Assembly: GCA_021801265.1 (NCBI GenBank)
Contig: JAJYYE010000010.1
Coordinates: 372,001 to 436,000 of the forward strand
DNA length: 64,000 bases
Source: Pseudomonadota bacterium
GTDB lineage: Bacteria > Pseudomonadota > Gammaproteobacteria > Halothiobacillales > Halothiobacillaceae
Direction: 5' to 3'
This document shows positions 1-64,000 of the stretch, piece by piece (within the stretch, counting starts at the first letter, position 1; every line of letters begins with the position of its first letter). The notes below the pieces were generated by a model. The model saw only the letters and a program-made list of their open reading frames with translations, had not been told where the DNA came from and made no database searches. The position numbers and the translations under genes are program-made.

Positions 1-563
1 GCAATCATCACATCGGCATCACCATAAGCGATTAAACGTGCGGCCTGACCAATACTGTGGGTGCCTGCCGCACAGGCGGTGACTGTCGCCAAATTGGGGC
101 CCCGAAACCCATACCGAATCGAAAGCTGGCCTGACACCATGTTCACAATCGCACCGGGCACGAAAAAAGGCGAAACCCGCCGCGCACCCTGGTTTTCTAA
201 TGTGAGGGTATTGCGCTCAATACCCTCTAGCCCGCCGATACCGGAACCAATCAGTACGCCCACACGGTCGTAATTTAACGCGTCGCTAATGAGCCCTGCG
301 TCTTCAATGGCCTCAATGGACGCGGCAACACCGAAATGAATGAACGGCTCCATTTTTTTGACATCTTTGACTGCGATAAAGGTGCAGGGGTCAAAATTTT
401 TCACCATGCCCGCGATTTGGGACGCCATGGTGCTCACATCAAAACGTTCAATCCGGCTGACACCCGAGCGTCCGGCCACAATACCCGACCACGTCGCTGC
501 AACCGTGTTACCTAAAGGCGTAATCGCCCCCAGTCCCGTCACTACCACCCGTTGCTTACTCAT
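1..563 (-). CDS. fabF: 3-oxoacyl-ACP synthase II (FabF), C-terminal part outside window
   Basis: Condensing enzyme that elongates acyl-ACP with malonyl-ACP in type II fatty-acid synthesis in the cytoplasm. Only the first 187 residues are present; the gene runs off the left edge. The start MSKQRVVVTGLGA is the typical FabF opening, and the nucleophile region reads TACAAGTHSIG, carrying the active-site cysteine of the KAS I/II family. The catalytic histidines would lie beyond the edge. It is the last visible gene of fabD-fabG-acpP-fabF and is separated from acpP by an intrinsic terminator, so its level is probably set below that of acpP. Identification is secure from the N-terminal half. Confidence 0.96.
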   Translation of the reverse strand, partial: MSKQRVVVTGLGAITPLGNTVAATWSGIVAGRSGVSRIERFDVSTMASQIAGMVKNFDPCTFIAVKDVKKMEPFIHFGVAASIEAIEDAGLISDALNYDRVGVLIGSGIGGLEGIERNTLTLENQGARRVSPFFVPGAIVNMVSGQLSIRYGFRGPNLATVTACAAGTHSIGQAARLIAYGDADVMI

Positions 564-663
564 GCATTCAAACCTATCTTCCTTCCCTGTGAACTCGATC
601 AAAGTCTCACTGAAGTGCGCATCACTCAGGAATCTTCGATCGAGTCTTTGAACAGGTTCTATG

Positions 664-700
664 AAAAAGCCGCGCTCGGAATCTCCGAAACGCGGCCTTT
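664..700 (-). terminator. intrinsic terminator between acpP and fabF
   Basis: Read on the minus strand, a GC-rich stem pairs GCCGCG (691-696) with CGCGGC (669-674). An inner TCGGA/TCCGA pairing extends it, and a run of T follows. It lies in the 184-bp gap between the acpP stop and the fabF start, so it would end or attenuate acpP transcripts before fabF. Confidence 0.75.
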
Positions 701-747
701 ACTCAATCAACGATTAAAACAGCCCCAGATGAAACTGGGAATGATAA

Positions 748-987
748 TTATGCGTCTTTGTGGGCGTTGATGTAATCGATGGCCAATTGCACAGTCGTGA
801 TTTTTTCGGCTTCTTCATCGGGGATTTCGCACTCGAATTCCTCTTCCAGCGCCATCACTAATTCGACGGTGTCCAGTGAATCAGCACCCAAGTCGTCAAC
901 AAAAGACGCCTCGTTGGTGACTTCTTCTTCCTTAACGCCTAGCTGCTCAACAACAATCTTCTTCACGCGCTCGTCAATAGTGCTCAT
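748..987 (-). CDS. acpP: acyl carrier protein
   Basis: Small acidic protein of 79 residues that carries acyl chains on a 4'-phosphopantetheine arm and shuttles them among the Fab enzymes. The attachment motif [18 protein letters not shown] contains the serine modified by AcpS, and the four-helix acidic composition and length are typical. It starts at ATG 987. It lies 177 bp downstream of fabG in the same direction, with its own candidate promoter in that gap and a terminator just after it. This is the usual arrangement for a very highly expressed gene inside the fab cluster. Confidence 0.98.
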
Positions 988-1047
988 AACGGCTCAACCT
1001 CATTAAAAATAAATTGGTTCCAGGGTTGGCTACCCAAGATGGCAGGC

Positions 1048-1076
1048 ATTCTAGTGAAAACCGGCCGAAGCACCAA
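1048..1076 (-). promoter_or_regulatory. candidate sigma-70 promoter for acpP
   Basis: On the minus strand TTGGTG (1076-1071) is followed after 17 bases by TAGAAT (1053-1048), about 55 bases upstream of the acpP start codon. The -10 box matches the consensus at five of six positions and the -35 box is weak. A promoter of its own is expected for acpP but is not proven here. Confidence 0.5.
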
Positions 1077-1164
1077 ATAAAAATCATCATCGAGCCGATT
1101 TTTCATCTGGCACGTCCGGCGCGAATGGCCAAAGAAAACCATTAAAACTCAAGTGTTAGCACCA

Positions 1165-1923
1165 CTAGCTCATGTACATCCCACCGTTGACGTGCAGGGT
1201 ATGGCCTGTGACGTATCCGGCGGCATCGCTCGCCAAAAATCGAACACAACCGGCAATTTCCGCCGGATTCCCCAACCGACCCAGCGGCACATTGGCTAAC
1301 AGGGCGGTTTTATGCGCTTCGGACAAATCGCGAGTCATATCGGTATCGATAAAGCCAGGCGCGACCACATTAACGGTGATATTCCGCCCACCCACTTCCC
1401 GCGCCAGTGATTTTGAAAAGCCCATTAAGCCCGCTTTGGCAGCGGCGTAATTGGTTTGCCCCGCATTCCCCATCGAGCCCACCACGGAGGCAATCGAAAT
1501 AATCCGTCCCCAGCGCGCTTTGGTCATGCCACGCAATACTTTTTGGGACAAGCGAAACACAGACGTCAAATTCGTGTCGATAATGGCAGACCAGTCATCC
1601 TCTTTCATCCGCAGCAGCAAAGTATCGCGGGTAATACCGGCGTTGTTCACCAGGATGGACACCGGGCCAAATCGGGTTTCAATATCCGCCAAAACTGTGT
1701 CGATTTGTGCCACGTCGGTCACATCCAAACTCATGCCAGCACCACCGAGTGGTGCCAAGCGGGCATCAATTGCCGCAGCACCATTGGCTGAAGTAGCGGT
1801 ACCCACCACAATGGCACCTGCTGCCGCGAGCTGCTCAGCAATCGCAGCACCAATGCCACGCGATGCGCCGGTAACCAACGCCACTTTGCCTGTTAATTCA
1901 CCAGGATTTAATTCAGTTGTCAT
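1165..1923 (-). CDS. fabG: 3-oxoacyl-ACP reductase
   Basis: NADPH-dependent short-chain dehydrogenase of 252 residues that reduces 3-ketoacyl-ACP to 3-hydroxyacyl-ACP, the first reduction of each elongation round. The N-terminal glycine-rich motif TGASRGIG binds the cofactor. NNAG follows in the middle of the fold, and the catalytic Ser and Tyr-x3-Lys lie in SVVGSMGNAGQTNYAAAKAG. The C-terminus HVNGGMYMS is typical of FabG. It starts at ATG 1923, 99 bp after fabD in the same direction, so the two are probably cotranscribed. Confidence 0.97.
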   Translation of the reverse strand: MTTELNPGELTGKVALVTGASRGIGAAIAEQLAAAGAIVVGTATSANGAAAIDARLAPLGGAGMSLDVTDVAQIDTVLADIETRFGPVSILVNNAGITRDTLLLRMKEDDWSAIIDTNLTSVFRLSQKVLRGMTKARWGRIISIASVVGSMGNAGQTNYAAAKAGLMGFSKSLAREVGGRNITVNVVAPGFIDTDMTRDLSEAHKTALLANVPLGRLGNPAEIAGCVRFLASDAAGYVTGHTLHVNGGMYMS

Positions 1924-2022
1924 AGTTGGGATACACTCTTTAAATTACGTTTAAATGGGTTGATTTAAGAAACCTCAGATCAACGCCCCGACTCGGCCAC
2001 AACGGCGTTGCTCAGAAGTACC

Positions 2023-2949
2023 TTAGGTCTTTGGCAGCACGGCAGCCAAACTCGCCGCATCAAAGATTGCGGCACCTTCAACGCCACGTTCAATCCGTTT
2101 TGCCAAACCCGTCAACACCTTGCCAGGGCCAAATTCGAATTGGCGATTACAGCCTCGACTATGCAGCGCCCGCACACACGCCACCCATTGCACCGGGCGA
2201 TACAACTGCTCAACCAGCGCATGGCGGATGGCAATCGCATCATCATGCGCCTGGGCATCGACATTGTGCAGCACGGGAATGAGCGGCGGGCGAATGCAGA
2301 CTTGGGTCAAGTACGCGTCCAAAGCGCGGGCCGCCTCAATCATTAAACTGGAATGCGATGGCACGCTCACCGGCAACAGCACAAATCGCTTGGCACCCGC
2401 CGCTTTGGCCAACACATCCGCGCGCGCAACCGCCGCCGCATCGCCCGCAATCACCACTTGGCCGGGAGAATTAAAATTCACCGCCTCGCAGACTTGCCCC
2501 ATCGCTGCGTCTGCGCACACGGCCAACACGGCCCCATCGTCCAAACCCAAAACGGCGGCCATGGCACCCACGCCCGGTGCCACGGCAGCTTGCATCAGGC
2601 GACCGCGTTCTGCCACCAACGCAATCGCATCGGCAAATGTGATGCTTTCGGCTGCGACCAGTGCGGCGTATTCGCCCAAGCTATGCCCCGCCAAGGCAAT
2701 CGGTTGACGCCCGCCTGCGGCCAAATAAATTCGCCACGCTGCGACATCGGCGGCCAGCATCGCAGGCTGGGTGATTTCAGTTTGATTCAGTTTCGTGGCA
2801 TCGCCCGAAGCGACTAACGCCCATAAATCAAGCCCTAAAACCGTGCTGGCTTCACTGAATATGGTCTGAGCCAAGGGCTCGTACGCACCCCACCCGTTCA
2901 TCATGCCGATGGATTGCGACCCCTGCCCCGGAAAAACTCCTGCAATCAT
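2023..2949 (-). CDS. fabD: malonyl-CoA:ACP transacylase
   Basis: Transfers malonyl groups from CoA to acyl carrier protein to supply the elongation enzymes. The protein has 308 residues, the family's normal length. The opening FPGQGSQSIGM and the nucleophile elbow GHSLGEYAALV near residue 90 are diagnostic. The conserved downstream histidine is visible in VPSHSSLM. The ATG at 2949 is preceded by a purine-rich ribosome site (AAGGA). It is the first visible gene of the fab cluster. fabH and plsX, which often precede it, are not here, because the upstream neighbour is a divergent glycosyltransferase gene. Confidence 0.97.
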   Translation of the reverse strand: MIAGVFPGQGSQSIGMMNGWGAYEPLAQTIFSEASTVLGLDLWALVASGDATKLNQTEITQPAMLAADVAAWRIYLAAGGRQPIALAGHSLGEYAALVAAESITFADAIALVAERGRLMQAAVAPGVGAMAAVLGLDDGAVLAVCADAAMGQVCEAVNFNSPGQVVIAGDAAAVARADVLAKAAGAKRFVLLPVSVPSHSSLMIEAARALDAYLTQVCIRPPLIPVLHNVDAQAHDDAIAIRHALVEQLYRPVQWVACVRALHSRGCNRQFEFGPGKVLTGLAKRIERGVEGAAIFDAASLAAVLPKT

Positions 2950-3105
2950 GCTGTTTCCTTCTTCATTTATGACACACTGCGGGTCATGCTATCACAGTCA
3001 AAATAGCCATCCTGTCTGAGCGCAGGCTTTTTGAGTGTCACATAATCACGAAACTGTCATACAAAACCGACAGTCTTGATTCATTTTTAACGACATGGGT
3101 GTTTT

Positions 3106-4299
3106 GTGCATATTCTGATGATCTCTGATGTTTATTTTCCTCGGATCAACGGGGTATCCACCTCAATCGACAGCTTCCGCAATGAATTAATGGCACTCGG
3201 GCACCGGGTTACTTTGATTTGCCCGGAGTATCCCGAATCCCGCACGCTCAATCGTGCACATGATCACACTGACGATGAGAGCGTTCTGCGGATTCCCGCG
3301 CGCGCGGTCTTGTTCGACCCTGAAGATCGCATGATGCGCTTCAACATTGCCTGCGGTTTAATTCCCCTGCTACGCACCCGTGCGATTGATCTCGTACATA
3401 TTCACACCCCATTTGTGGCGCATTATGCCGGGATGAAAATTGCCCGCGCGCTGGGTGTCCCCATCGTCGAGAGTTACCACACATTTTTCGAAGAATACCT
3501 CTATAACTACATTCGCTGGGTGCCCAAATCCTGGCTGAAAAGTGCCGCACGATTTTTTTCCCGCAGCCAATGCAATGAGGTTGATGCGCTGATTGTGCCC
3601 TCCTCCCCCATGCGAGATGCGCTTCAAACCTACGGGGTAGTGACGCCCATGCACATCATCCCAACCGGTTTAAATTTCAAGCAATTTTGCACCCCGAAAC
3701 AAAGTGATTTCCGCGCCGAGCTAACCATAACCCCAGATCAACCGCTGCTGCTGTTTGTGGGTCGGGTCGCCTTGGAGAAAAATATCGATTTTCTGCTGAC
3801 CATGTTACCGTTTGTACTGGCCAAAAATCCGAATGCCATCCTCGTCATTGCAGGGGAAGGGCCTGCCGAACGGCATGTACGCCATCGAGTGGATGCGTTG
3901 GGTATTCGCGCATCAGTCAAATGTGTCGGCTATATGCGTCGCGACGGTGCGCTGCAAGATGCCTACCGCGCAGCGGATTTATTTGTCTTTGCCTCCCGCA
4001 CTGAAACACAGGGATTAGTGTTAGTCGAAGCCCTCGCCTTGGGCACCCCCGTGGTCGCGCTGGGCATCATGGGCACGCTTGATGTGCTTGACCCCCAGGG
4101 TGGTTGCGTCATCGCCCTTGAAGAACCGCGCGCGTTCGCCGAAACAGTCAATCAGCTCATCAATGATCCAACCCGGCAACAACAGCTGGCCGAAAATGCG
4201 GTGCGTTATGCCCAAAGTTGGTCCGCCGCGCAAAAAACCCAACAGCTGTTGATCGAATACACTCAACTGATCGGGGAAAGCCCCCAACAATATGGATAG
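3106..4299 (+). CDS. glycosyltransferase family 4 protein
   Basis: Predicted GT-B retaining glycosyltransferase of 397 residues, probably acting at the cytoplasmic membrane on a lipid or carbohydrate acceptor. The N-terminal domain opens MHILMISDVYFPRINGVSTS. The C-terminal donor-binding domain has the GRVALEKN loop near residue 222 and the E-x7-E element in TETQGLVLVEALALGTPVVA. The start is GTG at 3106; an upstream ATG at 3095 is out of frame and soon stops. The sequence resembles the glycolipid and mannosyltransferase branch of GT4, but the substrate cannot be read from the protein. It is divergent from fabD and 174 bp upstream of deaD, which has its own promoter. Confidence 0.85.
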   Translation: MHILMISDVYFPRINGVSTSIDSFRNELMALGHRVTLICPEYPESRTLNRAHDHTDDESVLRIPARAVLFDPEDRMMRFNIACGLIPLLRTRAIDLVHIHTPFVAHYAGMKIARALGVPIVESYHTFFEEYLYNYIRWVPKSWLKSAARFFSRSQCNEVDALIVPSSPMRDALQTYGVVTPMHIIPTGLNFKQFCTPKQSDFRAELTITPDQPLLLFVGRVALEKNIDFLLTMLPFVLAKNPNAILVIAGEGPAERHVRHRVDALGIRASVKCVGYMRRDGALQDAYRAADLFVFASRTETQGLVLVEALALGTPVVALGIMGTLDVLDPQGGCVIALEEPRAFAETVNQLINDPTRQQQLAENAVRYAQSWSAAQKTQQLLIEYTQLIGESPQQYG

Positions 4300-4328
4300 G
4301 TAAAGGCTTGATGTTTTAAAAGAAAGCC

Positions 4329-4357
4329 GAGACACGCACACGATTTTCGCGTATAGT
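4329..4357 (+). promoter_or_regulatory. candidate sigma-70 promoter for deaD
   Basis: GAGACA (4329-4334) and TATAGT (4352-4357) are separated by exactly 17 bases, in the gap between the glycosyltransferase and deaD. Transcription would start near 4364, giving a leader of about 110 bases that contains the hairpin at 4387-4416. Confidence 0.5.
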
Positions 4358-4386
4358 GCGCAGAAATTCCCATCCCGGCTCGATAA

Positions 4387-4416
4387 GCGCGACATTCCAA
4401 CGCGCTAATGTCGCGC
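4387..4416 (+). promoter_or_regulatory. leader hairpin upstream of deaD
   Basis: A perfect 10-bp inverted repeat, GCGCGACATT (4387-4396) and AATGTCGCGC (4407-4416), with a 10-base loop, is followed by a pyrimidine-rich stretch CTTTTCTGTTTCG. It lies between the likely deaD promoter and the chosen start codon at 4474. It could terminate readthrough from the glycosyltransferase gene, attenuate deaD, or be a cold-responsive leader structure. An in-frame ATG at 4408 falls inside the stem and is an unlikely start. Confidence 0.6.
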
Positions 4417-4473
4417 CTTTTCTGTTTCGTCCCCCTGCGGGACGAACTCGTCCCTAGAGAGCCCATAAAACTC

Positions 4474-6264
4474 ATGTCTGAAGAAACCACCCTCCTATTT
4501 TCTGATCTCGCCCTCGCCGCCCCTTTGTTGCGTGCGGTCGAAGAGCTGGGTTATGAAACCCCTTCACCGATCCAGGCGAAAAGTATCCCCGTCCTGCTCG
4601 AAGGCCGCGATGTCATCGGCATGGCCCAAACCGGCACCGGCAAAACCGGCGCATTCGCCCTCCCATTGCTCAGCCGCATTGATATTAATTTGCATGCGCC
4701 CCAATTATTGGTTCTGGCGCCCACCCGCGAACTCGCCATTCAGGTCGCCGAGGCCATGCAAACGTACGCTCGCCATATGCCCGACTTCCATGTACTGCCC
4801 ATTTACGGCGGCCAGGCAATGGAGCCGCAATTGCGCGGCCTAAAGCGCGGTGTGCACGTGGTTGTCGGTACCCCGGGCCGAATTCAGGATCACATCAAAC
4901 GCGGCACGCTCAAACTCAACCAGCTGCAAGCCGTTGTGCTTGATGAAGCCGACGAAATGCTGCGCATGGGCTTTATTGACGATGTCGATGAAATCCTGAG
5001 CAAAACGCCTGCCAACCGCCAAGTCGCGCTGTTCTCGGCCACCATGCCAGATCAAATTCGCCGCATTGCCCAGCGTCATCTGCGCAACCCGGTTGAAATT
5101 AGCATTAAATCCAGCACCTCAACCGTCAAGGCGATTAACCAGCGCTATTGGCCGGTGAGTGGCATGCATAAACTCGATGCCCTAACCCGCATTCTGGAAG
5201 TGGAAAGCTTCGATGCCGTCATTATTTTCGTGCGTACAAAGATCGCCACCACCGAGCTGGCTGAAAAACTGGAAGCCCGTGGCTTTGCGGCCTCGGCGCT
5301 CAATGGCGACATGAACCAAGCCCACCGCGAGAAAGCGATTGAACGCCTCAAACGCGGTTCACTCGATATTATTATCGCCACCGATGTGGCCGCACGGGGC
5401 CTTGACGTGCCTCGCATCAGCCATGTCATCAACTACGACATTCCCCTCGATACCGAATCGTATGTCCATCGCATTGGCCGTACCGGTCGTGCGGGTCGTT
5501 CAGGCGAAGCCATTTTGTTTGTCGCACCGCGTGAAAAGCGCATGTTGGGTGCGATTGAGCGCGCCACGGGTCAATTGATTGCGCCGATGCGTCTGCCAAG
5601 CCAAAGTGATATCGCCGATAAACGCACAGCGGAATTCAAAAACCAAATCAGCGAAGCCATGGAATCTCAAGAATTGGGCTTCTTTGAAACCCTGGTTGAG
5701 GAATATCAAAGCGAGCACGATGTCGGCTTGCCAGAAATTGCCGCAGCTTTGGCTTACCTTGCGCAAAAAGATCGGCCTTTATTGCCTGCTGAAGCCCCTG
5801 AAATGCCCAGTTTTGACCGGGGTGACCGGGGTGGTGACCGCAATGATCGCGGTAACGACCGAGATTCCCGCCGCAATGAGCCCCGTAGCCCCCGCAACGA
5901 CGATATGGCGCGCACCAAATACCGGATCGAAATTGGCCACGAACACGGTGTTCAGCCCAAAAACATCGTCGGCGCGTTAGCCAACGAAGCGGGCATCGAT
6001 AGCAAATACATCGGCGCGATTCGTATTTTCGATAGCCACAGCACCGTGGATTTACCTGAAGGCATGCCTGCTGAGGTGTTCACACAACTCAAACGCCTGC
6101 ACGTTCTGGGTATTCCGCTTGATATTAGCGAAGCTGGCCCAAGCAGCGGAGATGATGAGCGCGGAGGGGGCAATCGTCGTCCATCGGCACCTCGCAGGCC
6201 AGCACCTCGGGGTGGCAATGACGCCTTCGGCGGCAAACCCCGTCGGCCAAAGCCCCGCAGCTAA
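4474..6264 (+). CDS. deaD: DEAD-box ATP-dependent RNA helicase, DeaD/CsdA type
   Basis: Unwinds RNA in ribosome assembly, mRNA decay and cold adaptation. From ATG 4474 it has 596 residues. All helicase motifs are visible in order: AQTGTGKT, PTRELAIQ, TPGR, DEAD, SAT, the IIFVRTK strand, TDVAARGLDVPR and HRIGRTGRAGR. An Arg/Gly/Asp-rich linker follows (about residues 446-476), then a DbpA-like RNA-binding domain (about 476-551) and a basic RGG/Pro tail. This layout distinguishes DeaD/CsdA from the shorter RhlE and SrmB proteins. A longer reading from 4408 is possible but would begin inside the leader hairpin. It is followed by a strong terminator. Confidence 0.95.
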   Translation: MSEETTLLFSDLALAAPLLRAVEELGYETPSPIQAKSIPVLLEGRDVIGMAQTGTGKTGAFALPLLSRIDINLHAPQLLVLAPTRELAIQVAEAMQTYARHMPDFHVLPIYGGQAMEPQLRGLKRGVHVVVGTPGRIQDHIKRGTLKLNQLQAVVLDEADEMLRMGFIDDVDEILSKTPANRQVALFSATMPDQIRRIAQRHLRNPVEISIKSSTSTVKAINQRYWPVSGMHKLDALTRILEVESFDAVIIFVRTKIATTELAEKLEARGFAASALNGDMNQAHREKAIERLKRGSLDIIIATDVAARGLDVPRISHVINYDIPLDTESYVHRIGRTGRAGRSGEAILFVAPREKRMLGAIERATGQLIAPMRLPSQSDIADKRTAEFKNQISEAMESQELGFFETLVEEYQSEHDVGLPEIAAALAYLAQKDRPLLPAEAPEMPSFDRGDRGGDRNDRGNDRDSRRNEPRSPRNDDMARTKYRIEIGHEHGVQPKNIVGALANEAGIDSKYIGAIRIFDSHSTVDLPEGMPAEVFTQLKRLHVLGIPLDISEAGPSSGDDERGGGNRRPSAPRRPAPRGGNDAFGGKPRRPKPRS

Positions 6265-6305
6265 TCACTCCTGATAGGCCCCTCATATTGTTTTATGGGT
6301 GGCAT

Positions 6306-6361
6306 AAAAAAACGGCACCTCCAGAGGAACTCAGTCGAGCTCCACAGGGGGTGCCGTTTTT
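6306..6361. terminator. bidirectional intrinsic terminator after deaD
   Basis: An 11-bp stem, AAAACGGCACC (6309-6319) with GGTGCCGTTTT (6350-6360), carries A-runs on the left and T-runs on the right. It would therefore work for deaD on the plus strand and for transcripts arriving from the catalase remnant on the minus strand. Confidence 0.85.
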
Positions 6362-6376
6362 GCTTTGAGTGCTGAA

Positions 6377-6948
6377 TCAACGGTGCAAAGCAGCGCGCAC
6401 ACCAGCACCGTACGCCGCATGCACCTGATCAAACAGCGCGACTTGACGATCCACAATGAATTCCGGCACCCCTTGCAGCGGCAATATTACTGAACAAGCG
6501 CACTTTCTGCCCGGCATCCATTAAATTGAACAGTGCATGCGGCTGGCTGAAATCATCATTACCTTCGCTGTGATTATAACGATCGGCATCCCCTGAAATG
6601 TTCAGTGGGGGGCTCGATATTCTGGCGACTCGACCGGGCCCGTTAAAGCTATCGGGCTCGTAATACGCGTCAGGAATAGGCGCATTCGGTGTGAAGCGCA
6701 TCACACCACCCAAATGATAATTGTGTATGGAGCATTTGGGCCCATTAATCGGCAAAGCCTTATGGTGCGTGCCAATACGATGCCGATGCCTATATACCGT
6801 ACGCTCCAGAATGCGTTCGCGATTTTGGTGCGCGAGTCCTTCCATCAAATAATGATCTTGCATCAACACCGGTCCGCGTGGGCCAGCAGTGCGGCTGTTT
6901 TGGTTATCGGCCACCGGCAGAGGTCGTGTGATAGGGGCACTGACTCAT
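6377..6948 (-). pseudogene. catalase (KatA-type) pseudogene with large internal deletion
   Basis: Remnant of a monofunctional heme catalase. A good ribosome site (AGGAG) precedes ATG 6948, and the opening residues [10 protein letters not shown] match a catalase N-terminus. The reading frame is then shifted near 6912 before [16 protein letters not shown]. After [10 protein letters not shown], where the catalytic histidine should follow, the sequence jumps to [15 protein letters not shown]. About 300 central residues are therefore missing, including the catalytic His and the heme-ligand Tyr. The C-terminal part, with [19 protein letters not shown], is recognisable. A second frameshift near 6478 is needed to read the true tail, [16 protein letters not shown] and so on to the stop at 6377. 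It cannot make an active enzyme. Confidence 0.9.
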
Positions 6949-7041
6949 GATAGTGCTCCTCGTATTGATTGATCGCATCGCCAACTTACGCCGAGCGCAG
7001 CCCACAGAAATTTGAATTTATTGATGCGATTAATGGCAATT

Positions 7042-7056
7042 TTCTATTTAATAGAA
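7042..7056. repeat. 15-bp palindrome between catalase remnant and ogt
   Basis: A perfect palindrome, TTCTATT, one central base, AATAGAA, lies in the divergent intergenic region about 94 bp upstream of the catalase start and 86 bp upstream of the ogt start. Its position suits an operator for either gene, but no known regulator is assigned. Confidence 0.45.
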
Positions 7057-7141
7057 CAAGCGACGACCGCAATACTCATCAAACCGCGAACAAATGGTCA
7101 AACTGTATCGCACACTTCAATCGAGAAATAGCCGGAAAACC

Positions 7142-7699
7142 ATGGATAAAATTCTTCAGTACACCACCGTTGATACACCGATCGGCACCCTGTACGCAGC
7201 CTTTTCAGCGGACGTGCTGTGCTGGGTTTCTGCAGAATTGGAAGCCGATTTTTTGCAGAGGATTGAAGCGGAATTCAGCCAAAAACCCCTTCGTGATGAC
7301 GGGGCATTAGTGAGATTTTCCCGAGAAATCACCAATATTTTTACCGAAAATACCCGCTACACCGCCCCGCTATCCTTAGCGATGCTCACCCCATTTCAGC
7401 AAGCCGTGCTGACCCAAACCGCTGAAATCCCACGCGGTCAGGTGCGAAGCTACGGCTGGATTGCAAAGGCGCTCAACCACCCCAATGCCAGCCGAGCGGT
7501 CGGCACGGCGCTGGCCAAAAATCCGCTGCCGTTTGTCATTCCCTGCCATCGCGTCATTCGAGCCGATGGCAGGCTGGGGGCGTACTCCGGGGGCGGCACA
7601 CCGATGAAGGCCCGTTTGCTGGCGTTTGAAGGGGTGACGGTTGCACAAAATCACAATCATTATTCGGTCCCAAAACCGTTTGAACCACTGGAACAGTGA
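7142..7699 (+). CDS. ogt: methylated-DNA--[protein]-cysteine S-methyltransferase
   Basis: Suicide repair enzyme of 185 residues that removes alkyl groups from O6-alkylguanine onto its own cysteine. The acceptor site reads VIPCHRVI, preceded by the DNA-binding helix-turn-helix segment GQVRSYGWIAKALNHPNASRAVG and followed by GGGTPMKARLLAFEG. Only the single-domain form is present, without an AdaA domain, so Ogt is the better name than Ada. The ATG at 7142 was chosen because conserved residues start right after it; an upstream in-frame ATG at 7094 adds 16 unsupported residues. It is convergent with purT, 41 bp away. Confidence 0.93.
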   Translation: MDKILQYTTVDTPIGTLYAAFSADVLCWVSAELEADFLQRIEAEFSQKPLRDDGALVRFSREITNIFTENTRYTAPLSLAMLTPFQQAVLTQTAEIPRGQVRSYGWIAKALNHPNASRAVGTALAKNPLPFVIPCHRVIRADGRLGAYSGGGTPMKARLLAFEGVTVAQNHNHYSVPKPFEPLEQ

Positions 7700-7740
7700 G
7701 CAAGCTCTGAGTGGCTGCGACAAACCCGAAGTCATTCAAT

Positions 7741-8973
7741 TTAATTCGATTCAATCAGCCGAATGTTTGTCGCTGCCCGCCGTGCTTTTTCACGTGCCAA
7801 ATCGGTGGTTTCAGCCAGTGCCAGCACCACGCCCATGCGCCGTTTGCCCGCGATATCGGGCTTGCCAAACCAGCGCACCTGGGTATCGGGCTCGGTGAGC
7901 GCTGCGGCAATGCCCGTGACCACCGGTTTGGTGTGGGTACCTTCCAGCAATAACGCGACTGAAGCGGCCGCACCGCGTGCGCGGATATTCGGAATCGGCA
8001 AGCCTAAAAAAGCGCGCACATGCAGCGCAAATTCGGATAAATCCTGGGAAATCAACGTTACCATGCCGGTATCGTGCGGACGAGGCGACACTTCACTGAA
8101 CCATACCGCGTCGCCACGCACGAACAATTCCACACCAAATAGACCGAAGCCGCCCAAGGCATTAACGACCCGCTCAGCGATCTGCTCAGACTGCGCGAGG
8201 GCGGTGGCCGACATCGCCATGGGCTGCCAACTTTCGCGGTAATCGCCATCGATTTGCACATGGCCAATCGGCGGGCAAAACGAAATGCCATCGCGGTGGC
8301 GAATCGTAAGCAGAGTAATTTCGTACTCGAATTCAATCATCGATTCGATAATCACCCGCCCACCACCTGCCCGCCCGCCCGCTTGCGCATAATCCCACGC
8401 AGTTGGGATGCCTGATTCAGCGCGCACCACCGACTGTCCCTTCCCCGATGAACTCATCACGGGCTTAACCACACAAGGTAAGCCAATACGATGGACGGCG
8501 GCGGTAAAATCGGCCAACGAATCAGCGAATTCATAACGACTGGTGAGCAGGCCCAATGCTTCGGCAGCCAAACGGCGAATGCCTTCGCGGTTCATGGTGA
8601 GGCGGGCAGCGCGAGCGTTCGGCACCACGGTCCAGCCTTCAGCTTCCAACTCAACCAGCGTTGGCGTGGCAATCGCTTCAATTTCCGGCACGATCAGGGC
8701 GGGTTTCTCCTGCTCAATCAAGGCACGCAATGCCACACCGTCGAGCATATCAATCACCAAAGCGCGGTGTGCGACTTGCATCGCAGGCGCATCGGCATAG
8801 CGATCAACGGCAATTACTTCAATGCCCAGCCGCTGCGCTTCGATAGCCACTTCTTTGCCGAGCTCACCACTACCGAGCAACATAATCCGCACCGCCTGAG
8901 CCTGACCTGGTGCGCCCAGGGCCGCCAACCGTTCACCCACATTTCTCGTGTTATCACCCCAATTATCGCTCAT
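7741..8973 (-). CDS. purT: formate-dependent phosphoribosylglycinamide formyltransferase
   Basis: ATP-grasp enzyme of 410 residues that makes formyl-GAR from GAR, formate and ATP, an alternative to the folate-dependent PurN in purine synthesis. Visible elements are the preATP-grasp loop [35 protein letters not shown] for nucleotide binding, and [28 protein letters not shown] for the metal site. The start ATG 8973 follows a GAGGG ribosome site. An upstream in-frame TTG is ignored because it would lie within the ribosome-binding stretch. It lies 11 bp downstream of the DUF3301 gene and is probably cotranscribed with it. Confidence 0.96.
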
Positions 8974-8984
8974 AGCACCCTCTT

Positions 8985-9320
8985 TCAACCTTCTGGCAAT
9001 GGCGCGGATAAATCCAAATCAACCGCCTCAACGCGCCGCCCGACAAAAATAACCGAACCCGCAAAACGGGCGGCACCGGATGGCGTAAATTCAAAGCTGA
9101 ACACCCGCTCCAATACCAAACCGCCCTCAACCCGACGCAAACGCAAACGCCGCAAACCCACCGATTCATCCAGAAACTGCGCCCCAACACGGCTACACGC
9201 CTGCTTGGCTAACGCCAACGCACGCCGATGCAGCTGATCCTGTTGCCACCAAAAATAGGCAATGCCGCCCAGCAGCAGCACGATAAACACATCACCTAGG
9301 CTCAAAGAATCAGTCCTCAA
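8985..9320 (-). CDS. DUF3301 family small membrane protein
   Basis: Protein of 111 residues with one N-terminal transmembrane helix ([16 protein letters not shown], about residues 10-25). The sequence after it, [29 protein letters not shown], is the signature of the DUF3301 family, which is common in gammaproteobacteria and has no known function. The soluble part probably faces the cytoplasm. The start used is TTG at 9320; nearby GTG and TTG codons are possible, as no clear ribosome site decides between them. It is directly upstream of purT. Confidence 0.8.
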
Positions 9321-9476
9321 AAAAAATCACCGGAGGGCAGTCCCATGCAAAGTATCTTCCAAGCGACTACCCAATCAATCGACCGCCATCTTAAACCAAG
9401 GAGCCTCCGATTAACGCCCTAAGCCCGCAATTTCATCGTGCTCGAAACAAAACACACCAAAAATCGCAAATCCTGC

Positions 9477-9505
9477 TTGCCTTTGTCACACAAACGAGAT
9501 AAATT
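9477..9505 (+). promoter_or_regulatory. promoter of tRNA-Leu(CAA)
   Basis: TTGCCT (9477-9482), 17 bases, then TAAATT (9500-9505), followed by a G/C-only stretch just before the tRNA. A GC-rich discriminator is typical of stable-RNA promoters under stringent control. Confidence 0.55.
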
Positions 9506-9514
9506 GCGCGCCTC

Positions 9515-9601
9515 GCCTGGGTGGCGGAATTGGTAGACGCAGTGGATTCAAAATCCACCGATAGCGATATCGTGTCGGTTCGAGTCCGACCCTAGGCACC
9601 A
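9515..9601 (+). tRNA. tRNA-Leu, anticodon CAA
   Basis: The acceptor stem GCCTGGG pairs with CCTAGGC, the D-loop contains GGTAGACGC, and the anticodon stem-loop carries CAA, reading UUG. A long variable arm of the class II type and the T-loop GGTTCGAGTCC follow, and the CCA end is encoded at 9599-9601. It stands at the left border of a 9-kb accessory region, a common position for an integration target. Confidence 0.97.
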
Positions 9602-9603
9602 CA

Positions 9604-9620
9604 CATTGATTATAAATCAA
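9604..9620. repeat. inverted repeat just after tRNA-Leu
   Basis: ATTGATT and AATCAAT flank three central bases immediately 3' of the tRNA. It may be part of the tRNA 3' trailer or a remnant of an attachment region. I found no second copy by eye. Confidence 0.35.
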
Positions 9621-9662
9621 TAAGTTATATGTTGCTCAGTGCATTTCCGGTGCATTGAAATT

Positions 9663-9694
9663 CAAAAAAGTCCCGTTAGTCCGGGCTTTTTTTT
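9663..9694. terminator. intrinsic terminator after tRNA-Leu(CAA)
   Basis: An A-run, a short GC stem (CCCG with CGGG, plus a flanking G-C pair across a bulged base) and a run of eight T. It can stop the tRNA transcript on the plus strand and, because of its A-run, transcripts of the transglycosylase gene coming the other way. Confidence 0.7.
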
Positions 9695-9701
9695 GCCCAA
9701 A

Positions 9702-10208
9702 TTATTCTCCCTGCCATGCCACCGTTATCCTCGACAGCATGGCCTGAACCACGCTTGATGATTGAACATGCGTACCCCGATCCCGTGTGACCTTCGCCAC
9801 ATACCCATTGGCAAAGCCATTTCTGAAGTTATCCGTGTTGTAGGCCAATAGCGCCCGTTTGAGGGATTTTTGCCCCTGGCCAATATCCTTGGCTGATTTG
9901 AGGTAGAAGTTCTGCAATATCTGGGCGCCTGCCTTGATGTTGGTGCAAGGGTCGAATACCTGCTCAACGCTCAAATTGAGCAGGCTCAAATTTTTCACAT
10001 TGACCTGCATCACATCCATGTCGATGCTGTATCCCATTCCAATCAGCCGGTTCGCCTCGCGCACGGCCTCCGCCCTGCTTTTGGGTTGGCGGGGTAGAAC
10101 ATAATGACCATTGACGCCAATTGTCCACGGATTACCGCCGGACTCCACCCGCACAATGGCGTCAGCTTGGGCTGAATTCTGTTTGAAATACTCACCCATG
10201 CCGATCAC
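9702..10208 (-). CDS. VirB1-like lytic transglycosylase, N-terminally truncated
   Basis: Goose-lysozyme/SLT-fold domain of the type found in conjugation and type IV secretion systems (VirB1, TrbN), which locally opens peptidoglycan. The catalytic glutamate lies in RVESGGNPWTIGVNG near residue 22, followed by GMGYSIDMDVMQVN, FDPCTNIKAGAQIL and LLAYNTDNFRNGFANGYV. The 168-residue frame begins GTG right after an in-frame stop. No signal peptide is present, and the domain starts almost immediately, so the export signal seems lost. No other conjugation gene lies nearby. It is probably a stranded fragment of a mobile element and probably not secreted. Confidence 0.7.
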   Translation of the reverse strand: MIGMGEYFKQNSAQADAIVRVESGGNPWTIGVNGHYVLPRQPKSRAEAVREANRLIGMGYSIDMDVMQVNVKNLSLLNLSVEQVFDPCTNIKAGAQILQNFYLKSAKDIGQGQKSLKRALLAYNTDNFRNGFANGYVAKVTRDRGTHVQSSSVVQAMLSRITVAWQGE

Positions 10209-10485
10209 TCATGCACACTTCGCTGAATGCTTCTGAGCAGGCCGCTAGCCTTCTAGCACTACTCTGATTTCGCTAGTAATTTGCTTTATTTTATGTGTAG
10301 TTTGGGTGGACTCATCAAGAAACCCATCGGTCCGCTTTTCGGCACAAAGCCGACCATCAGGCAGGGTGTTGTTAACATTCACTATCGGCTAGAAGCAGAC
10401 AAAATGACGAAAACCATATATCGAATATTTGGTTTGCGGCGTCTGAAAAATCCATCCTGGACTCCTCAGAGTACGCTGCGTCGGT
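10209..10485. other. intergenic stretch without recognised genes
   Basis: 277 bases between the start of the truncated transglycosylase and the stop of the diguanylate cyclase gene, both on the minus strand. Short frames here show no recognisable protein. I see no clear promoter. Confidence 0.4.
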
Positions 10486-12435
10486 TCACTCTTCGGACTT
10501 GGGTTGGGTTTTCGCCTGAGTGTAGAACCGGTACGTGCTACTGCCCATATCTTTGGCCAGATACATGGCCTTGTCACTATGCTTGATCAGTGTTTCGACA
10601 TCTTCGCCGTCCTTGGGGTAGACCGCAATTCCTATACTGGCACTTGGCTGGAGGAATTGCCCATGGATTTCGACGGGTTCCAATAAGGCCGCGATGATTT
10701 TCTGGGCTACCTGGCCGGGATCGTCAGGGGCGCTGATATTGGCCAGCACAACGATGAATTCGTCGCCGCTCTGTCGACCGACGGTATCTTCCGCCCGCAG
10801 GGTTCCGGTGAGTCGCTGGGCGACAGTTTTCAGCAGAATGTCGCCCACATCGTGTCCAAGTGTGTCGTTTACACTTTTGAACTTATTTAGATCGATGAAC
10901 ATAACGGCAAATTGTGATTTTGTGCGTTGGACCCGGGCAATGGATTGTTCGATGCGATCCTGAACCAGCCTGCGATTCGGCAGATCCGTTAAAGCGTCGT
11001 AATGGGCGAGATGAACGATCTTCGACTCGATTGCCTTGCGCTCGGTGATGTCGTGCATGATGCCGATGAATTTGCGTTGATCCTGCAGTTTGAATTCGGA
11101 AACGCGCAGTTCCATGGGGAAAGTCGTGCCGTCTCGACGCCGTCCTTCCAGCTCGCGCACGGAACCGATGACATGTCGTTCGCCGGTCTGCAGGTAATGC
11201 TGGACATAATGATCGTGTTCGCTCGCAAAGGGTTCCGGCATCAGTATTGAGATGTTTTTTCCGATGGCATCCGCTCGGGCGTACTGGAAAATGCGTTCGG
11301 CAGCCGGGTTGAAGATTTCGATTGTGCCATCCGCATTGATACTGATGATCCCCTCATCGGCGTTTTCCAGGAGCAGACGGACATGATTTTCGCTATCGCG
11401 AAGACGGGAATAGGCGTGACGCGTTTCCCTTTCGGACCGGACCAGTTCAAACACCAATGGGGAGAGAAGCCATTTCAGGGCCAGTAGGGCGAAAGCGATC
11501 ATCAGCGCCATCAAGGGCAGGAGGTAGCGCAACTGCTGCCAGACCGGCGCATAAAGCTCGGCGCTATCGATTTTCAGCACCATCCCCAGCCCTAAATGAC
11601 CCACCGGGCTATAGGCTGCGACGACTTCCTGATGGCGGTAATCATGGGCGATGACGAAGCCGGTTTCCCCTTTCAGGGCGTAACTCATCGGCAGCGGGGT
11701 GCCGGGCGACGCATTGAAACTTAGATCCATGGTGTGCGGGTGCAGTGTCGTGGGAAAACACAGCATACGGTCCGTGCCTTCGGGTGCACACAAGGCCAGG
11801 TCAGAGGTCGTACCCTGCCGTGTGGTATCGATAAACATCGTATTCAGTACGCTCAGTGGGGTTTCGGTGACGACCTTGCCAATCGTTCGTCCGTCTTCGT
11901 CAATATTCATTTCGGCACGCAGGTAGTAATGCTGTGCGTAAAGCAGACGCATATTGCTCGCAAAATGGATCGGGACTTCGAGTACGGGCTTTTCAGTAAA
12001 GGTACCGGCCTGGGCGATCTTTTGTCCCTTTTGGTCATATATCGCAATCGCGGATAATCCAGTCATCAAAAATGATTCGGCACCCTGCTGCAGCGCCGCC
12101 TGGGCGGTGGGGTCCAAGCCCTGTCGTTCATTGATCTCGTTGATTTGTTTTATCAAAAATGGTCGTGTGGCGACCGTGGCGGTTTTTTCAAAAGCCTGTC
12201 TGATTTCAGACTGGGTAAGCACAACATGGTTGTGTAGAGCCGTTTGGAGGCTGGTTCTGAGCAAATTTTGCGCATGATTTTTCATGATGTAGAAAACCGA
12301 TGCACCAACGGAAATTGCCACCACGATCAGAATCATCCGGGTAACAAAAATAATACGTTGCTGATTGATTTTTGGATGTTTCACGCGTGATGGGTGCTCA
12401 TGGTTTTGTTTTGCGCTCACATTTTGCCACAGCAC
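10486..12435 (-). CDS. membrane PAS-GGDEF diguanylate cyclase
   Basis: Predicted inner-membrane sensor enzyme of 649 residues making cyclic di-GMP. A transmembrane helix (about 34-50), a periplasmic sensing region of about 250 residues, a second helix (about 304-324), a PAS domain (about 346-465) and a GGDEF domain (about 475-640) follow in order. The catalytic loop reads SGDEF at 556-560, with serine for the first glycine. The product-inhibition site RAED lies at the canonical five-residue spacing upstream (547-550). The start is GTG 12435 with weak support; a GTG at 12420 is also possible. It sits in the accessory region, between a truncated transglycosylase and a dead IS630 element. Confidence 0.9.
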   Translation of the reverse strand: MLWQNVSAKQNHEHPSRVKHPKINQQRIIFVTRMILIVVAISVGASVFYIMKNHAQNLLRTSLQTALHNHVVLTQSEIRQAFEKTATVATRPFLIKQINEINERQGLDPTAQAALQQGAESFLMTGLSAIAIYDQKGQKIAQAGTFTEKPVLEVPIHFASNMRLLYAQHYYLRAEMNIDEDGRTIGKVVTETPLSVLNTMFIDTTRQGTTSDLALCAPEGTDRMLCFPTTLHPHTMDLSFNASPGTPLPMSYALKGETGFVIAHDYRHQEVVAAYSPVGHLGLGMVLKIDSAELYAPVWQQLRYLLPLMALMIAFALLALKWLLSPLVFELVRSERETRHAYSRLRDSENHVRLLLENADEGIISINADGTIEIFNPAAERIFQYARADAIGKNISILMPEPFASEHDHYVQHYLQTGERHVIGSVRELEGRRRDGTTFPMELRVSEFKLQDQRKFIGIMHDITERKAIESKIVHLAHYDALTDLPNRRLVQDRIEQSIARVQRTKSQFAVMFIDLNKFKSVNDTLGHDVGDILLKTVAQRLTGTLRAEDTVGRQSGDEFIVVLANISAPDDPGQVAQKIIAALLEPVEIHGQFLQPSASIGIAVYPKDGEDVETLIKHSDKAMYLAKDMGSSTYRFYTQAKTQPKSEE

Positions 12436-12510
12436 AGAACTTGGTTTTTATTGGAATGGATGCTTTTTCAAATACCTGACAAGGATTTATCTATCCGCCT
12501 ATTGGTGCTG

Positions 12511-12526
12511 GGGTGTAATCCCCCCA
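12511..12526. repeat. GC hairpin at the 3' side of the IS630 remnant
   Basis: GGGG and CCCC flank a short loop just beyond the transposase stop. It may mark the element's end or a terminator; no matching terminal repeat was found on the other side. Confidence 0.3.
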
Positions 12527-12530
12527 GGAA

Positions 12531-13653
12531 CTAGGGTAGTGCTTCGTTTTTCTTTGAACCGAGTTTTCGGTTGGCACGAATGACTTTCTGGAGGATGTCA
12601 TTGGTCTTGGCCGTCCAGACGAAGGGTTTGGGGTTTTGATTGTGCATGCTGATGTACTCCTCGATAGCGGCGATTTGTTCTGGCACGCGGCGAAAGATGC
12701 CGCGCTCCAGTCGGTCGGTGGAGAGGCTGCGGAAGAAGCGCTTGACCATATTGAGCCAAGAAGCGGACGTCGGCGTGAAATGAATATGGAAACGCGGATG
12801 CTTTTCCAGCCATGCCTGAACAGCGGGATGTTTGTGCGTCGCGTAATTGTCGCAGATCAGATGCAGTGCCTTGCCTTTTGGCGTCTCGCGATCAATCTGC
12901 CGCAAGAACTGAAGCCACTCGCTGTGGCGATGCCGCGGCTGACACTGGGCGATGACCTGTCCGTCGAGCACATTGAGCGCAGCGAACAAGGTGGTCGTGC
13001 CGTTACGTTTGTAGTCATGGGTCATGGTGGCCGCACGTCCTTTCTTCAGAGGCAGCCCGGGCTGCGTGCGGCCAAGTGCCTGCACCTGGCTTTTTTCATC
13101 GCAGCACAGAACCAACGCGTGCTCCGGCGGCGAAAGGTATAAGCCAACGATGTCTTCGAGTTTTTCGACAAACAGCGGGTCGCGCGAAGACCTTGAAGGT
13201 CTCAACCAAGTGTGGCTTGAGACCATGCGCCCGCCACACTTTGAGCACCGTTGTATCCGAAACGCCGAGTTTGGCGGCAAGGCGGCGCGTGCTCCAGTGG
13301 GTTGCGCCTGCTGGTTCCGTCTGCGTCGTCACACGTACGATTTCCGCAGCGTCGCTATGCGGCTTTCGCCCGCTGCGCGGCAAGTCTGACTGAATCGCCC
13401 CCACCCCACCCACGGCAAATCGACCGCGCCATGTAATCACCGGACCTCGACTGATTTCGAGTTGCCGCGCAATTTCATGATTCCCCACACCAGCCGCCGC
13501 GAGCAGGACTATGCGCGCACGCCTTACGCTGCACGCATCTAACGTCTGCGATCTCACCTAACGCTCCAGTTCGCTTTGTTGCCCATCGGTCAGACTGATT
13601 TGTCGTAACCGCTCGTGCCTCGCTAATCGGAGTAGCGGTATTACCGCCAACAT
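12531..13653 (-). pseudogene. IS630-family transposase, broken by three lesions
   Basis: Remnant of a DDE transposase. Reading from ATG 13653 (MLAVIPLLRLARHERLRQIS) the frame meets an in-frame TAG at 13558-13560, just before VRSQTLDACSVRRARIVLL. It then continues through a helix-turn-helix region to HLVETFKV. There one extra T near 13183 shifts the frame before [15 protein letters not shown]. The C-terminal catalytic domain keeps the aspartates of CCDEKSQ and [10 protein letters not shown]. The final acidic residue in [10 protein letters not shown] is lysine, where the family has glutamate. The gene runs to its natural stop at 12531. It is inactive unless rescued in trans. Clear terminal inverted repeats were not found. 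Confidence 0.88.
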
Positions 13654-13658
13654 CCGAT

Positions 13659-13676
13659 ATGTTCGAGCACGAACAT
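13659..13676. repeat. 18-bp inverted repeat upstream of hipB
   Basis: ATGTTCG (13659-13665) and CGAACAT (13670-13676) form a perfect 7-bp inverted repeat around AGCA, just upstream of the hipB promoter and beside the transposase start. It could be an operator for HipB or a transposon-end structure. Confidence 0.45.
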
Positions 13677-13678
13677 GG

Positions 13679-13736
13679 TTGATATTTAGACCATTATGCG
13701 TATACTTTGCCTTAAGTGGTTTTAATTTAGACCATT
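13679..13736 (+). promoter_or_regulatory. hipBA promoter with paired operator-like repeats
   Basis: TTGATA (13679-13684) and TATACT (13701-13706), 16 bases apart, make a good sigma-70 promoter. An exact 12-bp direct repeat, ATTTAGACCATT, occurs at 13684-13695, inside the spacer, and again at 13725-13736, just past the expected transcription start. The copies are 41 bp apart, about four helical turns. This layout suits cooperative autorepression by HipB or a HipA-HipB complex. Confidence 0.65.
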
Positions 13737-13747
13737 TTGAGGTAGCA

Positions 13748-14095
13748 ATGTCTGTAAAAATCCCGACACCAGTACCCTCTGAAATGTCAGTCTACTTCAT
13801 GTCCGATGAAGAGATTTTGGCAAACGTAGGTGATCGCGCCCGGAGTCATCGTCTGGCCATGAACACCACTCAGGAAGAGCTGGCCGCTCACGCCGGGGTA
13901 TCACGTTCATGCGTGCGCTCATTTGAGCGAGGGGACTCCATCAGCACCGGAAACATGGCGAAGCTACTCCGCAGCCTGCGCCTGCTTCAACAGTTTTACG
14001 ACTCAATACCGCCTGTTGAGGTGGACATGTACAAACGCATTGCCGAACAGGTCTCGGCCCGACTTAGGGCGACAAGATCAAGGAAGAAAAAATGA
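13748..14095 (+). CDS. hipB: HipB-like XRE-family antitoxin
   Basis: DNA-binding antitoxin of 115 residues that should bind and inhibit the HipA kinase and repress the operon. An XRE helix-turn-helix spans roughly residues 30-85 (VGDRARSHRLAMNTTQEELA, then AAHAGVSRSCVRSFERGD). The tail is very basic (RATRSRKKK). The ATG at 13748 has a GAGG ribosome site six bases upstream; a longer frame from 13679 would start inside the promoter. It overlaps hipA by four bases (ATGA), the normal coupled antitoxin-first order. Confidence 0.88.
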   Translation: MSVKIPTPVPSEMSVYFMSDEEILANVGDRARSHRLAMNTTQEELAAHAGVSRSCVRSFERGDSISTGNMAKLLRSLRLLQQFYDSIPPVEVDMYKRIAEQVSARLRATRSRKKK

Positions 14096-15435
14096 GTGAC
14101 GCCATTATCGTGCGCCTATGGGGCGAAAACATCGGGGCCGTATTCATGGGTAGCAGGGGGTACGCCTTTGCCTACTCCGATCAGTTCACCAATAGGGGAG
14201 TAGAGGTGTCTCCGCTTCTGATGCCGCTGTCCAATCTGTCGTACAGCTTCCCAAGGCTGAATGATGAGACCTACTACGGTCTGCCGGGAATGATCGCGGA
14301 TGCCCTGCCGGACAAGTTCGGTAACGCGGTCATCAACGCCTATATGCAGACAAAGGGGATTGCCCCCAACAAGATCACCGCCCTTCAACGTCTAGCCTAC
14401 ATTGGTCGGCGCGGCATGGGCGCGCTTGAGTTTGAGCCCGTGGATGACGGCACGCACGAGAACAGCCTCTACCGCGAGCCACTGGTCATGCGTGACATGA
14501 TCAAATCGGCCCGGCGGGTGCTCTTGGGTGAAATGCCCGACATCCGTAGCCAGCTCATCGAGATTGGTGCATCGGCGGGCGGTGCGCGCGCCAAGGCGGT
14601 CATCGGGTACAGCCCGGATACCGGCAACATCGTCTCCGGCCAGTTTGATGTCCCGGACGGGTATCAACACTACCTGATCAAGTTCGATGGCGTGGAAGGC
14701 ACTAGGCGTGGTATCTACGGACGCCGTGAGTCAGCATATCTCTCGATGGCCGCCGCCGCCAGCATCAACGTACCCGACCACTTCCTGCTCGAAGACGAGG
14801 ATCGAGCGCACCTGATGATTCGCCGTTTTGATCGAACCGAGCGTGGCGAGAAAATTCACATGCAATCCCTCTGCGGCATTGCTCACCTCGACTTCAACCA
14901 GCGGATGACGACTGATTACGGCACGTTTCTTCGAGTGATCAGGCAGCTTGGATTGAGCGCCGTCGAAACAGAAGAGGGGTTCCGCCGCATGGTGTTTAAT
15001 GTGCTCGGGGTCAATCAGGACGACCACACCAAGAACCAGTCGTTTCTTATGGATCGGCAGGGTCAATGGTCGCTCGCCCCGGCTTACGACCTTGCATTCG
15101 CGTGGAATCCGGACCCGAGCAGTTGGACTCATCAACACCAAATGCTGATCAACGGCAAGGCGCTCGGGATCACCCGTAATGATATGCACGAGGTGGCCAA
15201 GGCCGGGAGCATCAAGAAGGTCCGAGTGGACGAGATCATTGACGAGGTGGCTGATGCGATCAGGCTGTGGCCTGAGTTTGCAGCCGACGCGAAAGTCGGT
15301 GATGAGGAATTCCATCTGATTGAAGGCAAACAGGTCGAGGCAATGGCCTCCGTGTCTCCACGGTCAGGACAGACCGCCATGACTGACGACCAACAGGAGC
15401 CGGTCAGCTCGGGAAATCCATCACCGGCATCCTGA
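14092..15435 (+). CDS. hipA: HipA-family serine/threonine kinase toxin
   Basis: Type II toxin of 447 residues. Relatives phosphorylate aminoacyl-tRNA synthetases such as GltX and cause growth arrest and persistence. The N-terminal domain (about 1-110) precedes the kinase region. Visible elements are the glycine-rich autophosphorylation-type loop SAGGARAKA (161-169), the ATP-binding lysine in YLIKFD (about 194-199), the catalytic loop VNQDDHTKN (307-315) and the metal-binding APAYDL (329-334). All key residues look intact, so the module is probably functional. A C-terminal extension of about 30 Ser/Thr/Gln-rich residues is unusual. The gene lies between two dead transposon remnants, as expected for an acquired module. 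Confidence 0.88.
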   Translation: MSDAIIVRLWGENIGAVFMGSRGYAFAYSDQFTNRGVEVSPLLMPLSNLSYSFPRLNDETYYGLPGMIADALPDKFGNAVINAYMQTKGIAPNKITALQRLAYIGRRGMGALEFEPVDDGTHENSLYREPLVMRDMIKSARRVLLGEMPDIRSQLIEIGASAGGARAKAVIGYSPDTGNIVSGQFDVPDGYQHYLIKFDGVEGTRRGIYGRRESAYLSMAAAASINVPDHFLLEDEDRAHLMIRRFDRTERGEKIHMQSLCGIAHLDFNQRMTTDYGTFLRVIRQLGLSAVETEEGFRRMVFNVLGVNQDDHTKNQSFLMDRQGQWSLAPAYDLAFAWNPDPSSWTHQHQMLINGKALGITRNDMHEVAKAGSIKKVRVDEIIDEVADAIRLWPEFAADAKVGDEEFHLIEGKQVEAMASVSPRSGQTAMTDDQQEPVSSGNPSPAS

Positions 15436-15483
15436 ATCTATCCAGGGCTGGTTAGGGCTAAATAGCGTAAGCGTCCGGCCGCC

Positions 15484-15504
15484 CCACCTGTAAAACTCAG
15501 GTGG
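15484..15504. repeat. hairpin at the break point of the IS66 fragment
   Basis: CCACCTG (15484-15490) and CAGGTGG (15498-15504) form a perfect 7-bp stem. It sits exactly where homology to the IS66 transposase ends, 49 bp after the hipA stop, and may be a scar or a weak terminator. Confidence 0.35.
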
Positions 15505-15716
15505 CCGGATGGCATTTTCCACCGGATTATTATCGATGGGCAGATGTCCGGTTTCTGCATAGCGGATCAGTGCTGGCCAGCGTTTGAGGGTGTAGTCCAT
15601 GGCTTTGGCAGTGGCGCTTCCCGGTGCGATTTTCTTGCGGGTGGTGGCAAGCCAGTGATTGAATTAGTCCAGTTTGTCACAGGCTCGCTGGCGCAGGAGG
15701 TGTCTTTCGCCCAAAG
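15502..15716 (-). pseudogene. IS66-family transposase (TnpC) C-terminal fragment
   Basis: About 70 codons of the C-terminal region of an IS66 transposase. The hallmark stretch reads AMDYTLKRWPALIRYAETGH and continues LPIDNNPVENAIRP, which in intact enzymes leads to the conserved FALGRKNW segment. Here homology stops abruptly after NAIRP at about 15502. A TAA replaces a glutamine codon upstream, in KLD-stop-FNHWLATTRKK. There is no start, and no TnpA or TnpB. It is a relic only. Confidence 0.8.
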
Positions 15717-15927
15717 AAGTCTCTTTGGACGTTCAGAGAACCCCAAATTCCCGACACGTCCGGACGATTAGGATTCCCTCGAGGCCATCCGTGAAAACGG
15801 GGTAGAACCCGTATTAAGTAAGCTGCCTTGCCGCCAATCTTGAGTTAAAAGCAAGGCCGACAAAACGAATCAGTCCTGACTGCGCCAACATTGAATGGGG
15901 CGGAATAATCCGGCCGATCAATCCCGT
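15717..15927. other. intergenic stretch without recognised genes
   Basis: Between the IS66 fragment and the methyltransferase stop. It contains a small hairpin (ACGGG with CCCGT around 15798-15813) without a T-run. No coding sequence is recognised; it is probably decayed element sequence. Confidence 0.35.
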
Positions 15928-16686
15928 TTAATCAGTTGGACGGCGCAACAGGTCGACCCGTATCGGCATGACGAAGTTGGCACCATCCGGCCCCATGAAC
16001 GCCTCGAATCGATTGCGTACCGTTTCATGGAGCGCCGGCAAGAGGCTATGGTCGCTGTACGTGACTTGAAGGATGCGCCGCTCAAAATGGGCGAAGTCAT
16101 CGAAGTGATTGGGGATGTTGAAAAAAATCTGCTCCACCAGTTCCAGTAACCCGTCGTTAACGGCCGACTTCACTGCTGAGAAGGCCGCTTGACGTACCGC
16201 CCCCTCATCGTTAAACAAACGCAGTACTTCATTGAAATCGCCGGCATAGACCGGCTCGGAAATATAGGCCAGGCCACCGGGGCGCAACACGCGGGCGATT
16301 TCCTGCAGGGCCGTCGCCATCAAATTCATCGGCACATGATGGAGTGACTTAAACATCATCACAATATCAACGCTGGCATCGGGGGCCGGAATGGATTCGG
16401 CCCCTGCCAGAACAAAATGGACAGTGGGCAGATCGGTAATGGCCAGATTCTTCTGGTGTTGTCGAACGTCGACCTCACAGGCCAGGATAGACGCGGGCCG
16501 CCCGGTCTCGGCAATGATCCGTGTATGCATGGCGCTGCCACAGCCCAACTCAATCATATGTGCCCCGTCCAGCGGTAGGCGTTTCAGATAGATGTCTGCC
16601 TCATCAGTGAGCGTACCCCCGGAGGGATTCTGAATCAGTATGGTTTTCGTGGTCACCTGGGCCGCCTTTGTTTGTGTATTGATCAC
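15928..16686 (-). CDS. class I SAM-dependent methyltransferase
   Basis: Cytoplasmic methyltransferase of 252 residues with a Rossmann fold of the Methyltransf_11 type. Motif I is MIELGCGSAMHTRII, the acidic residue after strand 2 lies in ACEVDVRQHQ, and DIVMMFKSLHHVP and ARVLRPGGLAYISEPVY are the later motifs. The C-terminal half, with FFNIPNHFDDFAHFERRI, is less familiar and may set substrate specificity, which I cannot name. The start is GTG 16686; a TTG codon precedes it and no internal ATG is plausible before motif I. It stands alone in the accessory region, with no pathway partners nearby. Confidence 0.75.
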   Translation of the reverse strand: MINTQTKAAQVTTKTILIQNPSGGTLTDEADIYLKRLPLDGAHMIELGCGSAMHTRIIAETGRPASILACEVDVRQHQKNLAITDLPTVHFVLAGAESIPAPDASVDIVMMFKSLHHVPMNLMATALQEIARVLRPGGLAYISEPVYAGDFNEVLRLFNDEGAVRQAAFSAVKSAVNDGLLELVEQIFFNIPNHFDDFAHFERRILQVTYSDHSLLPALHETVRNRFEAFMGPDGANFVMPIRVDLLRRPTD

Positions 16687-16689
16687 CAA

Positions 16690-17053
16690 TCTGGTGGTTC
16701 GCTACATGGTATCAGGTACTTCTGATGGATCCCTGTGTTGGAGCGCCCGTGCGGGTGATTCTCAGCTCCGGGTAATCTTGAGTGGGGGCGTGTGAGCGGA
16801 TTGGCGGCAATGAAGCGCCTGGTGGACAATCAAACACCCCCGTTCGAGGGGCGCGACGAACCTGGGCAGATCGACCGATCGTCGAATTCGCCATGATAGA
16901 GAGGACTCGTGAAGGGGGACCCGATGAGGGCAGGCACACGACTTGCCGTGTGCCCAATGTGCACGGATCGTGCGCGGGCCACTGGGGGAGGAACGTCAAA
17001 TCACGGGCACCATCCCATCCGTGCAGCCTTGCCATCCACAAGACGTTAAACGA
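16690..17053. other. 364-bp gap without recognised genes
   Basis: Open frames exist on both strands, but none resembles a protein family I know and none has a convincing ribosome site. The stretch is GC-rich compared with its AT-poor neighbours and may be decayed accessory DNA. Confidence 0.35.
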
Positions 17054-17518
17054 TCAACGCAAACCCGCATCAATGGCTGCAGTGACCATATGCTCCAACT
17101 TGCTGAGTACCGGTTCGGCAGCGCTGCCGGCAGCGGTGACCGACGGACGCACGAAGAGTACCGTCGCCATGCCGTCCTTCTCGATGATCGTCAGGTGCAA
17201 CGGGCACGCCGCAAGCAACTCTGGATCCTTGTTGCTGACTTCGTTGGCGATGCCGCCATTGCAGAATACGATGCTCTGGATACCCTGGAGATGGTTGCGG
17301 TTGTAATTCGCGCCCCACTCGCCGGCATGCTGGGCAAGCTTTTTACTGATGGGGATCTCGGATACCACCATGAACTTGTGCGACTTGAGTGCGCTTTCCA
17401 CGCGAGAAACCGCTTCCCCAAGCGGCATTTGGGCCGATTTCTCATAAACCGATGTGGTTGCCGCATGGGCCGAAATAGTCACAAGGCAACCCAGTGCCAG
17501 TACCAGAGTTCTTTTCAT
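17054..17518 (-). CDS. periplasmic DUF302-domain protein
   Basis: Protein of 154 residues with a clear Sec signal peptide (MKRTLVLALGCLVTISAHA, cleavage after AHA at about residue 19), so the mature protein is periplasmic. The mature part shows the DUF302 pattern: an amphipathic stretch EAVSRVESALKSHKFMVVSEI, an IVFCNGG segment, LLAACPLHLTIIEKDG, and TVLFVRPSV. DUF302 proteins are small alpha/beta folds of uncertain role, often found in bacteria exposed to sulfur or metals. It has no operon partners here. The start ATG 17518 is well placed for the signal peptide. Confidence 0.75.
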   Translation of the reverse strand: MKRTLVLALGCLVTISAHAATTSVYEKSAQMPLGEAVSRVESALKSHKFMVVSEIPISKKLAQHAGEWGANYNRNHLQGIQSIVFCNGGIANEVSNKDPELLAACPLHLTIIEKDGMATVLFVRPSVTAAGSAAEPVLSKLEHMVTAAIDAGLR

Positions 17519-17899
17519 TGATCATTTACCTTTGTCGATTGCTTTAGGCGGGCACCATGCACGAGTGCGGGGTGCGGTGAGGACACATCTCGGGAAGCCG
17601 TCAGGCTTGGGGAAAACCATTCGACGAAGCGAAATCCTGCAAAGGGCAATCCCCTCCGAAAAGCGGGTGGTGTCAACTAAGGTGACGGAGTTTCCCGCTC
17701 GCTTATTCCATAAAGATGCTAATAATTTTCAACACCTGCTATATCTATTGCCAACAAAATGATAACCAGGGAGTTGTAAGCTTCCCCCAATGAAAGACGG
17801 CTCTTGGTAAAGCCTTCGGGTCTCGGCAAAGGACGGGGGACTCCCCCGGGTTCACGGATACTTTTATCAAGCTTGTGAGGATGAAAGTTAAAGCGAAAG
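17519..17899. other. 380-bp non-coding stretch upstream of the DUF302 gene and the IS debris
   Basis: It holds the presumed promoter region of the DUF302 gene. A small hairpin (GGGGG at 17835-17839 with CCCCC at 17843-17847) lies near the edge of the IS3 fragment. No gene is recognised. Confidence 0.4.
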
Positions 17900-17986
17900 A
17901 TGGGGTCAACATTGGCACGCAGGAAATTCAGTCCGGGGTTCGAATCCGAGGCGGTGAGGCTGGCCACACAATCAGGTGTGGCTGTG
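17900..17986 (+). pseudogene. IS3-family OrfA N-terminal fragment
   Basis: 29 codons starting ATG 17900, containing RRKFSPGFESEAVRLATQSG. This matches the start of the helix-turn-helix OrfA protein of IS3 elements (pattern RRKFSPEFK-x-EAVRL). The homology ends at SGVAV, where the sequence runs into a fragment of a different element. Confidence 0.75.
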
Positions 17987-17996
17987 AGAGTGGGGG

Positions 17997-18098
17997 AATC
18001 CCAGGCCCCGCAAAACACTCGAATGGAAGACGCCCGCTGAAGCGTTTGATGAACTACTATTCTCGACTTAACAAGCGGGTGTTGCGACGACTCATTGA
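17997..18098 (+). pseudogene. IS30-family transposase C-terminal fragment
   Basis: In another frame, RPRKTLEWKTPAEAFDELL is the conserved C-terminal element of IS30 transposases. It continues FST, a TAA in place of a sense codon, and then QAGVATTH and a stop; VATT endings are typical of this family. The fragment joins the IS3 OrfA relic directly at about 17990, showing insertion followed by deletion. Confidence 0.78.
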
Positions 18099-18100
18099 AC

Positions 18101-18312
18101 CTAACCGGGTTGGATATATCGCAATTCAATGCCACGCTGCTCGACCCGAGCGGTAGACGCATATGAGCGCATTTCGCTGCCATTGTCCATGCGGGGATGG
18201 ATTCCGTCAGGCCATAGGCCTCAACCTGTCGATTCAACACCCGGATCAATCGGGCGAACGGAATCGACATGCCGACATCAATAGCCAAACACGCTCGATT
18301 GGCTTCACCGAT
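18101..18312 (-). pseudogene. IS3-family OrfB (integrase domain) fragment
   Basis: On the minus strand, NRACLAIDVGMSIPFARLI, RVLNRQVEAYGL and, after a frameshift near 18200, RMDNGSEMRSYAST and RGIELRYIQPG follow the rve-domain pattern of IS3 OrfB, including the Asp of DNG. It ends with a stop right after QPG. It abuts the IS30 fragment in opposite orientation. An apparently open frame of 189 codons across this region (17719-18288) is not a real gene. Confidence 0.8.
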
Positions 18313-18463
18313 CCCGTTTGAGAAACGTGCCGATGCCCGCGTATGGATCGGTTCCGATCACGAATTGCGCAATCTGGCCACTCGCCTCTATGCTGATCGA
18401 ATCAGTGGCGATTTCGCCCAGGCTCCCGGCAGGGCTCAAAATGACTGCCGTATACCGTGATGG
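18305..18463 (-). other. short unassigned open frame beside the IS3 fragment
   Basis: An uninterrupted stretch of 52 codons includes SPAGSLGEIATDSISIEASG and ends GIGTFLKRDR at the stop 18305-18307. It reads like protein but has no start codon of its own with a ribosome site, and no family I recognise. It is probably the end of a gene truncated by the element. Confidence 0.3.
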
Positions 18464-18576
18464 TCACGGCTCGGAGTGGGTTAAAGTGTTCAAAACCACC
18501 GCATAACCATTTGATTCCATTAGAATGAAAATACCGGTTTTCGCCATTTTTATCAGACTAAAAAAGAGGCAACATA

Positions 18577-19065
18577 ATGATTAACAAGAATAAAATATCA
18601 GTTATTTTTATTTGCATGGGCAATATCTGCCGCTCGCCCACGGCCGAAGCGGTGTTCCGCCAGCAGCTTGGACGGGCGGGGTTGCAGGATTGGGTCACGG
18701 TGGATTCGGCGGGCACGCATGCCTATCACATCGGCAATCCGCCAGACCCGCGCTCAACGGCCACCGCTGCCGAACGCGGTTATCGCATGGACGTTTTGCG
18801 CGCGCGGCAAGTGACACCCGCAGATATTGAGCAGTTTGATTTTGTGCTGGCAATGGACGAGGCCAATTTGGCGATTCTGCAGCAGTTAGCCCCAGCGCAT
18901 CTACGCGATAAACCGCAGCTATTCATGCAATTTGCACCGGATTATGGGGTAACCGAAGTGCCTGACCCGTACTTTGGCGGCGCGCTGGGCTTCGAGCAAG
19001 TATTGGATATGGTGGAAGAGGCCTGCACGGGGTTAATCACCGCGATTGAACCCAAAGTGCGCTAA
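18577..19065 (+). CDS. low-molecular-weight protein-tyrosine phosphatase
   Basis: Cytoplasmic phosphatase of 162 residues. The P-loop C-x5-R reads CMGNICRSPTAE near residue 13, and the general-acid loop is VPDPYFGG near residue 126, both intact. Family members dephosphorylate tyrosine kinases of exopolysaccharide systems or small substrates; no kinase or polysaccharide genes lie beside it here. ATG 18577 has an AGAGG ribosome site. It is the first clearly conserved gene to the right of the accessory region, and is convergent with the permease gene 38 bp away. Confidence 0.92.
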   Translation: MINKNKISVIFICMGNICRSPTAEAVFRQQLGRAGLQDWVTVDSAGTHAYHIGNPPDPRSTATAAERGYRMDVLRARQVTPADIEQFDFVLAMDEANLAILQQLAPAHLRDKPQLFMQFAPDYGVTEVPDPYFGGALGFEQVLDMVEEACTGLITAIEPKVR

Positions 19066-19076
19066 ATCCAATCAGT

Positions 19077-19092
19077 CGGGGTTAAAACCCCG
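19077..19092. terminator. small hairpin between convergent genes
   Basis: CGGGGTT and AACCCCG around a two-base centre lie in the 38-bp gap between the phosphatase and the permease. The T-run is poor, so function as a terminator is uncertain. Confidence 0.35.
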
Positions 19093-19103
19093 CCTCCCAT
19101 CGG

Positions 19104-20513
19104 TTATGACCTGGACGCCGGGGCAAGATGTGAATGCTGATAGGAATAAGCGAAATAAATTACCATACCGATCGCCAACCAGACGATAAACCGCAACCAG
19201 GTAATCACCGGTAAAAAAGCCATCAATGCGCCGCAAGAAATAATCCCGAGAATCGGCAGGGTATAGCCGAACGGATTTTTGAACGGGCGCGGCAAATCGG
19301 GTTGGCGCATCCGCAACACAATCACACCCAGGCACACCAACACGAACGCAGCAAGCGTACCGATATTCACGAGCTCGGCCAGTTCGCCCAACGGCACCAA
19401 GCCTGCGATCAGAGAAATTGCGATGCCCGCACCAATAATAATTCGCACGGGGGTTTGTGTTTTAGGATGCACCGTGGCAAGTTTTGTGGAGAGCAGGCCA
19501 TCGCGCGACATGGCAAAAATAATTCGTGTCAACGCGTAATAGAGCACCAGCATCACGGTCGTGAGACCCGTAATGACACCGGTCGCGACCAGCGCAGACG
19601 CCCAGTTATAACCCAGTAACTGCAGGGAGTACGCCACGGGTGAAGACACATTTAGCTTGGTGTAGGAAACAATGCCGGTGAGCAAGCCGGATACGACGAT
19701 GTAAATAATCGTGCAAATTACCAGTGAAGCAATAATGCCGATGGGGACATCGCGCTGCGGATTGCGCGCTTCCTCCACCGCCGTCGAGACTGCATCGAAA
19801 CCCACATAGGCGAAAAATACGATTGAGGCCCCGGCCAAAATGCCAATCGGACGATCATTGGTGCCGTGCTCAAACCAGCCGAAAGGAATGAATGGCGTCC
19901 AGTTATCCGGATGCACATTAAAGCCCGCCACCGCGATAAACACCGTAATGGTGAGCAATTTCACGAACACCATCACCACATTGACACGCGCTGATTCGCG
20001 CACACCAATAATCAATAAAATCATAAGCATGAGGATAATTAGCGTGGCGGGCAAGTTAATCAAGCCACCCGCTGAGGGCGCTTTGGTGAGCAGGGCCGGC
20101 AACCCCAAACCAATCGCGGTGAGGGCGTTTTCAAAATATCCCGACCACCCATTCGCCACCGCCGCGACCGATACCGCATATTCGAGGATTAAATCCCAGC
20201 CCACCATCCACGCGATAATCTCGCCGAAGGCGGCGTAGCTGTACCCATACGCGCTGCCGGAACCGCCCACTGAGGCAGCCAATTCGGCATAAGCCAAAGC
20301 GGCAAAGGTGCTGGCCAGACCCGCAAGAATGAACGATACAACTACGGCCGGACCCGAATATTCTGCGGCGGCAATCCCGGTCAGCACAAAAATCCCGGTG
20401 CCGATAATCGCACCAATGCCCATAAACGTTAAATCGAATGCATCCAAACAGCGCTTCAGCCCTGTGTCACAAAAGGCATTAGGGCTAGCGGCTTTGGTGC
20501 GGAGTAAATTCAT
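19104..20513 (-). CDS. APC-superfamily amino-acid permease
   Basis: Inner-membrane amino-acid transporter of 469 residues from ATG 20513, with about 12 hydrophobic helices. The N-terminal signature LTFMGIGAIIGTGIFVLTG contains the GIGAIIG unwound-helix motif of the cationic amino-acid transporter branch. FFAYVGFDAVSTAVEEARNP in the middle is also typical. The C-terminus is short and polar. A start 13 codons earlier (20552) is possible but adds an unconserved stretch. The substrate is not determinable from sequence. No regulator or operon partner adjoins it. Confidence 0.88.
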   Translation of the reverse strand: MNLLRTKAASPNAFCDTGLKRCLDAFDLTFMGIGAIIGTGIFVLTGIAAAEYSGPAVVVSFILAGLASTFAALAYAELAASVGGSGSAYGYSYAAFGEIIAWMVGWDLILEYAVSVAAVANGWSGYFENALTAIGLGLPALLTKAPSAGGLINLPATLIILMLMILLIIGVRESARVNVVMVFVKLLTITVFIAVAGFNVHPDNWTPFIPFGWFEHGTNDRPIGILAGASIVFFAYVGFDAVSTAVEEARNPQRDVPIGIIASLVICTIIYIVVSGLLTGIVSYTKLNVSSPVAYSLQLLGYNWASALVATGVITGLTTVMLVLYYALTRIIFAMSRDGLLSTKLATVHPKTQTPVRIIIGAGIAISLIAGLVPLGELAELVNIGTLAAFVLVCLGVIVLRMRQPDLPRPFKNPFGYTLPILGIISCGALMAFLPVITWLRFIVWLAIGMVIYFAYSYQHSHLAPASRS

Positions 20514-20641
20514 AGGTATAACGCTCGATCCTTGAAAATAAGATAATGACATCTGGATGACTGTCCGTGGATTTTTTGATTCTAGCAGCCTAATCCCTCA
20601 GGGGGGCGCTTTTGACCTATAACGCCGCCCATGATGAGCGC

Positions 20642-20647
20642 TATAAT
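20642..20647 (+). promoter_or_regulatory. perfect -10 box upstream of xseB
   Basis: TATAAT at 20642-20647, 35 bases before the xseB start. The region 17 bases upstream has no good -35 match, so the promoter may depend on an activator or be weak. It probably drives the xseB-ispA-dxs-queD run. Confidence 0.45.
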
Positions 20648-20682
20648 TAGTCACTTTTAAAATACCACTCAAAGAGAGTCTC

Positions 20683-21003
20683 ATGGCTGTTCGCAAAACC
20701 TCGCCCGCTCATGCGCAGATTATTCATGCAGGCACCCCCGATGTGATTGCCCAATACGAGCAGAGCATGGCGGAATTAGAGCAAATTGTGGCGCGTTTGG
20801 AACAGGGCGACACAACCCTTGAGCAATCGCTGGCGGATTTTGAGCGCGGTACGCAGTTAGCCCGCCAATGTGAACACGCGCTCAAAGCCGCCGAGCAACG
20901 CATCGATGAGCTCACCCAACCCGCCGAAACCGCTCCTGATCGCAGTACTGAGCCCAAATCCAGACCCACCATGCCGCCAGCGGATGCTTTTTTCGATGTG
21001 TGA
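20683..21003 (+). CDS. xseB: exodeoxyribonuclease VII small subunit
   Basis: Small subunit of the ExoVII nuclease that degrades single-stranded DNA; several copies wrap the XseA large subunit. The helical core reads YEQSMAELEQIVARLEQGD, followed by the LEQSLADFERGTQLARQCEHAL pattern, at about residues 25-70. A Pro-rich tail makes it longer (106 residues) than the usual 75-85. It overlaps ispA by 8 bases, and xseB-ispA-dxs is the classic order. Confidence 0.93.
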   Translation: MAVRKTSPAHAQIIHAGTPDVIAQYEQSMAELEQIVARLEQGDTTLEQSLADFERGTQLARQCEHALKAAEQRIDELTQPAETAPDRSTEPKSRPTMPPADAFFDV

Positions 21004-21934
21004 TCGTCTTTACTCATCACGTGTCAGCCCCACCGAATTTCGCGCTTGGCAGCAGGGGTTCAAGCACGCATTTGAAGCACGATTGAACGACCAATTACCC
21101 CGCATTTTGAATCAGGCACCGCCCCGTCTGGCCAAGGCGATTGCGTATGCGGTGCAAGATGGCGGCAAGCGCTTACGCCCGATGTTGGTGATGTTGGGCG
21201 GCAACACGGGCGATACCCACTCGCCCCTACCCGATTTGAATTCCCCTGATTTGCAGCTATTGTGGACAGCAGCCATTGCGGTGGAGCTGATTCACGGGTA
21301 CTCGCTGATTCATGATGATTTACCCAGCATGGATAACGATGATTTACGCCGTGGCAAACCCACGGTACATCGCGCTTTTGATGAAGCCACGGCAATTTTG
21401 GCCGGCGATGCGCTGCAATCGCTCGCATTTAACTTATTAAGCACGGCGACCGCTGTGCCTGCCGATACGCGTCTGGCCTGGTTGCAGCTGCTAAGCACCG
21501 GCGCAAACCAGATGGTGTACGGTCAACAGTTGGATACAACGCCCACAGCGGTTGCGCCAACGGATACCGAATTAAGCCATCGGCATCACCTGAAAACCGG
21601 CGCGTTGCTGCACGCGGCGCTGATGATGGGCACGGTTCATCAACCGGCACCCATTCAAGCGGCGCTGACGGCATTTATTCGCCCGCTGGGGCTGGCATTT
21701 CAAATTCAGGATGATATTTTGGATGCCACTGGCACCGCCACCGCGCTCGGCAAAACCCCCGGAAAAGATGCCGCCGATCACAAGCATTCTTATGTCACCG
21801 TACTGGGGCTCACTGCGGCGCGCGCGCATCTGAACAACACCATCCTTGAGGCCTTGGCTGCGCTCGAACCCTTAGGTGCATCCGCCGATGCCCTACGGGC
21901 TTGCACAGAATTCGTGCTGACTCGAGATCATTAA
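20996..21934 (+). CDS. ispA: farnesyl diphosphate synthase
   Basis: Trans-isoprenyl diphosphate synthase of 312 residues that condenses IPP with DMAPP and GPP to give farnesyl diphosphate for quinones and undecaprenyl lipid. The first Asp-rich motif is DDLPSMDND and the second DDILD; GGKRLRP is the diphosphate-binding element. The residues before the first Asp motif (HGYSLIH) fit a C15 enzyme. ATG 20996 overlaps xseB by 8 bases, and the stop overlaps the dxs start by one base (TAATG), implying translational coupling. Confidence 0.95.
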   Translation: MCDRLYSSRVSPTEFRAWQQGFKHAFEARLNDQLPRILNQAPPRLAKAIAYAVQDGGKRLRPMLVMLGGNTGDTHSPLPDLNSPDLQLLWTAAIAVELIHGYSLIHDDLPSMDNDDLRRGKPTVHRAFDEATAILAGDALQSLAFNLLSTATAVPADTRLAWLQLLSTGANQMVYGQQLDTTPTAVAPTDTELSHRHHLKTGALLHAALMMGTVHQPAPIQAALTAFIRPLGLAFQIQDDILDATGTATALGKTPGKDAADHKHSYVTVLGLTAARAHLNNTILEALAALEPLGASADALRACTEFVLTRDH

Positions 21935-23835
21935 TGCTGCCACTTTCCGCTGATTCAAACCCGAACGATTTATTGAACCTCATCCGGTTGCCCGATGATT
22001 TGCGCCGCCTGTCCAAACGACAGCTGCCCCAATTAGCCACGCAATTACGCGCCGAGTTAATTACCCTCGTCGCCCAAACAGGCGGTCATCTGGCAGCCAA
22101 TTTAGGCGTGATTGAGCTCACCATCGCACTGCATTATGTATTCAACACGCCGGATGATCGCTTGGTCTGGGATGTGGGACATCAGGCATATGGTCATAAA
22201 ATGCTGACCGGGCGGCGGGAAGCCATGAGTGGCCTTCGCACCCGTGATGGCTTATCAGGCTTTACCCGCCGCGCCGAAAGCCCGTTCGATCCCTTCGGTG
22301 CGGGGCATTCCAGCACGTCGATTAGCGCAGCGCTCGGCATGGCGGCGGCAGCCAAACTGCAAGGCAAACATCACCACGCTGTCGCAATTATCGGTGATGG
22401 CGCACTCACCGCCGGGCAGGCATTTGAAGCACTGAACCATGCGGGCGAACTCAAAGCAAACTTGCTCGTGGTGCTCAACGACAATGAAATGAGCATCTCG
22501 AAAAATGTGGGCGCCTTGAACCAGCATTTAACGCGCCTGCGCAGCAATCCGGTAGTCAACAAACTTCGCCAGGGCGGGCAAACTCTGTTGTCGCAAACTG
22601 GCCCATTGGGTGAAATCCTCAACACCACCCGAGTGGGTTTTCGCGATGGCGTGAAGCATCTGCTCGGCGTTACCAGCCTGTTTGAAGAGCTCGGTTTTCA
22701 ATATTTTGGTCCGATTGACGGCCATGATCTGCCGCTGCTGGTTGATACACTCGAAAACCTGCGCCACCAATCCGGCCCGCGGTTGCTCCATGTGGTCACG
22801 CAAAAAGGACGGGGCTTTAACCCCGCCGAGCTTGATCCGGTGCGGTATCACGGCGTAGGCAAGTTTGATCCAAAAATCGAACCCCAACCGATCACACCCA
22901 CCACCAGCAAAACCTGGACGCAAGGGTTTAGTGACTGGCTCGAGACCCAATGCCACAAGCCCGAAGTGGTAGTGATTACCCCTGCGATGATCGAAGGTTC
23001 GGGTTTGGCCGGATTTGCCGCACGCCACCCACAACGCTGCTTTGATGTAGGCATTGCCGAACAACATGCTGTCACCTTCGCGGGGGGATTGGCGACGGAA
23101 GGCCTGCGCCCCGTCGTGGCGATTTATTCGACCTTCCTGCAACGCGCCTGGGATCAGGTGATCCACGATATTGCGCTGCAAAATTTGCCCGTGCTGTTCG
23201 CGGTTGATCGCGCCGGCTTGGTCGGCCCCGATGGCGCTACGCACGCGGGCAGTTTCGATCTGGCTTTTAGTCAGGCCATCCCGAATCTTAACATCGCCGT
23301 GCCTGCCGATGCCAAGGAACTGCGCGCCGCGCTGGATTTTGGCATTGCGGCCGATGCGCCGGTGCTGGTGCGTTATCCGCGCGGCGAATGTCCGGTTGAT
23401 TTGGGCGGCGAGGCAGCCCGAACGCCATTTGGCTTACGCGTTCGGCGGATGGCCAATCACCCCGCACAGAGCCTGTTGATTGTCGCGCTCGGCTCTAAAG
23501 TCCAGACGGCACTGAAAGCCAGCACAGATTTGGCGGCCACCATCGTGGACTTGCGCTGGGCTAAACCCATCGACTGGACCGCACTGCTGCCGATGATTCA
23601 TCAACACGCTGGCTGGCTGATTATCGAGGAAGGCAGTCAATTGGGCGGCATCGGCGCCACATTGATTGCGCATACGGCCGAATTGGGGCTCTGTAAACCC
23701 GTGCGGCATCTCGCCCTGCCCGATCAATTTATCGAGCACGGCACACGGGGTGAGTGCCTTACCGATTGCGGACTTGACGAAATGAGTCTAAATAGTACGA
23801 TGACCGATTTTTTACGGCAGGTACTGCCCGCATGA
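21934..23835 (+). CDS. dxs: 1-deoxy-D-xylulose-5-phosphate synthase
   Basis: Thiamine-diphosphate enzyme of 633 residues that commits pyruvate and glyceraldehyde-3-phosphate to the MEP isoprenoid pathway. Visible are GGHLAANLGVIELTIALHYV, WDVGHQAYGHK, the ThDP/Mg motif region GDGALTAGQAFEALNHAG, and the catalytic glutamate region GIAEQHAVTFAGGLA in the transketolase pyrimidine domain. It starts at ATG 21934 within the ispA stop. A longer frame from 21901 adds 11 residues that overlap ispA and is less likely. Its stop overlaps queD by four bases. Confidence 0.97.
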   Translation: MLPLSADSNPNDLLNLIRLPDDLRRLSKRQLPQLATQLRAELITLVAQTGGHLAANLGVIELTIALHYVFNTPDDRLVWDVGHQAYGHKMLTGRREAMSGLRTRDGLSGFTRRAESPFDPFGAGHSSTSISAALGMAAAAKLQGKHHHAVAIIGDGALTAGQAFEALNHAGELKANLLVVLNDNEMSISKNVGALNQHLTRLRSNPVVNKLRQGGQTLLSQTGPLGEILNTTRVGFRDGVKHLLGVTSLFEELGFQYFGPIDGHDLPLLVDTLENLRHQSGPRLLHVVTQKGRGFNPAELDPVRYHGVGKFDPKIEPQPITPTTSKTWTQGFSDWLETQCHKPEVVVITPAMIEGSGLAGFAARHPQRCFDVGIAEQHAVTFAGGLATEGLRPVVAIYSTFLQRAWDQVIHDIALQNLPVLFAVDRAGLVGPDGATHAGSFDLAFSQAIPNLNIAVPADAKELRAALDFGIAADAPVLVRYPRGECPVDLGGEAARTPFGLRVRRMANHPAQSLLIVALGSKVQTALKASTDLAATIVDLRWAKPIDWTALLPMIHQHAGWLIIEEGSQLGGIGATLIAHTAELGLCKPVRHLALPDQFIEHGTRGECLTDCGLDEMSLNSTMTDFLRQVLPA

Positions 23836-24266
23836 ACACATCCATAACCGGGCCCGCAAAACCTCAAATCAACAACCAGTTAGCCGCACCGGGGGGGCAA
23901 TTCGCGCTGAGCGTCACGGTCGATTTTGCCGCTGCGCACCAATTACATGGGTACGAGGGCAACTGCGCTCGCCTGCACGGTCACAACTGGAAGATCATTG
24001 TAGAAGTGACCGGCCAAAAACTCGATGACGTCGGCATGGTCATGGATTTCAAAACCATAAAAAAAGCCGCACGCGAAGCCGCGAAGCGGCTCGATCATCA
24101 GTTTTTAAATGAAATTGCGCCGTTTGATGAGATCAACCCCACCGCCGAGCACATTGCCGTGTGGTTTTTTGTTGAACTCAGTGGTGTGTTGAATCAACCC
24201 AACGCCCGCGTCAACGCGATTACCGTGTGGGAAAATGATTATTCCGCCGTCACCTATCGGGCTTGA
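23832..24266 (+). CDS. queD: 6-carboxytetrahydropterin synthase
   Basis: Zinc enzyme of the PTPS family, 144 residues, converting dihydroneopterin triphosphate to 6-carboxytetrahydropterin for queuosine in tRNA. Zinc ligands appear as AAHQL and RLHGHNW, and the catalytic cysteine lies in GNCARLHGH, the pattern of QueD. DHQFLN and the conserved Glu of ITVWEND complete the site. The start overlaps dxs as ATGA. It is followed after 58 bp by folE2, which would supply its substrate. Confidence 0.9.
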   Translation: MNTSITGPAKPQINNQLAAPGGQFALSVTVDFAAAHQLHGYEGNCARLHGHNWKIIVEVTGQKLDDVGMVMDFKTIKKAAREAAKRLDHQFLNEIAPFDEINPTAEHIAVWFFVELSGVLNQPNARVNAITVWENDYSAVTYRA

Positions 24267-24324
24267 CACGTCTGCTATTGTTAATTTCAGGTTAATTTTC
24301 AAGCTCATTCCCCAGGATTTTTTT

Positions 24325-25113
24325 ATGTCCCATTCCGTCATGCCCGATGTGCAGTCCTCTGTCGATAGTCGCAATATCGTGATCGACCGCGTGGGCATCA
24401 AAGCGATTAAACATCCCCTCATCGTGGTGGATGGCGCGCACCGCCAGTCCACCATTGCCGAATGCGAGCTCACCGTTGCCCTACCCGCCGATAAAAAAGG
24501 CACGCACATGTCGCGGTTTGTAGCGCTCCTGAATGCTGAACCGCTGGTTCTTTCCATCGGCACCCTGCCCGACTGGACACGGAAAATGGCCGAACTACTG
24601 CACGCACACACGGCAGACGTCACCTTCACGATGCCGTTTTTCGTGGAAAAATCTGCGCCGGTCAGTGGGCAAAAGGCCTTGATGGATTACCAATTGAGCT
24701 TGAGCGGCCATTTGAACGACGCAGGCCCTATCGAAACCCACCTTGAACTCGTGGTACCAGTCACGAGCCTGTGCCCCTGCTCCAAAGAAATATCGGCTTA
24801 TGGTGCGCACAATCAGCGCTCGCACATCACTGCCACCGTACGCATCACCAATCAGAACTTATCCATCGCTGATTTAATTCACACAATTGAAGACCAGGGT
24901 TCTTGCCCGCTGTGGGGCTTGCTCAAACGCCCGGATGAAAAATTCATCACCGAATATGCCTTCGATCACCCCAAATTTGTCGAAGACATGATCCGCGATG
25001 TGGCCAGCACGCTGACCGATTACCCCGGCATCAACGGCTATCGCGTCACGGTCGAGAACTTTGAATCAATTCATAACCACTCCGCCTGGGCGGTCATTGA
25101 TCGGTTGGGGTAA
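24325..25113 (+). CDS. folE2: GTP cyclohydrolase FolE2 (type IB)
   Basis: Converts GTP to 7,8-dihydroneopterin triphosphate, the first step of folate and queuosine synthesis. It is the metal-promiscuous type unrelated in sequence to FolE. From ATG 24325 it has 262 residues. Diagnostic segments are RVGIKAIKHPL, KGTHMSRFV, the active-site cysteine in VTSLCPCSKEIS, and GAHNQRSHI. AGGA precedes the start. A longer frame from 24235 runs back into queD and is rejected. Whether a classical folE exists elsewhere in the genome is unknown. The 3' end overlaps the convergent tatD gene by 20 bases. Confidence 0.95.
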   Translation: MSHSVMPDVQSSVDSRNIVIDRVGIKAIKHPLIVVDGAHRQSTIAECELTVALPADKKGTHMSRFVALLNAEPLVLSIGTLPDWTRKMAELLHAHTADVTFTMPFFVEKSAPVSGQKALMDYQLSLSGHLNDAGPIETHLELVVPVTSLCPCSKEISAYGAHNQRSHITATVRITNQNLSIADLIHTIEDQGSCPLWGLLKRPDEKFITEYAFDHPKFVEDMIRDVASTLTDYPGINGYRVTVENFESIHNHSAWAVIDRLG

Positions 25114-25894
25114 GTGCCGCCCGCCCGAACAACGCACGGGCATTGGCATCGAGTCGATTGGCCAGCGTTGGCGCATCGGTGAATAATAATTCCGCCAAAA
25201 CCGCCAGTTGCTCGATGATATACGCAGGTTCATTCGGTTCGCCCCAATGCGCATGACCGGACTGATTCGGCGCATCGGATTCGAGCAGCAACGCTTCGGG
25301 CGGCGAGGCCGCCAGCGTGGCACGCAACCGGGTTGCCCTCGGATGCGTGATTGCAGCGCCAACCCCGAGATAAAACCCACGTTCAATCAATTGCTGCGCC
25401 TGCTGCAATGATCCGGTAAATCCGTGCACCACGCCACGCAATCCCGGTCTGTGACGAATCATTTTCAGTAACTGATCGGCCGATTTGCGCTCGTGCAGAA
25501 TCACGGGCAAATTGTGCTGCAAGGCCAAATCCATCTGTCCCTCAACGAGCGCGTACTGACGCGAGGCATCTGGCATATCAGTAGCGGAATCGAGCCCAAT
25601 CTCACCCACAGCCAACGTATTCCCGCGTTCTTGTTCGAGCCAGTCCGATAAAGCGGCGAGTCCGGCCGCCGGTTCAACCCGATCCGCCCACCAGGGATGA
25701 ATGCCATAGGCCAGCCCCACCGTACACCCAAGCACACGCACCTGTTCCGCCACCATTTTTTGCGCCGCCCAGCGATCGGGCGATACGCCCACCGTGACCA
25801 CCACGGACACACCCGCCTGCCGCATCCGTGCCACCACTCCGGGCAAACCCTGCAACGTGACCAAATCATCAAGATGGCAATGCGTGTCAATCAT
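25094..25894 (-). CDS. TatD-family metal-dependent hydrolase
   Basis: TIM-barrel nuclease/hydrolase of 266 residues. Metal ligands are seen in MIDTHCHLDD at the N-terminus, GEIGLDS, VILHERKS, VHGFTGS and LLESDAP. Family members act as 3'-5' exonucleases in DNA repair and RNA processing. The ATG at 25894 is chosen because the metal motif begins at residue 2. A start 12 codons upstream is open but unconserved. The stop lies within the end of the convergent folE2 gene. Confidence 0.93.
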   Translation of the reverse strand: MIDTHCHLDDLVTLQGLPGVVARMRQAGVSVVVTVGVSPDRWAAQKMVAEQVRVLGCTVGLAYGIHPWWADRVEPAAGLAALSDWLEQERGNTLAVGEIGLDSATDMPDASRQYALVEGQMDLALQHNLPVILHERKSADQLLKMIRHRPGLRGVVHGFTGSLQQAQQLIERGFYLGVGAAITHPRATRLRATLAASPPEALLLESDAPNQSGHAHWGEPNEPAYIIEQLAVLAELLFTDAPTLANRLDANARALFGRAALTPTDQ

Positions 25895-26226
25895 CAACGC
25901 CCCCCCTGGCCGCCTGTCGAACAGGGCCATCTGCCGCGAGACGAAGACCCGTTCGGGACAGATTTTTCGCTCTTTTGAGGCGAATAGTGGATCTATTTAA
26001 CGAGAAAACGGGGGGGGTATGGCCGAATCCGGCTTTGTCGTAGCAGGAATGCGTCAAATCCGACAGGCTGCCAGGCCGATGTCCGGCATCCCGCACGGCC
26101 GCACTCAAAATCAACCCGATACAGCACATCATCAGCCGATCATCTTGCGTAGGGGAAAGACCCCGCTGAATAAATCTTGTATTCTGCCGGTGGACTGTAC
26201 ATCCCACACATACGAGGCCACCTTCT
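25895..26226. other. 332-bp divergent intergenic region, tatD / motA
   Basis: It contains the start region of the tatD-family gene and the leader of the motA-like gene, including the GAGG ribosome site for the TTG start. A stretch of ten purines in a run of G lies near 26008. No gene is recognised, and no flagellar sigma-28 promoter with correct spacing was found. Confidence 0.4.
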
Positions 26227-27048
26227 TTGAACCCAGCGACCCTCATCGGTATTTTCGGCGGTTTTGGTATTGTCATCGGTGCCATTTTTTTATCGTCGAA
26301 TCATGTTTCGGATTACTTCAACCTGCCGAGCATGTTCCTCGTACTGGGCGGCACCATCGCCGCCACACTGATTAGTTATCCCCTGCATGAAGTGCTGCGC
26401 GTTTTCCGCGTGTTTACGATTGTACTGCGCAACGAGCGCCTGTATACCGAACGCGATATTACCGAACTCGTGGACGTCGCCAAACTCAAGTTTCAGGGAC
26501 AAATCAACCGTGCGGATGAAAAACTCAGCCGCATCAAAAACCCGTTTTTGCGCACCGGCATGCAAATGGTGCTCGATGGCGCAAGCAACGAAAACATCAT
26601 GACCTTACTGCAATGGCGCATTGGCCGGATGCGCGCGCGCGAACGGGCCGAGGCACAGATTTTTCGCACCATGGCCGCCTTTGCGCCCGCATTCGGGATG
26701 CTGGGCACCCTGCTTGGCCTCATCAACATGCTGCACGCGATGGATGCCGCCCACTTCGCCGCAATCGGCACCAATATGGCGCTGGCCTTGATTACCACGC
26801 TCTATGGCATTCTACTCGCCAACATGATTTTCAAACCTATTGCACTCAAGCTCGAACGCCGCACCGAACAACGGGTGATGGTGATGAACATGATGGTCGA
26901 AGGCGTGATGCTGATGCAGCAGCAACGCTCGCCCGCATTTATCCGCGAAACGCTGCAATCCTTCCTCGCACAAAGCGAGGATGAACTGCGTGAATCCACT
27001 GCTCAGCCCGGCAAACGCCCCACTGCGTCGCGCCCGCCCGCCCGCTAA
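26227..27048 (+). CDS. motA: MotA-family stator protein
   Basis: Inner-membrane ion-channel subunit of 273 residues. Four hydrophobic segments are visible, at about residues 3-21, 33-50, 150-170 and 182-202. MFLVLGGTIAATLISYP and FAPAFGMLGTLLGLINML are the PomA/MotA signatures, with the conserved prolines of the pore-lining helices. The cytoplasmic loop between helices 2 and 3 is long and charged, as needed for rotor contact. The start is TTG 26227 with GAGG upstream; no ATG fits. The gene is 3 bp ahead of the motB-like partner. Sodium or proton use cannot be told. Confidence 0.85.
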   Translation: MNPATLIGIFGGFGIVIGAIFLSSNHVSDYFNLPSMFLVLGGTIAATLISYPLHEVLRVFRVFTIVLRNERLYTERDITELVDVAKLKFQGQINRADEKLSRIKNPFLRTGMQMVLDGASNENIMTLLQWRIGRMRARERAEAQIFRTMAAFAPAFGMLGTLLGLINMLHAMDAAHFAAIGTNMALALITTLYGILLANMIFKPIALKLERRTEQRVMVMNMMVEGVMLMQQQRSPAFIRETLQSFLAQSEDELRESTAQPGKRPTASRPPAR

Positions 27049-27051
27049 ACC

Positions 27052-28044
27052 ATGAGCCGCAACCCGCCCCCCCCGGATGCAAGCCTGAATCCCGAACTGG
27101 AAGAACAAACCACCCAGCAGATTCAGGCAGAAATCAATCTTGCCGGGCAAACGGCCGTGTTCGCCCGCCCCTGGCATGAAGGCTGGGCAGAAGACGCGCA
27201 CCAGATCGAAGACGATCAATCTTTCTGGCTGCTGACGATGGTCGATTTGATGACCCTGCTGCTCACCATGTTTGTGCTGCTGGCCGCTTACGCCTACCAA
27301 AGCAAAGATACCACCACCAGCACCCCGACCGGCAGCGGCAGCACGCAACAGGCCCAAAAGGTCGACCAAACCCCTACCCCACAAACTGGCCCCATGCCCA
27401 CCGCGCAAATTTCGCCGGGGCAAGCACCCACGCAAGGCAATATCCCGCAGGCCGGCAATGCCCTGATCGGTTCGGCAGGCCGCCAGCCGCCACACATACC
27501 GGCCGAACCCAGCACAAACCCGCCCGCCCCCGAGCACCCGATCCCGCCGGACGAAACCACCCAAGATCAGGCCAAGACCCTGTTTGCCGGCCTAGGGAAA
27601 GATGTTGATGTTTCCGTCATCAAAGGGCGGGTCAATCTGCGGGTGAAGGACAATATCCTATTTACCTCAGGCAACTCTGACCTCTCATCGGCTGGGCAAA
27701 ATTTACTGAACCGCCTGGCCGACCGGCTCAAAGCGGGAAGTTATCCAATTGCGGTGCAGGGGCACACCGATGATCGACCGATTCACACCCTGCAATTTCC
27801 GTCTAACTGGGAGCTTTCCGCCGCCCGCGCTGCCGCAGTGGTGCAGCAACTCATCGCGCAGGGGGTTCAACCAAACCGCCTCTCTGCCATCGGTTTTGCC
27901 GATACCCGCCCGATCGCACCGAACGACAACGCCACCGGGCGTGCAGAAAATCGGCGGGTCGATCTTGAACTGCAGTTGCCTGCCAATATGCTGCCTTCTG
28001 CCACACAACCCTCGACACAATCCGAATCACCAGGAACGCCATGA
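27052..28044 (+). CDS. motB: MotB-family stator protein with OmpA domain
   Basis: Partner of the MotA-like protein, 330 residues. A short cytoplasmic N-terminus is followed by a single helix FWLLTMVDLMTLLLTMFVLL (about residues 58-77) with the ion-binding aspartate. A Pro/Thr/Gln-rich periplasmic linker (about 80-185) and an OmpA-like peptidoglycan-binding domain (about 190-312) follow, with GHTDDRPI and NRRVDLEL. The linker is long and low in complexity. No other flagellar genes are nearby, so it could serve flagellar or another ion-driven motion. Its stop overlaps the HIT gene by four bases. Confidence 0.87.
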   Translation: MSRNPPPPDASLNPELEEQTTQQIQAEINLAGQTAVFARPWHEGWAEDAHQIEDDQSFWLLTMVDLMTLLLTMFVLLAAYAYQSKDTTTSTPTGSGSTQQAQKVDQTPTPQTGPMPTAQISPGQAPTQGNIPQAGNALIGSAGRQPPHIPAEPSTNPPAPEHPIPPDETTQDQAKTLFAGLGKDVDVSVIKGRVNLRVKDNILFTSGNSDLSSAGQNLLNRLADRLKAGSYPIAVQGHTDDRPIHTLQFPSNWELSAARAAAVVQQLIAQGVQPNRLSAIGFADTRPIAPNDNATGRAENRRVDLELQLPANMLPSATQPSTQSESPGTP

Positions 28045-28496
28045 CCCCCTCGTCACTTCATACCAACGCCCCCGAATGGCAGATTCACCCCCAACTCTTG
28101 GCCGATTCCGTACCCATCACCAATCTCCCCCTCTGCGCAGTACGATTGCTGGATGATCACCGCTTTCCTTGGGTGCTGCTGATTCCCCGCCTGCCGGGCC
28201 TGAGCCAATGGCTCGATGTACCCGTAGTGGCCCAACACCAAATTCTGGATGAAATACGGCAGGTTAGTGCCACGCTCAATACCCTGTTCATCCCAGAACG
28301 AATCAATCTCGCGACCATCGGTAACCGGGTGGATCAACTGCATATCCATTGCATCGCACGATATACCCATGATGTCGCTTGGCCGGACGTCGTCTGGGGG
28401 CACGGGACACGGGCACCCTATGCCACGCTTGACCGATTAGCAGCAGCCAATGCAATCGCTGCTGGACTCAAAACGCAGTCTCAGCCAAACTCTTAA
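28041..28496 (+). CDS. HIT-domain protein
   Basis: Nucleotide-binding protein of the histidine-triad superfamily, 151 residues. The active-site segment QLHIHCIARYTHD has two of the triad histidines and isoleucine at the third position. The form QLHVHVIAR is normal for this proteobacterial subgroup, so this is not decay. RFPWVLLIPR and WPDVVWG are further subgroup marks. Members hydrolyse dinucleoside polyphosphates or nucleotide phosphoramidates; the substrate here is unknown. It is translationally coupled to motB by an ATGA overlap. Confidence 0.85.
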   Translation: MTPSSLHTNAPEWQIHPQLLADSVPITNLPLCAVRLLDDHRFPWVLLIPRLPGLSQWLDVPVVAQHQILDEIRQVSATLNTLFIPERINLATIGNRVDQLHIHCIARYTHDVAWPDVVWGHGTRAPYATLDRLAAANAIAAGLKTQSQPNS

Positions 28497-28723
28497 GCGG
28501 GTTCATTGCGCCGCTCGGAAATTTCGAACACCGCGTTTTATCCCCAAGAATCGGTGCGATGTCTCGATCCAGTGATGTAACGCAAGGAAAAATACCCGAA
28601 AAGGCGCAGCGTACATAGAGCAATTGCGCATTTGAGGGTATCTTGAACACGGCAATACGCGCTTCAGCGAGACTTTGAACCGGCTCCAAGATCCAATCGT
28701 AAGCCCCATAAGGATGTCTGGTT

Positions 28724-31291
28724 ATGCGAATCGTGCCACTGTCACTGCAATTCTTACTGTTTTTGGGGCTGCAAATTGCGCTCTCCATGGGCTTAGTGTT
28801 TTACCTCAATACCCTAGCCAACACGAATTACCAAACATTCCAGCGGGCGAGCACCGGGTTCGTTGAATCCAGTAACACCATCGAATCGTTGCGCAAGGCC
28901 TTCGCAGAAACCAGTAATCAAATCGAGCAACTCGCGAATGAGTTTGTTCCAGGTCAACGCGTGGACGTGCGCGATCAAGTGCTTGCGCTCCAGCAACTGG
29001 CCGCAGCCATCCGTAACAATATTGCCTTGGGCAATGTGCGGGAATACTCCGGCGGTAAAATCAATCAACTCGCTCAACGCATTGATCAACAAGCCCAGGA
29101 ACTGATTCAGGCTGCGGCCAAAACGGCTTCCGCATCCCCGATGGAAGTGAAATCGCTGCAAAATCATCTGCGGATTGAACGCAGCCGAATCATGGTGGAA
29201 GATTTCGGTGCACTGATTGATTCGGCCAATCAAAATCTCGAGAACACCATGCAGATGCTGCGTGGCTCAACCGCCAGTCTGAGCAATCAGTACCAAATCT
29301 TGCTGGTGTTGTTTATTGTGCTGCAAATTGGTTTGATGATCACGGCCCTATGGTATTTCAACTATCAAATCAGGCAACTGGCCGATATCACTGACCGGCT
29401 GATTGACGGAGATGCCACCGCTGCGTTACCCCAACAAAAGCGCCACGATCAGATTGGCCGGCTGGCGCGCGCGGTTCAGCATTTCCGTACCACACTCATT
29501 ACCCTCTCCGATTCCCGCGAACAACTGAAAACCATTCTCAAAAAGTACGATACTGAAACCTTAAGTCGGCGCAAAGCGGAAAAGCAGCTCACGCTCGCAG
29601 CCTCTGTGTTTGATAACGTCCAGGAAGCCGTATTGCTCACGGATATCACCGGTCATGTCACCCGTGCCAACGCCGCCGCACTCGAATTACTGCATTGCAG
29701 CGAAAAACAACTCGCCGCTCAACCGTTACTGCAGTTTTTATTAGGTAAAGATTTTGTCGTGATCGAACCGTTGTGGAATCAGGTGCTCGAGCAGGGGCAC
29801 TGGTCGGGTGAAGTACAGTTTCAGGCAGAGCGCTTCCCGCCCATCACCGCACTCATTTCAATCAAACTGATGGGCGAAGCGCGCGAGGGAAAAGGGCATG
29901 TCATTTTTGTATTGAGCGACCATACCGAGATTCGCGCCCGGGAAGCCGAAATGCAGTTTTTAGCCGAACAAGATCCCGTAACCGGTTTATTCAACCGGCA
30001 CTATTTCACGGCAGCCGGGCAAAAGCGGATCAGTCAAACCCCCGACTCACCTTTTGGCATCGTATTGCTTGGCATCGATAATTTCCGCTCAGTCAATGAC
30101 GCGCTTGGGCATCGGGACGGGGATCGCATCCTCAAAGAAATCGGCAAGCGGCTCGCGCGCTTGGTCGGCCCGCAGGCCACACTGGCACGGATTGGTGGCG
30201 ATGAATTCGCTTTCTACTTCATGTCAGAATCCGCAGATCAATTGGAAACAGATACCCGCCGATACACACAGCAGGCCTTAACCGCGATTCGCGAACCAAT
30301 CGTGATCAACGAATATCAACTTCAGCTCAAAGCGAGTGCCAGCAACAGCCTTTATCCCATGGATGGCGACACAATCGAAGATTTGCTTAAAAACAATGAT
30401 ATCGCGCTGTCGATGGCCAAATCCCAAGGCGGGGATCAACTATTCACCCACAGTACGCAAATTCAAAACCGCGCCCAACGACGATTCAAACTCCAGCATG
30501 CCCTTGAAAAAGCCCTCGGTAACCGTGAATTGCGTTTGGCCTATCAACCCCAAGTTTCGTTAACGAATGGCCAGATCACCGGCTTTGAAGTGCTCATGCG
30601 CTGGCGTCATGGCGGCGAATGGATTTCCCCGGTCGAATTTATCCCGCTGGCGGAAGAAACCGATCTTATTGTTCGATTCACCGAATATGCCTTCGCCGAG
30701 GGCTGCAAACATATCCGCGAGTGGCAACGTCAAACCAATGAAAACTATCATCTCTCGGTAAATTTGCCGCCCCGGTTGCTGCTGATCGATAAAATTGATG
30801 AACGTCTCGTTGATATCGCCAAGTCAGCAGGGCTTCCGCTTTCGCTGATCACGTTAGAAATTACCGAAAGCAGCTTCGGCAGCGATCCCGGCTTGATGTC
30901 GGCGCAACTCCACCGGCTGGCCATGCAGGGCTTTACCATCGCCATTGACGATTTTGGTACGGGCTATTCGTCACTCGCGTACTTAAGTACGCTGCCGATT
31001 TCTAAAATCAAAATTGATAAAAAGTTTGTTGATCTCATTAGCGATAACAAGGAATCCTGCAAACTGATCAATTCCATCCTGGCGATGGCACAATCCCTCG
31101 AACTGGATATCGTGATTGAAGGCGTCGAAACCCAAGAACAACTGATTCAGCTCAAAAAATTTGATGTTCGCATGGATATCCAAGGCTTTGTGTTTGACCC
31201 AGCCCACAACGAAGATTACTGGGATGGCTTGTTTATGGAAGGCGCGCCCCATACCTATGAAATACCTGATTTGATGCTCGCCAAAAAATAA
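28724..31291 (+). CDS. membrane HAMP-PAS-GGDEF-EAL protein
   Basis: Cyclic-di-GMP turnover protein of 855 residues. An N-terminal helix (about 7-28), a helical periplasmic sensor (about 30-185), a second helix (about 189-212), a HAMP-like segment (about 213-265), PAS (about 287-405), GGDEF (about 410-570) and EAL (about 590-830) follow in order. GGDEF is intact at 491-495, but no RxxD inhibition site precedes it. The EAL signature reads EVL (622-624). DDFGTGYS (742-749) and EGVET (799-803) are conserved, so phosphodiesterase activity is plausible. It lies 227 bp after the HIT gene, next to the stator genes. Confidence 0.92.
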   Translation: MRIVPLSLQFLLFLGLQIALSMGLVFYLNTLANTNYQTFQRASTGFVESSNTIESLRKAFAETSNQIEQLANEFVPGQRVDVRDQVLALQQLAAAIRNNIALGNVREYSGGKINQLAQRIDQQAQELIQAAAKTASASPMEVKSLQNHLRIERSRIMVEDFGALIDSANQNLENTMQMLRGSTASLSNQYQILLVLFIVLQIGLMITALWYFNYQIRQLADITDRLIDGDATAALPQQKRHDQIGRLARAVQHFRTTLITLSDSREQLKTILKKYDTETLSRRKAEKQLTLAASVFDNVQEAVLLTDITGHVTRANAAALELLHCSEKQLAAQPLLQFLLGKDFVVIEPLWNQVLEQGHWSGEVQFQAERFPPITALISIKLMGEAREGKGHVIFVLSDHTEIRAREAEMQFLAEQDPVTGLFNRHYFTAAGQKRISQTPDSPFGIVLLGIDNFRSVNDALGHRDGDRILKEIGKRLARLVGPQATLARIGGDEFAFYFMSESADQLETDTRRYTQQALTAIREPIVINEYQLQLKASASNSLYPMDGDTIEDLLKNNDIALSMAKSQGGDQLFTHSTQIQNRAQRRFKLQHALEKALGNRELRLAYQPQVSLTNGQITGFEVLMRWRHGGEWISPVEFIPLAEETDLIVRFTEYAFAEGCKHIREWQRQTNENYHLSVNLPPRLLLIDKIDERLVDIAKSAGLPLSLITLEITESSFGSDPGLMSAQLHRLAMQGFTIAIDDFGTGYSSLAYLSTLPISKIKIDKKFVDLISDNKESCKLINSILAMAQSLELDIVIEGVETQEQLIQLKKFDVRMDIQGFVFDPAHNEDYWDGLFMEGAPHTYEIPDLMLAKK

Positions 31292-31466
31292 CCGAATAGC
31301 ACGTCGCCCGAATGCAACGAAGTGGTATCCGGGGTCAACCCACCCCATGAGGTCAACCTGGCCCCCGGATTGACCGCGGAGCTGGCGCAAGCCCGCTGTG
31401 CTTCATCCGGGCGGCAGTGGATTGAATGTCGACCAAAAAAACGAAAATATCACCAGAAAAAGCGCG
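31292..31466. other. intergenic hairpin region between GGDEF-EAL gene and polA
   Basis: ATCCGGGG (31327-31334) and CCCCGGAT (31363-31370) are perfect inverted repeats. Between them lies an 8-base direct repeat GGTCAACC. The genes converge here, so the structure may work as a terminator, although no T-run follows. Confidence 0.4.
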
Positions 31467-34235
31467 TTAATGCGCTGCCGCCCAGCTTTGCCCCATGCCA
31501 ATCCCCACCTCCAGTGGCACATTCAGCGCAGCAGCGCCCTGCATTTCTTTTCGAATAACAGCCTCTAATACGGTTGCCGCCTGTTCCGGCACTTCGAAAA
31601 TCAACTCATCGTGTACTTGCAAAATCAGCCGTGCCCGTCCAGGAACCACCAAACAGTCGTGCAGGCGAATCATGGCAATTTTAATAATATCGGCGGCAGT
31701 CCCTTGCATGGGGGCATTAATGGCGGTGCGTTCGGCATACTGGCGCCGTTGCGCATTGCGACTGTGAATTTCGGGCAAATGCAGTCGCCGCCCAAACACC
31801 GTTTCCACATACCCCTGTTGCCGAGCCAACTGCCGCATCCGCTCCATATACGCCGCCACACCGGGATATCGAGTAAAATAGCGATCAATGTAGGCTTGCG
31901 CCTCACCGCGCCCCACCTCAAGCTGCTTGGCCAAACCAAAGGCCGACATGCCATAAATCAGGCCGAAATTAATGACCTTGGCCGCACGACGCTGATCGCT
32001 GGACACGGCGTCTTCCGCCACACCGAACACCTCGGCGGCGGTGGCACGATGCACATCCTCGCCCCCCGCAAAGGCCGCGCACAAGCGCGCATCGCCCGAC
32101 AGGTGCGCCATAATGCGCAGCTCGATTTGCGAATAATCCGCCGCAATCAAACAATGCCCCGGCTCCGCTACAAAGGCCAGACGAATCCGCCGCCCTTCTT
32201 CGCTGCGAATCGGGATATTTTGCAGATTCGGATTAGAGGACGATAAGCGCCCCGTCGCGGTGACCGCCTGATGAAAGGCGCTGTGCACCCGCCCGGTCTC
32301 AGCATGAATATCTTCCGGCAATCGGTCAATGTAGGTCGATTTGAGTTTGGTCAAGCCCCGATAATCCAAAATCAGCGCGGGCAACGGATGGCTGCCAATC
32401 AAATCCCCCAAGGCTTCTTCATCGGTGGAGGGCCCACCTTTGGGCGTTTTCTTACCCACAGGAAGTTTTAATTCATCAAATAAAAGTTCTTTGAGCTGTT
32501 TGGTTGAACCCAAATTAAATGCGCGCCCCGCCGCAGCAAACGCGGCTTTTTCGACATCCACAATCCGCGCACCAATCGCTTCCCCCTGCACGGCAAGCTG
32601 CGCACGATCCACTCGCACGCCCGCGCGTTCCATCGCAACTAAAACAGCGATTAATGGCTGCTCGATCGTGGTATACACCCGCTGCAAGGCGGGTTCCGCA
32701 CCCAAACGCGGCCAAAGCCGCTGCTGCAATTGCAGCGTGACATCGGCATCTTCGGCGGCATAAGCTGCGGCCTTGTCGAGCGTAATTTGGGGAAAACTCA
32801 GCGCCTTCGCGCCCTTGCCGACAATGTCTTCATAGGTGATGGTTTGCCTGCCTAAATATTTGGCCGCCAGCGAATCCATATCGTGGCGGGTGACGGTGGA
32901 GTCGAGCACATAGGATTCAAGCATGGTATCGAATACCGCGCCGCGTAAGGTAATGCCATGATTCGCCAGCATGTGGGTATCGAATTTCGCGTTTTGCAGC
33001 ACCTTGCTTCGGTGCGCATCTTCAAGCCACGGCTTGAGTTCAGCCAAAAAAGCGTCGCGATTGAGCTGCTGGGGCACATGGGGATAATCATGCGCCAGGG
33101 GCACATACGCCGCTTCACCCGCCACCACGGCAAATGAGACGCCCACAATTCGCGCCTTGAAAATATCCAACCCATCGGTTTCGGTATCGAAAGCCACGAG
33201 TTCAGCGTGTTCAATTTTCGCCCGCCAGCGCGTCCAATCATCAGGGGTTAAAATTGTCTCAAACGCAGTGGCATCGGCCAAAGCCAATTCGCCCTCCGGC
33301 GCGCTCGCCTGGGGGGTGAGCGCGGCGACCGGGCGGGATGCTGTCGACGCGGTCACCGGATTAAATTGACGGCGTAAGGTATTCAGGCCATAGCGCTCTG
33401 CCAGTGCGTATACCCGTGCCACATCAGGTTCATGCACGACCAAATCGGCCGCCATGACTGGCAAATCACAATCGGTACGAATGGTCACCAGCGCACGCGC
33501 GGTGGGTAAAAACTCGATTGAGGCACGGAGTGATTCCCCCACTTTGCCTTTCACTTCACCGGCATGTGCAACCAACTCATCCAACGTTCCCCATTGATTC
33601 AGCCACTTGGCCGCCGTTTTTGGCCCACACCCCAGCACACCGGGGATGTTATCGACGGTATCGCCAACCAAGGTTAAATAATCGATAAATTGCGCGGCGG
33701 TAATGCCATATTTCGCCTCAATCGCGGCCTCATCGAGCACGGTGTTGCTCATGGTATTCACGAGGCGAATATCTTCAGTCACAAGCTGGGCGAAATCTTT
33801 ATCGGCCGTCGCGACCAACACCGGTGCGCCTTCAAGTCGTGCTTGATGCATGAGCGTACCAATCACATCGTCGGCTTCCACGCCAGCAATGCAAAGCAAC
33901 GGAAACCCCAAGGCCTGCACCAGCTCGTGCACCGGCGCAATCTGCACCCGCAAATCATCGGGCAAAGGCGGCCTGTGTGCTTTATACGCGGGATATATCT
34001 CATCACGGAAGGTCGGGCCCGGTGCATCGAACACCACCGCCATCAGCACGGGCTGCTCTTCACGCTTGAGCTTTAAGAGCATGTTAATCACGCCGTGAAT
34101 CGCGCCCGTCGGCGTGCCATCGGGCGCGGTTAAGGGCGGCAAGGCATGAAACGCGCGGAATAAGAACGAACTGCCATCAACCAGAACCAAAGGTTTGGTT
34201 AGCAGGCGGGCGGGCGGTGAGAATAAATCAGTCAT
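31467..34235 (-). CDS. polA: DNA polymerase I
   Basis: Replication and repair polymerase of 922 residues that removes RNA primers and fills gaps. All three domains are present: the 5' nuclease (about 1-290), the 3'-5' proofreading exonuclease (DTETDGLD, with a later YAAEDADVT, both with their metal-binding acids) and the polymerase (AADYSQIELRIMAHL, RRAAKVINFGLIYG, LQVHDELIFE). Proofreading is therefore likely active, as in E. coli. It starts at ATG 34235 and is divergent from the LOG-family gene. Confidence 0.98.
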   Translation of the reverse strand: MTDLFSPPARLLTKPLVLVDGSSFLFRAFHALPPLTAPDGTPTGAIHGVINMLLKLKREEQPVLMAVVFDAPGPTFRDEIYPAYKAHRPPLPDDLRVQIAPVHELVQALGFPLLCIAGVEADDVIGTLMHQARLEGAPVLVATADKDFAQLVTEDIRLVNTMSNTVLDEAAIEAKYGITAAQFIDYLTLVGDTVDNIPGVLGCGPKTAAKWLNQWGTLDELVAHAGEVKGKVGESLRASIEFLPTARALVTIRTDCDLPVMAADLVVHEPDVARVYALAERYGLNTLRRQFNPVTASTASRPVAALTPQASAPEGELALADATAFETILTPDDWTRWRAKIEHAELVAFDTETDGLDIFKARIVGVSFAVVAGEAAYVPLAHDYPHVPQQLNRDAFLAELKPWLEDAHRSKVLQNAKFDTHMLANHGITLRGAVFDTMLESYVLDSTVTRHDMDSLAAKYLGRQTITYEDIVGKGAKALSFPQITLDKAAAYAAEDADVTLQLQQRLWPRLGAEPALQRVYTTIEQPLIAVLVAMERAGVRVDRAQLAVQGEAIGARIVDVEKAAFAAAGRAFNLGSTKQLKELLFDELKLPVGKKTPKGGPSTDEEALGDLIGSHPLPALILDYRGLTKLKSTYIDRLPEDIHAETGRVHSAFHQAVTATGRLSSSNPNLQNIPIRSEEGRRIRLAFVAEPGHCLIAADYSQIELRIMAHLSGDARLCAAFAGGEDVHRATAAEVFGVAEDAVSSDQRRAAKVINFGLIYGMSAFGLAKQLEVGRGEAQAYIDRYFTRYPGVAAYMERMRQLARQQGYVETVFGRRLHLPEIHSRNAQRRQYAERTAINAPMQGTAADIIKIAMIRLHDCLVVPGRARLILQVHDELIFEVPEQAATVLEAVIRKEMQGAAALNVPLEVGIGMGQSWAAAH

Positions 34236-34385
34236 AAGGAATCATCGAAATTTGGTGTGAAGGTCGGTACTATGCCACAAGCTTTATATCATCGGCTTTA
34301 CGGGACAGGCCTTGATCGGCTTCTCTTTAAATACACAAAATCCCAACCCGGGTATTGATACCCCAGTGAACCACATAACAGACGC

Positions 34386-35105
34386 ATGAGCCCAAAAATC
34401 CCAAACCACCCCTCCCGCCTCGATAAAAGCGAACGCTTGAGCCATGAATCCTGGAAAATTTTCCAGATCATGGCCGAATTTGTTCAAGGCTATGAAACCT
34501 TGGCGAGCATTGAACCGGCAGTCTCAATTTTTGGCTCGGCGCGCTTCACATCCGATCATCCCCATTATTTAATGACGGTTGAAATCGCCCGCTTGCTCTC
34601 CAATGGCGGTTTTGCGGTGATCTCGGGTGGCGGCCCAGGCATTATGGAGGCGGCCAACAAAGGCGCCAAAGAAGGCGGCGCGCCCAGTGTGGGCCTAAAT
34701 ATCAGCTTGCCCCACGAGCAGCACGATAATCCTTATCAGGATATCTCTCTGCATTTTCAGCATTTTTTTGCGCGCAAGGTGATGTTTGTCAAACATGCCT
34801 CTGCGTATGTCGTGATGCCAGGTGGGTTTGGCACCCTGGATGAAATGGCCGAGATTCTCACCTTGGTGCAAACCGGCAAATCGCGTCGCATCCCGATTAT
34901 TCTGGTCGGCACCAAGTTTTGGCGCGGTTTGCTCGATTGGTTTACCCAAACATTACTTCCCGCCGGCACCATTAATGCCGAGGACATGGAACTGATTACC
35001 CTATGCGACGAACCCCAGACCGTAATTGATACCATTTTTGACTTCTACCGCAACCGCGACCTGGGCGCGACGGCCGAAGAGCAGAAAAAACTGCTCGACT
35101 TATAA
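34386..35105 (+). CDS. LOG-family protein (TIGR00730-type nucleotide phosphoribohydrolase)
   Basis: Rossmann-fold protein of 239 residues. SIFGSAR, VISGGGPGIMEAANKGA and the family signature PGGFGTLDEMAE are clear. Members cleave nucleoside monophosphates into base and ribose-5-phosphate (cytokinin-activating LOG, bacterial PpnN). It is shorter than PpnN and lacks its flanking domains, so it is the simple LOG-like form. Some were once mislabelled lysine decarboxylase. It is separated by 81 bp from thrB in the same direction. Confidence 0.9.
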   Translation: MSPKIPNHPSRLDKSERLSHESWKIFQIMAEFVQGYETLASIEPAVSIFGSARFTSDHPHYLMTVEIARLLSNGGFAVISGGGPGIMEAANKGAKEGGAPSVGLNISLPHEQHDNPYQDISLHFQHFFARKVMFVKHASAYVVMPGGFGTLDEMAEILTLVQTGKSRRIPIILVGTKFWRGLLDWFTQTLLPAGTINAEDMELITLCDEPQTVIDTIFDFYRNRDLGATAEEQKKLLDL

Positions 35106-35186
35106 GATATCGCAAAAACAACCACCCCATTTGTTACCCGCGCCATCAAGCTCTTTAGCTAGGCCCTTTGATCGGAACGAACCTCC

Positions 35187-36137
35187 ATGTCGGTTTTCAC
35201 AGCGGTGCATGAGCACCAATTGATTGAATTTCTTAAGCAGTTTGATTGCGGCACGCTCCGCTCTTTTGTTGGCATTGCTGCGGGCATCGAGAACACCAAT
35301 TATTTCGTTACGACCGATCGGGCCGATCTGGTGCTCACCCTGTTTGAACATCACCAACCCGAGGAGCTGCATTATTTCCTCGATTTAATGGCCTATTTGG
35401 CCGATCACGGCATCCCCACCGCACATCCCCTGTGCTCGCGCGATGGCTCGTATTTGAGCGAACTCAATGGCAAACCTGCCGCCCTTGTGCTGCGGCTAAC
35501 CGGGCACTCAATTGACGAACCTCACGCTGGAGAATGTCGGCTAATGGGTGCTGCATTGGGTCGCTTGCATCGTGTAAGCCCCGGTTTTACCGGCTACCGC
35601 ATGCCGGATCGCGCCTTGCCCTGGGCGCTGGAAATCCACCGGTTGCTGGCCGATCATCTCAGCCCTGATGATGCCGCACTGCTGGCCGATGAACTGGCCA
35701 CCCAGCGAGCCCACCCACGCAACCACTTGCCCCAGGGGGCCATTCACGCCGATCTATTCCGCGACAATGCCCTGTTCGACAACGGACAGCTCAGCGGTAT
35801 GATCGACTTCTACTATGCCTGTAACGATGCACTGGCTTATGATTTAGCGGTCACCGTGAACGATTGGTGTCGCAATGAGTCGCACCATATTAACCCCGTC
35901 CTGGCGCATGCGATGGTTCAGGGGTATCAATCCGTACGTGCGTTCAACGAGGATGAACGCACGGCGTGGCCCCTCTTATTACGCGCAGCAGCTTTGCGCT
36001 TTTGGCTGTCCCGCCTGAAAGATCAGTGCTTCCCGCGTGCAGGGGAACTCACCTACGCCAAAGATCCCAACGTATTTCGCGCGCTTCTGCGTCATCACCG
36101 GGATTTGGCCGATGCCAATCACCACTGGCTGATCTGA
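35187..36137 (+). CDS. thrB: homoserine kinase, APH-fold type
   Basis: Phosphorylates homoserine on the way to threonine. The 316-residue protein belongs to the aminoglycoside-phosphotransferase-like class found in Pseudomonas, not the GHMP class of E. coli. GIENTNYFV lies at the nucleotide site, the catalytic loop is GAIHADLFRDNALF, and GMIDFYYA carries the metal-binding aspartate. The stop shares one base with the dusB start (TGATG), so dusB and then fis probably lie on the same message. Confidence 0.92.
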   Translation: MSVFTAVHEHQLIEFLKQFDCGTLRSFVGIAAGIENTNYFVTTDRADLVLTLFEHHQPEELHYFLDLMAYLADHGIPTAHPLCSRDGSYLSELNGKPAALVLRLTGHSIDEPHAGECRLMGAALGRLHRVSPGFTGYRMPDRALPWALEIHRLLADHLSPDDAALLADELATQRAHPRNHLPQGAIHADLFRDNALFDNGQLSGMIDFYYACNDALAYDLAVTVNDWCRNESHHINPVLAHAMVQGYQSVRAFNEDERTAWPLLLRAAALRFWLSRLKDQCFPRAGELTYAKDPNVFRALLRHHRDLADANHHWLI

Positions 36138-37156
36138 TGGGCCCCCCACCGCTGATGCCCATCACGCTCAAGGGGCGTTCAGGTCAAACGGTCATCATCG
36201 ACCCGCCCATTGCGCTCGCGCCCATGGCAGGGGTTTCAGACCGCCCGTTTCGCCGGTTATGTCGCGCATTTGGGGCGGGGTTAGTCATCACTGAAATGAT
36301 GAGTGCCAAACCTGAACTCCAAGACAGCACCAAAAGCCGGTTGCGCCAAATTGATTTAAGCGACCCCGAACCCCGCGCCGTGCAACTGTTGGGCAACGAC
36401 CCCACCGAGCTTGCCCTGGCTGCCCGCCACGCCGTCGCCCAAGGCGCCCAACTCATTGATTTGAACTTGGGCTGCCCCGCCAAAAAAGTCTGCAAAAAAG
36501 CGGCTGGCTCCGCACTGATGGCCGAGCCCGACACCGTGGCGCGGTTGCTGGATGCCCTCGTGGCCGCGGTGGACTGCCCGGTGAGCCTGAAAATGCGCAC
36601 CGGCCCCGACCATGGCCAGCGCAATGCCCTGCTCATCGCCAAAATTGCCGAGAATGCCGGGTTATCGATGCTGAGCATTCATGGCCGTACCCGCGCCGAT
36701 AAATACGAAGGGGATGCCGAATACGACACGATCGCCGAGGTGGTGGCTGCCGTGCGCCTGCCCGTATTCGCCAATGGCGACATTACCTGCCCGGCCAAAG
36801 CAAGCGCCGTTTTGGCGCATACCGGCGCAGCAGGCATCATGATCGGGCGGGGTGCGTTCGGGCAACCGTGGCTGTTTGCGGCGCTCAAAGCGGAACTGAT
36901 GCAACAAGGCGCCTACACCGCACCCAGCCTGCGGGCGCAATTTGAGGTGGTGACCACGCAATTTGAAAAAATCTATCAACATTATGGTGATTCATTAGGA
37001 ATTCGAATCACGCGCAAGCATTTGGGCTGGTATGCTGGCACATTGAACCTGGATGAAGCGGCGCGTGCGCAGTTCAATCAGCTCATGCTTCCCGAACAGC
37101 AACGTCAATGGTTAGCGCGATATACCGCCGCGTCTCACCTCAACCAGCCGGCCTGA
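36137..37156 (+). CDS. dusB: tRNA-dihydrouridine synthase B
   Basis: FMN enzyme of 339 residues that reduces uridines in tRNA D-loops. APMAGVSDRPFRRLCR, the active-site cysteine in LNLGCPAKKVCKKAAGSAL, HGRTRADKYEG and FANGDI identify it. The start at 36137 overlaps the thrB stop; an ATG six codons later is also possible. The pairing dusB-fis is the conserved gammaproteobacterial arrangement, in which dusB and fis are cotranscribed. Confidence 0.96.
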   Translation: MGPPPLMPITLKGRSGQTVIIDPPIALAPMAGVSDRPFRRLCRAFGAGLVITEMMSAKPELQDSTKSRLRQIDLSDPEPRAVQLLGNDPTELALAARHAVAQGAQLIDLNLGCPAKKVCKKAAGSALMAEPDTVARLLDALVAAVDCPVSLKMRTGPDHGQRNALLIAKIAENAGLSMLSIHGRTRADKYEGDAEYDTIAEVVAAVRLPVFANGDITCPAKASAVLAHTGAAGIMIGRGAFGQPWLFAALKAELMQQGAYTAPSLRAQFEVVTTQFEKIYQHYGDSLGIRITRKHLGWYAGTLNLDEAARAQFNQLMLPEQQRQWLARYTAASHLNQPA

Positions 37157-37167
37157 TAAATCGACTT

Positions 37168-37497
37168 ATGACTCATGAATCCCCCGCCCATCCGACCCCC
37201 TTCCCATGTGGTGCGCATAGCCAATGGCAGTGTCTGAATACCGAGCAAGGCACTGAGGACAACCCTATTCAACACGCGGTACGCGCCGCGCTGGATGCCT
37301 TATGGGAAACGCTGGAAGGCGACCAACCCAATAACCTCTATGATCTGGTCATTGCGCAAATTGAACGACCCTTGCTCGAAACCGCCATGGCGCGTTGCGA
37401 TCAAAACCAGTCTCGTGCGGCCGAATGCCTGGGCATTAATCGCAGTACCCTGCGAAAAAAACTCAAACAGCATCACTTGCTGGATTCAGGCGAATAG
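37168..37497 (+). CDS. fis: nucleoid protein Fis
   Basis: Homodimeric nucleoid-associated regulator of 109 residues from ATG 37168. The C-terminal Fis-type helix-turn-helix is clear: LYDLVIAQIERPLLETAMAR, then NQSRAAECLGINRSTLRKKL. The N-terminal 35 residues are Pro/Gln-rich and poorly conserved. Fis controls stable-RNA promoters and DNA topology in fast growth. It lies 11 bp after dusB. A longer frame beginning within dusB is rejected. Confidence 0.96.
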   Translation: MTHESPAHPTPFPCGAHSQWQCLNTEQGTEDNPIQHAVRAALDALWETLEGDQPNNLYDLVIAQIERPLLETAMARCDQNQSRAAECLGINRSTLRKKLKQHHLLDSGE

Positions 37498-37573
37498 TCA
37501 ATCTCAAGGTAGGAGGGGTTTCAGCCCCGACACGATGCCCCCGTTGGGTGCCACGTCTCGTGCAATCTGACTT

Positions 37574-38350
37574 TCATCCCCGCGCCAGCAACCCCCGAAT
37601 AATTTCCCCTGCCACAATATGCCCGAAAATATTCGGCATATAGCTGATGGTGCCGTTTACGGCCCGAGGGCGAATGCCGGTGTCGGTGGGTATGTGCGGC
37701 GCGGGTTTTTGCGGTAATTCAGTGGAATACACGGCGGGAAAATCAAGATCACAGTCCAAGCGCCGCAGACGCGAGCGGAGTACCCGTGCCAAACCACAGC
37801 CCTGCACCTCACCCAACGTGCCCACCCGAATCGCACGCGGGTCCAGCCGGTTTCCCGCGCCCAAGGCCGTCATCGTCGCAATGCCGCGCAGCCGTGCCTC
37901 AGCCAGCAACACCGCCTTGACACCAATCGAATCGATGCAATCGGCAATGGCATCCAGCGGATACTGATTGAGCACATCGGGCACCCCCGATTCTTGCAAA
38001 AAAAACGGCAAGGGTATCGTGGTGATATCTTGGCGAATTGCCGCAAACCGCGCCACCGCCACCTCGGCTTTACTTTGACCGATGACCGTTTCGGTGCAGA
38101 GTAATTGTCGATTCAGGTTAGAGCGTCCAAATTGATCATGATCGAGCAGCAGCACCGTCCCCACGCCCGCGCGCACCAGGGATTCGGCACAGGCCCCACC
38201 CACGCCGCCCAAGCCGGCCACCAGCACCCGGGCTGCCCGCAACCTGGCGATGCCTTCGACGCCAATCAATAATTCGGTACGTTCATCCAGTTTTTCCGCG
38301 GGGCGCTCAGCGGAGCATTCATCCAGGCACTCATCGGGGTAGTCAGTCAT
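37574..38350 (-). CDS. tcdA: tRNA threonylcarbamoyladenosine dehydratase
   Basis: E1/ThiF-like ATP-dependent enzyme of 258 residues that cyclises t6A to ct6A at position 37 of tRNAs. GLGGVGGACAESLVRAGVG binds ATP, followed by DHDQFGRSNLNRQ and the DCIDSIGVKAVLL segment. ALGAGNRLDP and the C-terminal GTISYMPNIFGHIVAGEII stretch separate TcdA from MoeB and ThiF. It starts at ATG 38350, with a GTG codon just before. It is convergent with fis. Confidence 0.9.
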   Translation of the reverse strand: MTDYPDECLDECSAERPAEKLDERTELLIGVEGIARLRAARVLVAGLGGVGGACAESLVRAGVGTVLLLDHDQFGRSNLNRQLLCTETVIGQSKAEVAVARFAAIRQDITTIPLPFFLQESGVPDVLNQYPLDAIADCIDSIGVKAVLLAEARLRGIATMTALGAGNRLDPRAIRVGTLGEVQGCGLARVLRSRLRRLDCDLDFPAVYSTELPQKPAPHIPTDTGIRPRAVNGTISYMPNIFGHIVAGEIIRGLLARG

Positions 38351-38446
38351 CACAATTCATTCTGAAATTAAAGGGGTTCATTATGCTGAATAATTCTCGT
38401 GGCGTGCCGACTCCATGGACTTTTCCGACTCGCTTGATTAGTCTTA

Positions 38447-41400
38447 ATGCATCTAACCATGGCCAGCGTGCCTGTCGTGAATTGGCGTCTCATCCTTACT
38501 TCTACTGCATTCAGGTATCGGAAACTGCTTATCGTGACTTTGCCACCCGACCTAAATGCCCCAATCCCTTTACACCTGAGACCATTGTTTGATCGGTTGG
38601 TCGAGCGTTTAGAGCGACAACACGCACTCCTTCAATCCTTATTGGGGCAAATTGGGGTACTGATTTCAGCCACGGATGAGCAGGAATTGCTTCATGTAGT
38701 GTGCACCCAATTGCTGGCTTCCGGTTTATTTATCAGTGCGTGGGTCGGGCAGGCGAATACGCAAAATCCCGAACAATTCACCGTGTTGGCGAGCGGTGGT
38801 GATGGCCAAAGGGTGTTAGACCAGCTCAGCCCGGCGCAGTCCCACGCGTTAAATGTGCAGGTCAGTCGGGCACAGTTTTTGGATCAACCCACCATTGATG
38901 AGACGCCCGACTCGCCGCTCACTACCGCGTGGCAAGCTTTTGCCCCCGAAGGCTGGAAATGCACCACGTTCCTGATTCCCATCCATCGTCACAATGTACC
39001 TTGGGCAGCGCTGATCGTTATTGCCCCGCACGAAGATGCGCTCGAAACCCTGCTTGGCGATACACTCAAGCGCCTCGGCGAATTGCTGGGTAACGCCCTC
39101 GCCCAATTTGATTTGCGCCAGCGCCTGCAAGATGAGCATGAACAATCCGCCTATCTCGCCCATCATGATGCGTTAACCGGACTCGCCAATCGGCACTTTT
39201 TGGGCGAGGAACTCCCCAAAGCGATGGCGCGCGCGCGACGTAACAAGCAATCTCTGGCCGTGGTGATGCTGGATTTAGATGAATTCAAACCCGTGAATGA
39301 TCGCTGGGGTCATGCCGTGGGCGATGTTTTGCTTAAAACATTGAGCCAACGCTTATCCCACGCATTACGTGAAACGGATCTTGCCGCGCGGCAGGGCGGC
39401 GATGAGTTTATTTTGTTGATTGAAGGCATTGAGCGCAAAAAGCAGCTCACACTCACCTTGGAGCGGCTCAACCAAATTCTGGATGAGCCGTATGCGCTCC
39501 CCAAGGGCCACGTCCGCGTTCAGACCAGCATGGGTATCACCCTGTTCCCGCAAGACGATGGCGAGCCAGAGCAACTGATTCGACATGCCGATGCCGCGCT
39601 GTATGTGTGCAAAAATAAAAAACGCGAACGCAAAAAAAACTGGTGTCTGTGGAACGAACATACCACCTCTGACCTCGATGCCCCCCTGAACATAGAACCG
39701 CATACCCCGTCCTACGGCGCTGCGGCGGGTGTGCTGCTTGAAACCCTCAACACAAATATTCGAGCACTGACCGATGAATTTATTACCTATTTTTATCAAG
39801 AGATTGCTATTGATCCCGAGTCCATTGCCATTTTGCAGTGGCTGGATTCCAGCGAATACACCCACTTAAAGCAACACCAAGCCGAGCATTTGCGCCAATT
39901 GCTCGATCCTGAACTCACCGAAGCCACGCACCGTGCCAACGCCCGGCGCGTCGGTGAAATCCATGCGTTTATCGGCTTATCGGCCAGCAGCCTGGTGCGG
40001 GCGATAACTGTATATCTGCATCAATTTAACAAACTCCTGACGACACAACGCTTATCTGCCACCGAACACAGTCGACTTGAACTCATTCTGACCGAACGAT
40101 TAAGCATCGAATTATCCGAACAGCTTGAAGCCGAGCAATCGGTAAATAGCCGCTACCAAAAAATCTTGAGCGATGTGGATAAGTTAGGCCGACAAACACT
40201 CTCGTGGCAAGAATTTAACGAGCAACTGCTGGTGAAACTCTGTGAGTGCCCCGGTGTGTGTGGCGCCTGGATCGGCAGCCCCAATCCCGAAGGTGTGTTC
40301 ATCGTCAACTTTAAACACAAGGTAGAACCGTTCATTGAAGCCATTCACCACCACTACGGCGAATTGCGGATGCCCAACCTATCCAGTGATCGTCCGGAAT
40401 TTCTGGGTGCCACCGCACGCGCATTCCGCTTTGGACAAATTCATAGCACCGATAGTTTTTCAACCAACCAGGCCGCCAGCGCATGGCGTGAAGCCGCACA
40501 AAGTGTCGGAATTCGCAGCTCAATTGGCATACCGATTCTCGATGACCAACGACGTCCTTTGGCCGTGCTTACCCTCTACGGAGCGTACCCCGGCTTATTT
40601 GAAGCCGCCTTTCGTCAGTCGATATGCCAGCAATTGGGGTTTATCATCAGCCAGGCATGGCAGCAGGTTTCCAGCAACCACACCATTAGCATCTCGACAC
40701 AAGAACTGGATCATTGGCGACAGGCGTTTTATACCCACGGGCTGACATTTGTCTATCAACCCATCATTAATCTCCAAAATGGGCTGGTTGAAAAAGTCGA
40801 GGCCTTAGCACGATTACAGCTGGCTGATGGCCGCACCATCATGCCCGGCGCGTTTATTCCCCGCCTGAATGATAGTCAGATTATTTTGCTGTTCAAGCAA
40901 GGGCTCGAACAGGGATTAAGCCAACTTGACCAATGGGATGGCCAGTTACCCCAAGCCAGTGAATTACCCGAACGAACCCCCGCCTACCCCTTGGGGCTAT
41001 CGCTTAACTTGCCGCTTGAGGCATTGGCGCACCCGGAATGCGCGCACTGGGTGGCCGATGCGCTCAAAAAACACCAGATCCCGGCCGTCAGACTCACACT
41101 CGAAGTGCTTGAACATCACGAAATACGGGAGCTTGAACGCTCCCAACAGCAGATGCACGCGTTGGTTGCCCTGGGCATAGCGCTCGCCATGGACGACCTT
41201 GGCGCGGGATACAGCAACCTGATTCGGCTCAATAACCTGCCTTTCGATACGGTAAAAATCGATCAAGCCTTAATCCGATCGGCCTATGATGATCCCGTGC
41301 GAATAATCAAATTTATCAGTGCGTTAATTCACATGACGCACGCGCTGGATCTCATCGTGGTGGCGGAAGGCCTAGAGCACCCCGACCTCATCGAAGCGGT

Positions 41401-41791
41401 GCGGATTTTAGGCGCGGACATGGGCCAAGGCTATGCGATTGCCCACCCGTTGCCCCCAGAACAATTTACCGAGTGGCTGCGTACCCGCCCGCCGCTGGTG
41501 GATACCAGCTACCCCCGCACCCCGCTGGGCGCCATAGCCGTTCATTGGCGCATGATTAATTATGCCATTCCGATGAGCCAAATGGCGGGTGAGGGTTTGG
41601 CCAATAATTGCCCGGTAAATCGCTTTATTATCGAGCAGCAACTCGAAGGCAGTGCACTGGATGCCGCCCACCGCGCACTACACGCCGCCGCACACAGCCA
41701 AGGATCACACAATGCCGAGGTGTACCAATTATTGCATCAGGTGCAAGCACTTCTGGCTGAATTGGTCGTTAAACCCGACCCAACCGCATGA
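38447..41791 (+). CDS. GAF-GGDEF-globin-like-GAF-EAL cyclic-di-GMP protein
   Basis: Very large cytoplasmic signalling protein of up to 1114 residues, with no membrane helix. In order: GAF-like (about 60-220), GGDEF (about 235-395), a helical domain resembling the globin-coupled sensor fold (about 425-540), a second GAF-like domain (about 580-740), EAL (about 755-1005) and a C-terminal tail. GGDEF (317-321) and the inhibition site RETD (308-311) are intact. EAL (785-787), DDLGAGYS (916-923) and EGLEH are present. In the globin-like part, VGEIHAFIG holds a histidine (506) where relatives bind heme. The true start is uncertain; GTG or TTG codons about 29 residues in are alternatives. It overlaps cca by four bases. 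Confidence 0.88.
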   Translation: MHLTMASVPVVNWRLILTSTAFRYRKLLIVTLPPDLNAPIPLHLRPLFDRLVERLERQHALLQSLLGQIGVLISATDEQELLHVVCTQLLASGLFISAWVGQANTQNPEQFTVLASGGDGQRVLDQLSPAQSHALNVQVSRAQFLDQPTIDETPDSPLTTAWQAFAPEGWKCTTFLIPIHRHNVPWAALIVIAPHEDALETLLGDTLKRLGELLGNALAQFDLRQRLQDEHEQSAYLAHHDALTGLANRHFLGEELPKAMARARRNKQSLAVVMLDLDEFKPVNDRWGHAVGDVLLKTLSQRLSHALRETDLAARQGGDEFILLIEGIERKKQLTLTLERLNQILDEPYALPKGHVRVQTSMGITLFPQDDGEPEQLIRHADAALYVCKNKKRERKKNWCLWNEHTTSDLDAPLNIEPHTPSYGAAAGVLLETLNTNIRALTDEFITYFYQEIAIDPESIAILQWLDSSEYTHLKQHQAEHLRQLLDPELTEATHRANARRVGEIHAFIGLSASSLVRAITVYLHQFNKLLTTQRLSATEHSRLELILTERLSIELSEQLEAEQSVNSRYQKILSDVDKLGRQTLSWQEFNEQLLVKLCECPGVCGAWIGSPNPEGVFIVNFKHKVEPFIEAIHHHYGELRMPNLSSDRPEFLGATARAFRFGQIHSTDSFSTNQAASAWREAAQSVGIRSSIGIPILDDQRRPLAVLTLYGAYPGLFEAAFRQSICQQLGFIISQAWQQVSSNHTISISTQELDHWRQAFYTHGLTFVYQPIINLQNGLVEKVEALARLQLADGRTIMPGAFIPRLNDSQIILLFKQGLEQGLSQLDQWDGQLPQASELPERTPAYPLGLSLNLPLEALAHPECAHWVADALKKHQIPAVRLTLEVLEHHEIRELERSQQQMHALVALGIALAMDDLGAGYSNLIRLNNLPFDTVKIDQALIRSAYDDPVRIIKFISALIHMTHALDLIVVAEGLEHPDLIEAVRILGADMGQGYAIAHPLPPEQFTEWLRTRPPLVDTSYPRTPLGAIAVHWRMINYAIPMSQMAGEGLANNCPVNRFIIEQQLEGSALDAAHRALHAAAHSQGSHNAEVYQLLHQVQALLAELVVKPDPTA

Positions 41792-41806
41792 AACCCGACC
41801 CAACCG
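41771..41806 (+). repeat. 16-bp direct repeat spanning the cca start
   Basis: AAACCCGACCCAACCG occurs at 41771-41786 and again at 41791-41806, separated by CATG. The first copy encodes the last residues (KPDPT) of the cyclic-di-GMP protein. The second encodes residues 2-6 of Cca, also KPDPT. The overlap ATGA lies between the copies, so the gene junction seems to have formed by a short tandem duplication. Confidence 0.8.
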
Positions 41807-43047
41807 ATGGCTTAACCTGTTTGATTGTCGGTGGTGTCGTGCGCGATGCCCTCTTGGGACACGTGGCGCGCGACCGCGACTGGGTGGTGCTAGGCAGTAC
41901 GCCTGAAGAGATGCTCGCGCGCGGTTTTCGCCCCGTGGGTCTGGATTTTCCCGTGTTTCTGCATCCCAAAACAGGAGAGGAATATGCCCTCGCCCGCACC
42001 GAACGAAAATCCGGACGCGGGCATCAGGGTTTTGCATTTTTTGCCGCACCAGAAGTCACGCTCGAAGAAGATTTACTGCGCCGCGACCTGACCATCAATG
42101 CGCTGGCGCAGGCCCCGGATGGCACCCTAATTGATCCTTTTGACTTTAAGAGCGACCTGGATGCCCGCATCTTGCGGCATGTGGGCCCCGCCTTCAGCGA
42201 AGACCCTTTGCGCGTGTTGCGCGTAGCGCGCTTTGCCGCTCAACTCGCCACTGATGGCTTCACCCTCGCCCCCGAAACCCAAGCCTTGATGCAGACCATG
42301 ACAGCGGGGGGCGAGCTGGATACCCTGACCGCCGAACGTGTCTGGCAAGAAACCCACAAGGCGCTAGCCAGCCCTGCCCCCGCGCGCTATTTCGAGATTC
42401 TGCGGGAAATCGGCGCACTCAAGGTGCTGTTCCCGGAAGTAGATGCCTTATTTGGTGTGCCCCAGCCGCCCCAATATCACCCGGAAATCGACTGCGGTAT
42501 TCATACCCTGCTCACACTCACCGCCGCTGCCGCGCTTACCGAGGATACCGCCATCCGCTTTGCCGTGCTCTGCCACGATCTGGGCAAGGCACTGACACCA
42601 CCCGAGGAATGGCCACGCCATATCGGCCACGAAGCGCGCGGCGTCGCGCCAGCCACCACCCTGTGTGAACGGCTGCGCGTGCCCAAAGCCACCCGCGAAT
42701 TAGCGCTCTTAGTCACAGCCCAACACGGCCGCGTGCATGTCGCCCTAGAGATGCGCCCCGCCACCCTGCTCGATTTAATCGAATCGCTCGACGGCCTGCG
42801 CCGCCCAGAACGGATGCGCGAGGTGCTCACCGCCTGCCACGCCGACGCGCGCGGACGCTTAGGTTCCGAAACCTGCGCTTATCCACAGGCCGATCGCGTG
42901 CTGGCTGCCGCCGAACTCGCGCGGAACGTATCACCCGAACCGTTCGTCGCACAAGGTCTCACCGGCACTGCCATGAAAGAAGCCCTGTATCAAGCACGCG
43001 TTTGGCTCTTGAACCAGCAATTGCCCCAGGCATCGCGTCCCGGCTGA
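41788..43047 (+). CDS. cca: CCA tRNA nucleotidyltransferase (with HD domain)
   Basis: Adds or repairs the CCA end of tRNAs without a template, 419 residues. The nucleotidyltransferase head has IVGGVVRDALLGHVARDRDW with the metal-binding Asp pair, then RRDLTINALAQ and the neck ERVWQE. The HD phosphohydrolase domain is visible as RFAVLCHDLGKALTPPEEWP. This makes it the multifunctional gammaproteobacterial form. ATG 41788 overlaps the previous stop. The N-terminal MKPDPTDGLT is longer than usual and comes from the duplicated repeat. Confidence 0.96.
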   Translation: MKPDPTDGLTCLIVGGVVRDALLGHVARDRDWVVLGSTPEEMLARGFRPVGLDFPVFLHPKTGEEYALARTERKSGRGHQGFAFFAAPEVTLEEDLLRRDLTINALAQAPDGTLIDPFDFKSDLDARILRHVGPAFSEDPLRVLRVARFAAQLATDGFTLAPETQALMQTMTAGGELDTLTAERVWQETHKALASPAPARYFEILREIGALKVLFPEVDALFGVPQPPQYHPEIDCGIHTLLTLTAAAALTEDTAIRFAVLCHDLGKALTPPEEWPRHIGHEARGVAPATTLCERLRVPKATRELALLVTAQHGRVHVALEMRPATLLDLIESLDGLRRPERMREVLTACHADARGRLGSETCAYPQADRVLAAAELARNVSPEPFVAQGLTGTAMKEALYQARVWLLNQQLPQASRPG

Positions 43048-43348
43048 TTGCGCGGCTTTGTGACGAAGCGATCAAACGCTCGTCAAATTGTTTTCTCATG
43101 GCTCGCAACACTGCCACTCGTGCAATGGCAAATTCGCAAAGGCATTTAAGTTGCGGGCAATCAGGGCATTAAACCAGACAAATGCAGCCACACCCCGCCC
43201 TGAAAATGCGCCAATGATTGCAAATGGCCTTTTATTTTTTAGATCTTGCGCGTAGCCTCTGCGACACACGATCAATGAATCTAACCGTCAAACGGCTGAC
43301 CAGCGGAAATTTTTCGTGCCAGAAGTCACTTAATACCCAAGCTTGAAT
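43048..43348. other. 301-bp convergent gap, cca / yejE
   Basis: No coding sequence, RNA gene or strong terminator is recognised. In particular, no fragment of an ABC ATPase (yejF) is visible on either strand. Confidence 0.45.
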
Positions 43349-44413
43349 TTAGGCTTTGCGTGTATCCAATGCGGCACGCAATGCTTCGCCGATAAAAATC
43401 AGCAGCAACAAGGTGCCGACCAACACACCAAACGTGGTCAGCGAAAGCCACCAGGCATCAATGTTATTTTTGCCCTGAGCCAGTAACTCGCCCAGTGAGG
43501 GTGTGCTGGGCGGCACACCCAGCCCCAGAAAATCAAGACTCGTCAGGGCCAGAATCGCACCCGATACCCGAAACGGCAAAAAAGTAATCACGGGGGTCAT
43601 CGCATTGGGCAACAAATGTCGCAACATAATGCGTGGACTGGATACCCCCAATGCGCGCGCTGCGCGGATATATTCTAAATTCCGACCTTTAAGAAATTCG
43701 GCGCGCACATAATCCGATAAGCCAATCCAGCCGAATAACGATAATAAAATCAATAACAAACCAATCGACGGCTCAAAGATCGAGGCAAAAATAATCAGCA
43801 GATAAAGCTCCGGCAGCGAACCCCATATTTCGATAAATCGCTGAAAAAACAAATCGACTTTGCCGCCCAAGTAACCCTGAATCGCACCGGCCAACATACC
43901 AATCACCATGCCAATCGCGGTCAGTGCAAAACCGAACAACACCGATAACCGAAAGCCATAAATCAACCGTGCCGCCACATCCCGCCCGCGATCATCCGTG
44001 CCCAGCCAATGGCGAGACGTGGGTGCAGCCGGATTTGGCGCCGGGTTGTAATAGTCGATGGTGTCATAGGAAAACGGAATGGGCGCACGCAGCAACCAGC
44101 CGTGCGCCCGGATTTTGGCAATCACATACGGATCCGTGTAATCGGCATTGGTGGCAAAATCGCCGCCGAATGCGGTTTCGGGATAATTATGAATGAGCGG
44201 CACATACAGCTGATATTGATAATAAATCAACAAAGGGCGGTTATTGGCCAGCAATTCTGCGCCCAGACTGAGCACGAATAACACCGAAAATAGCCACAGG
44301 CTGAGGTAACCGCGCCGATGGTGTTTGAAGCGCGCCCAGACGCGTTGCCACGGCCCTTGTGTCGGCTCATTGCATGCCAAACCCGACGTGCCCCGAGGGG
44401 GGGTGGCACTCAT
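43349..44413 (-). CDS. yejE: oligopeptide ABC transporter permease YejE
   Basis: Second membrane subunit of the YejABEF-type peptide importer, 354 residues. An N-terminal helix (about 35-55) is followed by a periplasmic loop with HWLGTDDRGRDVAARLIYG, the hallmark of the DppC/YejE family. Five further helices and the EAA loop EYIRAARALGVSSPRIMLRHLLPNA complete the fold. It overlaps yejB by four bases (ATGA). The ATPase gene normally following it is missing here. Confidence 0.93.
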   Translation of the reverse strand: MSATPPRGTSGLACNEPTQGPWQRVWARFKHHRRGYLSLWLFSVLFVLSLGAELLANNRPLLIYYQYQLYVPLIHNYPETAFGGDFATNADYTDPYVIAKIRAHGWLLRAPIPFSYDTIDYYNPAPNPAAPTSRHWLGTDDRGRDVAARLIYGFRLSVLFGFALTAIGMVIGMLAGAIQGYLGGKVDLFFQRFIEIWGSLPELYLLIIFASIFEPSIGLLLILLSLFGWIGLSDYVRAEFLKGRNLEYIRAARALGVSSPRIMLRHLLPNAMTPVITFLPFRVSGAILALTSLDFLGLGVPPSTPSLGELLAQGKNNIDAWWLSLTTFGVLVGTLLLLIFIGEALRAALDTRKA

Positions 44414-45477
44414 GAATTCACAGCCTGAAAATTAATGCGCGGATCAACCCACACATAGGCCAAATCAGATAATAATTTCCCGATTAATCCGATCAAAGTA
44501 AACACATACAGGGTACCAAGCACCACGGGATAATCGCGTTGAATGACGGCGTTATAGGAAAGCAGCCCCAGCCCATCGAGCGAAAAAATCGTTTCAATCA
44601 ATAAGCTGCCGGTAAAAAACGCGCCCAGAAACGCGGACGGAAAGCCGGTGACAATCGGAATCAAGGCGTTACGAAACACATGGCGATACAAAATTCGCCG
44701 CTCGGACAAACCCTTCGCCCGCGCGGTCAGCACATATTGCTTGCGGATTTCTTCCAGAAAACTGTTCTTGGTGAGCATCGTCATCACGGCGAAATTACCC
44801 ACCACCATGGCAGTAACGGGCAGCACCAAATGCCACAAATAATCGGTAAGTTTACCGAACCAAGTGAGCTGGGCAAAATTTTCCGACGTCAGCCCGCGCA
44901 ACGGAAACCACTGCCAAAAGCTACCGCCACCGAACAATACAATCAACACCAAACCCAGCACAAAACCCGGTATGGCATAACCGACCAGAATCACGGTACT
45001 GGTGACTGTATCGAATCGCGAGCCATCGCGCACGGCTTTGGCAATGCCGAGCGGAATTGACACGAGATATGTCAGAAAAAATGTCCACAGCCCAATACTG
45101 ATCGACACCGGCAGTTTTTCTAAAATCAAATCGGTCACAGATCGCTGATAAAAATACGACTGCCCCAAATTGAAGGTGAGGTAATGCCCAACCATCTCGC
45201 CAAACCGTCGCCAGGCCGGTTGATCGAAACCGTAAAACGCCTTGATTTGTGCCAGTTGCTGGCTATCCAAACCGTGATCGCCGCGGTACAACCCACCCGA
45301 CAGCGCCCCGCCGGATTCTGCCCCCGCACCACCGCCTGCCGCCCCTGCTTTTAATTGCGCCACAAGCTGTTCAACCGGCCCGCCGGGTACGAACTGAACC
45401 ACTGCGAACGAGAGCGCCAAAATCCCGAACAACGTCGGGATCATCAAGAGCAGGCGTTTGAGGATGTAGTGGGTCAT
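44410..45477 (-). CDS. yejB: oligopeptide ABC transporter permease YejB
   Basis: First membrane subunit of the importer, 355 residues from ATG 45477. The N-terminus MTHYILKRLLLMIPTLFGIL, the VQFVPGGPVEQ motif, the EAA loop (KQYVLTARAKGLSERRILYR) and the C-terminal ADLAYVWVDPRINF are typical of YejB/DppB. A Gly/Ala-rich insertion at about residues 45-65 is characteristic of YejB. The start codon shares one base with the stop of the PaiB-like gene (TGATG), so translation is coupled to an unrelated flavoprotein. Confidence 0.93.
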   Translation of the reverse strand: MTHYILKRLLLMIPTLFGILALSFAVVQFVPGGPVEQLVAQLKAGAAGGGAGAESGGALSGGLYRGDHGLDSQQLAQIKAFYGFDQPAWRRFGEMVGHYLTFNLGQSYFYQRSVTDLILEKLPVSISIGLWTFFLTYLVSIPLGIAKAVRDGSRFDTVTSTVILVGYAIPGFVLGLVLIVLFGGGSFWQWFPLRGLTSENFAQLTWFGKLTDYLWHLVLPVTAMVVGNFAVMTMLTKNSFLEEIRKQYVLTARAKGLSERRILYRHVFRNALIPIVTGFPSAFLGAFFTGSLLIETIFSLDGLGLLSYNAVIQRDYPVVLGTLYVFTLIGLIGKLLSDLAYVWVDPRINFQAVNS

Positions 45478-46091
45478 CACACACCGACCATTAACGCCGC
45501 TACCGCATTGTCTGTCTGACACGATGACGACTTCAGATGCGCCGCCACACGCTCTTGATCTTCGGTGCTGCGATTCTGGCTGAGTTTGAATTTTGCATGA
45601 ATCTGAGTGATCTCAATTTCAAAACCCACAATCATCGTCAGCAATTTTGCACGCCGTCCGCCTTCAACATCGAACGGCCAAGGGTCAGGCATTGATGCTT
45701 CATGAACACGGGTTAATTGATCCAGCATCGCTGTCAGCACTGACTCATCCTGAACAAGCCGCGGTGTACCCCGAACATGAACCACGGCGTAATTCCACGT
45801 GGGCACGCCGGAGGCCTCATACCACGTGGGTGAAACATAAGCATTTGGCCCCTGAAAAACGACTAGAACCTCGCGCTCCTTAGAGAAGTCTTGCCACTGG
45901 GCATTCATGCGCGCCATGTGGCCTAATAATTTTCCCGGGACGTGGCAACCTTCCCTCTGATACACAAAAGGAAGGTGGCTCACTTCAGGCACGCCCTGAG
46001 TCGAAGTCACCAACATGCCCAAGGGATAAACATCAACCAGTGCTTGAATCCGCTCGGGGTCTGTTTCCACAAATACTTGAGGGGAATACAT
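45477..46091 (-). CDS. PaiB-type FMN-binding protein
   Basis: Split-barrel flavin-binding protein of 204 residues, of the PaiB family often annotated as FMN-binding negative regulators. YPLGMLVTSTQGVPEVSHLPF, GKLLGHMARMNAQW, VVFQGPNAYVSPTWYE and VPTWNYAVVHVRG are the conserved segments. The C-terminal part, GFEIEITQIHAKFKLSQNRS, is also typical. PaiB in Bacillus affects sporulation and protease genes, but the biochemical role is unclear. It sits between the lipoprotein gene and yejB in one direction, coupled to yejB. Confidence 0.9.
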   Translation of the reverse strand: MYSPQVFVETDPERIQALVDVYPLGMLVTSTQGVPEVSHLPFVYQREGCHVPGKLLGHMARMNAQWQDFSKEREVLVVFQGPNAYVSPTWYEASGVPTWNYAVVHVRGTPRLVQDESVLTAMLDQLTRVHEASMPDPWPFDVEGGRRAKLLTMIVGFEIEITQIHAKFKLSQNRSTEDQERVAAHLKSSSCQTDNAVAALMVGV

Positions 46092-46111
46092 ACCGCCATC
46101 TCCCTAATTTA

Positions 46112-46771
46112 CTACGGCAGCGGCGTCAGCGTTTGCAACGATCCCGCACCCGGCAGGGCAGGAGGCTGCGGCTTGGGGTCTTTATCACTGCAATTGGCGA
46201 TACACACGACGGATTTTTGCACGCCACCACCGCAACCGACATAACACTGCTCGAACTTCTGCGCGCAGGGGCAGGGGAGGCTATCGCAACGCTCGTGGAT
46301 GAGTTGCTCGCGCACTCCGTTCAGGCTCGGTGCGATGGGGGGCTCTGGGGCGTAGTCATCAGTGTAGGGGTAACCAAAGCCGCCGCCGTAAAATCCGGGG
46401 CGCATCACCCAGCCATAACCGGGCACAAAGACGGACGAGGCGAAGCCCATGCGCAGGCTGCGATTGAGTTCATAAAACTGTCGATCCGATTCATATTGCT
46501 GACGCGCCACTTCGTAATCACGCAGACCCGCCTGAAACGCCTGCTGCGCAATCGGTTCGATGCCGCTAATACACGTTTGCCGCGCGCTGGCGCATTGATT
46601 TTGACATTGGGTTAATTGCGCATGGCAACGCGCCACGCAGCTGCGCCCCACCTCTGTTGGCGGCGGCACAAACGTGGTTTGAGTCGCGTACTGGGGGGTG
46701 GCGCAGCCGGTTAAGGCGGCCAATGTCACGCTGGGAAGGAGCCATTTAAGCCAATTTTTGCGGATGTTCAT
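46112..46771 (-). CDS. cysteine-rich lipoprotein with two twin-CX3C motifs
   Basis: Predicted lipoprotein of 219 residues, family not recognised. The signal peptide ends in the lipobox LTGC (20-23). The mature part has two cysteine clusters of the twin CX3C form: CVARC with CQNQC near residues 45-60, and CYVGC with CIANC near 177-195. Each cluster has an additional cysteine nearby. Between them is a Gln/Tyr/Arg-rich helix, then a Gly/Tyr/Phe-rich stretch (PGFYGGGFGYPYTDD). Twin CX3C pairs usually form disulfide-stabilised helical hairpins. The start overlaps the yejA end by 26 bases, so it is cotranscribed with the importer. Confidence 0.75.
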   Translation of the reverse strand: MNIRKNWLKWLLPSVTLAALTGCATPQYATQTTFVPPPTEVGRSCVARCHAQLTQCQNQCASARQTCISGIEPIAQQAFQAGLRDYEVARQQYESDRQFYELNRSLRMGFASSVFVPGYGWVMRPGFYGGGFGYPYTDDYAPEPPIAPSLNGVREQLIHERCDSLPCPCAQKFEQCYVGCGGGVQKSVVCIANCSDKDPKPQPPALPGAGSLQTLTPLP

Positions 46772-48614
46772 GTGTTTGCCACCATGTTTGCATAACCCAA
46801 GTTAAGGCATCGAAATACAACGGCAACGGTTGGTGATAACCAAACCGATTCCACCATGCCATACGATGCGCGCCAATGTACCAGTTTGGCACGAGATATT
46901 CGCCCCACAACAGCACCCGATCCAGCGCGTGGCAGGCAGTGATGAGTTCGGCGCGATTTTTGGCGTAGATGACCCGATCAATCAAGGCATCCACGACCGG
47001 GCTATCTACCCCGGTGTAATTGCTGGAGCCTTCCGTATGCGCCGCCGCGCTGCCAAAGCGGTCGCGCAATTCATTACCGGGCGATTGGGAGGCACCATAG
47101 GCCACGACAGTCATATCAAAATCAAACGCATCCATGCGCCGCTGAAATAACGACACATCAATGGTGCGATAGCTCACCGCGATGCCGAGACGTTTCAAGT
47201 TGTAGACATAAGGCGCCACGATACGCTCAAAGCCTTTCTGCGACAGCATGATTTCAAACGAGAAGGGGTCATTTTTGGCATTGCGCAATTGGCCGTCGCG
47301 TACTGTCCAGCCGGCTTGCTGCAGTAAATCGCGGGCGCGCAGCAAATTTACCCGTTGCTCGGCCGGGTTATTCGCCACGGGCACCTGATAGGGTTGGGTG
47401 AAGAGTTCAGGCAATAGTGCGTGTCGAAACGGTGCCAGTAAAGCCAGCTCTTTGCCCTCGGGCAGGCCGCTGCAGGCCAATTCACTATTACTGAAATAAC
47501 TATCGCAACGGGTATATTGGCCATAAAACAAATGGGTGTTCGACCAGCCAAAATCCAGCGCCAAATCCAAAGCGCGCCGCACGCGCACATCCATGAACAG
47601 CGGGCGCCGGGTGTTCATGCCGAAGCCCTGCATGCCCGCGTTGTTGTGGTGCGGAATTTCACGCCGAATGATACGGCCATCGGTGAACGCCTCACCCGAG
47701 TAATCCCGCGCCCAGCGTTTGGAGTTGGTTTCATAAAACACATCGAACTCGCCGGCTTTGAATGCCTCAAGCGAAACGGTTTCATCTTTGTAGTATTTGA
47801 ACATGATCCGGTCGAAATTGAACTGGCCGCGCCGCACATTCAAACCCTGCGCCCAATAATCAGGGTTACGCTGATAAATTAGGGTGTTGCCAAAATCGAC
47901 CCGCTGCACCCGATACGGCCCGCTGGTCAGAAACGCCGTACGCGATACGGTGGCAAAGTCTCGCCCTGCCAGCCCGCGTTCCGAAAATACGGGCAGCTCG
48001 CCAATGATTAAATGCAGCTCCGGGTTCACTTGCTTGAAATTAAAACGAATATGCTGCGCGTCGGTCTGCTCCGCCCCGGCGATATCCGCCCAATAAATCC
48101 GGTATCGCGGATGCGCCTGCTCACTCATGAGTGTGTTAAAGCTGAACAATACATCAGCTGCGGTCACAGGGCTGCCATCATTAAAGCGCGCCGAGTCATT
48201 CATGCGAAAGGTAATCGACAAGCCATCAGCGGCTAAATCCGCCCGGTCGGCCAGCAAACCATAACTGGAAAACGGCTCATCCCACGCGCGTACCGTCAAC
48301 GATTCAAAACATAAATCATTTAGCCCCGCCGCCGCCATCCCCTTCAGCACGAACGGATTCAGCGAATCAAAACTACCAAACACCGATAAGGCTAACTGCC
48401 CGCCTTTGGGCGCATCAGGGTTCACATAATGAAACGCCGTAAAATCCGCCGGATATTTGGGGGAATATCCCAAGGCTTGTGCAAAACCCGCAGCAAGGCT
48501 GACATTCGATAACCCTAAACCACTGCCCAGAACGGTGCCGGTGGCCAATAAATAGCGTAAAAATTCTCGCCGATTGAGCGATTGATTGTTCGCGGGGGGA
48601 TGCTCGTTTTGCAT
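46746..48614 (-). CDS. yejA: extracellular oligopeptide-binding protein YejA
   Basis: Periplasmic substrate-binding protein (SBP family 5) of 622 residues for the Yej importer. The N-terminus has a twin-arginine signal, [10 protein letters not shown], before a hydrophobic stretch, so it is probably exported folded through Tat. [37 protein letters not shown] and [19 protein letters not shown] are typical of YejA. Relatives take up peptides such as microcin C. It heads the minus-strand run yejA-lipoprotein-paiB-yejB-yejE and is divergent from fabI. Confidence 0.93.
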
Positions 48615-48681
48615 TTCAACCTTACACTATGCCGATTGGCCACCTTGGCCTGCCATTTTCAGCCACCATGAGGAACATAGT

Positions 48682-49470
48682 ATGGGATTTTTGACCGGCA
48701 AACGCGCCTTGATCGTTGGGATTGCAAACAATCGCTCCATCGCTTCCGGCATTGCCGACGCCATGCACCGCGAAGGCGCTGAACTCGCGTTCACCTACCT
48801 CAATGATCGCTTCAAGGAAAAAGTCGAGAAAGCCACCGCCGAATTGGGCTCGACTATTTACCTGCCGCTGGATGCCACCAGCGACGAGCAAATCGACGCG
48901 CTATTCCCCGCACTGGCCGAACATTGGCCCGAAGGCTTTGATATTTTGGTGCATTCAATTGCCTTTGCCCCGCGCGAGGCATTGGATGGGGATTACCTGG
49001 ACGGCATGTCGCGCGAGGCGTTCCGTGTGGCGCATGATGTCTCCGCCTATTCATTGGCCGCCTTAGCCAAAGCCGGCCGCAGCACGATGCGCGATAACGG
49101 CGCGATTGTGACCTTATCGTATCTGGGTGCGGAACGCGCCATGCCGAACTACAACGTGATGGGTGTCGCCAAAGCCGCTTTAGAGGCCAATGTACGGTAT
49201 TTGGCAGTTTCCCTGGGTGGGCGTGGTATTCGCGTCAATTCGGTTTCAGCAGGCCCCATTAAAACACTGGCCGCTTCCGGTATCGGTGAATTCAAAGGCT
49301 TTCTGGATTATGTGGCGTTGAATTCGCCGCTTAAACGCAATGTGAGTATCGAACAAGTCGGCAATACCGCCGCGTTTTTGTGCTCGGATTTGGCCTCCGG
49401 TATCACGGGCGAAAACGTGTATGTCGATTCGGGCTACTTCATCACCGGTATGGGCGAGTGCCCTAAATAA
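48682..49470 (+). CDS. fabI: enoyl-ACP reductase [NADH]
   Basis: Catalyses the last reduction of each fatty-acid elongation cycle, 262 residues. [20 protein letters not shown] with the atypical Gly motif, [12 protein letters not shown], and the catalytic Tyr-x6-Tyr/Lys pattern in [21 protein letters not shown] mark FabI, the triclosan target class. ATG 48682 has a GAGGA ribosome site. A longer frame from 48586 is rejected because conserved residues begin at 48682. It lies far from the fabD/G/acpP/F cluster and ends at a strong terminator. Confidence 0.97.
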
Positions 49471-49544
49471 TCGGCCACTGAAACGACTATTGAAGCATGC
49501 TCGAACCGACACGCTGCCAATGTGACTTTCCACAGGCACTCAAG

Positions 49545-49571
49545 CCCGCATCCCATTGATGCGGGTTTTTT
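49545..49571 (+). terminator. intrinsic terminator after fabI
   Basis: CCCGCATC (49545-49552) pairs with GATGCGGG (49558-49565) across a 5-base loop, followed by six T. A classic strong terminator 75 bp after the fabI stop. Confidence 0.9.
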
Positions 49572-49915
49572 ATTGGAGACGTCTCTCCCGCCCGAAGTAA
49601 CCCGCGTTCACCACGCATATGTGCCACGATAACCGCCCCCACGGTGTCGCTATCGCCCCGCGCGCCCTGCCCCAGGGCCAATGCCGCTGAGGATGAAAGC
49701 CACCACCAGCGACATGATGCGCATCTTCAAGGCATATCTAAGAACATGCCGCCAGGAAATTCATAGATCGCCAGTAAGGCAACGCCCGCAAATGCCGACC
49801 CCAAACCCGAACCTAAACCAACGGTGGCCAAGAGCGCGACCAGAATTGTCAATGCATGCCCATAACCCAAGGCCCTCTTAATTGGCTGAGCGATCAAGAA
49901 GGGTACAGAGCGCAC
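49572..49915 (-). pseudogene. probable remnant of a small membrane protein
   Basis: Directly downstream of the ppiD stop, a GTG-initiated frame of 62 codons (49915-49727) is strongly hydrophobic: ALTILVALLATVGLGSGLGS, then AFAGVALLAIYEFPGGMFL. It then stops. A neighbouring frame continues in a similar style with LKMRIMSLVVAFILSGIG, which suggests a frameshift. The family is not recognised. It could be a decayed gene or a chance hydrophobic stretch. Confidence 0.35.
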
Positions 49916-49921
49916 AGGCCG

Positions 49922-51859
49922 TTAGGGCGCTGCCGACTTTTCTGCATCCTGATTAATCGTGATCTTCGCTTGGGCGCGCAAGGTTTGCAGCAGGGCACCG
50001 AGTGCTTGCTGAGCATCGGCTTGCTGAATCTGCTGGGAGAGTTGTTGCTTATCTTCTGCGCTAATCTGGCTGGGATCGCCATCTTTGATTGAAGTCACCA
50101 CCACCACGGCTTCATTACCATCATTCAACTGGACGACAGCAGTCGCAACCTTCCCTGAAGCCACTGGGGGCACGGCGAATGCCGCCGCCAACGCTTCCGT
50201 CGGAATGCCCGCTTTAGGATCGTTTCGTTTCATTTGCGCGGGGGCTCGCCACGTTGCGCCTTCGGTCGTGGCGACGTGTTGTGGGTCAGTGCCCGCATCT
50301 AAAGTCTGCCGAATTTTGGTTGCTTCCGCCACCAGCGCCTGTGCAGTCGCCTGATCGGTGAGTGTGGTCGTAATTTGGCCCGTCACTTCAGCCAGGCTGA
50401 GGGGGGTCGCAGGCTCATGCTCGTGCACCCGCACGACCACTGAATCATTGGCCGCCAACTCAATGAGATTACTGTTGAGCTTTTGTTGCAGCACTTCTTT
50501 TGAGAAGGCCGCCTTACGCACCTTTTCATCCGCCGCGATGCCCGTGCCGCTATCGCGGGTGAGCCAATCCGTCGTTTGCACTTTAAGCCCCAACGCTTCT
50601 GCGGAAGGAATCAGGCTATCAGGGTGTTCATACGAATGATCAGAAAGCTTCTCGCCTTCGTCGTAGTAGATTTTTTCAACCTGCTTTTCGCGAAGATCCG
50701 CCATAAGCTGGCCACTCATATCCGCAAGTGATTTAATCGGCGGGTGCGATTCTTTGGTCACTTCAATCAAATGCCAACCAAATTGCGAACGCACCGGCGC
50801 ACTAATTTCACCGACCTTGAGCGCGTCCATGGCTTCTTCAAACGGTTTCACCATTTGCCCCTTGGTCACTTCACCCAGATCACCGCCCTTATCTTTTGAG
50901 CCTGGATCGTCAGAAATTGCTTTGGCTTCATCGGCGAATGAAATTTTACCACTGACGATGTCCGCCCGCGCAGCCAAAAGTTTATTCTTGGCCGCTTCAA
51001 CTGCCACCGCATCCGCATCTTTAGGCACCGCGATCAAAATATGTCGCACCGTACGCCTCACATCCGCTTGCTGTTTTTGCTCGTAACGGGCATAAGCCGC
51101 CGCAATCTGGGCATCCGTCACTTGAATCGATGGCGCCAAACTCTGCGGTGAAAGCTCGATATAGCTGAGTTTCACCCGTTCAGGACGCACGAACTCCGCT
51201 TTATGCGCACTGTAATACGCCTCAATTTCTGAGGATGTCGGCATCGGCACTGCGTGTGCCACGCGTGCCCGATCCAAGGTGATGACACCCACGTCCCGGG
51301 TTTGGTCGCGCAATCGAACCAACTGATCAATCTCCGGCGCGGTGACAATGGTACTTTCACGGATGGCATTCTCCAGCGTCTGCATCACCATATCCTGCTT
51401 TAAGCGCGCCTCGAATGCGGGAACAGTGGTATTTTGCCCTGCGACAAATGCCTCGTATTTCTTCATATCGAACACGCCATTCGTTTTGAACTCGGGCTCT
51501 GATCGAATCAAATCCGCCACGACGCTGTCGGGCGTTCTAAAGCCCGCCCGCTGCACAAACACGCTCAGCACCCGTTCGTTAATCATCTGATCAAGGACGT
51601 GCTGATTTAAATTCAAACTTTGCAACAACTCGGCCGACACACTGCCACCCAGCTTTTGGATAATCGCCTGACGCTGCTGGCTAACCGCTTGTTCAAAGGC
51701 TTGTTGGGAAATCGGTATGCCGTCGACTTCAGCAACCGGTTTGTTTTTACCTCCCGTGAAATATTCGCCTACGCCCCACAATACGAAGGGCACACTGATT
51801 AGGCCAATAATCACATAGGCAACCCAGCCTTGAATGCGTTCCCGCAAATCCATCAACAT
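49922..51859 (-). CDS. ppiD: periplasmic folding chaperone PpiD (SurA_N / PPIase domain)
   Basis: Inner-membrane-anchored chaperone of about 645 residues that works near the Sec translocon on emerging outer-membrane proteins. The N-terminal anchor (WVAYVIIGLISVPFVLWGV, about residues 12-30) is followed by a SurA-like region, VAEVDGIPISQQAFEQAVSQ. A parvulin domain lies at about 265-360, with VRRTVRHILIAVPKDAD, GGDLGEVTKGQMVKPFE and FGWHLIEVTKE. The start is taken as ATG 51859; GTG 51868 is also possible. It follows hupB, completing the standard tig-clpP-clpX-lon-hupB-ppiD order. Confidence 0.94.
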   Translation of the reverse strand: MLMDLRERIQGWVAYVIIGLISVPFVLWGVGEYFTGGKNKPVAEVDGIPISQQAFEQAVSQQRQAIIQKLGGSVSAELLQSLNLNQHVLDQMINERVLSVFVQRAGFRTPDSVVADLIRSEPEFKTNGVFDMKKYEAFVAGQNTTVPAFEARLKQDMVMQTLENAIRESTIVTAPEIDQLVRLRDQTRDVGVITLDRARVAHAVPMPTSSEIEAYYSAHKAEFVRPERVKLSYIELSPQSLAPSIQVTDAQIAAAYARYEQKQQADVRRTVRHILIAVPKDADAVAVEAAKNKLLAARADIVSGKISFADEAKAISDDPGSKDKGGDLGEVTKGQMVKPFEEAMDALKVGEISAPVRSQFGWHLIEVTKESHPPIKSLADMSGQLMADLREKQVEKIYYDEGEKLSDHSYEHPDSLIPSAEALGLKVQTTDWLTRDSGTGIAADEKVRKAAFSKEVLQQKLNSNLIELAANDSVVVRVHEHEPATPLSLAEVTGQITTTLTDQATAQALVAEATKIRQTLDAGTDPQHVATTEGATWRAPAQMKRNDPKAGIPTEALAAAFAVPPVASGKVATAVVQLNDGNEAVVVVTSIKDGDPSQISAEDKQQLSQQIQQADAQQALGALLQTLRAQAKITINQDAEKSAAP

Positions 51860-52052
51860 AAAAATCACACCTTAAAACAGCCCAGGGCGCACAGAGGCAC
51901 ACTATGGGTCACTCTTTGTTAAAACGCCGGTAGGTTAAGCCAAAACCAGCAGAGAGTTAGATCACCAAGGATCATAACGCTTAAGTTATATCGTAATGGC
52001 ATCAAGCAGCCAACACAGGACGCCCAAGCCGGTAATTTATCAATGACGCCAT

Positions 52053-52080
52053 AACAAAACAGGGACGTCGCCGCCCCTGC
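52053..52080 (-). terminator. intrinsic terminator after hupB
   Basis: On the minus strand CAGGG (52079-52075) pairs with CCCTG (52064-52060) around a GC-rich loop and is followed by TTTTGTT. It lies in the 294-bp gap between hupB and ppiD, so ppiD needs its own promoter or readthrough. Confidence 0.65.
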
Positions 52081-52153
52081 TATTTAACGTTCACCTTGCC
52101 TGTCCATCAAATGCCGTTAATTCAAGCACGACGTAAGCAAGGGTTTATTCAAA

Positions 52154-52426
52154 CTAATTAACCGCGTCTTTCAAGCCTTTGCCCGCCTTAAATGAAGGCA
52201 AGCGGGATGCTGCAATTTCAATTGTTTCGCCTGAACGAGGATTGCGACCAGTACGGGCTTCACGTTCACGAACTAAAAAGGTACCGAAGCCAACTAAAGT
52301 GACTTGCTCACCTTGCTTCAAGGCATCGCCAACCGCTTCGATAAACGCATCCAGCGCCGCAGTACACTCAGTTTTCTTCATGCCGCTTTTGGCCGCCATC
52401 GCGTCGATCAATTCAGATTTATTCAT
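52154..52426 (-). CDS. hupB: nucleoid DNA-binding protein HU-beta
   Basis: Histone-like protein of 90 residues that bends and compacts DNA as a dimer. [40 protein letters not shown] and the C-terminal [17 protein letters not shown] are textbook HU features; the beta-arm [10 protein letters not shown] is intact. ATG 52426 follows an AAGGA site. It has a strong promoter of its own and sits after lon, as in E. coli. Confidence 0.97.
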
Positions 52427-52552
52427 AGTGTTGCAATCCTTTTCTAGAGAGATTAATACAAGGGGGAACTTTGACATCGGAACCATGGATTCTGCAGGTG
52501 AATCCCGCAATAATCAATCAATTCCGGTCACAAAATACAGAGTACGCTCGCA

Positions 52553-52582
52553 TTTATACAAGCCGCGCTAGCGTGCTGTCAA
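52553..52582 (-). promoter_or_regulatory. strong sigma-70 promoter of hupB
   Basis: On the minus strand a perfect TTGACA (52582-52577) and TATAAA (52558-52553) are 18 bases apart. Transcription would start near 52546 and give a leader of about 120 bases before the hupB start codon. Confidence 0.8.
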
Positions 52583-52716
52583 CCATGCGAAATCATTGAA
52601 CAGCCGGCACGTTGCCCAGTCTGAATCCCGACAGCAGGCCCGCATCCTCAAAGCGACACGAGCACACCCCATATCTCCTGGCGGGAAAATCCACTTATTT
52701 GAGCGCCAGCCCCCCG

Positions 52717-55149
52717 TTAATGAGCCGTGGCAGCCGCATCATCGCTACGTTTTCCTTCATCACGCGCGGGGAGTAACTCAGGCTGAACGGCTTTAGGTGT
52801 GGGCGGTGTAATCAGCGCTAAATCAAGTACTTCATCAATCCAGCGCACGGGGCGAATATCCAAATTGGCTTTGACTTTTTCAGGTATTTCCACCAAATCT
52901 TTTCGATTCCCCTCGGGAATTAACACGAGCGTTATACCGCCGCGTTGCGCCGCCAACAATTTCTCTTTAAGGCCACCAATGGGCAAAACTTCTCCACGCA
53001 GGGTAATTTCGCCCGTCATGGCCACTGTGGCTTTCACCGGAATGCCCGTTAATGCCGACACGATAGCAGTGCACATGGCGCCCCCTGCGGATGGGCCATC
53101 TTTCGGGGTCGCACCTTCGGGTACGTGCACATGAATATCAATTTTTTGATTAAAATCCGGATCAATGCCCAAGGATACTGCACGTCCACGCACCACGGTG
53201 AGCGCCGCTTGAATCGATTCCTGCATGACTTCACCCAGTTGACCGGTATATTTGAGTCCGCCCTTGCCCGGCATAGTCGCCGCTTCGATGGTGAGCAGCT
53301 CCCCCCCCACTTCTGTCCAAGCAAGCCCGGTAACCTGCCCCACCTGATCGGGGTGCTCGACCTTGCCGAAATCGAACCGATGCACGCCCAAATATTGCGG
53401 CAACGACTCCGCATCTACCGTCACAGGGGGTTTTTGTTCGTTGGTCACGATTTTACGTACCACCTTACGCGATACTTTGGCCAACTCACGCTCAAGGTTT
53501 CGCACGCCGGCTTCCCGTGTGTAATATCGAATAATGTCGCGCACAGCCGAGGTATCGATAGATAGCTCTTGATCCTTCAAGCCATTATTTTCCAACTGCT
53601 TGGGCAACAAATACCGCTCAGCGATCTCGGTCTTTTCATCTTCGGTATAGCCCGCGATCCGGATGACCTCCATCCGATCCAGCAACGGCCCAGGGATATT
53701 CAAGCTATTGGCCGTGCAGACGAAGAGCACTTCGGACAAATCAATATCCAAATCCATGTAGTGGTCGGCAAATGCTTTGTTTTGCTCTGGATCAAGCACC
53801 TCAAGCAAAGCCGAAGCGGGATCACCTCGGAAATCCGAAGCCATTTTATCGATTTCATCCAGCAAAATAAGCGGGTTACGAGAACCAATTTTGGTTAATG
53901 TTTGCACGATTCGGCCCGGCAATGCGCCCACATACGTGCGGCGATGACCGCGGATTTCCGCATCATCCCGCACACCACCCAAGGCGATGCGGCCAAATTT
54001 TCGGTTGGTCGCCTTGGCGATCGATTGACCGAGCGAGGTTTTACCCACCCCTGGCGGGCCAACCAAACATAAAATCGGCCCATTCATTTTGCGCACGCGC
54101 TGCTGCACCGCGAGGTATTCCAGAATGCGTTCCTTGACTTTCTCGAGTCCGAAATGATCCGCCTCCAGGACGGCCTCTGCAGCGGGTAAGTCATGCTTGA
54201 TTTTGGTGCGCTTCTTCCACGGCACCGCGACAATCCAATCGAGATAATTGCGCACAACGGATGCTTCCGCCGACATCGGTGACATCATTTTGAGTTTATT
54301 CATCTCTGATTTGGCCTTATCCAGGGCCTCTTTCGGCATGCCCGCCGTCAGGATTTTGCGCTCCAGCTCATCAAGATCGCTACCGCCTTCCTCCAGTTCG
54401 CCCAACTCTTTTTGGATGGCCTTCATCTGCTCATTCAAATAGTATTCCCGCTGACTTTTTTCCATTTGCTGCTTCACGCGGCCACGGATGCGTTTCTCAA
54501 CTTGTAGTGTGTCAATTTCTGATTCGATCAACACCATGAGATGTTCAATTCGCGCATGCAAATCAATGGTTTCAAGGATTTTTTGCTTTTCTTCAATACT
54601 TAAGGACATATGCGCGGCAATGGTATCGGCCAAACGCGACACATCATCGATCCCTGCCAGAGAAGTCAGTACTTCGGGCGGGGTTTTCTTGTTGAGTTTC
54701 ACATAGCCATCAAACTGATTGAGCAGGGCGCGCGCTTCAACCTCCAGCGCACGATCAGGCTGTTCATCTGGTGTATCAATGGATTGCACATCGGCAACGA
54801 GGAAATTATCAACCTCATGAACGTATATGCAACGTACGCGCTCAATGCCTTCGACCAGCACCTTGATGGTGCCATCAGGCAATTTGTGCAATTGCAAAAT
54901 CGAAGCCAGCGTACCGACTGCATGCAAGTCTTTTTTTCCGGGATCATCCAGCTCCGCATCTTTCTGGGCGATCAACAAGAGTTGTTTATTGCCTTTAATC
55001 GCCTCTTCCAGTGCGGCGACGGATTTCTCCCGGCCAACAAATAAAGGAATGACCATGTGCGGATAAACCACCACGTCCCGAAGCGGCAGAACTGGCACAG
55101 TGCGCGGTGCACCCGCGATAATTGCAGAGGGTGTATCTTGATGGGGCAT
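52717..55149 (-). CDS. lon: ATP-dependent protease Lon
   Basis: Cytoplasmic AAA+ serine protease of 810 residues degrading misfolded and regulatory proteins. An N-terminal substrate-recognition domain ([19 protein letters not shown]), the Walker A motif [29 protein letters not shown], and the proteolytic site DGPSAGGAM with the catalytic serine and a downstream lysine are all present. The C-terminus is slightly extended and acidic/basic mixed. ATG 55149 has an AGAGG ribosome site. A heat-shock-like promoter may lie upstream. Confidence 0.98.
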
Positions 55150-55209
55150 AGGTGTTACCTCTGGGGCGTTTTGCGCTTTATAACGAATGGTGTAAAGAGA
55201 ATAGTTGAT

Positions 55210-55240
55210 AGTTAATGACGAACCGATAACTTTTCAAGGC
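55210..55240 (-). promoter_or_regulatory. possible heat-shock (sigma-32-like) promoter of lon
   Basis: On the minus strand CCTTGAA (ending about 55233) is followed after about 13 bases by GTCATTAA. This partly matches the sigma-32 pattern CTTGAA-N13-17-CCCCATTTA. It lies 60-90 bases upstream of the lon start. Only the -35 half is good. Confidence 0.35.
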
Positions 55241-55275
55241 TCTATGGCCACCAATCCTGATTAAAATCTGAAAAC

Positions 55276-55299
55276 CACAAAAAACCCGCCGAAGCGGGA
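55276..55299 (-). terminator. intrinsic terminator after clpX
   Basis: On the minus strand CCCGC, the tetraloop TTCG and GCGGG are followed by six T, 30 bp after the clpX stop. It separates clpP-clpX transcription from lon. Confidence 0.88.
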
Positions 55300-55328
55300 C
55301 TAAAAGCAAGGATTTACGCGCTTGATGT

Positions 55329-56627
55329 CTATTGATCTGAAGCGGCTTTAGGCAATGCTTCGGGCTGCTCAAATAATAAGAAGGGCTCTGTTTCACCCCG
55401 AATGACTGCCGCATCCACCACGACTTTGGATAAATGCTCAACCGAAGGCACTTCAAACATCGTATTCAGCAAAACTTGTTCAACGATGGTGCGCAGGCCA
55501 CGGGCGCCCGTTTTACGCTTAATCGCCTGGCGCGCCACTTCCCGCAACGCATCATCGCGCAGGTCCAGCTCAACCCCTTCCATTTCAAACAAACGCATGT
55601 ACTGTTTGGCCAAGGCGTTCTTGGGCTCGACCAGAATTTTCATCAACGCGGCTTCATCCAGCTCATTCAAGGTGGCAATCACGGGCAATCGGCCAATAAA
55701 CTCTGGAATTAAGCCATAACGGGTGAGATCTTCCGATTCAATTTTAGTGAGCAGTTCGTCGGTCGCGCGGCGATCGTCTTTGGATTTTACTTCGGCAGAG
55801 AAACCAATCCCGCCTTTTTCCATCCGCTGACGAATAATCCGATCAAGACCATCAAACGCGCCCCCACAAATAAACAGAATATTCGTGGTATCAACCTGCA
55901 CAAATTCTTGCTGGGGATGCTTCCGCCCACCCTGAGGCGGCACAGAAGCCAAGGTCCCTTCAATCATTTTGAGTAACGCCTGCTGAACCCCTTCCCCGGA
56001 GACATCACGGGTAATTGAGGGGTTCTCGGATTTCCGCGTAATTTTGTCAATCTCATCGATATACACAATGCCGTGCTGTGCTTTTTCGACATCGTAATCA
56101 CAGCGCTGCAGCAGTTTTTGCAGAATGTTTTCGACATCCTCACCCACATAACCCGCTTCGGTCAGCGTGGTCGCATCCGCAATCGCGAAGGGGACATCCA
56201 ACACCCGCGCCAAGGTTTGTGCGAGCAATGTTTTGCCAGAACCCGTGGGGCCGATTAGCAGGATGTTGGATTTGGATAATTCAACCGGCTCGGATTCCGC
56301 GTCCTTCTGACGGGTTTTATGATTGGAGCCAAACAAATTCAACCGCTTGTAATGATTGTAAACCGCAACGGCCAACGCGCGTTTGGCCAACGGCTGGCCA
56401 ATCACGTATTCATCCAGGGCGGCAACCAGCTCTTTTGGCGTGGGCAAGCGTGTCGGAGACTCATCCTTGGCTGCCGTAATTTCTTCGCGCAGAATGTCAT
56501 TACACAATTCAACGCATTCATCGCAGATATAAACCGAAGGGCCGGCGATCAGCTTTCTCACCTCAGCCTGTGGTTTCCCACAGAAAGAGCAGGAAAGGTC
56601 TTGCTCAGATTTTGTACTTTTTGCCAT
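55329..56627 (-). CDS. clpX: Clp protease ATP-binding subunit ClpX
   Basis: AAA+ unfoldase of 432 residues feeding substrates to ClpP. The N-terminal zinc domain has CSFCGKPQ and ICDECVELC. Walker A is [15 protein letters not shown], Walker [11 protein letters not shown], and the pore and sensor regions include GYVGEDVEN and [20 protein letters not shown] ClpP-docking loop (IGF-like) is present as GIGFSAEV. It lies 78 bp after clpP in the same direction and ends at a terminator. Confidence 0.98.
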
Positions 56628-56705
56628 GATATTGGCCTCACACCGATAACGAAGATTAAGCGTCCCAAACCCGGGTTGGCATGGGATCTAACTAAAAAAG
56701 GCCGA

Positions 56706-57338
56706 TTAGCTGCGCTTGGTCAGCACCGCGTCAATCAAACCATAGGTTACGGCCTCGTCCGCAGAGAGAAACTTGTCGCGATCAGTATCGTTTTCAATCA
56801 CTTCCATCGGCTGCTTGGTATGGTGCGCTAAAATACCATTCAGGTTGTGGCGCAATTTAATGATTTCTTCGGCGTGGATTTTGATATCCGATGCCTGCCC
56901 CTGAAAACCACCCAACGGTTGATGAATCATGACCCGAGAATTCGGCAAAGCGAACCGTTTACCCGCCGCCCCCCCCGCCAACAACAAGGAGCCCATGCTG
57001 GCTGCTTGTCCAATGCACAGGGTTGATACATCCGGCTTGATAAACTGCATGGTGTCATAAATCGACATCCCCGCCGTGACGACGCCACCCGGTGAATTAA
57101 TATACACGTGAATGTCTTTATCCGGATTTTCGGATTCCAGAAACAGGAGCTGCGCAACCACAAGATTAGCCATGTGATCTTCTATCGGGCCTACGATAAA
57201 AATTACCCGCTCTTTGAGTAAGCGCGAATAAATATCATAGGCGCGTTCACCCCGAGACGTTTGCTCAACGACCATCGGTACAAGTGCGGATAATTCAGGC
57301 AGTGATAACCCTGCATGCGGCTGAGAACCAAAGATCAT
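56706..57338 (-). CDS. clpP: ATP-dependent Clp protease proteolytic subunit
   Basis: Serine protease of 210 residues forming the tetradecameric chamber of ClpXP. The catalytic serine is in [16 protein letters not shown], the histidine in [13 protein letters not shown], and the Asp in the DTDRDKF region. The N-terminus, starting [17 protein letters not shown], is longer than the mature enzyme and is probably processed. A long gap with a hairpin separates it from tig. Confidence 0.97.
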
Positions 57339-57388
57339 AAATACCCCCTAGAGGACTTGTGTACTGAGCATTGTGCTTAAAAACAAAA

Positions 57389-57447
57389 AACCGGGCAAAC
57401 CACAGACCCTTCGCAGAGCGAACAGGGCTTGAGCAGTTTGCGCGGTT
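57389..57447 (-). terminator. imperfect hairpin with T-run between tig and clpP
   Basis: On the minus strand AACCGCGCAAAC (57447-57436) pairs with GTTTGCCCGGTT (57400-57389) with one C-C mismatch, then a T-rich tail follows. It can end tig transcripts or attenuate entry into clpP. Confidence 0.6.
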
Positions 57448-57510
57448 CAATAAACGCGCCATGATTACCTAGGCTTGGGCAAAGGTACGAGTTCTGGCTG
57501 ATGATGTCGC

Positions 57511-58803
57511 TTAAGCCTGCGGATTCATAACCGCTTTAAAGCCCAAAGATTTCACAGAAACTTTAGTATTGGCCAGCACATGGTCAACTGCTTGCTGCTC
57601 AAGCACCACGGTGCGGGCATTACTCATCATTTCGCGATCACCCTTATAGGTGGCAACCACGTGTTCAGGCTCATCATACGCAGCAGCCACATCCTGGATA
57701 AACGCGTCAACCAACGCATCATTGACTTGAAGATCAGCCGATTTCACGATTTCCATAATGACCAGACCCATTTTCACGCGCTTGGTCGCTTGCTCATTAA
57801 ACAAGCTGGCATCCAGCGCGCTGGCATCCGTATTCGGCATTTGCTGACGCACGAAATTATCGCGCATGGCCACCGCTTCTTCATCGGTCAACGCTTTAGG
57901 AACATCGAAGGTCAGGCTATCCGTTACCACGGTTAATACCGTATCTTTCACTTGGCGTTTCAGCGCTTGCTTGAGCTCACGCTCCATATTTTTACGCACA
58001 TCCGCATGCAATTCAGACAGTGAAGCTGAACCGAAGCGGCCAGCAAACTCATCATCCATCACGGGTAGAACCTTCTCTTCAATCGCCGTTGCAGTCACGG
58101 TGAATTGCGCCGTTTTGCCTTTCAGATTCTCCACGGGATACTCTTCAGGGAAGGCAACATCAAATACCCGAGCGGCTTCACCCACAGCGATACCATCCAG
58201 GCCAGCTTCAAAGTCAGCCAACATCCGTTTTTCACCCAGAACAACCTGCATGCCCTCGCCTGTGCCACCCTGGAAGGCTTCACCATCAATCGTACCAGCA
58301 AAATTTACCGTGACGCGATCACCGGTCTTGGCGGAACGACCCACGACTTGCCATGTGGCATTTTGCTCACGGAGGGTTTCAAGCATCTCAGCGACATCCG
58401 CGTCGGTGACTTCGGCGCTAATGGTTTCAATTTCGAGCGCAGACAAATCCCCGATGGCAAACTCTGGGTACACTTCAATCGCGGCGACAAAGTTCAGATT
58501 TTCACCCGGCTGGCCGGCAACGGACTCAATGACTGGGTTGCCTGCAGGGCGCAGATTTTGCTCCGCGATGGCCGCTTGGTACGCGCGACCCATCACATCA
58601 CCGACAACTTCATCGCGCACTTGGCCAAAATACCGCTGACGAACCACGGGCAACGGCGCTTTACCCGGGCGAAAACCATCCAGCCGAACGCGACGCGACA
58701 TATCCTTAATGCGCCGATCAACTTCGACATCAATTTCGTTGGCCGGTATTTCAATCGCTAAACGACGCAACAAACCTTCCGATGACTGCAATTCAACCTG
58801 CAT
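57511..58803 (-). CDS. tig: trigger factor
   Basis: Ribosome-bound folding chaperone with peptidyl-prolyl isomerase activity, 430 residues. The ribosome-docking motif is GFRPGKAPLPVVRQRYG-like (GFRPGKAPLPVVRQRYF). The FKBP-type domain (about 155-240) includes GDRVTVNFAGTIDGEAFQGG and FEAGLDGIAVGEAARV, and the helical C-terminal arms follow. ATG 58803 is preceded by GAGG; a GTG two codons upstream is also in frame. It is the first gene of the tig-clpP-clpX-lon block, downstream of tRNA-Leu(UAG). Confidence 0.97.
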   Translation of the reverse strand: MQVELQSSEGLLRRLAIEIPANEIDVEVDRRIKDMSRRVRLDGFRPGKAPLPVVRQRYFGQVRDEVVGDVMGRAYQAAIAEQNLRPAGNPVIESVAGQPGENLNFVAAIEVYPEFAIGDLSALEIETISAEVTDADVAEMLETLREQNATWQVVGRSAKTGDRVTVNFAGTIDGEAFQGGTGEGMQVVLGEKRMLADFEAGLDGIAVGEAARVFDVAFPEEYPVENLKGKTAQFTVTATAIEEKVLPVMDDEFAGRFGSASLSELHADVRKNMERELKQALKRQVKDTVLTVVTDSLTFDVPKALTDEEAVAMRDNFVRQQMPNTDASALDASLFNEQATKRVKMGLVIMEIVKSADLQVNDALVDAFIQDVAAAYDEPEHVVATYKGDREMMSNARTVVLEQQAVDHVLANTKVSVKSLGFKAVMNPQA

Positions 58804-58832
58804 GGACACGCAACCTCAAACTATTTTTTACT

Positions 58833-58853
58833 TAAAAAAATCATGGCAATGCC
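58833..58853 (-). terminator. short terminator after tRNA-Leu(UAG)
   Basis: On the minus strand a tight hairpin (TGGC, three bases, GCCA) is followed by seven T, just past the tRNA 3' end. The tig promoter must lie in or after it. Confidence 0.5.
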
Positions 58854-58865
58854 AAGATTCAAATG

Positions 58866-58949
58866 TGGTGCGAGAGAAGAGACTCGAACTCTTACGCCAT
58901 AGGCGCTGGAACCTAAATCCAGTGCGTCTACCAATTCCGCCACTCTCGC
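58866..58949 (-). tRNA. tRNA-Leu, anticodon UAG
   Basis: Minus strand: the acceptor GCGAGAG pairs with CTCTCGC, the D-loop contains GGTAGACGC, and the anticodon loop has TAG, reading CUA and other CUN codons. A class II long variable arm and the T-loop AGTTCGAGTCT follow. CCA is encoded at 58868-58866. Confidence 0.96.
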
Positions 58950-59009
58950 AAATTTATCGTTCAGCCTTTTTGTTCAAAGACCCATGCTTGCGCAAAAACT
59001 TCAACGGGT

Positions 59010-59032
59010 GCAAAAATTATTTAAATTTTTGC
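59010..59032. repeat. AT-rich inverted repeat upstream of tRNA-Leu(UAG)
   Basis: GCAAAAATT (59010-59018) and AATTTTTGC (59024-59032) are perfectly complementary. The repeat lies between the tRNA promoter and the tRNA and could be a processing site in a long precursor or a weak terminator of ffh. Confidence 0.4.
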
Positions 59033-59055
59033 GACAAACTAAAAACAGGCGGGCG

Positions 59056-59084
59056 AGTATACCTCAAGGTTTACGGCAAGCCAA
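59056..59084 (-). promoter_or_regulatory. promoter of tRNA-Leu(UAG)
   Basis: On the minus strand TTGGCT (59084-59079), 17 bases, then TATACT (59061-59056), followed by a G/C-rich discriminator. It predicts a precursor with a leader of about 100 bases, long for a single tRNA. Confidence 0.6.
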
Positions 59085-59100
59085 AACCCGGCCGTCAATT

Positions 59101-60456
59101 TTACATCGGCAACCCGGGCACACGTCCTTTGAGGGCACGCATCATTTTCTTCATGCCGCCGCCAGAGAACTTTTTCATCATGTCACTCATATCCCGATGC
59201 TGCTTGAGCAATCGGTTGACATCATGCACCTGCATGCCTGAACCCAGCGCGATGCGTTTCTTGCGCGATCCTTTTATTAAATCAGGATGTTGCCGCTCTT
59301 TGATCGTCATTGAGTTAATGATGGCGATCATTCGCCGCACATCTTTATCTTCAATATTGGCCTTGGCATCTGCCGATAAACGCCCCATGCCGGGCAATTT
59401 ATCCATCAGGCCGTGGATACCGCCCATGTTCTGCATTTGCTCGAATTGATCACGCATATCTTCCAGCGTAAAACCTTTACCGGCTCGGACTTTATCGGCC
59501 AATGCCTGAGCCTTGTCGGTATCGACGCTGCGCTGGGCTTGCTCAACCAGGGAAACCACATCGCCCATACCGAGAATGCGCGAAGCAATCCGTTCCGGGT
59601 GGAAGGGTTCGAGGGCGTCGAGCTTTTCACCCACGCCGATAAATTTAATTGGCTTGCCGGTAATGGCACGCACCGATAACGCCGCCCCGCCCCGCGCGTC
59701 GCCATCGGCCTTGGTGAGAATCACCCCAGTCAGCGGCAATACTTCATTGAAGGCTTTGGCGGTATTGGCCGCGTCTTGCCCGGTCATGGCGTCGACGACG
59801 AACAGCGTCTCAACCGGATTGAGCACGGCATGAAGCTGCCGCACTTCATCCATCATCTCGGCATCCACATGCAGGCGACCGGCTGTATCCACAATCAGTA
59901 CATCATAAAAGCCCGTGCGAGCGTGCTTCAGTGCGGCCCGTACGATATCCAGTGGTTTTTGATCGAGCAGGGACGGAAAGAAATCCACCCCAACCTGATG
60001 AGCCACCGTTTCAAGCTGTTTGATCGCGGCCGGGCGATACACATCGGCGCTGACCACCAAGACTTTTTTATTTTCCCGCGTACGCAACAAACGGCCGAGT
60101 TTACCCACCGTGGTGGTTTTCCCTGCCCCCTGCAAACCAGCCATCAACACAATGGCGGGCGGTTGCGCGGCAAGATTCAACGCAGCGTTTTCAGACCCCA
60201 TGAGCGCGGTGAGCTCATCGCTGACAATCTTGATGAACACTTGGCCGGGCTTGAGGCTTTTGATGACCTCGACGCCAACCGCGCGTTCCTTCACCTGCGC
60301 GACAAAATCCCGCACCACCGGCAAGGCGACATCCGCTTCCAGCAGCGCCATGCGCACTTCTCGCAGGGCGTCCTTGATATTGTCGTCGGTTAGGCGGCCT
60401 TGACCGCGCAAACCATCAAACAAGCCACCCAGCCGTTGGGACAGATTTTCAAACAT
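59101..60456 (-). CDS. ffh: signal recognition particle protein Ffh
   Basis: GTPase that, with 4.5S RNA, targets nascent membrane proteins to FtsY at the membrane; 451 residues. The N domain precedes the G domain with GLQGAGKTTTVGKLGRLL, DTAGRLHVD and TKADGDARGG. The Met-rich M domain (about 300-440), including GSGMQVHDVNRLLKQ, binds RNA and signal sequences, and ends in a GGMKKMMRAL tail. It lies 26 bp downstream of typA, so they are probably cotranscribed. rpsP, the frequent downstream neighbour, is absent. Confidence 0.98.
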   Translation of the reverse strand: MFENLSQRLGGLFDGLRGQGRLTDDNIKDALREVRMALLEADVALPVVRDFVAQVKERAVGVEVIKSLKPGQVFIKIVSDELTALMGSENAALNLAAQPPAIVLMAGLQGAGKTTTVGKLGRLLRTRENKKVLVVSADVYRPAAIKQLETVAHQVGVDFFPSLLDQKPLDIVRAALKHARTGFYDVLIVDTAGRLHVDAEMMDEVRQLHAVLNPVETLFVVDAMTGQDAANTAKAFNEVLPLTGVILTKADGDARGGAALSVRAITGKPIKFIGVGEKLDALEPFHPERIASRILGMGDVVSLVEQAQRSVDTDKAQALADKVRAGKGFTLEDMRDQFEQMQNMGGIHGLMDKLPGMGRLSADAKANIEDKDVRRMIAIINSMTIKERQHPDLIKGSRKKRIALGSGMQVHDVNRLLKQHRDMSDMMKKFSGGGMKKMMRALKGRVPGLPM

Positions 60457-60482
60457 GCTGTAGTACCGTCAGAAAACGCGTA

Positions 60483-62324
60483 TTAATCGCCACGACCATA
60501 CCGTTTGCGATCCATTTCGGTCAGCCATTTTTTACGGATACGGATGGATACAGGCGTCACTTCAACCAGTTCGTCATCGTCGATAAACTCCAACGCCTGC
60601 TCCAGGGTATACCGAATGGGCGTCACCAGAGTCAGCGCCTCGTCGGTGCCGGATGCGCGCATGTTGGTCAATTTTTTACCTTTTAACACGTTGACGGTGA
60701 GGTCGTTATCACGCGAGTGAATGCCCACCACTTGGCCGCCATACACTTCATCGCCATGACCAATCATCAACTTGCCGCGATCCTGCAGGTTATACAGCGC
60801 ATACGACAACGCCTTGCCCGTTTCATTAGCAATCAATACGCCGTTGATGCGTTGGCCAACGTTGCCCGGCTTGTACTCACCATAGTGATCAAACACGGAG
60901 AATAATAAACCGGTGCCCTGGGTAGCGGTCATGAACTCGGTGCGGAAGCCGATCAAACCGCGTGACGGGATGATATATTCCAGACGAACCCGGCCTTTGC
61001 CATCGGGCTGCATGTTGCGCAGTTCGCCCCGGCGGATACCGAGTTTTTCCATCACCCCGCCTTGGTTTTGTTCTTCGATGTCGACAACGAGCTGCTCATA
61101 CGGCTCTTGTTTAACGCCATCGATTTCACGAATGATGACTTCAGGACGCCCGACACCCAACTCGAATCCTTCACGTCGCATGTTTTCGATCAAAATCGAC
61201 AAATGCAGCTCACCCCGACCCGACACACGGAATTTGTCGCCTTCTTCGGTATCTTCCACCCGTAGCGCCACGTTATGCAGCAACTCTTTGTTTAAACGAT
61301 CACGAATTTGACGACTGGTGACGTACTTACCCTCTTTACCCGCGAACGGTGAGGTATTGACGTTGAACGACATGCTCACCGTCGGCTCGTCGACCGTCAA
61401 CGGGGGCAGCATTTCGACATGTTCCGGGTCGCAAATGGTATCGGAAATAAACAACGGGTCGAGACCCGAGAATACGATGATGTCACCGGCTTGAGCGGTC
61501 GGTACTTCCACGCGTTCCAGCCCGTAGAAGCCCATGATTTGCAGAATGCGGCCCGAACGAATATTACCTTCACGATCAATCACTTTTACCTGGGTATTGG
61601 TTTTAACCCGACCGCGTTGAATCTTGCCAATACCCATAACCCCCATATAAGGGTTGTAATCGAGGCTCGATACCTGCATTTGGAATGGGCCTTCGGCATC
61701 GACATCCGGTGGGGCAACCGAATCAACGATGGTTTGATATAGCGGCGTCATATCGCCTTCGCGCACGGAATCATCCATGCCAGCATAACCGTTCAGCGCG
61801 GAGGCATACACGATCGGGAAATCGAGTTGCTCATCGGTGGCACCGAGGCGATCAAACAAATCGAACACCTGATCAACCACCCACTGTGGGCGGCTGCCGG
61901 GGCGGTCAATTTTATTGATGACGACAATCGGCTTCAAACCATGCTCGAAGGCTTTTTGGGTCACAAACCGGGTTTGCGGCATCGGACCATCAACCGCATC
62001 AACCAGCAGCAGAACCGAATCCACCATGGACAATACCCGCTCAACCTCACCGCCAAAGTCGGCGTGACCCGGGGTATCGACGATATTGATGCGATACTCT
62101 TCGCCAGCGGGGCTCGTCCAGCGAATGGCGGTGTTTTTCGCCAAAATCGTAATGCCCCGCTCCTTTTCAATGGCGTTGGAGTCCATCAACCGCTCACCGG
62201 TATCGGTGCGGGCATCTAACGTGCCGGATTGTTGCAGGAGCTTATCAACCAAGGTGGTTTTACCGTGGTCAACGTGGGCGATGATGGCAATGTTACGCAG
62301 ATGGGAAATCACAGGGGCATCCAT
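60483..62324 (-). CDS. typA: ribosome-associated GTPase TypA/BipA
   Basis: Translational GTPase of 613 residues needed for ribosome assembly and stress or cold growth. The G motifs are [30 protein letters not shown] and [12 protein letters not shown]. The EF-G-like domains III and V follow, then the BipA-specific C-terminal domain with [22 protein letters not shown] 62324 is preceded by AAGGA. It is divergent from dapF. Confidence 0.97.
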
Positions 62325-62484
62325 ATATAAGGAATAAATTGGTGCGGCAGTATACCCGAACTTGACAAATTAAGTCAGCGCCAATCGCCTGATTTTTAAA
62401 CTTCATCTGAATATGCACTCATTTTATTTCCGGGCAAAGGCGGTGATAATCACTCCCCTCTTAACCACGACTGAAAATTTACCC

Positions 62485-63345
62485 ATGCCCATTCAATTCA
62501 CGAAAATGCACGGCCTTGGCAACGATTTCATGGTGATTGATGCCATCAATCAAACCGTGACACTTGACCCCACCACGATTAAACGCTGGGCAGACCGGCA
62601 TTTTGGTATCGGCTTTGACCAATTATTGATTGTTGAACCGCCAAAAACGACCGACACCCTCTTCACCTATCGCATTTTCAATGCCGATGGCGGCGAAGTG
62701 GAGCAATGCGGTAACGGTGCACGGTGTTTTGCCCGGTTCGTGTTCGAAAAAGGGCTGACTCAGGAGCGGATCATTCCCGTGGGCACCGCGAGTGGACGCA
62801 TCGTGCTGCAGCTCACCGATGACGGCAGCGTCACCGTGAATATGGGTACACCCATTTTTGAACCGGCACTCATTCCCTTTATTGCAAAAACGGCAGCCAC
62901 GGCCTACGTGCTGGAATTATCCGATGCCCCTGCCGGTTTCTCACCCATCACGCTGGATGCGCTCTCTATGGGTAATCCGCATGCGGTGATTGATGTCGCG
63001 GATGTCGACACCACGCCTGTCACTGACATCGGTTCGACCATTGAGCGCCATCCCCGCTACCCCAAACGCACGAATGTCGGCTTTATGCAGCGGGTTGATC
63101 GACAAACCATTCGGCTCCGCGTATTCGAGCGCGGCGCGGGTGAAACCTTAGCCTGCGGCACAGGGGCTTGCGCAGCAGCAGTGAGCGGCATTCGGCGCGG
63201 ATTACTGATCTCACCGGTCACCGTCAATGTACGCGGCGGGCAGTTGCTGATTGCATGGGGCGGCACAGCCCGCGACCCCGTGATGATGACCGGACCGGCC
63301 ACCACCGTTTTTGAAGGTAAAATTCAATTGGGGTGCACACTTTGA
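62485..63345 (+). CDS. dapF: diaminopimelate epimerase
   Basis: Cofactor-free racemase of 286 residues that converts LL- to meso-diaminopimelate for lysine and peptidoglycan. The two active-site cysteines are in GGEVEQCGNGARCFARF and ETLACGTGACAAAV. MPIQFTKMHGLGNDFMVID is the classic N-terminus, which fixes the start at 62485. A frame extending upstream to 62413 is rejected. lptM and xerC, common neighbours, are not adjacent. Confidence 0.97.
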   Translation: MPIQFTKMHGLGNDFMVIDAINQTVTLDPTTIKRWADRHFGIGFDQLLIVEPPKTTDTLFTYRIFNADGGEVEQCGNGARCFARFVFEKGLTQERIIPVGTASGRIVLQLTDDGSVTVNMGTPIFEPALIPFIAKTAATAYVLELSDAPAGFSPITLDALSMGNPHAVIDVADVDTTPVTDIGSTIERHPRYPKRTNVGFMQRVDRQTIRLRVFERGAGETLACGTGACAAAVSGIRRGLLISPVTVNVRGGQLLIAWGGTARDPVMMTGPATTVFEGKIQLGCTL

Positions 63346-63791
63346 AAATCACCTAGCGCCCACCCTTGCCGAAATAAAACGACACCCCACGACAAAAATA
63401 CAACAGCGCAAGCACAGAAAAAACTGCCAAGTTCTTGCCCGAAATCATCATTAATCAACAACCAGATAAATTGATTAAGTTTATTTCGAAAAACAGGCTT
63501 GATATAACCCCATGAAATTCAAATACAAACCTTAACATATCACTACGATCTAAATATAAACAAATTAGCAATTACTAATACATAACCCACTGATTTATTA
63601 ATATTTTCTTCCCCGCCCTCAAAATTCTTGGATTTACGACTGTAGCACTTCTGTTACATTCACTGCGCAAAACGCAATCCCCAGGGTTTTCAGGGAAATT
63701 TCCCGAATATAGGGAAAAAATAAAGCGCAGCCTTCAACGAACCACTTCGGGCAAAGGCTGCTGACAACAATCGACAGGAGAAAGGATCAAC
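63346..63791. other. 446-bp AT-rich intergenic region with palindrome
   Basis: No gene is recognised. The region is much more AT-rich than its surroundings. A perfect 12-bp palindrome, GGGAAATTTCCC, lies at 63693-63704, about 90 bases before the FadL-like start. Further short repeats of the form AGGGAAAA flank it. These suit a regulated promoter, but no clear -35/-10 pair could be fixed. Confidence 0.5.
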
Positions 63792-64000
63792 ATGGTATTC
63801 AAACGCTCACTTTTGGCCGCATCTGTTGCAGCGACCTTATTCGCCTCCGGCGCAGCCAATGCAACGAATGGTTATTTTTCTCACGGCTATGGTGTGAAGA
63901 GTATGGGGATGGGCGGCGGCGGCGTGGCCCTGCCAAACGATAGCGCGATGATTATCGCCACCAACCCGGCAGGCATTACCGAAACCGGCACCCAGGTTAA
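63792..64000 (+). CDS. OmpP1/FadL-family outer-membrane protein, partial
   Basis: First 69 codons of an outer-membrane beta-barrel for hydrophobic compounds; the rest lies beyond the right edge. A Sec signal peptide (MVFKRSLLAASVAATLFASG, cleaved after ANA) is followed by TNGYFSHGYGVKSMGMGGGG and a hatch-domain-like NPAGITE segment. The N-terminal G-x-G-x-K-x-MGMGG pattern is typical of the OmpP1/FadL/TodX family. AGGAGAAAGGA provides the ribosome site before ATG 63792. The substrate (long-chain fatty acid or aromatic) cannot be told. Confidence 0.87.
   Translation, partial: MVFKRSLLAASVAATLFASGAANATNGYFSHGYGVKSMGMGGGGVALPNDSAMIIATNPAGITETGTQV

Follow-up and report, generated by a model that had tools for sequence, protein, structure and literature searches.

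Remnants of IS3, IS30 and integrase genes beside a phosphatase gene in a member of the Halothiobacillaceae, and a possible preference of one IS30 clade for IS3 OrfB genes

How did pieces of several mobile elements come to lie end to end between 17.8 and 18.6 kb of the window (the 64,000-nt stretch of DNA analysed here, from a genome of 2.66 Mb in 12 contigs), and do the two IS3 pieces among them share a parent? The initial annotation had read the region as nested IS3 and IS30 debris, and all three of the pieces that it named are backed by homology, but it overlooked a fourth, the C-terminus of an integrase. From left to right, the scraps are the start of an IS3 OrfA (forward strand), the tail of an IS30 transposase (forward), the middle of an IS3 OrfB (reverse) and the integrase C-terminus (forward), right after which a phosphatase gene starts (Table 1).

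Table 1. Features in and around the debris (positions are those of the window)
Feature	Position	Strand	Basis or remark
189-codon open frame across debris	17719..18288	-	Judged non-coding
IS3 element no. 1, probable left end (terminal repeat and leader)	17836..17899	+	Inferred; left limit approximate
IS3 OrfA start, about 29 codons, HSDxGSQY-type subgroup	17900..17985	+	Protein homology, local alignments
8-nt junction between OrfA piece and IS30 piece	17986..17993		Position only; putative deletion scar
IS30-family element 3' end: transposase C-terminus into right terminal repeat	17994..18105	+	Homology, repeat pattern
IS3 element no. 2, middle of OrfB, DNGxE type	18106..18318	-	Homology; frameshift between 18193 and 18199
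Lambda-type tyrosine recombinase C-terminus (phage or integrative-element integrase)	18353..18506	+	DNA and protein matches; frame change between 18424 and 18438
Low-molecular-weight phosphatase gene	18577..19065	+	PF01451, 8.5e-43; present in 10/10 genomes of the genus

Further to the left, a DDE_3 transposase ORF (PF13358; 12531-13280) lies between a tRNA-Leu gene (9515-9601) and the debris, and an HTH_3 gene and, next to it, a gene for a HipA-like kinase (13679-15435) probably form a toxin–antitoxin pair of the HipBA type; the stretch from 9.6 to 18.5 kb may be a variable island. The start and upstream DNA of a DUF302 gene (17054-17518, reverse strand) recur in a different setting in the sister genome G005 (locus L004).

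In a protein-level search of 7.3 Gb of plasmids, the best matches of the OrfA piece reached 68% over 25 aa (best E 7e-3), and the two annotated proteins among the matches listed are IS3 transposases. Local alignment to the OrfAs of four IS3 loci (L024, L025, L178 and L182) gave scores of 64-84, against about 22 ± 3.5 for shuffles, and the earlier identification of an IS3 OrfA start on the forward strand is thus upheld. The Pfam scores of both IS3 pieces fell below the cut-offs (13.4 bits against 24.1 for HTH_Tnp_1 with OrfA, and 12 bits for rve with OrfB), as would be expected of short, decayed pieces. The IS3 sequence probably begins about 60 bp to the left of OrfA: G005 contains a second, likewise decayed OrfA start (L003), to which window 17842-17952 is 74% identical in DNA, and the left ends of L024 and L025 are similar by eye to the stretch that directly precedes the OrfA piece. 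About 200 bp to the left of that second copy, at 1084-1302 of L003 (G005:C57), there is a Group I catalytic intron (Rfam RF00028, 59 bits), which as read by eye lies inside a tRNA gene, a place where ARAGORN made no call. At the DNA level, a search with the OrfA stretch (E 1e-5) recovered only the stretch itself from 369 genomes of the class, and no plasmid match was obtained at E 0.01 for the OrfA, OrfB or integrase stretches.

The IS30 piece comprises only the last ~35 codons of a transposase gene, an intact DDE transposase being absent. It matched a plasmid relative at the protein level (75% over 32 aa, E 5e-6), and a Paraburkholderia copy, itself sited at the Gln codon described below, shares 81.8% DNA identity with it over 99 nt; two full relatives have HTH_38 together with weak rve or rve_3 matches. 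The description of the piece as a forward-strand IS30 transposase C-terminus with one nonsense codon proved accurate, a single in-frame TAA being found at 18069-18071. The right terminal repeat (18080-18105), into which the transposase gene runs in this IS30 clade, departs from the clade pattern at a single position within its first 23 bp. This repeat and the DNA identity place the window copy in the clade surveyed below, which the end sequences suggest to be IS1655-like. OrfB had been placed three bases beyond the IS30 piece; with the terminal repeat included, the IS30 sequence continues further and OrfB begins on the very next base. Since the repeat is present and OrfB follows it immediately, the join lies at the IS30 end and not at a random break.

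The OrfB piece, which likewise corresponds to what had first been described (reverse orientation, with a frameshift), matched an annotated IS3 transposase (52% over 69 aa, E 2e-12) when its two frames were joined by hand at the frameshift, and by eye the likeness extends perhaps to about 18335. It is of the DNGxE type and meets the IS30 end at a YIQP motif about 30 codons past DNG; the first Asp and the Glu, which we take to be the other two catalytic residues, are outside it. Could the OrfA and OrfB pieces, which flank the IS30 piece, be halves of one IS3 copy divided by IS30 insertion and inversion, as was first proposed? Among eight fetched carriers of related OrfAs, three (L025, L178 and L182) had a readable downstream OrfB motif, in every case HSDxGSQY, and five had none. 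The OrfAs of DNGxE-type elements (L023, L027, L183 and, in the same genome as the window, L007) scored only 17-27 against the OrfA piece, with shuffle means of about 21-25, and an IS3 of the HSD type in the window's own genome (L006) scored 39, inside the shuffle maximum of 41. On these alignments the two pieces match IS3 elements of different subgroups, and because of this mismatch (HSDxGSQY against DNGxE) a single parent is disfavoured and was rejected; the orientations of the pieces would moreover require an additional inversion, so that a common origin is very improbable in spite of the flanking arrangement. The initial annotation had also suggested a search for full parent copies elsewhere in the genome, and none was found there for IS3 (the nearest IS3 copies are not the parents) or for IS30, the closest IS30 relative in the genome being partial (56% identity over 256 aa).

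The fourth scrap, of about 50 codons, is a fragment with neither a whole catalytic domain nor an arm-binding domain; full relatives carry PF00589 and PF09003. Window 18359-18499 has 68% DNA identity (E 1.2e-6) to the end of a gene for a 401-aa integrase in G005 (L005), and two blocks of the window, each 58% at the protein level, matched an integrase of the sister genome G009 (E 6e-5 when only the window was searched). These blocks, HELR and MTAVYRD (the Tyr-bearing C-terminal part), align to the G005 and G009 integrases in different frames, and the frame change is presumably why the window piece was not recovered at E 0.001 when the genome was searched with the G009 protein. The same protein had matches in four of 27 genomes of the family, namely G009 itself, G005 (51%), G018 (30%) and a remnant in G002.

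About 85 bp separate the end of the intact integrase gene from the phosphatase start in G009, and at the same spot in G002 the last integrase codons survive among stops. The gene order common to the sister genomes begins at the phosphatase and continues rightward, and to the left of it the content varies between genomes (by eye). The simplest reading is that the spot upstream of the phosphatase may serve as an integration site. No attachment repeat was detected in the 40 kb to the left of the integrase end in G009, and in three whole genomes every second match to the boundary sequence was weak. A tRNA gene as the target was considered and rejected, the two tRNA-Leu genes of the window being at 9515 and 58866. 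In G009 (L028/L029), a stretch of about 40 kb on the left of the intact integrase resembles a section of a large integrative element: it contains genes for a ParA-like ATPase and a single-strand binding protein, and cassette-like small genes, one of them dihydrofolate-reductase-like (names assigned by eye).

An open frame of 189 codons runs in reverse across the debris, and automated annotation had been predicted to report it as a false gene. The frame does exist, and it scores as non-coding, with a codon score of -0.06, where four genes nearby have scores of +0.11 to +0.31. Long as it is, it has no Pfam match, and the 961-bp debris stretch has no second DNA match in its own genome and partial matches only in one of 56 other related genomes; we therefore regard a real gene, or a domesticated regulator built of IS pieces, as scarcely credible. 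As far as can be judged from sequence, it is likely that nothing in the debris is expressed.

Is the abutment of an IS30 end and an IS3 OrfB peculiar to this locus? A scan of one genome per species with a fixed 23-bp terminal-repeat pattern yielded at least 120 stretches, in which we counted each distinct end that had 100 nt or more of flank; an end may be left or right, and one element may give two. Among the matches listed there were 130 such ends, spread over 119 stretches and no more than 121 elements. A junction was scored where an OrfB match (tblastn, E<1e-4) started within 9 nt of the IS30 end, and this was so for 56 of the 130 (34 with OrfB in reverse and 22 forward; 52 stretches and at most 52 elements), again among the matches listed. 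In 53 of these 56 the exact junction was the Gln codon of HSDxGxQ-Y. The remaining ends comprised 12 with OrfB recognized by motif only (some of them doubtful, and left out of the 56), three with OrfB elsewhere in the flank and 59 with none, these classes shifting by one between runs since E-values depend on the set searched. OrfB was present in the first 300 nt of flank at 64 of the 130 ends, compared with 0/106 at 1.5 kb, 1/93 at 2.5 kb and 1/75 at 3.5 kb (2/274 together) when the same test was applied further out, among the matches listed.

The result was similar in subsets of the matches listed (84 ends, 35 junctions and 33 exact positions from 80 stretches; 46, 21 and 20 from the other 40), and two pairs of ends belonging to single elements had OrfB at one end only. 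Where the element side of a listed end spanned 90 nt or more (104 ends), IS30 transposase homology was found at 82; OrfB lay at the junction in 39 of these 82 and in 6 of the 22 others, none of which were removed. By their record titles, the listed stretches come from Proteobacteria, Actinobacteria, Chloroflexi and Nitrospira, and the interrupted OrfBs are from 25% to 84% identical to the query OrfBs; this spread implies many separate events. Plasmid relatives gave a still higher proportion, with OrfB right at the IS30 end in 10 of 11 (8 reverse, 2 forward), at the Gln of H[ST]DxGxQ, but this figure is biased upward, as four of them (L041, L042, L043 and L046) had been chosen for an IS3 annotation under the match, and the genome scan is fairer. 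Nine of the plasmid copies were among the 20 listed of 62 records, and L026 and L046 came from the search with the IS30 tail protein (the L026 record occurs in both plasmid searches). Five viral contigs, one of them with OrfB at the junction, were kept outside the counts.

Complete copies, sought only in L048-L132, L026 and L038-L047, numbered 21, of which 14 had a 3-bp duplication (7 at HSDxGxQ and 7 elsewhere) and 7 had none. In the seven at HSDxGxQ (L039, L040, L042, L084, L090, L099 and L105) the Gln codon is itself the target duplication, present on both sides; the reconstructed site of L105 reads HADRGSQ-F. In the motif HSDxGxQ-Y, HSD presumably contains the second catalytic Asp of the DDE triad. 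Among 40 flanks that were not IS3, CAG was the commonest first triplet (11/40), the profile being otherwise unclear. Taking these observations together, we incline, with some reserve, to the view that this IS30 clade homes into other transposons, its transposase recognizing the HSDxGxQ-Y-coding DNA around a catalytic Asp of IS3 transposases, that it duplicates the Gln codon and so cripples IS3 copies in several phyla, and that the window holds a decayed, off-site example.

The window junction differs from the preferred site, lying at YIQP of a DNGxE-type OrfB, and a DNGxE motif was found within 300 nt in none of the 56 listed junction flanks. The first three flanking bases at the window junction, CGG, are the same as the duplication at a non-IS3 copy (L128), and an IS30 insertion off the preferred site is plausible. 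Such an insertion cannot be proved, the left repeat of the window copy having been lost together with any target duplication, and the YIQP position, with no DNGxE among the surveyed junctions, means that the join could instead be a rearrangement mediated by the IS30 end.

How, then, might the debris have accumulated? We consider it quite probable that the locus is a wrecked landing zone for mobile DNA, with a history of five steps. An integrative element with a lambda-type integrase would first have entered just upstream of the phosphatase, leaving in the end only the integrase C-terminus; this entry is suggested by two sister genomes, where an intact and a decayed integrase occupy the spot. 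Next, a DNGxE-type IS3 would have been set in reverse against the integrase gene (the adjacency is plain, the insertion conjectural). An IS30 element of the IS1655-like clade would have come after it, with its right terminal repeat abutting the reversed OrfB, which is the trace expected of an insertion into OrfB; relatives of this IS30 repeatedly insert into IS3 OrfB genes. The left part of the IS30 element would then have been lost in a putative deletion that fused the remaining tail to the beginning of another IS3, of a different subgroup, and point mutations and frameshifts would have followed. Points against this history are, besides the YIQP junction, the short OrfA match (25 aa) with its Pfam score below the cut-off and the negative outcome of the search for repeats at the integrase end.

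There is another possible sequence of events, about which we are rather more doubtful. The IS30 element could have been inserted first in the HSDxGSQY site of the IS3 that owned the OrfA piece, on the same strand; an internal deletion would then have fused OrfA to the IS30 tail, and a deletion or inversion mediated by the IS30 end would have brought the right end of the IS30 against the unrelated DNGxE OrfB. This would account for the OrfA belonging to the very subgroup whose OrfB this IS30 clade enters, and for an IS30 end as exact as in rearrangements made by transposase; joined IS30 ends are reported, in the available text of PMC9333248, to yield insertions, deletions and inversions. It does, however, need one step more, and no remainder of an HSDxGSQY OrfB was noticed nearby, although there was no dedicated search for one.

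The debris, as decayed nested IS pieces with an integrase remnant, is ordinary in itself, and it matters little beyond a warning to annotators about a false gene and the likely integration site beside the phosphatase. It is of value mainly because it led to an IS30 clade that may strikingly prefer the catalytic codons of IS3 transposases. If this is true, a transposon that targets such codons would be a natural brake on IS3, with a target that is set by protein conservation and is present wherever such IS3 copies occur, a logic comparable to that of homing elements in conserved codons. From the preference follows a predicted target sequence that is accessible to experiment. In the open-access listings searched (which leave out the main paper on IS1655 target specificity and most subscription journals), OrfB codons of IS3 were nowhere described as a target of IS30 elements, and novelty is unproved; no preference for IS3 OrfB is mentioned in the available parts of PMC4803752 and PMC2864759.

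Among known systems, the integrase scrap resembles lambda-type integrases (PF00589 with PF09003) in its C-terminal block (TAVYRD...GSEWVKVFK) and in sharing the chromosomal spot of the G009 gene, but it differs in being reduced to a short piece in two frames with no recognizable element left. The IS3 pieces resemble the family (OrfA and OrfB, DDE transposase) in the OrfA N-terminus and in an OrfB core with the DNG Asp, but they are partial and of two subgroups, and the OrfB piece is frameshifted. For the IS30 piece, the closest comparison is with IS1655, ISLxc3 and ISLxx5. As described in the accessible part of PMC2516522, ISLxc3 (IS30 family), whose repeats were set by comparison with IS1655, has imperfect terminal repeats of 26 bp with a non-complementary 3' 'GCC', and an NTG duplication at two copies. 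Many of the ends surveyed here likewise finish in GCC, and the duplicated Gln codon is YTG when read on the opposite strand, in which sense the NTG of ISLxc3 fits a Gln codon; the window copy differs in being a 3' fragment that ends in AAC. A conserved target site is not reported in that part of PMC2516522, whereas 56 of the 130 listed ends in our survey lie at OrfB, 53 of them at one and the same codon. IS hotspots are reported to attract new ISs in general (PMC9208149, in the part available). In the available texts, REP palindromes are targets of other ISs (PMC1525189), and IS30 has targets of two kinds, namely hot-spot sequences and the terminal repeats of IS30 itself (PMC9333248). The clade surveyed here is like these systems in preferring a recurring sequence, but the targets that those texts describe are palindromes, hot spots and terminal repeats, and not the catalytic codons of another family's transposase.
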